In this document: positions 1-37,904 of the stretch, in pieces
How the letters are laid out: the number at the start of each line of letters is the position of its first letter
How positions within the stretch are numbered: the first letter of the stretch is position 1
IMG/VR virus record: IMGVR_UViG_3300029908_000073
Coordinates: 1-37,904 of that record
Reading direction: 5' to 3' (one strand)
Source of the DNA: a virus
DNA length: 37,904 nt
Notes under the pieces: generated by a model
What the model saw: the letters and a program-made list of their open reading frames with translations, nothing else
What the model was told of the DNA's origin: nothing
The model's database searches: none
Program-made: the position numbers and the translations under genes

Positions 1-1338
1 TAGAGGGGTAAGCACTGGTGTATTTCTGCCGCCGATCCTATTTTTCAATGCATCAGCACTATAACCATTTACATTGCCTGCACCATTGGCATAATTAACG
101 TTGAAATTCGATGGATTATATACATACATATTGTTTGCATCGTTGCCACCCCATAACCAAGTCGGCTGGCCGTCTTGACCTGACCAATTAAATACATGTC
201 CACTGACTGCACCAGCATTATTTGCATAACTTGCGGTGCCTGAGTTATCTGCATATCCAGTTCTAACAGGCGCACCATGATTTGACGTAAGATTCCAGTA
301 TGTTCCATCCCATGCATTGGATATATAATATGTTCCTTTATGTGTAGTTGACCACAAATAACTTGCATAGTCTGCTGTCCCATGCAATGCTCCATTAAAA
401 CCGCCATCCGCTTGAAATACGCCCGTAGTATATACATTTTTTCCGTTATAAGCTCGAATCCAGGTGGCATCGGACATATGCCAACCGCCCGCCCATTTTT
501 CGTTATACCATCCAGTGTCACCCGTAGTCCTAAACCAATCAGGTGTATGAAAAGTGCTGCCTGTTACACTACCTTTTGAAACAATATCGCCTGTTCTATG
601 GTTTATACCTACGGTGTATCCATTGCCGCTACAGCCATCATAAAAACCTGTTCCATACCAACTAGAGATTTTCAGATTAACCTTTTGATCAGTTACAGGG
701 TTACCAGTATCACCGCCCCCCCAACTAATCCCTGTAGATCCAGAAGAGAACAACAAAAAATTATCACTAAAGATTGATCCAGCAGTCTGTCGATAATTAC
801 CTGACGCGTCCCAATATGCCTTTTGAGTGCCATTAAGATACATACCAAGACCACCGATTGCCGTATTATCACTACGGATAGCACCTAACGAATATGTGTC
901 ATTGTACCAGTGAAAATTAAGTAATTTTACAGGATTACCACTGTTATACGCTGGGGCTGTAATATCAATCTGGTTTTGTTCTGTTGCCTTTGCTAACGTA
1001 ACGGTACCTGTATTGGATATGTTTGTTGCGGTTGTTGCATTCCCTGTCAAATCACCTTTAATTCCGCCGTTGGCGACTAACTGACCGGTCATTATATCAC
1101 CGGTTTTTTTTACATAATCGGCAATTACTCCATTAAGTATTTCTTTTAATCTTTCATCATTTGATAACAACTGTAACAATATCGCATTTTGTAAATCATA
1201 CCGTACGGGATCATTTGCTATAAATTGTGGAAAACCATCTGTTTGATAATCCGCCGTATTGTCTATGGGGTCGGTAGGTCGTACTCCATTTCCTACAGCA
1301 GCGGGGAATAAAGTTTTCCATTTCATATCGTAAGCCAT
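1..1338 (-). CDS. Tail fibre protein, 3' end missing at window edge
   Basis: The frame is open from ATG 1338 to position 1 (446 codons) with no stop, so the gene continues beyond the window. It starts two bases after the stop of the gp48-like baseplate gene, the usual place for a receptor-binding fibre. The N-terminal part (MAYDMKWKTLFPAAVGNGVR onwards) is a short virion-attachment region. A KTGDIMTGQL stretch follows, as in many tail fibres, and then a Gly/Asn/Thr/Trp-rich repetitive shaft. The segment with TTGDTGWYNEKWAGGWHMSD and IRAYNGKNVYTTG resembles the constant part of shufflon/PilV-type adhesins and phage fibres. Later repeats of the GTADYASY / GTASYANNAG type look like short beta-repeat units. 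Binding to the host surface is inferred from family and position. Confidence 0.85.
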   Translation of the reverse strand, partial: MAYDMKWKTLFPAAVGNGVRPTDPIDNTADYQTDGFPQFIANDPVRYDLQNAILLQLLSNDERLKEILNGVIADYVKKTGDIMTGQLVANGGIKGDLTGNATTATNISNTGTVTLAKATEQNQIDITAPAYNSGNPVKLLNFHWYNDTYSLGAIRSDNTAIGGLGMYLNGTQKAYWDASGNYRQTAGSIFSDNFLLFSSGSTGISWGGGDTGNPVTDQKVNLKISSWYGTGFYDGCSGNGYTVGINHRTGDIVSKGSVTGSTFHTPDWFRTTGDTGWYNEKWAGGWHMSDATWIRAYNGKNVYTTGVFQADGGFNGALHGTADYASYLWSTTHKGTYYISNAWDGTYWNLTSNHGAPVRTGYADNSGTASYANNAGAVSGHVFNWSGQDGQPTWLWGGNDANNMYVYNPSNFNVNYANGAGNVNGYSADALKNRIGGRNTPVLTPL

Positions 1339-1340
1339 AA

Positions 1341-1892
1341 TTATCCATCTCCATCTACTATATAAGTTCCGTAAGTTTTGCTACCGTCAAACGTAATATC
1401 TCCATTCCATGAATAGCCTAAATAAATCGTGAAACCTAAATGCGCCGGTTTATAAATCCCGATATCTTCTTTCATTTTTAAAAGAGCTGCAGGATCATTG
1501 CATGCCGCATAAATATTAAAATAATATTCATTATTGTATTCTTTGATATAGCCAGAACCATAAGTATTTACAATCTGCGTCAAAAATTTAACCGTGCTCA
1601 TGCTTGTCCCCGCCATATGGATTAAAATCTGCTTGCGTCGATACTCGTATGTTTCGTCCGCAGCTGGTATCAATCCCCAAACGCGCTCGTACATGGATAA
1701 GCCCCAGGTCGCTGTTTCTACGAAAAATTGATCAAAAATATCCTGTAGCACTGTCCGAATTTCTTCATGCTCCATACTGCAAGCAGAAGTTATAGCAGAA
1801 AAGTTTCCATCTTTTTGTAAGAACTCTGGAAGATATTTTGAAATATCTACCGTCTCTTGTCTCATCCAATCTTTATTAACTGCTGTAGACAT
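1341..1892 (-). CDS. Baseplate protein, YmfQ/XkdU (Mu gp48-like) family
   Basis: A 183-residue protein at the place where the Mu gp48/XkdU tail protein normally sits, between the baseplate J protein and the tail fibre. The N-terminus (SKYLPEFLQKDGNFSAI) and the middle stretch (WGLSMYERVWGL, then YEYRRKQILIHMAGTSM) fit this family, which helps form the outer baseplate. ATG 1892 overlaps the end of baseplate J by 17 bases, and a GGTGA motif lies six bases upstream. The role comes from family and gene order. Confidence 0.8.
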   Translation of the reverse strand: MSTAVNKDWMRQETVDISKYLPEFLQKDGNFSAITSACSMEHEEIRTVLQDIFDQFFVETATWGLSMYERVWGLIPAADETYEYRRKQILIHMAGTSMSTVKFLTQIVNTYGSGYIKEYNNEYYFNIYAACNDPAALLKMKEDIGIYKPAHLGFTIYLGYSWNGDITFDGSKTYGTYIVDGDG

Positions 1893-2931
1893 TAAGCGTC
1901 ACCGTCCCGCAAATTGGTATTTGGTCAATCGTTAACGGGACATTGCTAGTGCCACCACAAACAATAAGATTTTTATAATCGCTAATTATGCCAGAATCCA
2001 GCAATATTTTTCCGATCTGAGCATAGCTTATATAAGTTGACGTAAAGCCATAGGCACTAAAATAAGCGTTTACAGCTGCTTTGACCGTGTCGATATCAGC
2101 CACACCCTTGATGTCCACACAAATATCAATTGGATAGGGAGCTGGACTTGTTACTGTGACGGTCGCCCCGATCGGACGAACCGTTTCAATATAATCAGCA
2201 ACGGCTTGCACTAAAGTACTGCTTGCTGTCGCATTGTTGCTATCAACGATAATGACTTTTACCGTTCCATTTCCATTCCAAACAGAATAAACTTTTGCTT
2301 GTCCAACTCCAGCAACGGACAAAGCCCATTCTTGATAGTGATTAGCGTTGCCAGATGTTGCCGGTGCTCTAACCTTAAGCAAATATCTTGCCAATAACTG
2401 CGCGTCGGTTTCTTCTGTATAGCCATCAACTGCACCAACTTCATTCGTCACGGCTGTAACTCCTGGTATCGAATAAGGAATTTTAGTGATTGTTCCAGCA
2501 GCTACATTCCCAGCTGTGCCGGTATCACCGCATTGCGCCTTTACTGTTATAGTGCCATCACTTCCAAGGACAGCAGCTACAGTCGTATAAAATTTCAAGT
2601 CTTCTGGTGTTGAAAAAAGGCTGTTTTTGATAATGGGCACCCCTGCGGTGCCTGTAATTTTCAAAGTAACAACTGCAGCCGTTGCTTGTTTCCGATCAAC
2701 GCCCATTTCTGTGGCTTTCATTGTTAAATAATCGTTCCAAGCAGTATCCGCAAAGGCTGCTTCAATCATTAAATTCATTTCATTATAGGCTTGACCAAAC
2801 TCAATGGAATTGGCCGTAAGCATATCGGCATTAAAAGAGCCCTCGACCGTTGTTGCTGTGTTGTCCGTAATTGTTAAATCCGTTTTCAACCTGGCTAAAA
2901 CATCGCTTACGCTTTGTTGCTCAAAACTCAT
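1876..2931 (-). CDS. Baseplate J/gp47-like wedge protein (XkdT type)
   Basis: A 351-residue protein of the baseplate J family, a structural wedge of contractile tails. The N-terminus (MSFEQQSVSDVLARLKTDL) and the central GYTEETDAQLLARYLLKVRAPATSGN region are typical: the family has a conserved segment in which an acidic stretch precedes LRxR and an SGN. The C-terminal half has the repeated small alpha/beta fold seen in J proteins (PIDICVDIKG...). The start has an AGGAAGGTGA ribosome-binding site. It lies between the DUF2634 wedge protein and the gp48-like protein, as in PBSX and related prophages. Confidence 0.92.
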   Translation of the reverse strand: MSFEQQSVSDVLARLKTDLTITDNTATTVEGSFNADMLTANSIEFGQAYNEMNLMIEAAFADTAWNDYLTMKATEMGVDRKQATAAVVTLKITGTAGVPIIKNSLFSTPEDLKFYTTVAAVLGSDGTITVKAQCGDTGTAGNVAAGTITKIPYSIPGVTAVTNEVGAVDGYTEETDAQLLARYLLKVRAPATSGNANHYQEWALSVAGVGQAKVYSVWNGNGTVKVIIVDSNNATASSTLVQAVADYIETVRPIGATVTVTSPAPYPIDICVDIKGVADIDTVKAAVNAYFSAYGFTSTYISYAQIGKILLDSGIISDYKNLIVCGGTSNVPLTIDQIPICGTVTLNVYSS

Positions 2932-2950
2932 CTTCTCACCTTCCTAAAAT

Positions 2951-2980
2951 AAAAAAGCCAACTACTCTATGAAATAGTCG
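2951..2980 (-). terminator. Hairpin plus T-tract between DUF2634 and baseplate J genes
   Basis: On the minus strand a 6-bp stem (CGACTA / TAGTTG, one G-T pair) spans the stop codon of the upstream gene and is followed by TTTTTTATTTT. It sits just ahead of the ribosome-binding site of the next gene, so it may act as a partial terminator or transcript-end stabiliser inside the late operon. Confidence 0.45.
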
Positions 2981-3398
2981 ACGTAACAAAACTCCCGTAT
3001 ATTGTTGTTAAAGCGATTGTATAGCTGAGCGCATCGCCATCAATTAAAGCCTGTATATCATCTATATTTTTGATATACGGGTTAATTAGCAAGGCTTCTG
3101 AAATATATTGTTCGATTTCGACGGAATTACCGGTGCTATTTGCATAAGCTCCAATAAATGGTTCAAGCTCGATGCCATAATCATTATCATAAGCAGCATA
3201 CCGCCACCGCTCCGTTTTGAGCGTCTTATAAATCCAAACTTTTAAAGCTTCATTGTCCGTAACAATTTTATGCTTTCCGGATTCAAATATAAATTGATCG
3301 TTTACAAAATCCCAAGCATATTCTTGAAAAGTCGGCAAACTATTTTCTGCATTCGTTGTGTTTACCGAAGAAATTCCAGAAACAAAAGGATTAGCCAT
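2967..3398 (-). CDS. DUF2634 (XkdS-like) baseplate wedge protein
   Basis: A 143-residue protein with the DUF2634/XkdS pattern: an early YAWDFVNDQFIF, a central IYKTLKTERWRY then DNDYGIELEPFIG, and a C-terminal small domain ending in TTIYGSFV. The family is the functional relative of gp25-type wedge proteins of contractile tails. It is two bases downstream of the DUF2577 gene and ahead of baseplate J, the canonical order. Confidence 0.88.
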   Translation of the reverse strand: MANPFVSGISSVNTTNAENSLPTFQEYAWDFVNDQFIFESGKHKIVTDNEALKVWIYKTLKTERWRYAAYDNDYGIELEPFIGAYANSTGNSVEIEQYISEALLINPYIKNIDDIQALIDGDALSYTIALTTIYGSFVTSTIS

Positions 3399-3400
3399 CT

Positions 3401-3826
3401 TTAAACGCTCCCGTCTAGCCGGACAATTTTATCCTGGATAATATACTGCTGGCTTGTTCCGTCTTCACTCATAATAGGATCAATACTAACATAATCCCCC
3501 GGCTTTAAAGTATCTGTATAAATAATATTGTTGGTGTAATCATTATCGACATCGTGGTTATGACTCTCGAAAGACGCATCGCCACTACCACCAGCCTTAT
3601 TTTGCGTTGCTGAAACTATATGACCTTTCGCTGTACGTTCATAGCCAATCAGCAGATATTCAGATATCCAAACCTCATCTTTATTTAAAGTAATTCCATT
3701 ATATGAAACCTGGATTTCTGGTGGTGCTGTTATAATCCTGCCTATCTGGATAGATGGACTATTGCAATTTTCACTTACATCTTTCATAACGTCTAAAATC
3801 GTACCATATGGATTTTTATTTTTCAT
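3401..3826 (-). CDS. DUF2577 (XkdR-like) tail protein
   Basis: A 141-residue protein matching DUF2577 by its N-terminus (NPYGTILDVMKDVSEN), the IGRIITAPPEIQVSYNGITL segment and the C-terminal LKPGDYVSIDPIMSEDGTSQ, QYIIQDKIVRL stretch. Proteins of this family are small OB-fold-like baseplate components next to XkdQ. The start overlaps the end of the XkdQ-like gene by four bases, which suggests coupled translation. Confidence 0.85.
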   Translation of the reverse strand: MKNKNPYGTILDVMKDVSENCNSPSIQIGRIITAPPEIQVSYNGITLNKDEVWISEYLLIGYERTAKGHIVSATQNKAGGSGDASFESHNHDVDNDYTNNIIYTDTLKPGDYVSIDPIMSEDGTSQQYIIQDKIVRLDGSV

Positions 3827-4800
3827 GAAGACACCGCCTTTAAAAATTCTAGGTCGAGCTCCATCAAATGGACTCCGTTTGCTATTGTATGACGATCTGA
3901 TTTAATGGTGAAGATACCTTTCAATTGCTCTTCTTGCACCGTAACGGCATAACCAGAAATACATTGCACATTCCCGACCGCCGATAAACTTGATTTAAAA
4001 GCAACGGTTTTCAGCATGGCTTTTGCCGCTGTTGCTGTATTTTGCTTCGCATCTACTTTATAGACTTCTTGCAACGAACCATAAGCAGAAAAATCACCGT
4101 CATTACTAACGCGACCGACTTCGGCACCGTTAGCATCAACAATCATAATCGTATTTACCATATCTTCTATTGATTCGCTGTGCTGCGAACTTTGGACATT
4201 TACTGAATCACTCGCCGTATATTTTTCGATTATTTCGGAATGATCGACGACATAAAGCTTATCTTGATTCAAATAAAAATGGTATTGGCTACCCGTTTGC
4301 GCATATGCCAAAGCAAAAGCTTTTTTCAAAATCTCCGTATAGCTTTGTTTATCTGCAATGAAGTCAACGTAAATACCAATCGGGCAAATACTCCCAATCT
4401 CGATACCATTGTCATTACAAACCTGTTCAATAACCGCTTCAACAATTATATTAGAAAACTTTCTTGTGGTTTTTGATTTAGCCAAGTAAATCAAGCGATC
4501 ATATGTCGTAAATTCAAAAGTAAAATTCGCGGTATTTCTATTACGACAAAACACAATTCCCCGAAAAATTTCTATAGCCTGAGCGCCTTGCGTGTTATCA
4601 TCTGTCCAATAAAGATAAACGGTATCGCCAACAATGATATTTAGATTTATAAAACCTGTATCTTTTGTATTATAGGCAATGGAAAAGTCAATCTTTCTAG
4701 CTGCTTGATCCGTGGCTCCCGACCAATTACAGGAAACAACATAATCCGTGATCTCTTTTATCTCGCCACTTATGCGATTTTTCCACTTAAAACTAAACAT
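3823..4800 (-). CDS. XkdQ-like tail hub protein (gpD-like)
   Basis: A 325-residue protein of the XkdQ/YqbQ group, which corresponds to the tail hub protein (gpD of P2, gp27 of T4). Visible features are the N-terminal FKWKNRISGEIKEITDYV region with SCNWSGATDQAARKIDF, the FRGIVF segment and the C-terminal GIFTIKSDRHTIANGVHLM stretch that is well conserved in the group. It overlaps the XkdP-like gene by eight bases and precedes DUF2577. Confidence 0.85.
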   Translation of the reverse strand: MFSFKWKNRISGEIKEITDYVVSCNWSGATDQAARKIDFSIAYNTKDTGFINLNIIVGDTVYLYWTDDNTQGAQAIEIFRGIVFCRNRNTANFTFEFTTYDRLIYLAKSKTTRKFSNIIVEAVIEQVCNDNGIEIGSICPIGIYVDFIADKQSYTEILKKAFALAYAQTGSQYHFYLNQDKLYVVDHSEIIEKYTASDSVNVQSSQHSESIEDMVNTIMIVDANGAEVGRVSNDGDFSAYGSLQEVYKVDAKQNTATAAKAMLKTVAFKSSLSAVGNVQCISGYAVTVQEEQLKGIFTIKSDRHTIANGVHLMELDLEFLKAVSS

Positions 4801-5527
4801 TTTTACCGCCTACTTTTAAAGTGTTACTGCTTGATGCATATGTCAAAACATCTCCGACCTTAATGCCACCACTTTTGGCAACGGCTTTATAAGCAGTCAG
4901 TATATTCGTGTCATTCGTCCCAAAGCTTGAGGTCTTACCAACCGTGCGCCCAATAACATCGCCGATCGAATCCCCAGGATAAGCCGTTATGCTCTGCAGT
5001 GTGCTTTCGAGCCAAGATGACCGACTTTTTAATCCAGTTACTTCACTAAAAGCGGTTGAATCAAGTGCTCCACCAACAAATTTATATTCTTTAAAATCTA
5101 ACGAAAAATAAACGTCGCTAGTTCCATCTTTTTCGCCCCATTTAAACCCATCAATTGTAACTGCATAGTTAACCGGTGTCCCACTAATGATGAACCTGCA
5201 GGGTTTGCCAGACGTTCGCCATTTGTCGATCAAATTCACATAACTGGAAGGTTCATTTGGCGTACAAGCGCAAAAAGAATAAGCTTGCGCAGGAAAAAAT
5301 GAAGCAAACGACAATGCCATTAAGCCGGTTTTACCTAACATATTGAGTTCGCCAATATTATTGATATTAATTGTGCTGTTATTTTGTTTTACATTCACTT
5401 CAAAAGCACTCGGCCCGACAGGGAACTGTATCCGGCTGCCGTCATTCTGCAAGTAAATTTTCGGTGGCGTGTTTCCACCAGTACTCGTTGCCGTTAAAGA
5501 TGACATAAGAGAAGACAAAAAGCTCAT
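4793..5527 (-). CDS. LysM-domain tail protein (XkdP-like)
   Basis: The likely start is ATG 5527 (MSFLSSLMSSL), which has a strong AAGGAAGGTGA site; this gives 244 residues. A longer frame from 5602 would include a hairpin and has no good start site. The body has IRFPVGP-type sequence (SRIQFPVGPSAFEVNVKQNN) and PYSF/CACTPNEP, and ends in a LysM-like repeat (TAYPGDSIGDVIGRTVGK ... KVGDVLTY), as in PBSX XkdP. It joins tape measure, hub and baseplate and may help the tail tip engage peptidoglycan, which is a family-based inference. Confidence 0.85.
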   Translation of the reverse strand: MSFLSSLMSSLTATSTGGNTPPKIYLQNDGSRIQFPVGPSAFEVNVKQNNSTININNIGELNMLGKTGLMALSFASFFPAQAYSFCACTPNEPSSYVNLIDKWRTSGKPCRFIISGTPVNYAVTIDGFKWGEKDGTSDVYFSLDFKEYKFVGGALDSTAFSEVTGLKSRSSWLESTLQSITAYPGDSIGDVIGRTVGKTSSFGTNDTNILTAYKAVAKSGGIKVGDVLTYASSSNTLKVGGKNV

Positions 5528-5551
5528 TTCTTCACCTTCCTTTTTATAAAG

Positions 5552-5582
5552 AAAAAACGACCTATACAAACAGCCATAGTCC
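5552..5582 (-). terminator. Hairpin plus T-tract downstream of tape measure gene
   Basis: On the minus strand GACTAT pairs with ATAGGTC (one bulged base), followed by GTTTTTTCTTT, between the tape measure and XkdP-like genes. A second, weaker stem (AACCG / CGGTT) lies just upstream, around 5591-5620. Both fall inside the late operon. Confidence 0.4.
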
Positions 5583-5637
5583 AATAAAATAGAACCGCTC
5601 AAAAAGGCTTCTAGACGGTTGGATTTTATGCTATTTT

Positions 5638-7959
5638 TTAAACTGCACCGATTGCCTGGTTCATGGCATGAGACTCTATCTTTTCAGCTATCGCTGTGGC
5701 TATTTTATCAATGTCGGCGTCTTCACGAACTGACATTTGCTGAATAATAATATTAAACCCTTTGCCATTTACTGATCCATCAGCTTTACCGCGTGCATAT
5801 TCTTGCTGCATAGATTTATTATGTGGAATAACTCTTGATCCTGTTGGTAAATCGACAATTTCGGCACCTGCATCGTGGATCATTGCAGGACCGCCGCTCC
5901 AGTTATCCGTACCTTTAGCCAGCATAGGAGGAATAGATGGTTGATAGTGCTGTCCTCCAACTCCAGGAACCCAATCTGGAATATCAACGGATACGGAATT
6001 TATGCCGCTGATTACATCATTGATAGATGCTTTAATGCCACCTAAGACAACATCAGCAATACCTTTGATCGTTCCAAAAATCCCGCTAAAAATTTCGGTA
6101 ACACCTTGCCAAGCTAGTCGCCAATCTCCTGTAAATACACCAACAATAAAGTCAATTAAGCCAGATAATATCTTAATGACTCCGGATATTACAACATTTA
6201 TAATTTGCATTAATTCATTAAGATAATCGCCAAGCAAATTTACAGTTGTCGATATAACTGCACAAATAATAGAAAATTCGATTCCAAAAACTGATTTTAA
6301 TAAAGAGATATATTTTCCAATTGCAGTACTACTATTACCTGACGCAGACATAAATTTATTCCAATAGCCAACAATTTTATCAACGACTGTACCAGCCTTT
6401 TCGCCTAACCCACCAAAGGTCTTTTGTAAATAAGCACTTACCGTATCCCAGTGCGTATAAAGCAAATAAATCAAGCCAATAATCACCATGATTGCAATAC
6501 CCCATGGATTTAAAAACATCATTTTCATTGCCACTCCGACCATTTTTAAGGTAGAAACAATCGAAGTTAATCCTTTTGTAAGCAATGGAATCACGCCACC
6601 AGCCGTTGTTACAGCACTGGCAAATTTCGTAACCATCCCAAATACAGAACCAAACCCTGATACTGCTTTACCAAGGACACTAACGCCTAACGTTCCGATA
6701 ACAATAAATTGAGCAACATCGATAAGCATTTCCTTTTGTGCCGGACTCATTGCATTTAATGTATTTGCTATGGATTTTAAAATGGCAGTCGTTCTTTTTA
6801 ATACCGGTGCCATACCTGCACCCAAATCCATACCGGCATTTTTTAATTCATTCATGGCTATTCTAGTTTTTTGTGCTGGTGTCATCATAGCCTCATAGGC
6901 TTCGGCTGTCGCACCAGAACTATTTTTTATTTTATCCAAAGTGGCAGCATAATCAGACATATCAGCTGTAATTTCTTTAAACCCGTTCACGCCTTCAACC
7001 CGCCCAAATAAGTGCGTTAAAATTGTGCTGTCATTTCCAGACTTATCTTTTATTTCCTGCATGAACTTCATGAAGCCAACCGCTTTTAAATGCGCTTCGG
7101 AAAAATCCAAACCGATTCCTTTTGCCGCTTTCTTGGACTGTTCGCTCTGTTTTTGAATTGCTGTAATCATACCCTGTATCTGTGTTACTGCTTCCGGTGT
7201 TTTGACACCTTTTTTCGTAATAGAGTCGATACTAGCTAAAAGTTCTTCTGTTTTGATTCCTGCCATACTGGCAGAAGTTGCAACGCCACCAATAGTCTGG
7301 CTGATTTCATTAAATGTGGTTTTACCAAGAGACTGCGCCGCTATCATTTGGTCAGAAACTTTTGTGACCTCTTCGGTTTTCATGCCATAAGCATTTAAAA
7401 CCGTAGTTAACCCGTCGACCGCAGTCGTTTGGTCTGAAAAACCACCTATACTGGCTTTTGTTGCTGCCATCATAAATTCAGTCGCATGCGCACTATCAAC
7501 ATTCGCAGACAAAGCCTGATATTCTGCAGCTGATAGCTCTGTAACGGATCTCCCTGTGTCATCAGAAATTTTACGAATACCATTTGATAATCCCTGCAGG
7601 CTCACGACATTACGGTCGATTGCAGTGGAGACTTTAGCCATACCATCCTCATATTCGGAATGAAGCTTTATTCCTTCTGTTGCTGCCGCAGCTAACCCAG
7701 CAGAAAACAAAGTCATTTTCGTTGCTGCATTGGTCAATGATTTTCCCATGCCTTGCACGCTTTTAGAAACACGCTGATTTATTTTTTCAGCTTCTTTCAT
7801 ATCAACGGCATAGGTTTTAATGGCTGAACCGGCACCCTTTGTAGCTGCAGTTGCCGCTTTCATGGCACTTTCGTTTGTTTTTATAACAGAATCAACCGCT
7901 CGTAAGGTAGATGAGAATTGATCATTTAGGCGAAGAGTTGCATCAATAACTTTGGCCAT
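5638..7959 (-). CDS. Phage tail tape measure protein (TP901 type)
   Basis: A 773-residue tape measure protein that sets tail length and occupies the tail lumen. The N-terminal quarter is Ala/Lys-rich helix. The central part carries the TP901-core pattern (EYEDGMAKVSTAIDRN ... LQGLSNGIRKISDDTGRS, then YQALSANV). Hydrophobic helices lie around residues 405-440, 470-500 and 555-610 (for example GIAIMVIIGLIYLLYTHWD). The C-terminal AGAEIVDLPTGSRVIPHNKS matches the motif seen near the end of many tape measures. It directly follows the frameshifted tail chaperone gene. Its length is moderate for a myophage. Confidence 0.93.
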   Translation of the reverse strand: MAKVIDATLRLNDQFSSTLRAVDSVIKTNESAMKAATAATKGAGSAIKTYAVDMKEAEKINQRVSKSVQGMGKSLTNAATKMTLFSAGLAAAATEGIKLHSEYEDGMAKVSTAIDRNVVSLQGLSNGIRKISDDTGRSVTELSAAEYQALSANVDSAHATEFMMAATKASIGGFSDQTTAVDGLTTVLNAYGMKTEEVTKVSDQMIAAQSLGKTTFNEISQTIGGVATSASMAGIKTEELLASIDSITKKGVKTPEAVTQIQGMITAIQKQSEQSKKAAKGIGLDFSEAHLKAVGFMKFMQEIKDKSGNDSTILTHLFGRVEGVNGFKEITADMSDYAATLDKIKNSSGATAEAYEAMMTPAQKTRIAMNELKNAGMDLGAGMAPVLKRTTAILKSIANTLNAMSPAQKEMLIDVAQFIVIGTLGVSVLGKAVSGFGSVFGMVTKFASAVTTAGGVIPLLTKGLTSIVSTLKMVGVAMKMMFLNPWGIAIMVIIGLIYLLYTHWDTVSAYLQKTFGGLGEKAGTVVDKIVGYWNKFMSASGNSSTAIGKYISLLKSVFGIEFSIICAVISTTVNLLGDYLNELMQIINVVISGVIKILSGLIDFIVGVFTGDWRLAWQGVTEIFSGIFGTIKGIADVVLGGIKASINDVISGINSVSVDIPDWVPGVGGQHYQPSIPPMLAKGTDNWSGGPAMIHDAGAEIVDLPTGSRVIPHNKSMQQEYARGKADGSVNGKGFNIIIQQMSVREDADIDKIATAIAEKIESHAMNQAIGAV

Positions 7960-8549
7960 CTATTCATCCCCTTCTGGGGTATTTTCTTTATTTCGTTCGT
8001 CCAGTTCACTACGGATAAAAGAAGACAAAATTTGTTTTTCACCGACTGGCAACCAATATATTTCGCTTGGTATTTTATGATGAAACCGCCAAGCATAATA
8101 TATTAACTGTGTTTCCCAGTCGGTTTTTATTAGTTTTTTATTTCTTCGTCGGCTTCGTCATCATCTTTTTCATAACCAGACAATTCATTGATTTCATTAT
8201 AAACATCAGCGATTTCACCGGATAAAAACAATTTTGCAAGAAGTTCTTTTGGCGTAGCAGCGCCAAAATGTTTCAAGAGCTCTTGATTTTTGAGATTTGG
8301 TGCCTTAACGCCATCTAAAATGGTAAAAACCTGCATCTCATAAATATTTACGTCGCGAACGTTTCCTTTTTTACCTAGATCAATGCCCATCCGTTGAATC
8401 TCTGCATAACGCTGTGCATCAATTGCCTGCAGTTCGAGCTCAAATTTAGTTTTCAAAGCTGCTGAAAGACGTTTTACCTCAAAAATTTTATGAGGTTTTT
8501 CTGTTAATTTTCCGGCATCTGCCTGTAATAATTTATCTAATAGTGACAT
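7960..8549 (-). CDS. Tail assembly chaperone GT product, by -1 ribosomal frameshift
   Basis: This is the extended form of the chaperone encoded at 8130-8549. The slippery heptamer A AAA AAC at 8133-8139 stands directly before the TAA stop. A -1 slip there continues reading as LIKTDWETQLIYYAWRFHHK and on to GDE, stop at 7960 (57 extra residues, about 196 in all). The DWE-x2-L, YYAWRFH and IPSEIYWLP pattern is that of the second chaperone (XkdO/T) in contractile-tail phages, which has no start codon of its own here. The product is expected to bind tape measure during tail assembly. The frame and heptamer are seen; the slip itself is inferred from the well-known phage G/GT system. Confidence 0.82.
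8130..8549 (-). CDS. Tail assembly chaperone G protein (XkdN-like)
   Basis: A protein of about 139 residues (start ATG 8549, MSLLDKLLQADAGKL; the frame also allows ATG 8561, which lies right against the Shine-Dalgarno motif). It matches the XkdN family by an N-terminal EVKRLSAALKTKFELELQ, a central RDVNIYEMQVFTILDGV and an acidic tail. It is the unshifted product of the frameshift cassette and sits between the tail tube and tape measure genes, as in nearly all long-tailed phages. Confidence 0.85.
   Translation of the reverse strand: MSLLDKLLQADAGKLTEKPHKIFEVKRLSAALKTKFELELQAIDAQRYAEIQRMGIDLGKKGNVRDVNIYEMQVFTILDGVKAPNLKNQELLKHFGAATPKELLAKLFLSGEIADVYNEINELSGYEKDDDEADEEIKN
8133..8139 (-). promoter_or_regulatory. 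Programmed -1 frameshift heptamer A AAA AAC
   Basis: On the minus strand the heptamer AAAAAAC is phased as A AAA AAC, immediately followed by the in-frame TAA of the G chaperone. It joins the G frame to the open T frame that ends at 7960. The phasing fits the X XXY YYZ rule exactly. Confidence 0.8.
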
Positions 8550-8569
8550 TTTTATATCCATCCTTTTTA

Positions 8570-8599
8570 TTTAAAATTAAAATAGCCACGCCATTGGCT
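8570..8599 (-). terminator. Weak hairpin plus T-rich tract after tail tube gene
   Basis: On the minus strand AGCCA (six-base loop) TGGCT is followed by ATTTTAATTTT. It lies between the tube and chaperone genes inside the late operon and could tune their relative expression. Confidence 0.35.
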
Positions 8600-8607
8600 T
8601 CACCAAC

Positions 8608-9042
8608 TCATTCGCTTGCCTGGTCTAAAATATCCCAATCCGTAAAAGTAAACGGATAACTTTCTTCACCCAATTTTTTTGCTGTCCAATCCGCCAAAAT
8701 CAAAGAATCAAATACCGCATCTTTGATGACAACACGTTCTGTTCCAATCGCGTCCGGATCAGATAATTTGCTAATAATCGTGCAAGTCGTTTGCTTTCCA
8801 GCCTTCATGTTATCCGATAACTTTTTAATCATGTAGCTGCTGACTTTATTCATTTTCAGGCTGCCCTTGCCTTCATAACCAGTGACTTTATATTGATCTG
8901 ACATTACTTTTACAATCGATACTGCCGTTTTTTTCTGTGTCACGGTAGCTTTACATTCAGTAGCCTGAGCCATGTAATCTCCATCTATCCAAACTTCACC
9001 ATGGGTTCCATTCATTACCTGTTTTGCTGCCATTCCATTCAT
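8608..9042 (-). CDS. Phage tail tube protein (XkdM-like)
   Basis: A 144-residue tail tube protein of the XkdM type. The GTHGEVWIDGDYMAQATECK N-terminus, the central VKVMSDQYKVTGYEGKGSLK and the KKLGEESYPFTFTDWDIL end are typical of tubes of contractile prophage tails. The chosen ATG at 9042 is eight bases after an AAGGG motif. An in-frame ATG nine bases later is also possible. It forms the inner tube inside the sheath encoded upstream. Confidence 0.9.
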   Translation of the reverse strand: MNGMAAKQVMNGTHGEVWIDGDYMAQATECKATVTQKKTAVSIVKVMSDQYKVTGYEGKGSLKMNKVSSYMIKKLSDNMKAGKQTTCTIISKLSDPDAIGTERVVIKDAVFDSLILADWTAKKLGEESYPFTFTDWDILDQASE

Positions 9043-9073
9043 ATAATCATCCCTTTCCTATTTTATCCAAAAT

Positions 9074-9093
9074 AAAAAGCCGGAATTTCCGGC
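9074..9093 (-). terminator. Rho-independent terminator or attenuator between sheath and tube genes
   Basis: The perfect palindrome GCCGGAATTTCCGGC (9079-9093) is followed on the minus strand by TTTTTATTTT. Placed between sheath and tube genes, it would reduce read-through or stabilise the sheath transcript end. Confidence 0.7.
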
Positions 9094-9099
9094 CCATCA

Positions 9100-10512
9100 T
9101 CAAATATATGAATTCATTGTAATTGCTTCGATAGCATCAAGAATTTTTAAGTTTGAAGTCAAGAAAACTTGATCCCTCGTATTTGCTTCTTTAGCAACCT
9201 GATCTTTCATTTCTGCCAATTCGGCAGCCGTATAATCCCCATTCGAAAGCAAATAATTCTTTTGCGCCGTCAAATCGAGATTTACACTATTTTTCCCGGG
9301 ATCGAGCAACCCTTCTGTTTCTAAAGTATTGTAATATCCCTGAATTGCCGAAAGCAACAAACATTTATTGTCATAACTGTTTGCATATTTACCGATATAA
9401 CTATCGTTTGCCGTGTCCTTGATATCATCATGAATCATATCCATGCAGTCAATCAGCTTGATTTTTTTGAAGCTGTCATTCTTGCCCTCAATAGTTGTCA
9501 CAAAGCTATTGACACCACGAGCAATTTTAAATTTCACACCATCGTACATAATGAACAATTCACCATTACCAATTTTTGTATCCATTTGATCTTTCGTATA
9601 TTTATCACAGTCGATAACCTCTGAAAGTGGTGCAAACGTGCAAGAAATTGTCATTGGGGTACCGCAAATCATTCCAGCAATCCGACTGCAATACTCAGCC
9701 GTTGTATAGGTTTTTGCTGCTGTAACAATTTTGCTATTTGTGAAATTCACAACACCTTCATTGTCTGCCTGACAATTTGGTAAAACTGCTTTGACCATTT
9801 TGTCTTTAACGCTGCGCAATCCTTTGATCCATGTTGCGATTGTTGTTGCCTCACCCGTTTTAATATCCGGAATAACAAGATAATCCCATCGTGCATGTTC
9901 TAATTCTAGCAACATATCATTGTAATCGGTTACTGAACTGTCTTGGATATATACCAAAATATGTTTTGGACTCGTCTGATAGCCTTCCAGCGCAAGCTCA
10001 ATCTGCTCCTTATTATCTGCTGACAATGAATCTGGAATATCCGTTGTCGAATATACTGTCGTTGGATTTCCAAAAGAATAACTTGTTACCAAAGATTCCT
10101 GTGTCAGAATCCCTGTCCCAGTGGTGGTAATCACACCAGGCGTATTTCCGCCGCCTGCCGTTTTTTCCGTAATCGTAATTACAGCTAAATTCGCCCCGGT
10201 TGTATAAAGTGCATTTACCGCACTATTTGCGGTCATTGCTGCAACAATATTAGTCGCAGTATCCGCAAGACTTGCGCCAATGGCAAAATGTGCCGCATCC
10301 GTTGTGTCCGTGGTTGCCGTGAGGGTTATTCCCTCAAATAAAACCGTATCTCCTGACACAAATTGTTTAGTAACCTCAGCCACGCGTTTTCCTGCTACGT
10401 TCGCATCTGATTCCTTAAGAATCATTGCAACAATACCGCGGGTACTTCTTTCAACCGCGGTAATCGATGTCGATTTAAACGCAATCGTAATGCTAGGTAA
10501 GCCTAATCCCAT
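9100..10512 (-). CDS. Phage tail sheath protein (XkdK-like)
   Basis: A sheath protein of about 470 residues, the contractile outer layer of the tail. The preferred start is ATG 10512 (MGLGLPSITIAFKSTSI), because AAAGGA lies nine bases upstream; two closer ATGs (10518, 10521) would abut that site. The LPSITIAFKSTSITAVERST start, a beta-rich domain inserted at about residues 45-140, and the C-terminal region (GVVNFTNSKIVTAAKTYTTA ... MDMIHDDIKDT) fit sheaths of clostridial and Negativicute myophages. The sheath identifies the particle as myovirus-like. Confidence 0.92.
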   Translation of the reverse strand: MGLGLPSITIAFKSTSITAVERSTRGIVAMILKESDANVAGKRVAEVTKQFVSGDTVLFEGITLTATTDTTDAAHFAIGASLADTATNIVAAMTANSAVNALYTTGANLAVITITEKTAGGGNTPGVITTTGTGILTQESLVTSYSFGNPTTVYSTTDIPDSLSADNKEQIELALEGYQTSPKHILVYIQDSSVTDYNDMLLELEHARWDYLVIPDIKTGEATTIATWIKGLRSVKDKMVKAVLPNCQADNEGVVNFTNSKIVTAAKTYTTAEYCSRIAGMICGTPMTISCTFAPLSEVIDCDKYTKDQMDTKIGNGELFIMYDGVKFKIARGVNSFVTTIEGKNDSFKKIKLIDCMDMIHDDIKDTANDSYIGKYANSYDNKCLLLSAIQGYYNTLETEGLLDPGKNSVNLDLTAQKNYLLSNGDYTAAELAEMKDQVAKEANTRDQVFLTSNLKILDAIEAITMNSYI

Positions 10513-10527
10513 ATCCATCATTCCTTT

Positions 10528-10974
10528 CTATTCGTTTGTGATATTCATATTAACTTTCTGCATCATGTTATATCCAGCATCGCCATCATAGCCGGTGGTA
10601 TCGAGATAATCTATATCAACCGTTATCTGTAATATATCCTGGTTCTCTCCAATTCGCTCAGATGCAATGTTTTTGATATGAAGATACCTCTCGCCAACGA
10701 AAAACCCATTACCAAACAATTCATCAATAACATCTTCGCAATCCAAAAAAGCCAACTGCTTATTCGTAAATCCATCCGCAAAATAAGTTAATACAATACT
10801 GATACTATTGCTATTTATATTCTTCGTCTCAGTCCCACGGCGTTTGATCAGTTTCACAAAAAAACAGGGCTGTTTAAAGCTTTTGGTAATTTCATCTGTA
10901 TAAGCATTGACAGCAGCATACTTTGTTTCTATCAACGATATAACTGCTGCCAATATAGCTTTTTGCTTTAACAT
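10528..10974 (-). CDS. Tail terminator family protein
   Basis: A protein of about 148 residues. ATG 10974 (MLKQKAILAAVISLI) has AGGTGA eight bases upstream, so I prefer it over the GTG at 10986. The core CFFVKLIKRRGTETKNINSN, LTYFADGF and a late LQITVDIDYLDT match the small tail-completion/terminator family found between the HK97 gp10-like gene and the sheath gene. It likely caps the tube or sheath at the head-proximal end, by inference from position. Confidence 0.72.
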   Translation of the reverse strand: MLKQKAILAAVISLIETKYAAVNAYTDEITKSFKQPCFFVKLIKRRGTETKNINSNSISIVLTYFADGFTNKQLAFLDCEDVIDELFGNGFFVGERYLHIKNIASERIGENQDILQITVDIDYLDTTGYDGDAGYNMMQKVNMNITNE

Positions 10975-10978
10975 AGAA

Positions 10979-11401
10979 TTAATCACCTAGTTTCTTGCTG
11001 ATATCTTTAAACATTTTTTCTATTTCTGCGGGGACAATATCTGTTTCCACTTCCTGTGCCGTCGCTGCTAAAAAATGCTTTCCCTGGACGAATCCAACTA
11101 CTTTACCAGATTTAGTTTTCTGCACATGCCCACGATCAACAAGATGAAAATGCGGGGAAGTACTCCAAATATCCATGCTTAACTCTGCGCCAGTATAACC
11201 TTTAACCTCCGATTTCCAGGAATCTTTAAGTTTCTTTTTATGATCTTTTCCGCTATCCGGCGACTTCTCTTTAACTATTTTTTTAAATTTATTACCAATT
11301 TTTTTTAGATGTTTTTCACATGTTGCTGGAAATTCATTGGCAATAGCCATAATATGTGTCTTATATTCATCTAATCCACTAATATCAAAACCATCAACCA
11401 T
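10979..11401 (-). CDS. HK97 gp10-like head-tail/tail completion protein
   Basis: A protein of about 140 residues starting at ATG 11401 (MVDGFDISGLDEY), with GAGGTG six bases upstream; the frame also allows GTG 11410. It is basic and Lys-rich, with KHLKKIGNKFKKIVKEKSPD followed by SGHL-like sequence and a WSTSPHFHLVDRGHVQ motif. This is the usual pattern of HK97 gp10-like proteins (VEYGTxxx-HLVExGH). It acts in neck assembly between connector and tail terminator. Confidence 0.8.
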   Translation of the reverse strand: MVDGFDISGLDEYKTHIMAIANEFPATCEKHLKKIGNKFKKIVKEKSPDSGKDHKKKLKDSWKSEVKGYTGAELSMDIWSTSPHFHLVDRGHVQKTKSGKVVGFVQGKHFLAATAQEVETDIVPAEIEKMFKDISKKLGD

Positions 11402-11729
11402 TGCTTGCACCTCGATGCTTACAAGTACAATAAATTTCTAAGCTTTCATGCGCTTCATATGGATCTGTAACAGTTTGGATTTCAAACGTTCGACTGCCAT
11501 ATTTAATAAGCATGGAATCATCCACATTTTTCCTGTAGCGAATTGTTATTTTATAAGCATCTGCCTCTTTAATTTTTTGAGCTTCATAATATTCCCGACC
11601 TCTAGCCGGTTCTACCCTTGCCCATGGTTTAAAAAGTTCAACTGGCTTTTGTTCCATTGCCCCAACTTCGTTTTTAACCTCTTGATACGCCATTACCGAA
11701 ATTTTTCTGTCTAAAGTACCAGCATTCAT
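11394..11729 (-). CDS. Head-tail adaptor protein (SPP1 gp16-like)
   Basis: A protein of about 111 residues from ATG 11729 (MNAGTLDRKISVMAYQEV), preceded by GGTGGTGAC. The LDRKI start, PWARVEPARGREYYEAQKIK and the C-terminal FEIQTVTDPYEAHESLEIYC segment are characteristic of head-tail joining proteins that form a ring under the connector. It overlaps both neighbours by a few bases, as in a tightly coupled operon. Confidence 0.85.
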   Translation of the reverse strand: MNAGTLDRKISVMAYQEVKNEVGAMEQKPVELFKPWARVEPARGREYYEAQKIKEADAYKITIRYRKNVDDSMLIKYGSRTFEIQTVTDPYEAHESLEIYCTCKHRGASNG

Positions 11730-12025
11730 GACGTCACCACCGGATAAGAAGAACATAATGCAATATGGTGAATCAAAGCCGTTACACTGTGCGGATATTC
11801 AGACAGCATCCCCGGTTTCGATGGATTGAGTTGTCTATTATCATACCAATGGCTGCACAATAGTTTTATACATATATTCCAAATTTCACTATCTGCTTGA
11901 TATTGCTTGCCAGTTTGGTTTGTAATATACTCCTGTGCACCTGTAATCAAAGACTGGACGAGCTCATCATCTTCGGTCAAATCATCATCAATTCGTAAAT
12001 ATTTTTTTACGTCACTCAAGTCCAA
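11726..12025 (-). CDS. Head-tail connector protein (gp6/gp15-like)
   Basis: A 99-residue protein starting with TTG 12025 (LSDVKKYLRIDDDLTEDDEL). An AGGGAG site lies nine bases upstream, and no ATG is in frame. The LRIDDDLTEDD-x3-SLI-x2-AQEYI pattern is the hallmark of the QLRxR/gp6-like connector family that docks on the portal. The Shine-Dalgarno is part of a short TCCCT / AGGGA hairpin (12036-12048), which may limit its translation. Confidence 0.85.
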   Translation of the reverse strand: MDLSDVKKYLRIDDDLTEDDELVQSLITGAQEYITNQTGKQYQADSEIWNICIKLLCSHWYDNRQLNPSKPGMLSEYPHSVTALIHHIALCSSYPVVTS

Positions 12026-12050
12026 ATCATTTCACTCCCTACAAGGGAAG

Positions 12051-12069
12051 CAGGCTGAAAATCAGCCTG
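12051..12069. repeat. Perfect 8-bp-arm hairpin downstream of capsid gene
   Basis: CAGGCTGA and TCAGCCTG flank a three-base loop between the capsid and connector genes. There is no T-tract, so it looks more like an mRNA stabiliser or processing element than a classical terminator. Confidence 0.45.
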
Positions 12070-12081
12070 TTCATCTTTTAA

Positions 12082-13242
12082 TTATGCCGCTATTTTCTTT
12101 TTCAATACGACCAAGGAATTCACGTCGACAACTTTACCATCCGCAAGCATGATTGCTTTTCTGACAATATCATCCGTCACATAATCCTCATACTGTTTTA
12201 AACCAACGCTGTAATTTGTATTAAAAACATAATCCTCAAATCGGAAAATAAACGCAAATACTTGTTCATTCGTCGCTGCTGAAAAAGAAGGTAAATAGTC
12301 ACAGATGATTACTCTACGACCAAGCAATGAACGTTCTGCCGCCCCATTGATACCGTAATTTACGCGGGCAATTGGTTGTTTATTGCCATCGACCATTCCT
12401 ACATACTGCATAAATGTCGATTTGGTCATTACATATACACCGCCGGTTTCATATGCTGCTGGTACTGCTGCTTCTGCATTAACCATCGTATTATAATCAA
12501 TTGCTGTTACCTCAATAGATTGTCCATCAGCTGGCGTTTCTGTCAAAATACCTTTTGGTTGCCCCGTACCTGATCCCGAAATTATAGCCTGTTCAATTGC
12601 CCTTACCATTGCCTCTGCAATATTAGAAACAATCGCCGCCTCAAATGCACTGAGACTCATATTTTCCAAATTAAACGATACACCAACGGCACATCTCAAT
12701 TTATTAGCACTAAACGTAATGCTTCCAAGTGCTTTCTTCTGTACATCCGACCCTGCCCCATCAGCTACCCAAGTAGCAACTGGCTTTACGCTTGATGTTG
12801 GAATCGACACACCCGTATTATATGCGGTCTGCGTTACCAGTGGCAGAATCATGCCTTGGCTGGTTAATTTATCAATGATTTTATTTAAGGTCGTAGTCGG
12901 AATGACAGACCCCGCATCAGCTGTGGTCGTAATAGCACTGGCACGATACTCTGGATTCATAACACCCGTTTTTACATAATCAAAAAATGCTTGGCGATAT
13001 TCCATCGTATCAAATTTATCAGCAACAATAGAACGCTTTTCTCCCGGTTTTTCAATAACTGTAGACTCAATTTCTCCTGAATTGATTTTATTGGCAATAT
13101 TCATTCTCTTGCGAATTTCAGTTTCCTCCGTGTCCAAATCTGTCAATTCTTTTTCAATAGCTGTCAAATCCACTGTCTCTGTTCCTTTTAAAATTGATCT
13201 AATCTCAATTTTTCTGTCTTTGATTTCTTGAAGTCTGTTCAT
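12082..13242 (-). CDS. HK97-family major capsid protein
   Basis: A 386-residue capsid precursor, start ATG 13242 with AAGGGG eight bases upstream. Residues 1 to about 100 are a charged coiled-coil delta domain (scaffold) with repeated LEEKEL-like sequence. Mature capsid begins near ASAITTTADAGSVIPTTTLN, followed by the conserved ISGSGTGQPKGILTE and the GRRVIICDYLPSF motifs of the HK97 fold. The scaffold would be removed by the protease encoded just upstream. Confidence 0.95.
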   Translation of the reverse strand: MNRLQEIKDRKIEIRSILKGTETVDLTAIEKELTDLDTEETEIRKRMNIANKINSGEIESTVIEKPGEKRSIVADKFDTMEYRQAFFDYVKTGVMNPEYRASAITTTADAGSVIPTTTLNKIIDKLTSQGMILPLVTQTAYNTGVSIPTSSVKPVATWVADGAGSDVQKKALGSITFSANKLRCAVGVSFNLENMSLSAFEAAIVSNIAEAMVRAIEQAIISGSGTGQPKGILTETPADGQSIEVTAIDYNTMVNAEAAVPAAYETGGVYVMTKSTFMQYVGMVDGNKQPIARVNYGINGAAERSLLGRRVIICDYLPSFSAATNEQVFAFIFRFEDYVFNTNYSVGLKQYEDYVTDDIVRKAIMLADGKVVDVNSLVVLKKKIAA

Positions 13243-13284
13243 GTTATGCACCCCTTATTAATATTTTATAAAGACAAATTTAAA

Positions 13285-13306
13285 AGCCACGCTATTAAAC
13301 GTGGCT
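13285..13306 (-). terminator. Hairpin plus T-rich tract between protease and capsid genes
   Basis: AGCCACG and CGTGGCT form a 7-bp stem right after the protease stop codon. On the minus strand it is followed by TTTAAATTTG. It is a likely partial terminator ahead of the capsid gene. Confidence 0.5.
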
Positions 13307-13908
13307 TAAAAAGTTAATAAATATAGTTTTTTTCTTTTTTCGTTTTCTTTGGTCAACTTTTCAATTTCTATGCGCCCACTAAAATAATCTCTTGCAGATA
13401 CAGCAGAACCATCTGCAACATCAATGCTTGTACCTTCATAAGCTGGCATATCCACCGCAGATACATCGCACAACGTTTTAAATTTCAATATGCGCCTTGT
13501 ATGGGTTAATGAATCGTATGCATCTTCATCCACAATAAAGCCAAATGATGTTTTATCGATATCACCACGCTTGATTAAAGCATACAAATCCTGTCCGGCT
13601 GTTACATTTGCCAAATCCGCCCGGAAATTCAAGCCCATGTTATCAACTTTCAGTTGTAGTGTCTTATTTCGTGTACGTGCCAATACTAAAAAATTTTCAC
13701 TATGATTATAACGAAAGCATACATCTGACATATCACAGCCAACAAAAGCATCTTTGTCTATGACCTCTTTATATTGAATGCCATCATATTCAAAGAGAAT
13801 GGTTGGTTGCTCAAATACAGCAGCATATCCGGCCACAATCATACTGTCTTCCTGATCAGCCGCAGCGACCAAGTCAGTCATTCTGTATTCTCTTTCAAAT
13901 TTTTTCAT
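13306..13908 (-). CDS. HK97-family prohead protease
   Basis: A protein of about 200 residues from ATG 13908 (MKKFEREYRMTDLV), one base after the portal stop and just after a GGTGAGGAG site. It has the U35 peptidase pattern: GYAAVFEQPT, FRYNHSENFLVLAR with the catalytic His, and KTSFGF with the catalytic Ser, then the AVDMPAYEGTSI C-terminal motif. It matures the capsid encoded downstream. Confidence 0.93.
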   Translation of the reverse strand: MKKFEREYRMTDLVAAADQEDSMIVAGYAAVFEQPTILFEYDGIQYKEVIDKDAFVGCDMSDVCFRYNHSENFLVLARTRNKTLQLKVDNMGLNFRADLANVTAGQDLYALIKRGDIDKTSFGFIVDEDAYDSLTHTRRILKFKTLCDVSAVDMPAYEGTSIDVADGSAVSARDYFSGRIEIEKLTKENEKRKKLYLLTF

Positions 13909-13909
13909 T

Positions 13910-15169
13910 TTACTCCTCACCTCCCTCAACTATATTGTCATCCGCATTTTTTGGTTCTGGATCAGCAGCATCCCCAACTTGATATTTATTTTGTTTTTTG
14001 CTATCAACATAATTGAGTGACACCAGCCGTTTGTCACCGTCAGGACGTGCCGCAAAGCCAAATATCTCACGAATTTCATTAACGGTCAGTACGCCTGTTT
14101 GTTGCAGCACTTGTGCCATGGCAACTTTACTTTTCAGCGAAGCATACTCTAATCGATTTGTCAGCAATACAACTTCATTGCCATAACTTTTTTCACGCTC
14201 CGTAAACAATTTTGCTGTTAATTCTTGTGAGAGTTGAATTGCCAACGGCTCAATAACAGATTCAAAGAAAGCTGTCCACTGTTCTTCTGTGTAACTTGCC
14301 TTGATAATTTCCTCAGATAAGCCAAAATAACGATAAATATCTTCTCGGCAATGCATCATTTGCCCATCATCTGCCGTTTGAATATCAGACGTAAGCTCAT
14401 GATATTCACCTTTGCTGTCAATCGCGGCAATCCCAGTCGCTTTTCCATTGGTCGTGTTTACGAATTTATTAGTAAAATCATCAACTGCCGCTTTTTGGTC
14501 TTCCGGGCGCATCACACCGTTAAATTTCAGATATCCACGCAGTTTTGTACAATTCTTGACTGCATTTTCTAATGCCTGTTTTACTGTATTTAAGATATTT
14601 AGCGGACTTTTAAGTGGTCGTTCATTTGATTCACCAAATATATCGCCACGATTATAGTGCCTGCGTAAATGTATTAAATCTGTGTAAGGTACTGTAATTT
14701 GCCCCGCCTGCAAAAAATGGAACCGACAGTACATTTGCCCTTGGTACTCTCTTAGCTCAAGATCCGTATAGTTTAGCGGATAAATACCAACAATATTTCC
14801 TGTTTGATCTGTTTTGATATAGGCAAATGCATTATTGTATGAAAATAATTGTGTAACCATACGATATAAGAAATCGTATGTGCTCATATATTCATTCGGT
14901 CGCGTTGAAAGAAGAGAATCCAGCTGACTATCGGTCTTGACGACGTTTCCATTTTTTCGTTTAATATGCTGTGGTCTCAATTTCGCCGCATTTTTAGCAA
15001 TTGTATCTATACAAGTTCTAACTGTCGCGTCATCGTAAGCATCGCCATCAAAAGGACAGAAATAATCATCATACGTACCCAGTAATCTAAATTGGGTTGT
15101 CTGAATGTCTGGCGAATAATCGTCTCGATTAAAAACACTACTGAACATACTTCTTAGATTTAATTTCAA
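13910..15169 (-). CDS. Phage portal protein (HK97 type)
   Basis: A 419-residue portal protein forming the dodecameric ring for DNA entry. It starts with TTG 15169, preceded by GGAGGTGGAAAA; the next in-frame ATG, at residue 8, has no such site. Conserved portions include the VRTCIDTIAKNAAKLRP helix, the FAYIKTDQTGNIVGIYPL wing, the DLIHLRRHYNRGDIFGESN segment and the FGLSEEIIKASYTEEQWTAF clip/stem region. The acidic tail ends at the protease start. Confidence 0.95.
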   Translation of the reverse strand: MKLNLRSMFSSVFNRDDYSPDIQTTQFRLLGTYDDYFCPFDGDAYDDATVRTCIDTIAKNAAKLRPQHIKRKNGNVVKTDSQLDSLLSTRPNEYMSTYDFLYRMVTQLFSYNNAFAYIKTDQTGNIVGIYPLNYTDLELREYQGQMYCRFHFLQAGQITVPYTDLIHLRRHYNRGDIFGESNERPLKSPLNILNTVKQALENAVKNCTKLRGYLKFNGVMRPEDQKAAVDDFTNKFVNTTNGKATGIAAIDSKGEYHELTSDIQTADDGQMMHCREDIYRYFGLSEEIIKASYTEEQWTAFFESVIEPLAIQLSQELTAKLFTEREKSYGNEVVLLTNRLEYASLKSKVAMAQVLQQTGVLTVNEIREIFGFAARPDGDKRLVSLNYVDSKKQNKYQVGDAADPEPKNADDNIVEGGEE

Positions 15170-15193
15170 TTTTCCACCTCCTTATCTGCCGCC

Positions 15194-16855
15194 CTAAATT
15201 ATGTTTTGATAATCTTCTAGATAACGCAAATAAACTGTATATGCATCCAATAACGCCATTGCCGCATCATCTCTTGTTTTATCTGCACGGTTTTTCCATG
15301 GCTGATAATTTCCATTGATATCCTGTTTTACTCTCAAATTTGCTAAGCACCATTCCATGATTGGATTTCCATTATAGACAATATTTTTTGATTTCAGCTC
15401 TGCTTTTAAATTTTGCAACGGTATTGATAATGTTTGTGCTCCCTGTCTAACAATATCCATTGCGCTATCTCCATAAGTATCTTGCATTTCCTTTGTAAGA
15501 TAGCCCGCACCATAAGCATCATATCCAATCTTATAAAGATAAATATCATATTCTTGCTGTACTTCCGCAAACCAGTCCGCCACCATATGATAATCAATGA
15601 GTCCGCCTGGACAAATACGCAAATAATCTTTATCTACCCATTTTTTATAAGGCACTTTGTCTTCCTGAACACGAATTTCCAAAGCATTCTCTGTCATCCA
15701 TGATTTGGTAAGCACATAAATTTTAGGATTATCTGGCACACGGAAAATCACCGCTGCCGAAGTGAGATCTGTGGTTCTCGATAAGTCAAAACCGCCAATG
15801 CCATAACGTGGCTTTAAATCCGCCACGCAAAAATTTTCTTTATTGACAATATCTTGCCAATCAAGATATGACTGGCTGCTAGTTTCCGGAACATTAAAAT
15901 CCTTCGTCAATAAATCTTTGACATCTTTATGACCAGCTTTGGCACGCTGCACTTTTTCCGCCAGCTGTACATAATCTTTTATAGTTCCTAACCCCGGATT
16001 TGATTTTTGCCAGCAAGCCGGATCTTTCCATTCGTTTTTATCGTCCAGCTCATAAATAATTGGCAAGAATCTTTCGTCTTGATACTCGCCAACTCCATCA
16101 TAGCCATTAATCGTATCCTCTGCTTGTTTGTACTTTAGATCGTAAATGTTTTCGCGGATAAACCCCGCTGTGCTTGCAATAACAGTAAGGGGCTGCTGCC
16201 TTGCTGTCATCCCATCGACAACGACGTCATATAAATTATTGTCCTTCCACGCGTGCAATTCGTCGATGAGAGCACAACTTACATTCAATCCATCCAACGT
16301 ATTACTATCAGATGCCAGCGGCTTATAGATCCCGTCGTTGATGTTGCAATAAATATCTCCGACACGCGTTTTACAATATTTGTGAATTTCCGGCGACTTT
16401 TTAATCATCTTCACCGTTTCATCCCATACAACGCGTGCCTGATCTCTTTTTGTAGCGACAGAATAGATTTCTGGTGCCGATTCGCCATCAGCAACAAGGC
16501 AGTATAAGGCAATAGCAGACTCCAAAGCAGACTTACCGTTTTTACGCCCAACTAAAAAAAGAATTTCTCTATATTGTCTAAGTCCATTAGAATCAACAAA
16601 CCCAAATATCGCGCTAACTAAAGCCTTTTGCCAAAGTTCTAGTCGAATAAGCTTGCCGCCGGTTTTCCCTTTAGATAACCGACAGAATGACTCGATAAAC
16701 TCTATAACCCGAATTGCTTTTTTTTCGTCAAAATGAAAATCATTATATTGATGACGAATGTTATTAACCAAGTGTTTATATGTTCTTCGAATTTTATTTG
16801 ACACTATTACTTTGCCAGTGCAAATTTCGTTATTATATTTTTCAATGTAATTCAT
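15194..16855 (-). CDS. Terminase large subunit
   Basis: A 553-residue packaging motor and nuclease. The ATPase Walker A is GRKNGKS at residues 103-109, and Walker B is LIDELH at 196-201. The nuclease half has the FDLSRTTDLTSA Asp motif, DAYGAGY and a C-terminal DDAAMALLDAY. ATG 16855 is six bases past the small subunit stop and lacks its own strong Shine-Dalgarno, so it is probably translated by coupling. Together with the HNH nuclease and small subunit it points to cos-type packaging. Confidence 0.95.
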   Translation of the reverse strand: MNYIEKYNNEICTGKVIVSNKIRRTYKHLVNNIRHQYNDFHFDEKKAIRVIEFIESFCRLSKGKTGGKLIRLELWQKALVSAIFGFVDSNGLRQYREILFLVGRKNGKSALESAIALYCLVADGESAPEIYSVATKRDQARVVWDETVKMIKKSPEIHKYCKTRVGDIYCNINDGIYKPLASDSNTLDGLNVSCALIDELHAWKDNNLYDVVVDGMTARQQPLTVIASTAGFIRENIYDLKYKQAEDTINGYDGVGEYQDERFLPIIYELDDKNEWKDPACWQKSNPGLGTIKDYVQLAEKVQRAKAGHKDVKDLLTKDFNVPETSSQSYLDWQDIVNKENFCVADLKPRYGIGGFDLSRTTDLTSAAVIFRVPDNPKIYVLTKSWMTENALEIRVQEDKVPYKKWVDKDYLRICPGGLIDYHMVADWFAEVQQEYDIYLYKIGYDAYGAGYLTKEMQDTYGDSAMDIVRQGAQTLSIPLQNLKAELKSKNIVYNGNPIMEWCLANLRVKQDINGNYQPWKNRADKTRDDAAMALLDAYTVYLRYLEDYQNII

Positions 16856-16861
16856 ATGGCA

Positions 16862-17218
16862 TCAATTTTTCAACAGGAATTGCGCCAAGGCATCTCCTGT
16901 TTGTGGTTGCTGTTGTACTGGCAATTGGTCTAATATTAATTTAACGGTTGTTGTATAATTCTTGATTAGTGTATTGTAATTTTTTACAGCAATAGAGTCT
17001 TTCTTCCCACATTGATTTGCACCATTCCGGTATTCCTCTTCATAGCCTTCTATATCAATTTGCTGTCTTAATTCTTCTAAAGAAACTGCCATCCACGCGG
17101 CATTATCAATAAGTTTTTCGACATTTTTCTTCTTTGAATCGTCAATATCCTTTAATATTTTATTCAGTTTACTACGTTCTTTTTTGATAAGTTTCTGCTT
17201 TTCTTCTGCTTCGTACAT
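16862..17218 (-). CDS. Terminase small subunit (likely P27-like)
   Basis: A protein of about 118 residues from ATG 17218 (MYEAEEKQKLIKKE), with AGGTGA eight bases upstream. It is charged and helical, with a LIDNAAWMAVSLEELRQQI segment and a GKKDSIAVKNYNTLIKNY-type stretch common in P27-like small terminases. It lies right before the large subunit. It would recognise the packaging site; family assignment rests on pattern and position. Confidence 0.75.
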   Translation of the reverse strand: MYEAEEKQKLIKKERSKLNKILKDIDDSKKKNVEKLIDNAAWMAVSLEELRQQIDIEGYEEEYRNGANQCGKKDSIAVKNYNTLIKNYTTTVKLILDQLPVQQQPQTGDALAQFLLKN

Positions 17219-17230
17219 ATTGATAATCAC

Positions 17231-17333
17231 CTAATTTCTAAGGACTTTTAGCAGATTTCAGGCTAGTTTACACTTTTTTGAAACTTTTTACCGACAACTG
17301 TAACCCACACCCCCCTGTAAAACTTCGCGCGCA
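17231..17333. other. Intergenic region with candidate cos site
   Basis: The 100-base gap between the HNH gene and the small terminase contains a C-rich run on the plus strand (AACCCACACCCCCCTGTAA, about 17,303-17,321) and a CGCGCGC stretch beside the HNH stop. HNH-terminase phages often have their cohesive-end site here. Assignment as cos is inference only. Confidence 0.3.
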
Positions 17334-17687
17334 TTAAAATTGAGATTGGCTCCGGCCTCCGATTTTTTCGATTCTATATGACGTGATGGGGGGCTTCGCG
17401 TCTGTACAGCCAATTAAATTACCCTCTTCATCCCAGATCATTGCACGCTTTTCCTCTTTACCATGAATCCTGTTATGACACTCAACGCATAGATACATGA
17501 GGTTTGACCATGACAAAGATATGGCTGGATCACTTAGGTTCTGTGGTGTCAGATGTTTGATGTGATGGACTATGTAGCCTTGATGACCACACTTTTCGCA
17601 CAAATAAAATTTAGATTTTGCATATGCTTTGGAGGTTTTACGCCATGCACCCGAATTGTAAAATGCTTTTGCAAATTCTCTTGCCAT
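17334..17687 (-). CDS. HNH endonuclease, packaging-associated
   Basis: A 117-residue HNH nuclease. Zinc-type cysteines are present as CEKCG and CVECH, with the active-site HH in GYIVHHIKHLTP and a terminal NRIHG. It begins with MAREFAKAFYNSGAW-R, typical of HNH proteins encoded next to terminases. These are needed with TerS/TerL for cos cleavage in known phages. It lies directly upstream of both terminase genes. Confidence 0.9.
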   Translation of the reverse strand: MAREFAKAFYNSGAWRKTSKAYAKSKFYLCEKCGHQGYIVHHIKHLTPQNLSDPAISLSWSNLMYLCVECHNRIHGKEEKRAMIWDEEGNLIGCTDAKPPITSYRIEKIGGRSQSQF

Positions 17688-17793
17688 TTTTGATACTCAT
17701 TTCATTTTTCATTTTCGCATTAGAATTAATTCCATATTCAAACTACCGTTTATAAGTAAAATCAATTCCTCTTGCAAAAATCAAAATCCATTT

Positions 17794-18003
17794 TTATTTT
17801 AAAATGCTCGCATGATCTACTTTGTATTTCCCGTTACTCTTATGACAGTTTGGTCGACTTGTCTGCATCATTACGCGATAATTATCACGCTTTGCCCGAC
17901 GTCGATAAGTAACACACAAACGATTCACATAATAAGTTTTATCGCTAATGCACTGCTGCTTCTCGTTATACTTACAATTTTCGTTATTGCAATATACCAC
18001 CAT
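17794..18003 (-). CDS. Small Cys-rich phage protein, unknown
   Basis: A 69-residue basic protein starting at ATG 18003 after GAAGGTGA. It contains five cysteines in the first 30 residues (YCNNENCKYNEKQQCIS ... LCVTY) plus one near residue 53, which suggests a small metal-binding or disulfide fold. It lies between the two HNH-type genes in the late transcript. I do not recognise a function. Confidence 0.65.
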   Translation of the reverse strand: MVVYCNNENCKYNEKQQCISDKTYYVNRLCVTYRRRAKRDNYRVMMQTSRPNCHKSNGKYKVDHASILK

Positions 18004-18007
18004 GCCG

Positions 18008-18301
18008 TCACCTTCTTTCCGGATAAAACCTATTAAGGTGATCTTTACACGCTTGCTTTATCGGTTGACTATCTTTGCTTTCACGTTGTTGGTGATGCTT
18101 GTAACAAAGCAAACATCCTTTTTCGATGACATCTTCCTTATTTGCTCCACATGGCTCATGATGCCATTTTTCTCTAATTGGTACATACCGTTTACAGCCA
18201 GGAACGATACATTGGTAATTGTCACGTTCATGAATTTCTTCATTTAGCCTATCAACAGCTTTGCCTTTCAGCCTAGTTCGCTTATGCTTTATTAAATCCA
18301 A
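18008..18301 (-). CDS. HNH-like zinc protein
   Basis: A protein of about 97 residues; TTG 18301 has AAGGGG eight bases upstream. GTG 18310 in the same frame abuts the site and is less likely. The motif CIVPGC ... WHHEP ... CLLCYKHHQQ has the Cys pairs and HH typical of HNH folds. It is the first gene downstream of the presumed late promoter and terminators. It could be a second nuclease or a degenerate DNA-binding relative. Confidence 0.72.
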   Translation of the reverse strand: MDLIKHKRTRLKGKAVDRLNEEIHERDNYQCIVPGCKRYVPIREKWHHEPCGANKEDVIEKGCLLCYKHHQQRESKDSQPIKQACKDHLNRFYPERR

Positions 18302-18328
18302 TTTTTCCACCCCTTTTGCAAAAGAAAA

Positions 18329-18353
18329 AGCGCTATCGAAATTCGATAACGCT
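18329..18353 (-). terminator. Second of two tandem terminators downstream of late promoter
   Basis: AGCGTTATCGAA and TTCGATAGCGCT form a long stem on the minus strand, followed by TTTTCTTTT. It lies between the promoter at 18,447-18,475 and the first late gene. Confidence 0.75.
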
Positions 18354-18366
18354 AGGCATAAGAAAA

Positions 18367-18391
18367 AGCCGTCAGCTAAATGCTAACGGCT
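18367..18391 (-). terminator. First of two tandem terminators downstream of late promoter
   Basis: AGCCGTTAGC and GCTGACGGCT form a 10-bp stem on the minus strand with a five-base loop, then TTTTCTTATG. The upstream base of this stem overlaps by two bases a GTGAG that can pair with CTCAC in the leader (18,390-18,394 with 18,420-18,424), so alternative folds are possible. Confidence 0.78.
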
Positions 18392-18446
18392 CACTATACT
18401 ATATGTTGTGCTTGTTCCCGTGAGGGTAAACTATACGATTATATGC

Positions 18447-18475
18447 AGTATAGCATTTTGTCAAATATTGGTCAA
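18447..18475 (-). promoter_or_regulatory. Probable late promoter
   Basis: On the minus strand -35 TTGACC (18470-18475), a 17-base spacer and -10 TATACT (18447-18452). A second set (TTGACA and TATAAT with a 15-base spacer) overlaps it slightly downstream. It lies at the stop codon of the zinc-ribbon gene and reads towards tandem terminators and then the whole late operon. Confidence 0.7.
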
Positions 18476-18774
18476 GTCTGTTTATATAATTCTTGATACA
18501 ATTGTTGAATAGATTTCTTTTTCCCTCCTTTCTTCGCTTTTCCAGTTGAACCACCGCCGCCCGCTGCGTGCACTCCTGGTTGTTGGCTCAACGATACATA
18601 TGTATTGCCTTGTTGTTCTTTTTTCTGAATCCACTTTATAATCAGTTCGTCATTCTGTGGCCAATATTCCCCTCCGCATACAGGACATTTAAACCAGCCC
18701 TGGTCATCCGCCCGCATGGCAACCGTATCACCTCGCATTGTCATACATTCCGGACAGTTTATCTGCTTTCCCAT
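18472..18774 (-). CDS. Zinc-ribbon protein, possible late regulator
   Basis: A 100-residue protein at ATG 18774 with a strong GGAGGT site. The N-terminal half is a zinc ribbon (CPECMTMRGD then CPVCGGEYWP). The second half has a Gly-rich linker followed by a basic stretch (TGKAKKGGKKKSIQQLYQEL). It is the last gene before the late promoter and tandem terminators, the slot held by antiterminator Q in lambda-like phages. Sequence similarity to Q is not evident, so a regulatory role is inference from position and fold. Confidence 0.7.
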   Translation of the reverse strand: MGKQINCPECMTMRGDTVAMRADDQGWFKCPVCGGEYWPQNDELIIKWIQKKEQQGNTYVSLSQQPGVHAAGGGGSTGKAKKGGKKKSIQQLYQELYKQT

Positions 18775-18874
18775 CCTATAACCTCCGTAATCCCCATTTT
18801 ATATCAGCGCCCTTGTTATTTTTAATTAAGCACCTCAATTTCCATCATTTTATCTCCCTTATGATTATTAATGC

Positions 18875-19165
18875 TCAGCTGTTGCTTTGCGGTGGTTGCG
18901 GTGGTTTAGGATACCCTTTCTCAAATAAGGGGCAATAATCGTCTTTGTCATAATCATTCAAAATGCATCTTTTCGGTTTGCATTTTGGTTTGCCAAATAT
19001 CGCATGTATAAATTTTTTAATATATCCTGGCTCGACGGCCCCTCTCAACGTGGCTTTTTCTTCACCCTCAATTATTTTCGATCTATTTTTATGCATGCAC
19101 TCGTAATGTCTTACCCCGTAGTGATTACGACCACCCTTAAAATACTTACAACATACAAAGTTCAT
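18875..19165 (-). CDS. Small Cys-rich phage protein, unknown
   Basis: A 96-residue basic protein with scattered cysteines (NFVCCKYF ... HYECMHKN ... KPKCKPKRCILND ... DDYCPLFEKG) and a Pro-rich tail. The pattern suggests a metal-binding protein. ATG 19165 overlaps the stop of a possible 24-codon ORF in an ATGA arrangement. I do not recognise a family. It is part of the early/middle operon between the methyltransferase and the late promoter. Confidence 0.62.
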   Translation of the reverse strand: MNFVCCKYFKGGRNHYGVRHYECMHKNRSKIIEGEEKATLRGAVEPGYIKKFIHAIFGKPKCKPKRCILNDYDKDDYCPLFEKGYPKPPQPPQSNS

Positions 19166-19236
19166 GTTTCCTTACCGCCCCTCTTAAAATCATTCCAAAG
19201 CTTCCGCCCGTATTTTTCATTTTTCTTATCTAGCAT
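19162..19236 (-). CDS. Possible 24-residue ORF overlapping next gene
   Basis: The short frame MLDKKNEKYGRKLWNDFKRG (then GKET) ends in an ATGA overlap with the next gene, which suggests translational coupling. Its ATG is the edge of the 19-bp palindrome and has no good Shine-Dalgarno. The palindrome reads CAHYEH in this frame. It may be a leader peptide or only a remnant. Confidence 0.3.
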   Translation of the reverse strand: MLDKKNEKYGRKLWNDFKRGGKET

Positions 19237-19254
19237 GTGCTCATAATGAGCACA
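19236..19254. promoter_or_regulatory. 19-bp perfect palindrome, copy 1 (candidate parS/operator)
   Basis: TGTGCTCATAATGAGCACA is a perfect palindrome with one central base. An identical copy lies at 22,001-22,019 at the parA/parB junction. Identity plus symmetry suggests binding by a dimeric DNA-binding protein, most simply the phage ParB. Confidence 0.6.
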
Positions 19255-19261
19255 ATGTCTT

Positions 19262-19513
19262 TTAATATATCCATGTTTCTACAAGTGACAATACATCTTT
19301 TTCGTATCTAGGTATTTGGGTATAGCCATTTGGTATTTTTTCTCTAATTTCTTGTAAAGTTTCTGCCGTCACTGCCTTATCAGTTGACTCAATTCCGTTG
19401 TATAAGCGGGCGATATATCCACATGGATAATCGTCCGGCTTGTTATAAATTGCAATAGTCTTCATTGTCTCGCCATCCCTGATATATGAATCTTCAAAAC
19501 TAAACTTCGTCAT
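19262..19513 (-). CDS. Small conserved-looking phage protein, unknown
   Basis: An 83-residue protein with MKTIAIYNKPDDYPCGYIAR, LYNG and VTAETLQEIREKIPNGYTQI PRYEKD-type sequence, reading as a compact alpha/beta domain. ATG 19513 is preceded by GGAGGTAGAG and overlaps the end of the methyltransferase second ORF by 14 bases. I cannot assign a function. The neighbours suggest an accessory early gene. Confidence 0.65.
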   Translation of the reverse strand: MTKFSFEDSYIRDGETMKTIAIYNKPDDYPCGYIARLYNGIESTDKAVTAETLQEIREKIPNGYTQIPRYEKDVLSLVETWIY

Positions 19514-20456
19514 TTTTCTCTACCTCCGCTCGCCATCTTTTTTCAATGCTTGCTATATATTTAAAAATCGGATAAATCTGTTGTGGCATAACTGCATTTC
19601 CTATACATTTCAACCGCTTTGCTCGATTTTTTTGTCCTGAAATCACCCGTGGTGGCTCATAAGAATATTGACCTGTTGCATCGTTAAAAACATGAACCTG
19701 TGTCTGTATTCTCGTAGACATTTCAATTGGTCTGCCGCTTGTCTTTGAAGTTTTTCCGCATTGCGAAGCTGTTGGTGTCATCCAATCGCGTCCGCTTTTT
19801 AATGGAGCTGGCCATCCTACCCACTCTTTCACATCGTCACAGTCAATATCTGTCCAACCAATCGAAAAACCCATAAGGCATTCCACCCAATCTGGATTTA
19901 ATTGACCTTTGTTAGATGGCTCCATCACTTCTCCTCTTAGGTTTCCACGTTTCACTTCTTTATGCCGCTCTGACCCATATAGGCTTGACCCTTTGCAGCT
20001 ACTTGCTGTAGGTGTTCCCCATAGTTTCACTGCATCATTAAGATTTTGACTCCATCCTTGTTCGGCTTTCCTTGATTGCCGTGGACTATTAGGATTATCT
20101 CCACTTCGATAATCTCTGACTTGTGGTGTTGGCCAATGCTTTACAGCTGCCGGCAATCCATTTCTCACATCGTTAGCAATTTCTCCACGTTTTTCTGCAT
20201 CATTTGCTCTTGGCGTGGGCCACGATGAATGTCCTTTCCCTTTTGTGCGGTGCCCCGACCTCACAAGCTCCGTAGCAAGACCACCCGACACGATACCCCA
20301 ATGCGGCCAAGTCGTAGAGTATGGTTCCGAATGTTCCCCCTTGCTTCCCGGAAACATCAGCAATTGACAAGAGTCCTGCGACATTTTCGCCCAATACCCA
20401 TTCTGGTTTGACTTCTCCCACAACGCGAAGCATTTCCGGCCAGAGAAACCTTTCAT
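19500..20456 (-). CDS. C5-cytosine methyltransferase, TRD and motif IX-X part
   Basis: This is the second part of a split methyltransferase. The frame is open from 20582, but ATG 20456 (MKGFSGRKCFALWEK) has AAGGAG six bases upstream and gives about 318 residues. It carries the target-recognition region with repeated WPTPRAND, WPTPQVRDY and WGTPTASS sequence, then NPDWVECLMGFSIGWTD (motif IX) and KCIGNAVMPQQIYPIF (motif X). The upstream ORF supplies motifs I-VIII in another frame, overlapping this one by over 250 bases. It is either a natural two-subunit enzyme of the M.AquI kind or a frameshifted single gene. Confidence 0.75.
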   Translation of the reverse strand: MKGFSGRKCFALWEKSNQNGYWAKMSQDSCQLLMFPGSKGEHSEPYSTTWPHWGIVSGGLATELVRSGHRTKGKGHSSWPTPRANDAEKRGEIANDVRNGLPAAVKHWPTPQVRDYRSGDNPNSPRQSRKAEQGWSQNLNDAVKLWGTPTASSCKGSSLYGSERHKEVKRGNLRGEVMEPSNKGQLNPDWVECLMGFSIGWTDIDCDDVKEWVGWPAPLKSGRDWMTPTASQCGKTSKTSGRPIEMSTRIQTQVHVFNDATGQYSYEPPRVISGQKNRAKRLKCIGNAVMPQQIYPIFKYIASIEKRWRAEVEKNDEV

Positions 20457-20724
20457 CTTCTTCTCCTTGTCTATATCCGGCAAGGCTAAAAGGTTGACAA
20501 GGGAATCCACCGCAGACAATATCGATTTGGGGTATTCCATCATCTTGCAATCTTCTTTTGGTAATAGTTCTGACATCGCCATATATTTTCACTCCTGGAA
20601 ATCTTTTATTTAAAACTTTCACCGCATATGGCTCTATCTCACAAAAAGCAACGGTTTCAATGCCTGCCCATTGTGCCGCAATATCAATTCCCCCTATCCC
20701 TGAAAATAGTGATAACATTTTCAT
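20200..20724 (-). CDS. C5-cytosine methyltransferase, catalytic part (motifs I-VIII)
   Basis: A 174-residue N-terminal half of a DNA cytosine-5 methyltransferase. Motif I is LSLFSGIGGID at residues 4-14, the catalytic Cys76 is in GGFPCQPFS, ENV is at 113-115, and the motif VIII equivalent is HKRERTFIVA near the end. The frame stops at residue 174, before the recognition domain, which is encoded in the overlapping frame. ATG 20724 overlaps the parB stop (ATGA), with AAGGAG upstream. It probably protects phage DNA from host restriction. Activity requires the other part. Confidence 0.82.
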   Translation of the reverse strand: MKMLSLFSGIGGIDIAAQWAGIETVAFCEIEPYAVKVLNKRFPGVKIYGDVRTITKRRLQDDGIPQIDIVCGGFPCQPFSLAGYRQGEEDERFLWPEMLRVVGEVKPEWVLGENVAGLLSIADVSGKQGGTFGTILYDLAALGYRVGWSCYGACEVGAPHKRERTFIVAHAKSK

Positions 20725-21983
20725 TCCGCTTCTCCTTCTGATAATTGAAAACATTCTTTTTGTGCGCGTTCTTTCAGTTCTTTTAAATATTGCGCTAATG
20801 CCGCCCTGAAGTCGGCTCCCTCTGCATTGTCTTCCGCTTCTACTTTTTCTATCTGCTTATCTAAAATTGCCATTGTTGTTTTTATCGCATACCACCTGTA
20901 ACTAAATTTTTCTTCGCTCTGCTCTGCTTCCGGCAATTGCTTAATGTATCCGTACTTAAGCAATATTTCTGCTAAATTTTCGTCCCGTCGCGAAACTCCA
21001 TCTACAGCCGCCTGTTTTGCAATATCTATAGTTTCATATGATCCGCCGATTGGTGAACTGCCGCCATGATAGGTTCCACTAGTAAAATTAAAACTAAATC
21101 CAGAAGCATAGGTCTTATTTTCCTGTTTTTCAATATCAATTCTCACTTTTACTTTATATTTCTTCGGTATAGCCAAATATTCGCGTTGTATATTATCCTG
21201 ATTATTTTCTTTTTTGGGAACTGTCTCAAAACCATCAACATTTAAATTTTCCGGTTCTTGTGGCTGTTTTATTTCTTGCTGATATTGCTTTACATCTTTC
21301 ACAGTAACTTTTCCGCCTGTTTCTTCATATACGGCTCTTTGATCTTCTGCTGACAAGCCAGATAATTCATTTGCCGCGGCGAAATTTATATTATCATCCT
21401 TATAGGCTTCTTTTACTTCTGGTATGAGATTTTTACTGATCTTCTCATGCCGCCCCACATTGGCTACTGACATTCCCATATTTTCTGCTATAGTTTCCCG
21501 AATCCGCCCTTTAAATTCCGGATTTTCTTTTTTGTAATCCGTATATAATATTTTCAGCCGTTCAATTTCTTCTGTTATTTCAGCTGATGTCTTTTTGCGT
21601 GTTTCACTATTCATCGTAATGAGCAGAATATTTTTTACGGTATCACTCATGGTTGGTATGATCCGGCAAGGCAGCCAACTAAATTTTTTCTTTCCTTCTT
21701 TGACCAGTAGGCGACAAGCTTCATGGCGTCTATGTCCTGATATAATTTCATACTTTTTGTCTTGGCGGCGCATAACAGTTAAATTTTGTTGAAGTCCAAA
21801 TTCTTCAATATTTTCTTTCAAGCTATCAATATCAGTCAAAGAGTAAAAATTATCCTCTGACGGAATCAAGTCTTCTATATCAATATCTGTAACGACAAAA
21901 CGGTCTTGTTTATCGGCAACAGCAAGAATCCCACTATTAATATTTCCTTTTTTCGTGGTTAATTTATTTATATCAATAATCAA
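20721..21983 (-). CDS. ParB/Spo0J-domain partition protein
   Basis: A protein of about 420 residues. TTG 21983 is favoured because AGGGGGAG lies six bases upstream; the longer frame from TTG 22031 would run through the palindrome and lacks a site. The N-terminal ParB/Srx fold has DLIPSEDNFYSL, SLKENIEEFGLQQNL and the nucleotide-binding ISGHRRHEACRLL motif. A helix-turn-helix region follows (IRETIAENMGMSVANVGRHE). The C-terminal half holds a beta-strand segment (KYKVKVRIDIEKQ) of unknown role. With ParA upstream it suggests active segregation of an extrachromosomal phage form. Confidence 0.88.
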   Translation of the reverse strand: MIIDINKLTTKKGNINSGILAVADKQDRFVVTDIDIEDLIPSEDNFYSLTDIDSLKENIEEFGLQQNLTVMRRQDKKYEIISGHRRHEACRLLVKEGKKKFSWLPCRIIPTMSDTVKNILLITMNSETRKKTSAEITEEIERLKILYTDYKKENPEFKGRIRETIAENMGMSVANVGRHEKISKNLIPEVKEAYKDDNINFAAANELSGLSAEDQRAVYEETGGKVTVKDVKQYQQEIKQPQEPENLNVDGFETVPKKENNQDNIQREYLAIPKKYKVKVRIDIEKQENKTYASGFSFNFTSGTYHGGSSPIGGSYETIDIAKQAAVDGVSRRDENLAEILLKYGYIKQLPEAEQSEEKFSYRWYAIKTTMAILDKQIEKVEAEDNAEGADFRAALAQYLKELKERAQKECFQLSEGEAE

Positions 21984-22000
21984 TTTTTTCTCCCCCTGTT

Positions 22001-22019
22001 TGTGCTCATAATGAGCACA
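22001..22019. promoter_or_regulatory. 19-bp perfect palindrome, copy 2 (candidate parS/operator)
   Basis: TGTGCTCATAATGAGCACA spans the stop codon of parA and lies just before the ribosome-binding site of parB. An identical copy is at 19,236-19,254. Its place inside the parAB operon makes it a good centromere candidate. Confidence 0.65.
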
Positions 22020-22764
22020 AGTTATTTTCAATGTGTTCTTTCACCCAGCGACGATAATCTACTGCCGCGCCACTACGCAATGAGTTTTCAACCACTGGTT
22101 GTCCTTCGAAAGCCGCACGTCGCACGGTATCGCTTTCACGTATACGGGTATCAAATACAGGGTAGGTTTCTTGGGCTTTCATCTGTCGTGTAACCTCTTG
22201 CGATATATCATCATTTTTATATCTTGTTACTAAACAACCATCAAAGTACAAAGTCGGATTCACTTGACGTGCTTTTTCGATATCTCGCATGATTTTATCA
22301 AGTCCCCAAAATCCGAATGTATCAATGCATATAGGCACAATCACTTCGTCACTGGCTATCAGTGCATTGTCAGTGCTTATTCCTAGTGCTGGTGCATTGT
22401 CGATAATACAAAAATCATAATCCTCTTGTATTTCTTCAAGAATATTTCTGAGTGCCAAATTCCCGCCGGGTACATCCAATGCTTCACAAGCCGTTTTTAA
22501 ATCTTCACTTGTTGGTACAATATCTAAATTCTCATAGCTTGTATGCTGAATTATTTCTCGAATTTTCGCCCCACCCATAAGAACATGTGCTATCGTTGGT
22601 CTATCTTCATCTACCGAAAAAAATCTGCTCATATTCGCTTGTGGATCAAGGTCAATCAGCAAAACTCGTTTGTCAAAATGCTGGCTGAACTCATACCCTA
22701 AATTGATACTAGTCGTAGTTTTCCCCACGCCGCCCTTGTTGTTTATGATTGATATCTTTTTCAT
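22006..22764 (-). CDS. ParA-family partition ATPase
   Basis: A 252-residue ParA/Soj-type ATPase. The deviant Walker A is KGGVGKTT, with Lys10 and Lys15, followed by LLIDLDPQANMSRFF, the CIIDNAPALG Walker B and a GFWGLDKIMRDIEKARQ C-terminal region. It starts with TAATG overlap to the gene upstream and ends in the palindrome ahead of parB. It moves or positions DNA through ParB-centromere complexes. Presence of a full parAB pair in a prophage suggests a plasmid-like state. Confidence 0.92.
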   Translation of the reverse strand: MKKISIINNKGGVGKTTTSINLGYEFSQHFDKRVLLIDLDPQANMSRFFSVDEDRPTIAHVLMGGAKIREIIQHTSYENLDIVPTSEDLKTACEALDVPGGNLALRNILEEIQEDYDFCIIDNAPALGISTDNALIASDEVIVPICIDTFGFWGLDKIMRDIEKARQVNPTLYFDGCLVTRYKNDDISQEVTRQMKAQETYPVFDTRIRESDTVRRAAFEGQPVVENSLRSGAAVDYRRWVKEHIENNLCSL

Positions 22765-23306
22765 TACTTTTCATCCTCCGATTCTTTTTCTGTGTCCATG
22801 CCTGGCAGTCTACGCAACCAGTCATTGTTTTTCCAAACGCTTTCTACTACTGGTGTAATTGCCTGACAGCCATCAACTACAACCATTTTCCCCGACAAAG
22901 CCAAATCTTCGCTATAGTCCAGCATATCTATGCGCTCTTGTTTAATTGCGGTATAGGTGAATCCATCGGTATATAAGTAACATCCCATAAGTTGAATATG
23001 CGTATAAAGCAGCCGTTTACTTGGATCAGCACCATTCAGCCAATCATTGTAACGCTGTTCCCATTCTTCCAGCCCTGGGCTTCGCTCTGATCTTGCAAGC
23101 CCCTCTTTTGTTTGCATATACCAAACATCTAACTTCGGTATTTCTAATTTGCAACGCACAGACCAAAACTGATTCACTGAAAGATTCAAGACAAATTGCC
23201 CTGTAACTAACAAATTTCCTGAATCACATTTCATCATCATGAACTCACCTAACCCGCTTGCCTGTTTGGCGACTCTTTTCGGCTCGACAAAGAAATCTTC
23301 ATTCAT
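22764..23306 (-). CDS. Unknown protein in replication/partition operon
   Basis: A protein of about 180 residues from ATG 23306 (MNEDFFVEPKRVAKQ), eight bases after GGGAGG. It has a FMMMKCDSGNLLVTGQFVLN segment, Trp-rich stretches (EEWEQRYNDWLNG, WKNNDWLRRL) and an acidic C-terminus. No transmembrane segment is evident. It sits between the small basic gene downstream of rep and parA and overlaps parA by one base, so it may help replication or partition. I recognise no family. Confidence 0.7.
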   Translation of the reverse strand: MNEDFFVEPKRVAKQASGLGEFMMMKCDSGNLLVTGQFVLNLSVNQFWSVRCKLEIPKLDVWYMQTKEGLARSERSPGLEEWEQRYNDWLNGADPSKRLLYTHIQLMGCYLYTDGFTYTAIKQERIDMLDYSEDLALSGKMVVVDGCQAITPVVESVWKNNDWLRRLPGMDTEKESEDEK

Positions 23307-23320
23307 CCTCATTGCCTCCC

Positions 23321-23458
23321 TTAAACTAATTTTAAAACCCCTTCTTTTTTTGGCTTTTTTGCCTTTTCTGGCATTGGTGTAACATCAACGATTCCTACAA
23401 ATATTTTTTCTCCTGTTTCTTTATTCCTAGTAAAAATCTTATATTGTCCAGCTTCCAT
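23321..23458 (-). CDS. Small basic protein (45 aa), unknown
   Basis: The frame MEAGQYKIFTRNKETGEKIF, VGIVDVTPMP, then a Lys-rich tail (EKAKKPKKEGVLKLV) runs from ATG 23458 to TAA 23321. A GGGGCGAG site lies upstream, and the gene begins two bases after the rep stop. Tight spacing to both neighbours supports a real gene. The short beta-like head and basic tail suggest nucleic acid or protein binding, which is inference. Confidence 0.6.
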   Translation of the reverse strand: MEAGQYKIFTRNKETGEKIFVGIVDVTPMPEKAKKPKKEGVLKLV

Positions 23459-23460
23459 CT

Positions 23461-24234
23461 TTACTCGCCCCTTTGTGATATTTTATTTTCATTTTTCACA
23501 AACACTATATGCTGACAAGGATATCCGTCTTTTGTATAGCCCTGATAGGTTAAGCGTTTATGTATGTGGTATCCCTTTGGTTCAACGATCCGCGTGCTGT
23601 AACATTCCGACCGTTTTACTTTTTCTTTTTTCTCTATTGGATCAATAAGATTCGTACTCGTCCTGATCCGACCGCTGTGCTGGTCAACATCTTCTTTTTT
23701 AAAATAAGATGCTAAATCTGCACTGTCGTCAACTTCTCCGCCAAATAAATCGATTCGAACCCGCCCCAGTGTCCAATATTTTTCTATTGCTGCCATATAT
23801 TTTTTTATTGCTGCCATATCTTCTGCCGGCAGTGCATTTATAAGCATGTGAGCATGTGGGCGACCTCGACCTGTTAAATTTTCTATAACGGCAACATATT
23901 TCAATTCATCGCCTTTGCGTTTATAGTACCGGCGCAAATTTGACATAAATTTATCTAAACTTTTTTTAACATCTTCTCTCACCGGAACCGTGCCGCTAAT
24001 CGTCATCGTCAAATACCAATCTCCCGCGTTGAAATTATTAGCTATCTTCAAAGCAAGTTTTGAAGCTGCATGACGTCGATTTGTTTCTTTTTGCTGTTCT
24101 GGCGTTTGGTTTATTTTTTTGGCTCTTGTTTTTCTAGCTTCTTTTGTTTCCGGCAAAGCATGATAGGTATAATACAGGTCCTTTTCTATGATTTTTTGAT
24201 CTACTGTTTTCCTTGTTTTTTTCATGTATCCCAT
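23461..24234 (-). CDS. HUH-type rolling-circle replication initiator (Rep)
   Basis: A 257-residue Rep-like protein. Motif I is DWYLTMTIS at residues 72-80, the HUH motif is GRPHAHMLI with His127 and His129, and a YFKK motif with candidate nicking Tyr177 follows in DLASYFKKE. This order fits single-strand initiators of small plasmids and filamentous phages (REP/G2P-like). The N-terminus is basic and Lys/Arg-rich. It is followed by small gene, unknown gene, parA and parB in one transcript. Its presence instead of a helicase-based replication set is unusual for a tailed phage. Confidence 0.8.
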   Translation of the reverse strand: MGYMKKTRKTVDQKIIEKDLYYTYHALPETKEARKTRAKKINQTPEQQKETNRRHAASKLALKIANNFNAGDWYLTMTISGTVPVREDVKKSLDKFMSNLRRYYKRKGDELKYVAVIENLTGRGRPHAHMLINALPAEDMAAIKKYMAAIEKYWTLGRVRIDLFGGEVDDSADLASYFKKEDVDQHSGRIRTSTNLIDPIEKKEKVKRSECYSTRIVEPKGYHIHKRLTYQGYTKDGYPCQHIVFVKNENKISQRGE

Positions 24235-24396
24235 TTTGTTATATCCGCCTATTCCTTTGAATAAAAATACTGTGGATTGTTCAACTTATTAATTACTTTA
24301 TCAAGGGAAAAAGAGGTCAACGCCTCTTGATTTTTCGGCTGATTTTTTACGTGCTATATGGTATAATAAACACGTATTCTAATTGGATCAGCCTAT
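24235..24396. other. Intergenic region upstream of rep
   Basis: This 160-base AT-rich gap holds a bidirectional hairpin terminator (24,306-24,335). It also holds an ACGTG / CACGT inverted repeat (24,349-24,353 and 24,371-24,375) around a TATAATAA sequence. A replication origin or rep promoter could lie here, but I see no clear nick site. No coding frame is convincing. Confidence 0.45.
24306..24335. terminator. Bidirectional terminator upstream of rep
   Basis: AAGAGG and CCTCTT form a 6-bp stem with T-rich tracts on both sides (CTCTTTTTC on minus, CTTGATTTTT on plus). It may separate the early small genes from rep transcription. Confidence 0.55.
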
Positions 24397-24429
24397 AAAA
24401 ACAGCAGCGCTTCTAACACTGCTGTTTTT
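24397..24429. terminator. Bidirectional terminator at end of small early genes
   Basis: AAAAACAGCAG and CTGCTGTTTTT form an 11-bp stem. The stop codon of the 99-residue gene (24,413) lies in the loop, so the terminator overlaps the gene end. Confidence 0.75.
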
Positions 24430-24712
24430 GCTTTATAGGATTGTCTTGAAGACAGCTTCTTTCGTGGAGGCTGTCTTTTTCTTGTGCCGAAAACATACAA
24501 TGCCAAAACATTCGGCGAAAATGTTCACAGCCCAAACAATGCTCCATACAAATCGTCCTTTCATACATTCGGCATACAATGCCCGTCATGATTAAACTGC
24601 CACAAATCGGGCAATGCCTATTATTGTAAATCGGTGCTTTGATTTCTGGCTCTTGCTGTTTCTGATTGATCGGATGAAACGACCATTTATATTGCTTATA
24701 TTGCCGTTTCAT
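24413..24712 (-). CDS. Zinc-finger-like early protein, unknown
   Basis: A 99-residue protein with a CPICGSLIMTG knuckle, then CRMYERTICMEHCLGCEHF and WHCMF, giving many Cys/His pairs typical of a zinc ribbon or B-box-like fold. The first 30 residues are basic and Gln-rich. Its start overlaps the stop of the upstream gene by four bases and its end falls in a terminator. Function unknown. Confidence 0.65.
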   Translation of the reverse strand: MKRQYKQYKWSFHPINQKQQEPEIKAPIYNNRHCPICGSLIMTGIVCRMYERTICMEHCLGCEHFRRMFWHCMFSAQEKDSLHERSCLQDNPIKQKQQC

Positions 24713-24981
24713 TTATTTATATGAAGTCTTTTCGTAAGTGCATCATCATAAACTTTTATGGATTCGTCACAAAATCGCTTTAAGGCACGAACCGGTATAG
24801 TGACTTGCTGAAAATCAATATCCCCGTCTTCTTTTACATCAGCTTGAAGGACTACTGTATTTCCTTGTTCATCTGCCATATAAGTTCCAAAATGTCTGTC
24901 TTTTCCAGATGTCTCAAATAATATTTGATATCCCATTTCTTTTAGCAGTTTAACCCTAGCCTGAAATAATTCTGTTTTCAT
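24709..24981 (-). CDS. Small early protein, unknown
   Basis: A protein of 90 residues from ATG 24981 (MKTELFQARVKLLKEMGYQI), with AAGGAG eight bases upstream. The upstream part of the open frame overlaps the previous gene and is unlikely to be used. It reads as a compact alpha/beta domain (GKDRHFGTYMADEQGNTVVL ... QQVTIPVRALKRFCDES). I recognise no family. Confidence 0.65.
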   Translation of the reverse strand: MKTELFQARVKLLKEMGYQILFETSGKDRHFGTYMADEQGNTVVLQADVKEDGDIDFQQVTIPVRALKRFCDESIKVYDDALTKRLHINK

Positions 24982-25126
24982 ATATTGCTCTCTCCTTTTG
25001 GTTGATCCCGTCTTGATCATTTTTATTTGCAAATATCATTGCGGCGATACCATTAGCGGCAATGTCCAGCAGTTCGTCTAAACTACTGGTGCCATATTCT
25101 ATTAAAATTTTTCTCTGATCTTCCAT
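24956..25126 (-). CDS. Small early protein directly downstream of hammerhead ribozyme
   Basis: A 56-residue protein starting at ATG 25126 (MEDQRKILIEYGTSSLDELL), with AAGGAG nine bases upstream. It is helical and acidic to amphipathic and overlaps the next gene by 26 bases. Its 5' untranslated region is the 3' product of the ribozyme cleavage, about 55 bases long, so its mRNA would begin with a 5' hydroxyl end. Function unknown. Confidence 0.6.
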   Translation of the reverse strand: MEDQRKILIEYGTSSLDELLDIAANGIAAMIFANKNDQDGINQKERAIYENRIISG

Positions 25127-25144
25127 TGTGATTCTCCTTTCGCT

Positions 25145-25204
25145 AACCTGTCTCATCAGGACGGGTAGGTCGTTTCCCGTCTACGCCCATATGGGCGTTT
25201 CGAC
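25145..25204 (-). ncRNA. Type II hammerhead ribozyme
   Basis: Read on the minus strand from 25204: stem II 5' half GUC; core GAAA (25201-25198); stem III CGCCC-AUAU-GGGCG; UA with the cleavage site after A at 25182; stem I GACGGG, loop AAACGACCUA, CCCGUC; core CUGAUGA (25159-25153); stem II 3' half GAC. All invariant core bases are present. Loop I GACCU can pair with AGGUU just after stem II (25149-25145), a plausible tertiary contact. Cleavage between 25182 and 25181 would split the early transcript between two small genes. Confidence 0.88.
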
Positions 25205-25251
25205 TATTTTAATGATATAAAAATCACTCATCGCACTTATATTTAGTAGAA

Positions 25252-25401
25252 TTATGCAAATACAATGTTGAATTTCAGTGTGCATCTCACACCACTGTGT
25301 TTTTGCTCCATATGTGCAATGATTTCATCAACCTTTTTCTTCTTATCTTCCATCGTCATTCCACTTGGCACATATATCTCGATATTCATTTCTGGTATCA
25401 T
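25252..25401 (-). CDS. Small early protein (49 aa), unknown
   Basis: Frame MIPEMNIEIYVPSGMTMEDK continues with KKKVDEIIAHMEQ and ends LKFNIVFA at 25252. ATG 25401 has AAGGAG eight bases upstream. It reads like a beta-alpha-beta mini-domain. It lies just upstream of the hammerhead ribozyme in the same transcript. No known family is apparent to me. Confidence 0.6.
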   Translation of the reverse strand: MIPEMNIEIYVPSGMTMEDKKKKVDEIIAHMEQKHSGVRCTLKFNIVFA

Positions 25402-25429
25402 ATTTTTCGCTCCTTATCATTTATGAGTT

Positions 25430-25711
25430 TTAAAAATCGCTGTCATTGCAGGGGCTTTTGTCGTTTTTCAACCTCGTTAGCACTTCCTTCCTCCAAACAC
25501 CAAAATCAACCCCTGTAATATCCTGCAATCGAAATATTACTTTTTCATAATTTGGTGCTAAATCTATAACCTTATTTTCGCGTTTTACATGGCACTGATA
25601 TCGACAAAATTGACACCCAGCAAATTGGTTTTGTCCATACAGACTGCTTTGTAAAATTTTCGCGATACAATATAAATCTTTTTCCGCTATGCTTATTTTC
25701 TTATCTGGCAT
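25430..25711 (-). CDS. Early Cys-containing protein, unknown
   Basis: A protein of about 93 residues from ATG 25711 (MPDKKISIAEKDLYCIAK), three bases after GGGGGAG. It has four close cysteines (CQFCRYQCHVKRE with an earlier C) and a conserved-looking ITGVDFGVWRKEVLTRL stretch. The sequence in front of its start repeats the region in front of the gene at 26,204. Function unknown. Confidence 0.62.
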   Translation of the reverse strand: MPDKKISIAEKDLYCIAKILQSSLYGQNQFAGCQFCRYQCHVKRENKVIDLAPNYEKVIFRLQDITGVDFGVWRKEVLTRLKNDKSPCNDSDF

Positions 25712-25760
25712 TTTCTCCCCCCTTTCTCCTTCCTTATGCACTGCGGCGGTCACCGCTTCC
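25709..25760. repeat. About 50-bp repeat of gene-end plus start region, copy A
   Basis: This segment carries a CGCAGTGCATAAGGAAG core and then a purine-rich Shine-Dalgarno and ATG (minus strand). It closely matches 26,202-26,256. In copy A the upstream frame still ends DRRSA-stop, like the intact gene ending at 26,230, so it looks like the leftover 3' end of a paralogue. Confidence 0.6.
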
Positions 25761-25831
25761 AGGTCCATCCTTCTTACAGGTAAATCTTTCCTCCTGTCGA
25801 ATAAGGTTTATTGGAAGGAGGTGCATATACT

Positions 25832-26011
25832 ATGACTAGTGAAGAAATTTCCAAAGAAATTATTGTTGCCATGATACAACAAGGTCTTTTTGATAAAACT
25901 GACAAATCAACCTGTTCCGGAAAACACGAAGAACGTGCACAATCTATTTGTCAAACGTTTTCCCGTATAACTAAAACAGTCAACGATTGTCGTGGCGGTC
26001 AATTCGAGTAG
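25832..26011 (+). CDS. Small protein on the opposite strand within the early operon
   Basis: A 59-residue protein on the plus strand, start ATG 25832 with a strong GGAAGGAGGTG site eight bases upstream. The sequence (MTSEEISKEIIVAMIQQGLF ... CSGKHEERAQSICQTFSRIT) is helical with two Cys. It is encoded antisense to the early transcript and its last 32 bases overlap the end of the convergent gene. I see no clear promoter. It may be an inserted cassette. Function unknown. Confidence 0.55.
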   Translation: MTSEEISKEIIVAMIQQGLFDKTDKSTCSGKHEERAQSICQTFSRITKTVNDCRGGQFE

Positions 26012-26204
26012 TGTTATAGGAAAGCTTATCAATCAGCCTCACATTTTCTCTTATTTCGTGTAAAACAAGAGATCCGATTTGGTTTGGATGTTTTTCTTTT
26101 AGTTGTTGAATTTGCTGTAAAGTCATTTTCTCAAACTCAACCATGATTTTTTCTTTTAAAGTCGCTGTTGCTGCAGCGGCTTCTTTTTTTTCTTGTCGTG
26201 GCAT
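25980..26204 (-). CDS. Small early protein, unknown
   Basis: A 74-residue protein at ATG 26204 after a purine-rich site (GAGGAGAAAGGGGG). It has an Ala/Lys-rich helical N-terminus and MTLQQIQQLKEKHPNQIGSL, then HEIRENVRLIDKLSY, suggesting a helical bundle or coiled coil. Its 3' end overlaps the convergent plus-strand gene. Function unknown. Confidence 0.58.
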   Translation of the reverse strand: MPRQEKKEAAAATATLKEKIMVEFEKMTLQQIQQLKEKHPNQIGSLVLHEIRENVRLIDKLSYNTTRIDRHDNR

Positions 26205-26256
26205 TCACTCGCCCCCTTTCTCCTCTTCCTTATGCACTGCGGCGGCCGCCGTTTCC
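26202..26256. repeat. About 50-bp repeat of gene-end plus start region, copy B
   Basis: Partner of copy A at 25,709-25,760. It spans the stop region of the 59-residue gene and the ribosome-binding site and start of the 74-residue gene. Confidence 0.6.
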
Positions 26257-26409
26257 GTTTCCGTCTGGATGACATTCCATCTGCATAATGCGTTTATATG
26301 TGAGCATTCCTTCTTGGTAAATTAGCACAGCCGCCTTTTCACGGTCTTCCGGTGCATTTGACCGCAATAACGTGATAAGCTCTCTTGCCTGTTCTCTTGT
26401 GTTATTCAT
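26230..26409 (-). CDS. First gene of the early operon (59 aa), unknown
   Basis: Frame MNNTREQARELITLLRSNAP then EDREKAAVLIYQEGMLTYKR, ending GGRRSA at 26230. ATG 26409 has GGAG eight bases upstream. It is the first gene after the early promoter at 26,467-26,493, in the slot often held by a Cro-like or small regulator. I see no helix-turn-helix motif, so I give no function. Confidence 0.6.
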   Translation of the reverse strand: MNNTREQARELITLLRSNAPEDREKAAVLIYQEGMLTYKRIMQMECHPDGNGNGGRRSA

Positions 26410-26440
26410 AATTTCATCTCCATTTCAAAGTTCTTTTAAT

Positions 26441-26452
26441 CCAATCATCGGA
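26441..26452. promoter_or_regulatory. Immunity operator 1
   Basis: CCAATCATCGGA, one of three near-identical 12-bp dyads between the divergent promoters. It lies downstream of the early promoter start point. Confidence 0.65.
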
Positions 26453-26466
26453 TTTCATACCCTCAT

Positions 26467-26493
26467 ATTATACCAATAATCGGATAGTGTCAA
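26467..26493 (-). promoter_or_regulatory. Early (PR-like) promoter
   Basis: Minus-strand -35 TTGACA (26488-26493) and -10 TATAAT (26467-26472) with a 15-base spacer; TAATAT gives 17. Operator 2 lies between them, so repressor binding would block it. It drives the early minus-strand operon. Confidence 0.65.
26473..26484. promoter_or_regulatory. Immunity operator 2
   Basis: CCAATAATCGGA, located between the -35 and -10 of the early promoter. Confidence 0.68.
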
Positions 26494-26503
26494 TATGTTT
26501 TTC

Positions 26504-26532
26504 TTGCTTTTATCCAATCATTGGAGTATTAT
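26504..26532 (+). promoter_or_regulatory. Repressor (PRM-like) promoter with operator 3
   Basis: Plus-strand -35 TTGCTT (26504-26509), 17-base spacer, -10 TATTAT (26527-26532). The spacer contains the perfect dyad TCCAATCATTGGA (operator 3, 26,513-26,525), suggesting repressor autoregulation. Confidence 0.6.
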
Positions 26533-26552
26533 CTGATTGAGGAGGTGATATT

Positions 26553-27071
26553 ATGAGCATCAATCAACGAATAAAAGAACTTAGAAGTTCTTTAGGATTG
26601 AACCAAAAAGATTTTGGGGAAAAAATCGGTCTAAAAAAATCAGCTGCTAGTTGGATAGAAAAAGAAGGCAATTCCGTAATTGACCAGAACATTCGTTTAA
26701 TCTGTGATACCTTTCACATCAGTGAAGAATGGATCCGAATTGGTAAAGGTGATATGTATGCACCGGATTCTCCTGGTGATATTTTTGATAGCATGCGGGA
26801 CGAATTGAACCTTTCTAATGTTGAGGAAAAAATACTCCGTGGATATTTTGAACTTGATGACCATTCCCGAAAAGCTGTCACCGATTTCATCGTAAATATC
26901 GGACGTTCTACCGCAAAAGAACCCATTCCTGAGAATGAGACCGACGAGGATGACAATGATCTCGAATTAAAGCACCGACAAGAAATTATTGCTGCCGAAT
27001 TTGAAGCAGAGAAAAAGGGGAAAATGTCGTTGGCTTCCACTGGTACAAATGGACACATCAAAAGAGCATAA
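26553..27071 (+). CDS. CI-like phage repressor, XRE-family HTH
   Basis: A 172-residue DNA-binding protein. The N-terminal helix-turn-helix covers about residues 5-65 (IKELRSSLGLNQKDFGEKIG ... SWIEKEGNSV ... LICDTFHISEEWIRIGKGDM). A linker and helical C-terminus follow (EEKILRGYFELDDHSRKAVT, then EIIAAEFEAEKKGKM). There is no LexA/CI serine peptidase domain, so RecA-stimulated self-cleavage is unlikely. It has a GAGGAGGTG ribosome-binding site and is divergent from the early operon, with three matching operators between them. Confidence 0.88.
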   Translation: MSINQRIKELRSSLGLNQKDFGEKIGLKKSAASWIEKEGNSVIDQNIRLICDTFHISEEWIRIGKGDMYAPDSPGDIFDSMRDELNLSNVEEKILRGYFELDDHSRKAVTDFIVNIGRSTAKEPIPENETDEDDNDLELKHRQEIIAAEFEAEKKGKMSLASTGTNGHIKRA

Positions 27072-27150
27072 AAAAAGCTGCTCTATCTGGGCAGAATTTA
27101 TAATATAATAAAAAAACCGCCCCTTGTGGCGATTCTAAAGAGGCGATATT

Positions 27151-27930
27151 ATGGGATTATTTAGTTTTCTTTTTCCAGAGTCTTCAAAGGTTCTGGACGG
27201 TATGAAAGAATACTCGACTACTCTTTTACAGCTTATGCCAACTGGCGCAACTGCCGAAGATTATGATTCTGCACTTAATGGAATTATTTTAAAATATAAT
27301 TTGAATGAAACTGAGAAAATGCATGCCATAAAAAAAGCTCTTGGCGCTTTCGTTAAAGATGCACAACAGAAAGGTTTTGCAGATGATAATTCTTTTTCTG
27401 GATTAATTAACTTCATGAACTATGCTTCTCTTGATCTGGCAAATTATTATGCGTCAACGATTTATGATCTTCATCGACTTTGGACAGTCAATACAAAAGG
27501 AGAACTTCCTATACTTGATTTTTCTGATCTCGATATTATCCCTAAGAAAAATGAAGTTCTTCATTTTAATGAAAACTGTGATCTTTGTAAAAACGTGCGG
27601 CATACAACCGGCGGTACATATAGCGGCGTTACTGCTTCTTTTAAAATTTATAAAGGCATCCGTTATAGAGTTGGCACAGGTGCAATCAAAGCAGATAGTG
27701 AGACTTCACTGGATAGCATAGATGATGGTCTCTGTTGGATCACAAATCTACGTGTCGGATTTATTGGCACCGAAAAAGCTTTTTCTATCCCATTCGATAA
27801 GATTATGTCTTTTCGTGGTGATGGAGAACATCTTTTTATTTACAAAGAGAACGCCGATAGCCCAAAGATTGTTAAACCGCAACAATATGATTTAGCGTGC
27901 AGCATTCTTTCGACTATCGTTAATCAATAA
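27151..27930 (+). CDS. Unknown protein with Cys knuckle and PH-like C-terminal region
   Basis: A 259-residue protein. The N-terminal 100 residues are helical. The middle has a CDLCKNV knuckle near residue 145. The C-terminal part (IYKGIRYRVGTGAIKADSET ... GLCWITNLRVGFIGTEKAFS, IPFDKIMSFRGDGEHLFIYK) resembles bacterial PH-like domains that carry an I-T-N-x-R-x-x-F motif. It is transcribed with the lysogeny genes between repressor and hicAB, so it may be expressed in the prophage state. A superinfection or membrane-associated function is possible but not shown. Confidence 0.65.
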   Translation: MGLFSFLFPESSKVLDGMKEYSTTLLQLMPTGATAEDYDSALNGIILKYNLNETEKMHAIKKALGAFVKDAQQKGFADDNSFSGLINFMNYASLDLANYYASTIYDLHRLWTVNTKGELPILDFSDLDIIPKKNEVLHFNENCDLCKNVRHTTGGTYSGVTASFKIYKGIRYRVGTGAIKADSETSLDSIDDGLCWITNLRVGFIGTEKAFSIPFDKIMSFRGDGEHLFIYKENADSPKIVKPQQYDLACSILSTIVNQ

Positions 27931-27949
27931 AAAACGTAAATTGTTACCA

Positions 27950-27979
27950 TTGACACGTATACAATACGTGTTCTATAAT
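27950..27979 (+). promoter_or_regulatory. hicAB promoter with palindromic operator
   Basis: -35 TTGACA (27950-27955), 18-base spacer, -10 TATAAT (27974-27979). The perfect palindrome ACACGTATACAATACGTGT (27953-27971) overlaps the -35 and spacer. It is well placed for HicB or HicAB autorepression. Confidence 0.78.
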
Positions 27980-27999
27980 ATATATAAGGAGGTTCGATA

Positions 28000-28194
28000 G
28001 TGCCGCGCAAAGTAAAAGATATGCTGAAAATTATAAAAAAAGACGGTTGGGTTCTTACCCATCAGGTCGGTTCACATCGGCAATTCACTCACCCTACAAA
28101 GACTGGAAAAGTCACAATATCCGGTCATCGCGACAGTGACGATGTTCCAATTCAAATTGAAAAATCAATTCTAAAACAGGCTGGTTTATTATAA
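28000..28194 (+). CDS. hicA: HicA-family mRNA interferase toxin
   Basis: A 64-residue toxin starting with GTG 28000, eight bases after AAGGAGG. It has the HicA double-stranded RNA-binding-like fold with MLKIIKKDGWVLTHQVGSHR, in which His26 in GSHRQF is the family's catalytic histidine, followed by HPTKTGKVTISGH. HicA toxins cleave mRNA in translating cells. It is paired with hicB 28 bases downstream. In a prophage such modules can act in maintenance or phage exclusion. Confidence 0.93.
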   Translation: MPRKVKDMLKIIKKDGWVLTHQVGSHRQFTHPTKTGKVTISGHRDSDDVPIQIEKSILKQAGLL

Positions 28195-28222
28195 CCTGTC
28201 TGTCCATAAGGAGGTTTTCTAT

Positions 28223-28633
28223 ATGTATAAAAAATATAATGATAATTATGTATTTCCTGCATCGATCGAAAAAGGAGAAACAAATTACGGTATTCATTTT
28301 CACGATTTACCTGGCTGTGTTGCTGTTGGTGATACTCTGGATGAGGCTGTTCACTTAGCAAAAGAAGGACTTGCTTTTCATATCTGGGGCATGGAACACG
28401 ATGGTGAAGAAATTCCTACACCTACTCCACTTGATAAAATTTCTCTCGCAAAAAATGAAACACTTTGCCTTATTGATGTAGATATGTTTAGTATCCGTTC
28501 CAAAATGGATAATCGCGCGGTAAAAAAAACGCTTACTATTCCTTGGTACCTCAATGAACTAGCAGAAAAAAAACGTGTTAATTTTTCTCAAGTTTTACAG
28601 TCAGCGCTTCGTGAACGTCTTAGTATCCGTTAA
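28223..28633 (+). CDS. hicB: HicB-family antitoxin
   Basis: A 136-residue antitoxin. The N-terminal domain is HicB-like (YVFPASIEKGETNYGIHFHD, LPGCVAVGDTLDEAVHLAKE), which covers the toxin. The C-terminal 45 residues (KKTLTIPWYLNELAEKKRVN, FSQVLQSALRERL) form a ribbon-helix-helix DNA-binding region that would bind the palindrome upstream of hicA. It has an AAGGAGG site. Confidence 0.93.
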   Translation: MYKKYNDNYVFPASIEKGETNYGIHFHDLPGCVAVGDTLDEAVHLAKEGLAFHIWGMEHDGEEIPTPTPLDKISLAKNETLCLIDVDMFSIRSKMDNRAVKKTLTIPWYLNELAEKKRVNFSQVLQSALRERLSIR

Positions 28634-28649
28634 AACACCTTATAACAAT

Positions 28650-28677
28650 AAAAAACCCCACTGCGTCAACAGTGAGG
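28650..28677 (-). terminator. Minus-strand terminator between hicB and integrase
   Basis: On the minus strand CCTCACTG and CAGTGGGG (one T-G pair) form an 8-bp stem followed by TTTTTTATTG. No gene reads into it from the right, so it may end a short RNA transcribed from the inverted repeat upstream of the integrase. Confidence 0.6.
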
Positions 28678-28684
28678 CTTGCCC

Positions 28685-28740
28685 GAAGGCTGTGTGATAT
28701 AATAATTCAACTCATATATATTATATCACAATCAGCCTTC
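28685..28740. repeat. Long inverted repeat upstream of integrase, with divergent -10 elements
   Basis: Arms 28,685-28,704 and 28,719-28,740 pair over 20 bp with a two-base bulge, around a 14-base loop. Each arm carries TGATATAAT, an extended -10 sequence, so promoters could fire both ways: rightwards to the integrase and leftwards to the terminator at 28,650. Confidence 0.6.
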
Positions 28741-28765
28741 TAAATTCGAGTAAAGGACTGATTTT

Positions 28766-30313
28766 ATGATCGCTGCATTATATGCCCGCTATTCATCCGA
28801 TAACCAGCGGGAAGAATCTATTATCGCTCAACTCCGTGCAGGTCGCGAATACTGCAAACAAAAAGGCTATCACATCATAAAGGAATATGCTGATGAAGCC
28901 AAAACCGGTACGGATGATAACCGTCCATATTTTCAACAAATGTTAAAAGATGCAAAATCCGGTCTTTTCGAAACCGTTGTTTTTCATAAAATTGATCGAA
29001 ATGCTCGGAATGAATACGACTATTATTTCCACAAAGTACAATTACAAAAATACGGCATCCATTACGAATATGTTACACAAAATATTGATGACAGTCCTGA
29101 AGGTCAAATGATGGAGAGTGTCATGGTCGGCATGGCTGCTTATTATAGTCGGAACTTATCGAAAGAAGTTTCGAAAGGAATGAACGAAAATGCTTATCAG
29201 GGTTTGTTTAATGGCGGAGTCCCGCCCCTTGGCTATAAGATCATTGACAGCAAATATGTGATTGATGAGCACGAAGCTCATGCTATACGAACCATTTTTG
29301 ATATGTACCTGCAAGGATACGGATATATGGCAATTATCAACAAACTTAATTTTGCTGGATTCACGACTCGACGCGGTCGTTCTTTTGGTAAAAATAGTCT
29401 GCACGATATCTTAGTTAACTGTCGATATATGGGACGCTATATATTTGGTAAAAATAAAAATACTACACCAAGCGGAAAACGTAATCAACATGGAGAGTTA
29501 GGCAAAAATGCGATTATTGTTGATAATGTCGTTCCGGCTATCATCTCCAAATCTGATTTTGAAAAGGTGGCAGGAAAAATGCGTGAAAATAAAAGGCAAC
29601 CTGGCAAGTTTACTGCACAAAATACGTATTTACTATCCGGACTTATTTACTGTGGTGAATGTGGATCAGCAATGCAAGGCACAACATCCGTAAGTAAAAT
29701 AACCGGCAACGTCCACCAGTATTACCGGTGCGGTAAAAAATATAGTCAGGGCATTTCTACTTGCCAAAATAAAAACGTTCGTCTTGATACGCTCGAAAAC
29801 ATTATCATAAACAAAATCGAAGAAATTATTTTCGCGCCGGAAGCGTTGGACGCACTGATTGATAAAGTATCCATTGCGTATGAGAAACTTGCCAATAATA
29901 CGAAGGCAGAACACGACGCACTGAATAAAAAATACACCAATACGGCAAATCGCATGGACAACCTTTATCGACTGATCGAAGATGGCACAGCCGACGACTT
30001 TGATATGAAAAGATTGCAAACCGTCAAAAAAGAAATGATTGATATTACGGAACAATTAGCCAAACTTGACACCCGTCCTACACCATTTCTCACTCGTGAT
30101 CAAATTATAGAATCAATTGCCTCTTATAAAGATGCAATAAAAAATAAGAGTGCAGAAAACCTCCGCGCTCTTATACAAAATTTCGTTAATAAAATTATTG
30201 TCAGTAAAAATGACATCACTATTCAGTTCAAAATAAAGTTTGAGCATGAATGGAGCGGGCGAAGGGAATCGGACCCTCGTGTCTTGCTTGGGAAGCAAGC
30301 GCTCTACCATTGA
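28766..30313 (+). CDS. Large serine recombinase (phage integrase)
   Basis: A 515-residue site-specific recombinase. The resolvase domain begins MIAALYARYSSDNQREES with catalytic Ser10 and has the VVFHKIDRNARNEYDYYF region. The recombinase domain (GVPPLGYKI ... EAHAIRTIFDMYLQGYGYMA) is followed by a zinc ribbon around residues 295-335 (LIYCGECGSAM ... YYRCGKKYSQGISTCQNK) and a coiled coil (YEKLANNTKAEHDALNKKYT). The last 20 residues (WSGRRESDPRVLLGKQALYH) are encoded by the antisense strand of tRNA-Gly. It inserts and, with a partner, excises the prophage at this tRNA. Confidence 0.95.
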   Translation: MIAALYARYSSDNQREESIIAQLRAGREYCKQKGYHIIKEYADEAKTGTDDNRPYFQQMLKDAKSGLFETVVFHKIDRNARNEYDYYFHKVQLQKYGIHYEYVTQNIDDSPEGQMMESVMVGMAAYYSRNLSKEVSKGMNENAYQGLFNGGVPPLGYKIIDSKYVIDEHEAHAIRTIFDMYLQGYGYMAIINKLNFAGFTTRRGRSFGKNSLHDILVNCRYMGRYIFGKNKNTTPSGKRNQHGELGKNAIIVDNVVPAIISKSDFEKVAGKMRENKRQPGKFTAQNTYLLSGLIYCGECGSAMQGTTSVSKITGNVHQYYRCGKKYSQGISTCQNKNVRLDTLENIIINKIEEIIFAPEALDALIDKVSIAYEKLANNTKAEHDALNKKYTNTANRMDNLYRLIEDGTADDFDMKRLQTVKKEMIDITEQLAKLDTRPTPFLTRDQIIESIASYKDAIKNKSAENLRALIQNFVNKIIVSKNDITIQFKIKFEHEWSGRRESDPRVLLGKQALYH

Positions 30314-30324
30314 GCTACGCCCGC
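30251..30324 (-). tRNA. tRNA-Gly (anticodon CCC), phage attachment site
   Basis: The cloverleaf is intact with encoded CCA. The acceptor is GCGGGCG / CGCCCGC, the D-arm GCTCAATGGTAGAGC, and the anticodon stem CTTGC with loop TTCCCAA. The prophage lies on the 3' side, so integration probably occurred at the 3' part and kept the gene functional. The integrase frame overlaps almost the whole gene in antisense. Confidence 0.95.
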
Positions 30325-30347
30325 ATATGCGGTACACTGACTTAACT

Positions 30348-30376
30348 AGTCTAACATAAACCAGTTTCGATTTCAA
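30348..30376 (-). promoter_or_regulatory. tRNA-Gly promoter
   Basis: Minus-strand -35 TTGAAA (30371-30376), 17-base spacer, -10 TAGACT (30348-30353), about 24 bases before the tRNA 5' end. Confidence 0.7.
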
Positions 30377-30414
30377 GATAAATTACCATTTTTCTCTAAA
30401 AGAATTCACCAGAA

Positions 30415-30450
30415 TTCACCTCTGTACAAATAAGACTGCGCAGAGGTGAA
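30415..30450 (-). terminator. Hairpin downstream of galR
   Basis: TTCACCTCTG and CAGAGGTGAA form a perfect 10-bp stem with a 16-base loop, nine bases beyond the galR stop. The following bases are only moderately T-rich. A tandem AGAATTCACC duplicate (30,401-30,420) overlaps it. Confidence 0.5.
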
Positions 30451-30458
30451 ATTTATCG

Positions 30459-31472
30459 TTAGCGTAAACAAGGTCCGGTTGTATCTCGTTCAACCAAGAC
30501 GTTATCTAGAACTACTTTTTTATTTTTTCCTGTTTGAATTTTTTCAATCAGAAGCTCAGCCGCATTGGTACCGAGGGCAAACATATTTTGGTCCATTGTC
30601 GTGAGTTTCGGTTCGATAAAATGACTAAGTGAAATATTATCATAACCAATAATCGACATGTCCCGTGGAATCTGAAGCCCCATCTTTTTACAGGCATTGA
30701 CTGCCCCCACTGCCATGAGGTCATTGCAAGTAAAGATAGCTGTTGCATCTAAATTGAGCATCATGTCCATTAGCTTATACATGCTATTATCAACGGTTTC
30801 CGTACCATTTCCTTCGCCAACATTCACGATATAAGCAGGGTTATACAAACCTTTTTTCTTCATGATCTCGATATAGGCATCTTCTTTTATCTGATAAGAA
30901 TCACTATTAATGCCGCGCAAAAACAAGATTTTTTTATGCCCGTAATCCAGCAAATATTGCAAGGCCATTCTGGAACCCATATCTTCATCATTCGATACAT
31001 AGGATATATTCGGTAATTTTGCATAACTGTTGATAAAGACAATCGACTGATGCTGCACCAGCCGTTCATAAAAATTGGTTTCAATATTTTCTGTATTTGG
31101 GCTAATGACGATAATTCCCGATACATTTCGGGAAATAAAATCATTGATGCACTTGGCCTCCTGTTTCGGATCATTTTTAGCACACGATAAGAGCAGTGAA
31201 TAAGAATCTCGGCTCAAATAATCTTCAATCCCGTTGATAACTTCGGCAAAAAACATATTATAAAGACTTGGCACAACGACACCAATCGTCGTTGATTTTT
31301 GCATATTAAGTTCCCGCGCCTGGATATTTGGCACATAACGCAGTTCTTCAATGACCTTCATAACGCGTTGCCTAGTTTCTTCTTTCACAGGATAGTTCCC
31401 ATTGACGACCCGTGATACGGTCGCCACAGAAACACTGGCTTTTGCTGCTACATCAATAATCGTTGCTTTCAT
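30459..31472 (-). CDS. galR: LacI-family galactose repressor
   Basis: A 337-residue LacI/GalR-type regulator. The helix-turn-helix is at residues 4-23 (TIIDVAAKASVSVATVSRVV) with a hinge after YVPN. The periplasmic-binding-like core has GVVVPSLYNMFFAEVINGIE, the NDLMAVGAVNACKKMGLQIP and DMSIIGYDNISLSHFIEP motifs. It is the last gene of the gal cluster, 27 bases after galT. The GTAAACGTTTAC-type sites upstream of galK and galM fit its DNA-binding class, so galactose-responsive repression is inferred. Confidence 0.88.
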   Translation of the reverse strand: MKATIIDVAAKASVSVATVSRVVNGNYPVKEETRQRVMKVIEELRYVPNIQARELNMQKSTTIGVVVPSLYNMFFAEVINGIEDYLSRDSYSLLLSCAKNDPKQEAKCINDFISRNVSGIIVISPNTENIETNFYERLVQHQSIVFINSYAKLPNISYVSNDEDMGSRMALQYLLDYGHKKILFLRGINSDSYQIKEDAYIEIMKKKGLYNPAYIVNVGEGNGTETVDNSMYKLMDMMLNLDATAIFTCNDLMAVGAVNACKKMGLQIPRDMSIIGYDNISLSHFIEPKLTTMDQNMFALGTNAAELLIEKIQTGKNKKVVLDNVLVERDTTGPCLR

Positions 31473-31499
31473 TTTCGTATCCTATTCTTCTTTATCATT

Positions 31500-32999
31500 C
31501 TATTTTTTTACAACTTGAACAAACGCATCAAAGGCTTTGAGTCCATGATTATCTCGTTTAAATACACCAGCATGCGTCAATACTTGCATAAATTTAAGTC
31601 CAATTTCTATTTTGAGTATACCATCAATTGTTGTTTCGGTAAATTGAGGATATTTAAGCCGCAAATCTTGATACCAATCTGCATGTTTTTTTATGGATTC
31701 TATATTTGAAACATCGCTTGTTCCCTTTAAAAGTTCCGTGCGCAAAAGTTCTATTTCCTCTTTTAACCGAGCTGGTAAAATAGCTAAACCAAGCACTTCA
31801 ATAAGACCGATATTTTCCTTTTTGATATGCTGTACTTCAGCATGCGGATGGAAAAGACCCATTGGGTGTTCTTTGGTCGTCCGATTATTGCGAAGAACTA
31901 AATCAAATTCATAGGCACCATCACGTTTGCGGGCAATCGGCGTGATCGTATTATGTTTTTCACCATCACTTTCAGCCAATATAGCTGCATCTGCATCGCT
32001 GTAGATACGCCATAAATCCAGTATTTTCACAGCAAGATCAACGATTTGTTGTGCATCGTTTGAATGCAGACGCAAAACAGACATCGGCCATTTCACACGG
32101 CCAACTGAAACTTTTTCAAAGCCGGGTATTTTATATTCTTGTTCCACAATGGCTTTGTCCATAGCAAACGTATAGCGGCCGCCTTGATAATGGTCATGCG
32201 ATAGGATAGAACCACCAACAATCGGCAAATCGGCGTTCGATCCAGCAAAATAGTGCGGGAACAAGTCAAGGAAATCAACTAAGTTCACAAAAGTTGTGCG
32301 TGATATTTTCATCGGTACATGCTCACTATTTAGGATAATACAATGCTCATTATAATAGGTATAGGGCGAGTATTGTAAGAACCATGCTTTTTTTTGCAAT
32401 TGAATTGGAATTATACGATGAGTTTGGCGAGCCGGATGGTTGATATGTCCCGCAAACCCTTCATTTTCTTTACAGAGAAGGCATTGCGGATACGATGAAG
32501 ATTTGATCAGTTTGGCTTTCGCAATATCACGCGGATCTTTTTCTGGCTTAGAGAGATTGATCGTAATATCCAAGTCTCCATATTCTGTTTGTGTCTTCCA
32601 AGCGATATTTTTATCAATGCGCGTTTTTCGAATGTAGTTAGAAGCAATATTAAACTTATAATAGAAATCTGTTGCCGTTTGCGGCGCAAGATCATATTGC
32701 TTATTAAACTGCGCAATGACTTCAGACGGGCGCGGCATCAAGCAGTTCATAATCCACGTATCAAATAAATCTCGTTCCGTAGTTGTGTTTTCGATGAAAC
32801 CTTTTTGTACTGCATAATCCAGAATCTTTTCTAGAATTGGTGTTGGTGTTTCGAGTGTTTCGTCGACTGCTTCTTCAGTAAATTCTGCCAGCTGTAAGTC
32901 TGCCAGTAAAAGATTGGCTGCATAAATTTTATCTTCGGGAAATAGCAGACCTTGTTGCAAGGCAAAATTCACTAAACGGTTTATTTCGTAATTGATCAT
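31500..32999 (-). CDS. galT: UDP-glucose--hexose-1-phosphate uridylyltransferase, class II
   Basis: A 499-residue GalT of the Firmicute type, longer than the E. coli type. It transfers UMP from UDP-glucose to galactose-1-phosphate. Visible family features are NCLMPRPSEVIAQFNKQY, LLCKENEGFAGHINHPARQT, YTYYNEHCIILNSEHVPMKI, GGSILSHDHYQGG with active-site histidines, and PMGLFHPHAEVQHIKKENIG. It is positioned between galE and galR. The start ATG 32999 comes 38 bases after the galE stop. Confidence 0.95.
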   Translation of the reverse strand: MINYEINRLVNFALQQGLLFPEDKIYAANLLLADLQLAEFTEEAVDETLETPTPILEKILDYAVQKGFIENTTTERDLFDTWIMNCLMPRPSEVIAQFNKQYDLAPQTATDFYYKFNIASNYIRKTRIDKNIAWKTQTEYGDLDITINLSKPEKDPRDIAKAKLIKSSSYPQCLLCKENEGFAGHINHPARQTHRIIPIQLQKKAWFLQYSPYTYYNEHCIILNSEHVPMKISRTTFVNLVDFLDLFPHYFAGSNADLPIVGGSILSHDHYQGGRYTFAMDKAIVEQEYKIPGFEKVSVGRVKWPMSVLRLHSNDAQQIVDLAVKILDLWRIYSDADAAILAESDGEKHNTITPIARKRDGAYEFDLVLRNNRTTKEHPMGLFHPHAEVQHIKKENIGLIEVLGLAILPARLKEEIELLRTELLKGTSDVSNIESIKKHADWYQDLRLKYPQFTETTIDGILKIEIGLKFMQVLTHAGVFKRDNHGLKAFDAFVQVVKK

Positions 33000-33037
33000 A
33001 ATTTTCCCTCTATCCCCAATTAGATGAACGCTGGTTT

Positions 33038-34027
33038 CTATTCGTCGTAACCATTTGGATGTTTTTTATGAAAAGTCCACGCTGTTTTGATAATTTGTTC
33101 AATATTTGTATAGCGAGGTTTCCACCCCAATATTGTCTGTGCTTTTTCGCTGGAGGCGATAAGCTGCGCTGGATCTCCAGCTCTACGGGCACCCACTTCA
33201 ACTTTGATGGATTTACCTGTAGCTTTTTCGGCGGCGGCGATCATTTCTTTTACCGAGAAACCTTTGCCATTACCAAGATTGAAAATGTTGCTTTTATTAC
33301 CCTTTCGCAGATAATTCATGGCACGAATATGAGCATCTGCCAAATCAATGACATGAATGTAATCACGCAGACAAGTACCATCTTCTGTTGGATAGTCTTC
33401 ACCAAAAATTGTGATATGATCTCTTTTGCCAAGCGGCACCTGTAAGATAAGTGGAATTAAATGTGTTTCCGGTGAATGGTCTTCGCCGATTGAACCATCA
33501 TCGAGTGCCCCTGCCACATTAAAGTAGCGCAAAGATACATAGTTGATACCATTGGCTTTATTGACCCATTTCATCATTTTTTCCATCGTTAGTTTCGTTT
33601 CCCCATATGTGTTTGTTGGATTTGTTTCATCGCCTTCCATAATCGGTACTCGTTTCGGTTCGCCATAAACAGCCGCCGTAGAGGAGAAAACAATCTTATC
33701 AATTTTGTGTTTAACCATGCTTTCGAGTAAAACTTGCATGCCATATACGTTGTTATTGAAATATTTCAATGGTGCGACCATACTTTCTCCGACCAGTGAA
33801 TTAGCGGCAAAATGAATAATCGCATCAATTTTGTTTTCCGTAAAAATTTTATCGAGTATTACCGCATCGCGAATATCGCCCTGATAAAATTTGGTTTGCG
33901 GATGAATTGCCTGTTTATGACCCGTCTGTAAATTATCGACAATCACAACGTCTTCATTTTGTTGAATCAATTCATGTACAGCGTGTGAACCAACATACCC
34001 TGCACCACCACATACTAATATTGCCAT
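33038..34027 (-). CDS. galE: UDP-glucose 4-epimerase
   Basis: A 329-residue short-chain dehydrogenase-type epimerase. The NAD-binding GGAGYVGSH lies at residues 7-15 and the catalytic pair Tyr141/Lys145 in TYGETK, with SSTAAVYG at 115-122. It interconverts UDP-galactose and UDP-glucose, regenerating the substrate of GalT. It has an AGGAGG site and follows galK by 12 bases in the same operon. The length and motifs are complete. Confidence 0.96.
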   Translation of the reverse strand: MAILVCGGAGYVGSHAVHELIQQNEDVVIVDNLQTGHKQAIHPQTKFYQGDIRDAVILDKIFTENKIDAIIHFAANSLVGESMVAPLKYFNNNVYGMQVLLESMVKHKIDKIVFSSTAAVYGEPKRVPIMEGDETNPTNTYGETKLTMEKMMKWVNKANGINYVSLRYFNVAGALDDGSIGEDHSPETHLIPLILQVPLGKRDHITIFGEDYPTEDGTCLRDYIHVIDLADAHIRAMNYLRKGNKSNIFNLGNGKGFSVKEMIAAAEKATGKSIKVEVGARRAGDPAQLIASSEKAQTILGWKPRYTNIEQIIKTAWTFHKKHPNGYDE

Positions 34028-34039
34028 TTTATATTCCTC

Positions 34040-35209
34040 CTATTTTATCAAACCTGCACCATCGGAAATATTTGCTACATAAAAATCTGGAGCATAGCCA
34101 ATTTTTGCTATGTATGCTGCTGCGATATTTTTTTCAAAGGCAGCAATGCATTCATCTTTAACAATACTTACTGTACAGCCGCCAAAACCCGCGCCTGTCA
34201 TGCGTGAACCCAAAACACCTTCTTGCTGCCAAGCAAGTTCAGCTAGTGTATCAAGTTCGATGCCTGTTACTTCATAATCATCTCGCAAAGATACATGCGA
34301 AGCATTCATCAATTGCCCAAATTTAACCAAATCTTTGTTTTCTAATGCTGTAACGGCTTCTAAGGTTCGCTGGTTTTCGTAAACCGCATGATGCGCACGT
34401 TTACGTTGAATTGGACTCGAAATCGACTCGGAAAGTTCATCAAATTCTGCATCAGTGAGTTCGCCCAATGTCTTAATGGATTTTACCTTTTGCACCTGTG
34501 CCAGCGCTGCTTCACATTCGCTACGACGTTCATTGTATTTTGAATCACCCAAGCTGTGCTTTTTATTGGTATTGGCTATAACTATGCTATACCCATTAAG
34601 TTCTATTTTACTATATCGATAGACCAATGTGTTGCAATCAAGTAAAATAGCATGATTTTTTTTGCCCATGCCTACAGCAAATTGATCCATGATCCCACAG
34701 TTTACACCCACGAATTTATTTTCAGCTTCCTGACTCATTTTCACCAAATCGACACGATCGATTTTCAAATTTAAAAATTCATTAAAAATAACCCCTGTCA
34801 GTACTTCTAATGAAGCGGAAGACGAAAGACCTGCACCATTTGGCAGCGTACCATAAAATAAAATATCAAGCCCTGCTGAAATTTCAAAACCATGATTCTG
34901 TAAAATTTGGATGACACCCATTGGATAATTCGCCCAGTCATATTTTTTATCATAGTTCAATGCTGCAATTTCAAATTCAATGACACCTTTTTCCGGTATA
35001 TTCATTGAGTACAAACGCATTTTTTTATCTGTGCGCTTGGCAGCGACCGCATAAGTACCAAGTGAAATAGCACAAGGAAAAACATTTCCTCCATTATAAT
35101 CGGTATGTTCACCAATTAGATTAACGCGTCCGGGTGAAAAAAAGGTTGTTGTTGCTTGGTCACCAAAATTTTTTTTAAATTCAGCCTGCATGTTTTTTAC
35201 AATGTCCAT
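34040..35209 (-). CDS. galK: Galactokinase
   Basis: A 389-residue GHMP kinase that phosphorylates galactose at C1. The galactokinase signature PGRVNLIGEHTDYNGG is at residues 26-41, the ATP-binding LPNGAGLSSSAS near residue 120, and a C-terminal GSRMTGAGFGGCTVSIV. ATG 35209 has GGAGG eight to ten bases upstream. It is the first gene of the galKETR operon, with two operator-like sites in its 390-base upstream region. Confidence 0.96.
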   Translation of the reverse strand: MDIVKNMQAEFKKNFGDQATTTFFSPGRVNLIGEHTDYNGGNVFPCAISLGTYAVAAKRTDKKMRLYSMNIPEKGVIEFEIAALNYDKKYDWANYPMGVIQILQNHGFEISAGLDILFYGTLPNGAGLSSSASLEVLTGVIFNEFLNLKIDRVDLVKMSQEAENKFVGVNCGIMDQFAVGMGKKNHAILLDCNTLVYRYSKIELNGYSIVIANTNKKHSLGDSKYNERRSECEAALAQVQKVKSIKTLGELTDAEFDELSESISSPIQRKRAHHAVYENQRTLEAVTALENKDLVKFGQLMNASHVSLRDDYEVTGIELDTLAELAWQQEGVLGSRMTGAGFGGCTVSIVKDECIAAFEKNIAAAYIAKIGYAPDFYVANISDGAGLIK

Positions 35210-35367
35210 TGTAATTCGCCTCCAATTATATTTTTAGTATATATAAAAGATTCCTTCTTTTATTGCAGAACAAAAAAGAAGCTGGTTGCCCGAGAAATAT
35301 TACACATTACTTTCTTTTCTGATGTAATGATAAAACAACTTTGCTATTTATAAAAAGCAAGTAACTA

Positions 35368-35379
35368 GTAAACGTTTAC
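35368..35379. promoter_or_regulatory. GalR-type operator, downstream of gal promoter
   Basis: GTAAACGTTTAC is a perfect LacI-family-type palindrome about 100 bases after the promoter; two related sites lie at 35,513 and 36,759. Confidence 0.72.
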
Positions 35380-35474
35380 CATTCTTAATAAAATATAAGG
35401 AACGCATGAAATTAGTCTAAAAATCCAATTGTTCCCAGTATTTATACAAAATCAGTTTTTGCTACATATGTATT

Positions 35475-35503
35475 ACTCTACTACCGGAAACAATATCTGT
35501 CAA
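35475..35503 (-). promoter_or_regulatory. galKETR promoter
   Basis: Minus-strand -35 TTGACA (35498-35503), 17-base spacer, -10 TAGAGT (35475-35480). A GalR-type operator ends ten bases upstream of the -35. Confidence 0.65.
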
Positions 35504-35512
35504 TATATTTTC

Positions 35513-35524
35513 GTAAACGTTTTC
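35513..35524. promoter_or_regulatory. GalR-type operator, upstream of gal promoter
   Basis: GTAAACGTTTTC, one base different from the perfect palindrome at 35,368; lies just upstream of the galK -35. Confidence 0.65.
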
Positions 35525-35600
35525 CATAATAATAATGGACTATTACAGAGAAAACAGAAAGCATATTTTACACATGCTTTCCCCCTGCATATATTTATTT

Positions 35601-36647
35601 TTATCCTCGGATTGAAAAACCATATGTTGTTACATGATGGTAGTGTTGACCCTTTTTGAGCACTGGTGACGGAAACTGTGGCAAGGCTAACGAGTTTGGA
35701 TAATATTGCGTTTCCAGACAAAAGCCACTGCGACGTTGATAGGCTATGCCATTTTTACCAAGATTACCATTTAAAAAATTTCCACTATAAAGCTGTACGC
35801 CCGGCATCGTCGTTTGTGCCGTCATTTGAATGCCGCTTTCTGTAGCATAAGCAACGGAAAATCCAGTGAGTTCTTGGCCTTCAGTCAAAACAAAATTGTG
35901 ATCATAGCCCTTGCCGAAACGAATTTGCTCATTTGTATCATCATCAATTTCAGCACCAATTTCTTTTGGTTTACGAAAATCAAATGGAGTATTTTCTACT
36001 GGAAGGTATTTACCAGTCGTAATTGATTCATGATTCATTTCGGTAATTTTGTCACTATGCAATTGCAAAAATTGGTTTAGCATTGTACCACTGGCTGCTC
36101 CATTTAAATTGAAGTAAGTATGGTTGGTAAGATTCACAACTGTATCCTGATCTGTATCAGCCTGATAATCGAGTTGCAACAAATTATCGTCGTCAAACGA
36201 ATATTTGACTGCTACCGTCAATGTTCCAGGGTAATGTTCTTCACCATCTGGTGAAACACGTTTAAACACAACACCGTCCGCCACAATTTCATGCTGCCAG
36301 ATTCGACGATCAAAACCAGTCGGACCACCGTGCAAATGATTTTGATTATTATTTTTTGCTAAGTGATATGTTTTTCCATTAAGAACAAACTCCGCTTTGC
36401 CGATACGATTGCCATAACGACCAATGGAACCCCCTAAATGACCGTCATTCTCTTCATAAGCAGCCACGGAGTCATAACCAAGACATACATCAATCAGTTT
36501 TCCGGTGCGGTCAGGAACTACAATGGATTGAATTGTTGCACCATAATCCAAAATATTTACATAAGCGCCCTTGCTGTTTTCCAAGTGGAAGCAGGTAATT
36601 TCCTGTCCATCTTTGGTCTTGCCAAACGAACTACGAGAAATTTGCAT
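35601..36647 (-). CDS. galM: Aldose 1-epimerase (mutarotase)
   Basis: A protein of about 348 residues from ATG 36647 (MQISRSSFGKTKDGQEIT), after AAGGGGTG; the frame also allows GTG 36656. It supplies alpha-galactose to GalK. Motifs are ILDYGATIQSIVVPDR, GRYGNRIGKAEF, NNNQNHLHGGPTGFDRRIW and the NLTNHTYFNLNG segment with a catalytic His. The C-terminal SGFCLETQYYPNSLA completes the family pattern. It has its own operator upstream and precedes the galK operon. Confidence 0.95.
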   Translation of the reverse strand: MQISRSSFGKTKDGQEITCFHLENSKGAYVNILDYGATIQSIVVPDRTGKLIDVCLGYDSVAAYEENDGHLGGSIGRYGNRIGKAEFVLNGKTYHLAKNNNQNHLHGGPTGFDRRIWQHEIVADGVVFKRVSPDGEEHYPGTLTVAVKYSFDDDNLLQLDYQADTDQDTVVNLTNHTYFNLNGAASGTMLNQFLQLHSDKITEMNHESITTGKYLPVENTPFDFRKPKEIGAEIDDDTNEQIRFGKGYDHNFVLTEGQELTGFSVAYATESGIQMTAQTTMPGVQLYSGNFLNGNLGKNGIAYQRRSGFCLETQYYPNSLALPQFPSPVLKKGQHYHHVTTYGFSIRG

Positions 36648-36656
36648 TAAAAACAC

Positions 36657-37031
36657 CCCTTAGATTTTCTTAATTCATCCTACTACGTCTGATTTCAGTC
36701 GTATATTGTATTTATATACACCAAATAATCCGCAAATCCTGCACAGCAAGAAAAATACGTAAACGTTTTCTGTAAAAAAAATACAGGCAATAGCAAACAT
36801 AAAAATAGACCCAGTAAATTTGCACAGCGAATAAAAACGTTGGCGTAAAATGAAGTATTAAAAATATACATCTTTCGCCAAAAGTCAGCAATAATTATAT
36901 ATATTGTATACATTTCATGAATCATGTATACATATGTCGTATCTATTTACTATTTTTTCAGCACATGTCATAATAAATTTACATTCTTTTTATGAATTAA
37001 AATTTATATTGACGGAAAGGTCGTGTTTCTT
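36657..37031. other. galM upstream region, 370 bases without a gene
   Basis: The region is very AT-rich. It contains one GalR-type operator (36,759-36,770) and a perfect inverted repeat TGTATACAT / ATGTATACA (36,905-36,913 and 36,924-36,932). I see no coding frame with credible start and composition. Confidence 0.55.
36759..36770. promoter_or_regulatory. GalR-type operator upstream of galM
   Basis: GTAAACGTTTTC, identical to the site at 35,513-35,524, located about 110 bases before the galM start. Confidence 0.65.
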
Positions 37032-37175
37032 ATGAATAAACAATCTACTATGCAGTGTCAGTATTGTCACGAAAACAAATGTTATGCAAATGCCGCAACG
37101 TCACCGGAAGAATATGATAACCATCCCATTCAATGTCATGGTTGTAAAAATCCCGTACTAAAAAAAGAATCTTGA
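37032..37175 (+). CDS. Small zinc-ribbon-like protein (47 aa)
   Basis: Frame MNKQSTMQCQYCHENKCYAN continues with AATSPEEYDNHPIQCHGCK and ends KKES. Two CxxC knuckles (CQYC, CHGC) plus a third Cys suggest a small zinc ribbon. An AAAGG motif is 11 bases upstream and a strong terminator follows. It is the only plus-strand gene in the host part. Function unknown. Confidence 0.55.
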   Translation: MNKQSTMQCQYCHENKCYANAATSPEEYDNHPIQCHGCKNPVLKKES

Positions 37176-37205
37176 ATCCATCATGAACAAACTTTCTTAT
37201 CACAC

Positions 37206-37248
37206 AAAAAAGCTCCAGCAAATCGCAAAAATGCACTGGAGCTTTTTT
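37206..37248. terminator. Bidirectional terminator after small zinc-ribbon gene
   Basis: AAAAAAGCTCCAG and CTGGAGCTTTTTT form a perfect 13-bp stem with T-tracts in both directions. Confidence 0.85.
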
Positions 37249-37276
37249 CATTCCCTGTTTTAAGAGGAAAACTAAA

Positions 37277-37299
37277 AGCCTGTCCCAAAGGACAGGCTT
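37277..37299 (-). terminator. Terminator downstream of tRNA-Val
   Basis: AAGCCTGTCC and GGACAGGCTT form a 10-bp stem with a short loop, followed on the minus strand by TTAGTTTTCC. It ends the Glu-Val tRNA transcript. Confidence 0.75.
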
Positions 37300-37310
37300 G
37301 ACTTTTCATA

Positions 37311-37386
<76 letters not shown>

Positions 37387-37390
37387 GTAA

Positions 37391-37465
37391 TGGTGACGCG
37401 TATGGGATTCGAACCCATGAAACCGCCGTGAAAGGGCAGTGTCTTAACCGCTTGACCAACGCGCC
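37391..37465 (-). tRNA. tRNA-Glu (anticodon TTC)
   Basis: Encoded CCA; acceptor GGCGCGT / ACGCGTC with one G-T pair, anticodon loop CTTTCAC, T-arm ATGGGTTCGAATCCCAT. It lies four bases upstream of tRNA-Val. Confidence 0.96.
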
Positions 37466-37503
37466 AAATAAAACTTCACAAACTATGCTTGCATCACTAG
37501 AAT

Positions 37504-37532
37504 AGTATACATAATTTATTAATGAATTGCAA
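37504..37532 (-). promoter_or_regulatory. Promoter for tRNA-Glu/tRNA-Val
   Basis: Minus-strand -35 TTGCAA (37527-37532), 17-base spacer, -10 TATACT (37504-37509), about 38 bases before tRNA-Glu. Confidence 0.65.
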
Positions 37533-37571
37533 CTTATTTTTCATTTCAAAAACAATTGCCATCCATAAAAT

Positions 37572-37600
37572 AAAAAACCTTCTAAACCAGAGCCTAGAAG
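37572..37600 (-). terminator. Terminator after tRNA-Lys
   Basis: On the minus strand CTTCTA and TAGAAG pair around a ten-base loop, followed by GTTTTTTATTTT. It ends the Val-Asp-Phe-Lys transcript unit. Confidence 0.65.
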
Positions 37601-37613
37601 TATATTAACAGAA

Positions 37614-37689
37614 TGGTGACCCACCCGAGATTCGAACTCGGGACACCCTGATTAAAAGTCAGATGCTCTACCAACTGAGCTAGTGGATC
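37614..37689 (-). tRNA. tRNA-Lys (anticodon TTT)
   Basis: Encoded CCA; acceptor GATCCAC / GTGGGTC, anticodon loop CTTTTAA in stem TCTGA / TCAGG, T-arm CCCGAGTTCGAATCTCGGG. Confidence 0.95.
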
Positions 37690-37697
37690 AAAATAAA

Positions 37698-37773
<76 letters not shown>

Positions 37774-37777
37774 ATAA

Positions 37778-37854
37778 TGGCGACCCGAAGGGGACTCGAA
37801 CCCCTGACCTCCGCCGTGACAGGGCGGCATTCTAACCAACTAAACTACCGGGTC
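37778..37854 (-). tRNA. tRNA-Asp (anticodon GTC)
   Basis: Encoded CCA; acceptor GACCCGG / TCGGGTC, anticodon stem CCGCC / GGCGG with loop CTGTCAC, T-arm AGGGGTTCGAGTCCCCT. Confidence 0.96.
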
Positions 37855-37866
37855 ATTATGATATTT

Positions 37867-37904
37867 TGGTGGGCGATGACGGGATCGAACCGCCGACATC
37901 CTGC
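37867..37904 (-). tRNA. tRNA-Val, second copy, cut by window edge
   Basis: The 3' part including CCA is identical to the tRNA-Val at 37,311. The anticodon lies just beyond the window, so the Val assignment relies on that identity. Confidence 0.8.

Follow-up and report, generated by a model that had tools for sequence, protein, structure and literature searches.

A type II hammerhead ribozyme was found on the minus strand of a viral DNA of 37,904 nt, which was analysed at its full length and is called the window here. Its structure, its family membership and its place between two co-directional genes, encoding proteins of 49 and 56 amino acids, can be read from the sequence. The most probable reading, to which we assign a probability of about 0.6, is that the hammerhead is competent, is transcribed in the early operon of a prophage and cuts in cis at A25182/G25181, splitting the transcript into two halves that would be translated and would decay independently. 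The hammerhead adds one more example to a sort of element and a sort of location that are already known. The features are compiled in Table 1.

Table 1. Coordinates of the ribozyme, its parts and the neighbouring features in the window
Feature	Position	Strand	Basis
Type II hammerhead ribozyme, from stem II through the pseudoknot tail	25140–25204	minus	R1, 70.7 bits; RF02276, 32.7 bits; sequence
Stem II, 5′ strand GUC	25202–25204	minus	Pairs with GAC 25150–25152; sequence; family-invariant by the search pattern used
Core GAA	25201–25199	minus	Sequence
Hairpin of stem III (6 bp with the A25198-U25183 pair; loop AUAU)	25183–25198	minus	Sequence; in every predicted ensemble
Predicted cleavage site, after A25182 of triplet GUA	25181–25182	minus	H17 position in hammerhead core
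Stem I hairpin, 6 bp, loop AAACGACCUA	25160–25181	minus	Sequence; folding
Core strand CUGAUGA	25153–25159	minus	Sequence
AGGUU tail, may form a pseudoknot with GACCU 25167–25171 of loop I	25145–25149	minus	5 bp, one G-U; family-wide helix covariation
Upstream 49-aa gene	25252–25401	minus	ORF with SD-like AAGGAG
Downstream 56-aa gene	24956–25126	minus	ORF with SD; homologue in L003, 50–52% identity
Shine-Dalgarno-like AAGGAG of the 56-aa gene	25134–25139	minus	Sequence, 7 nt before ATG
Promoter-like site TTGACA-17-TAATAT	26465–26493	minus	10 of 12; divergent from repressor gene at 26553
Terminator-like hairpin after the operon	24311–24328	minus	

Structure of the hammerhead ribozyme

From 25204 downwards, the minus strand reads GUC GAA ACGCCC AUAU GGGCGU A / GACGGG AAACGACCUA CCCGUC CUGAUGA GAC AGGUU AGCGAAAGGAGAAUCACAAUG, with the slash marking the predicted cleavage site. 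The initial annotation had claimed that all invariant core bases are present, and each element was verified: CUGANGA is found at 25159–25153, GAA at 25201–25199, and the A15.1-U16.1 pair is A25198-U25183, the closing pair of stem III. The type II architecture was confirmed as well, as stem I (25181–25176 with 25165–25160) and stem III (25198–25193 with 25188–25183) are closed by loops and comprise 6 bp each, and stem II (GUC/GAC, 3 bp) is open. The cleavage triplet GUA (25184–25182) is of the NUH type. The predicted cleavage after 25182, 55 nt upstream of the ATG at 25126, agreed with the coordinates given earlier. When the flanks were included in the folding, the complete hammerhead fold was predicted.

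The proposed pairing of GACCU in loop I with AGGUU beside stem II can form as well, and this pseudoknot would comprise 5 bp, two of them G-C and one G-U. Such a contact is frequent in type II hammerheads, although not every member has it. In the window's copy it is plausible and modest, and by itself not rare, 3% of random 12-mers matching its loop I equally well. The AUG in the core strand CUGAUGA shares the reading frame of the 56-aa gene, and a start there would lengthen the protein by ten residues (25156–25127, minus strand); the homologue on the related contig L003 aligns from the second ATG and not from this AUG.

Identification of the ribozyme

A scan with the Rfam gathering thresholds missed the hammerhead at 25140–25204. 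At a relaxed threshold, its best match was RF02276 (Hammerhead_II) with 32.7 bits and E=1.4e-6; the search with an Rfam type II model, which had been proposed with the initial annotation, thus returned the expected family, but with a score below the curated cut-off of 37 bits. This cut-off is a practical filter and not a structural feature, and further copies, from phages that have more than one hammerhead match, likewise score below it (e.g., 29.8–35.2 bits in L085 and L087). RF02276 did not match any of 14 control genomes. A covariance model, R1, was trained on 40 viral (phage) type II hammerheads, with the window's copy left out. It assigned 70.7 bits to the window's hammerhead (E=3e-18), which was the sole match in 104 kb, and only 5 of its 149 matches in 81 other viral loci outscored the window's copy. 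In a motif scan, the window contained this one perfect type II site. Perfect cores were absent from both strands of 60 order-1 Markov shuffles of the window, which contained six cores with one mismatch. Judged by its intact core and stems and by the R1 score, the element is a real type II hammerhead, as had been annotated.

A second ribozyme was not found in the window, which contains no other perfect type I, II or III motif, no type II motif with one core mismatch and nothing further in Rfam at E≤1. Neither another Rfam family nor a glmS fold or a known ligand-binding RNA domain was detected at the hammerhead site or in the window. With a single ribozyme found in the window, it is unlikely that a gene flanked by two of them is excised or circularised here.

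The family of viral type II hammerheads

A pattern scan of viral contigs for the same GUC/GAC stem II retrieved at least 120 stretches, and 154 distinct copies besides that of the window (155 with it) were parsed among the matches listed. Among these 155 copies, the cleavage triplet was GUC in 139 and GUA in 12. In an alignment of 40 rows, the pairs of stem I, stem III and the pseudoknot have repeatedly changed on both sides; the covariation score was 0.589, compared with a shuffle mean of 0.159, and was reached in none of 500 shuffles. However, the 40 rows had been chosen for having the pseudoknot, and therefore, the fair test of the pseudoknot is that on all 154 copies: at least 4 bp can form in 98 of these 154 copies among the matches listed, in contrast to a mean of 34.6 and a maximum of 45 when the tails were swapped among the copies. 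The stem covariation was seen only across the wider family; at the junction itself, the single relative that carries a homologous 56-aa gene lacks the ribozyme. Among the genes downstream of the other hammerheads in the matches listed, no relative of the 56-aa protein was found.

Several phage contigs carry type II hammerhead matches in series. L085 (3315–6709, plus strand) contains ten within 3.4 kb, mostly one per gene junction, two of which are weak (23 bits), and many matches in series are likewise present on L014, L038, L039 and L087.

The location relative to gene junctions was quantified for the 133 viral copies with enough flank among the matches listed. An upstream stop codon is within 4 nt of the first ribozyme base in 89 of them (67%), a downstream start codon follows stem II at a distance of 15–35 nt in 92 (69%), and both features occur together in 61. 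In controls that were shifted by 150–1000 nt, the joint number was 0 or 1, with 1–3 copies for the stop codon (1–2%) and 4–20 for the start codon (3–15%). Thirty further R1 copies outside the first parse included 13 in the stop register and 20 in the start register. Statistically, the positions of phage type II hammerheads are thus much more closely tied to gene junctions than those of the controls. Nevertheless, genes were called mechanically, as ORFs of at least 40 codons and, on the downstream side, with a Shine-Dalgarno filter. Given also the compactness of phage genomes, the register alone is no proof of function. The window's copy has its start codon 23 nt downstream, the family median being 24 among the matches listed. 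On the upstream side, however, 47 nt separate it from the stop codon, which places it outside the stop-codon register of the family. A tentative idea, which we regard as rather improbable, is that these hammerheads represent a standard gene-junction module, with the first base at the upstream stop and the tail bordering the following initiation site, in which ribosomes and self-cleavage would compete or be coordinated; the window's copy would then be a variant that has been freed from the upstream stop. A search of the accessible literature did not reveal a statement of the register, which is no proof that it is unpublished.

The probable early operon and its neighbourhood

The co-directional small genes encode, in this order, proteins of 59, 74, 112 and 49 aa, and after the ribozyme of 56, 90 and 99 aa. 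A homologue of the 49-aa gene was not found. The promoter-like site upstream of this series is the probable start of the early operon; it diverges from the gene at 26553, which PHROGs identifies as a repressor gene. As promoter-like sites are no more numerous in the window than expected by chance, this assignment rests on position. No terminator-like site was found on the minus strand at the junction of the 49-aa and 56-aa genes, and the two genes should therefore share a transcript. In agreement with the initial annotation, the location looks like that between two co-directional genes of a prophage early operon.

Further features of the prophage were noted. Two overlapping ORFs on the minus strand (19500–20754) match successive parts of the cytosine methyltransferase family phrog_363 (50–217 and 224–322), and the longer ORF also matches an unrelated methyltransferase family; the two may represent one gene that is split or frameshifted. 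Partition genes resembling ParA and ParB (20721–22764 and 23461–24234, minus strand) are neighbours of a replication protein, and the phage encodes an integrase as well. In the region 28766–30324, the integrase-like gene (plus strand) runs into a tRNA-Gly gene on the opposite strand (30251–30324), which is a likely attachment site; beyond it lie a tRNA cluster and genes of bacterial type, for a LacI-type regulator and for galactose-1-phosphate uridyltransferase.

Comparison with related phages

No viral relatives were obtained in scans that used the replication protein, the 112-aa gene or the 56-aa gene as query. A search with ParA yielded L003–L005, and an alignment of the replication protein added L132; RF02276 had no match in these four relatives. 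When the 56-aa gene was represented by a degenerate pattern of 17 codons, the L003 contig alone was retrieved; scans of genome contigs gave nothing useful, and searches of phage and plasmid DNA with the junction or the operon gave no informative match. The terminase relatives suggest a Firmicutes host.

The ParA of L003 is 94% identical to that of the window. The two DNAs are similar from the start codon of the 56-aa gene and its homologue onwards, and the sequence upstream is entirely different. No hammerhead was detected there with Rfam at E≤1 or with R1, and the hammerhead is thus not conserved at the junction in the one relative available with the homologous gene. Upstream of the homologue, L003 has a terminator-like 13-bp hairpin followed by seven T, with a nested hairpin (2684–2743, plus strand). 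It matches no Rfam family at E≤1 and has a folding z-score of −4.3 to −4.6, better than 200 of 200 shuffles. A hairpin of this type at the corresponding junction would fit the view that it is of advantage to end one transcript and begin another at this place, and the two sequences suggest that the window phage and L003 may set this boundary by different means.

Probable operon splitting and rival explanations

Cleavage by a hammerhead yields an upstream product with a cyclic phosphate and a downstream product with a 5′-hydroxyl. We infer that the ribozyme would be transcribed within the polycistronic RNA of the early operon, would be cleaved in cis between A25182 and G25181 and would split the operon. 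The upstream mRNA would end with the stem III hairpin and a 2′,3′-cyclic phosphate, the downstream mRNA would start with a 5′-hydroxyl and the stem I hairpin ahead of the 56-aa gene, and the two halves would then be translated and degraded independently. Splitting is favoured because the core and stems are intact, the R1 E-value is very low, the family shows covariation and a terminator-like site is lacking at the junction. The tight placement of the phage copies at gene junctions and the terminator-like hairpin of L003 also speak for it. The missing hammerhead in L003, the modest pseudoknot and GUA instead of the usual GUC are points against it. Of 18 consensus hammerheads tested by Perreault et al. 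2011, 14 cleaved; tandem prophage copies cleaved in transcripts of about 2 kb, the A. tumefaciens set also in E. coli, and splitting of the transcript was suggested for prophage hammerhead clusters (PMC3088659).

The main rival to operon splitting is that the 5′-hydroxyl end would be attacked by RNase J, so that cleavage would trigger decay and lower the expression of the 56-aa gene and the later genes. It holds this place because RNase J1 degrades the 5′-hydroxyl product of glmS cleavage in B. subtilis (PMC3997798), and a Firmicutes host, where RNase J is usual, would fit. We nevertheless consider it unlikely, as the cleaved RNA would begin directly with a 6-bp hairpin. Moreover, neither an Rfam riboswitch nor a domain for ligand binding was detected at the hammerhead, so that it would cleave constitutively and the phage would pay for the decay at all times. 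Even less probable is a hammerhead that was gained by recombination and may cleave but has no selected role in the window phage; its absence from L003, with different sequence up to the start codon, would agree with such a history, but all core bases and stems are intact and the distance to the start codon is at the family median.

Release of the translation start site by cleavage is very improbable. In the respective model, the Shine-Dalgarno region of the 56-aa gene is bound by GUGAUUUUU in the 47-nt upstream spacer until cleavage frees it. The lowest-energy fold of 25254–25120 indeed has this helix, of 9 bp, around the intact hammerhead, and the predicted openness of the SD increases from about 0.55 to 0.84 upon cleavage. 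However, 7–15% of shuffled or random spacers pair equally well, the openness ranges from 0.51 to 0.80 depending on the flank that is folded, and 120 family members show no trend (median change 0.008), so that this candidate was rejected as weak. A chance match or a decayed, inactive hammerhead has hardly any probability, since the only point in its favour, the score under the Rfam cut-off, is shared by other copies, in phages with several matches, and the E-value of the independent model R1 and the lack of perfect cores in the shuffles oppose it.

Relation to known systems

The initial annotation had called the position and role unfamiliar. This has to be corrected: Perreault et al. 2011 (PMC3088659) described type II hammerheads with their loop I-tail pseudoknot, found that they flank genes in prophages and reported a phage case in an early operon, 13 nt before an early gene. 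The window's copy shares the core, the open stem II, the pseudoknot and the intergenic prophage position with the RF02276 family, but differs in having GUA instead of the usual GUC, a weaker pseudoknot with a G-U pair, a single copy instead of a cluster, and a score below the Rfam cut-off. HHphage of the haloviruses HF1 and HF2 is likewise a phage hammerhead just upstream of an early gene, and its cleavage site is no more than 3 nt from a mapped 5′ end of a transcript (PMC3088659). In contrast to the window's copy, which has a standard core and a mid-operon position, it has core insertions, precedes the first gene of the transcript and belongs to an archaeal virus. The tandem hammerheads flanking ardA in Agrobacterium tumefaciens are also located between prophage genes and were shown to cleave polycistronic RNA (PMC3088659), but three ribozymes surround two genes there, whereas the window has one. 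The glmS ribozyme self-cleaves upstream of a start codon and leaves a 5′-hydroxyl mRNA, as predicted for the window's copy; its fold is unrelated, it is ligand-dependent and a known decay trigger, and the likeness is at most one of outcome.

The reason for the gene associations of prokaryotic hammerheads was still called unknown in 2023 (PMC10085705). The interest of the window's hammerhead lies in the gene-junction register of its family and in its being a clean single-copy test case: since the corresponding junction of a relative carries a terminator-like hairpin instead, it offers a convenient test of transcript separation by hammerheads.
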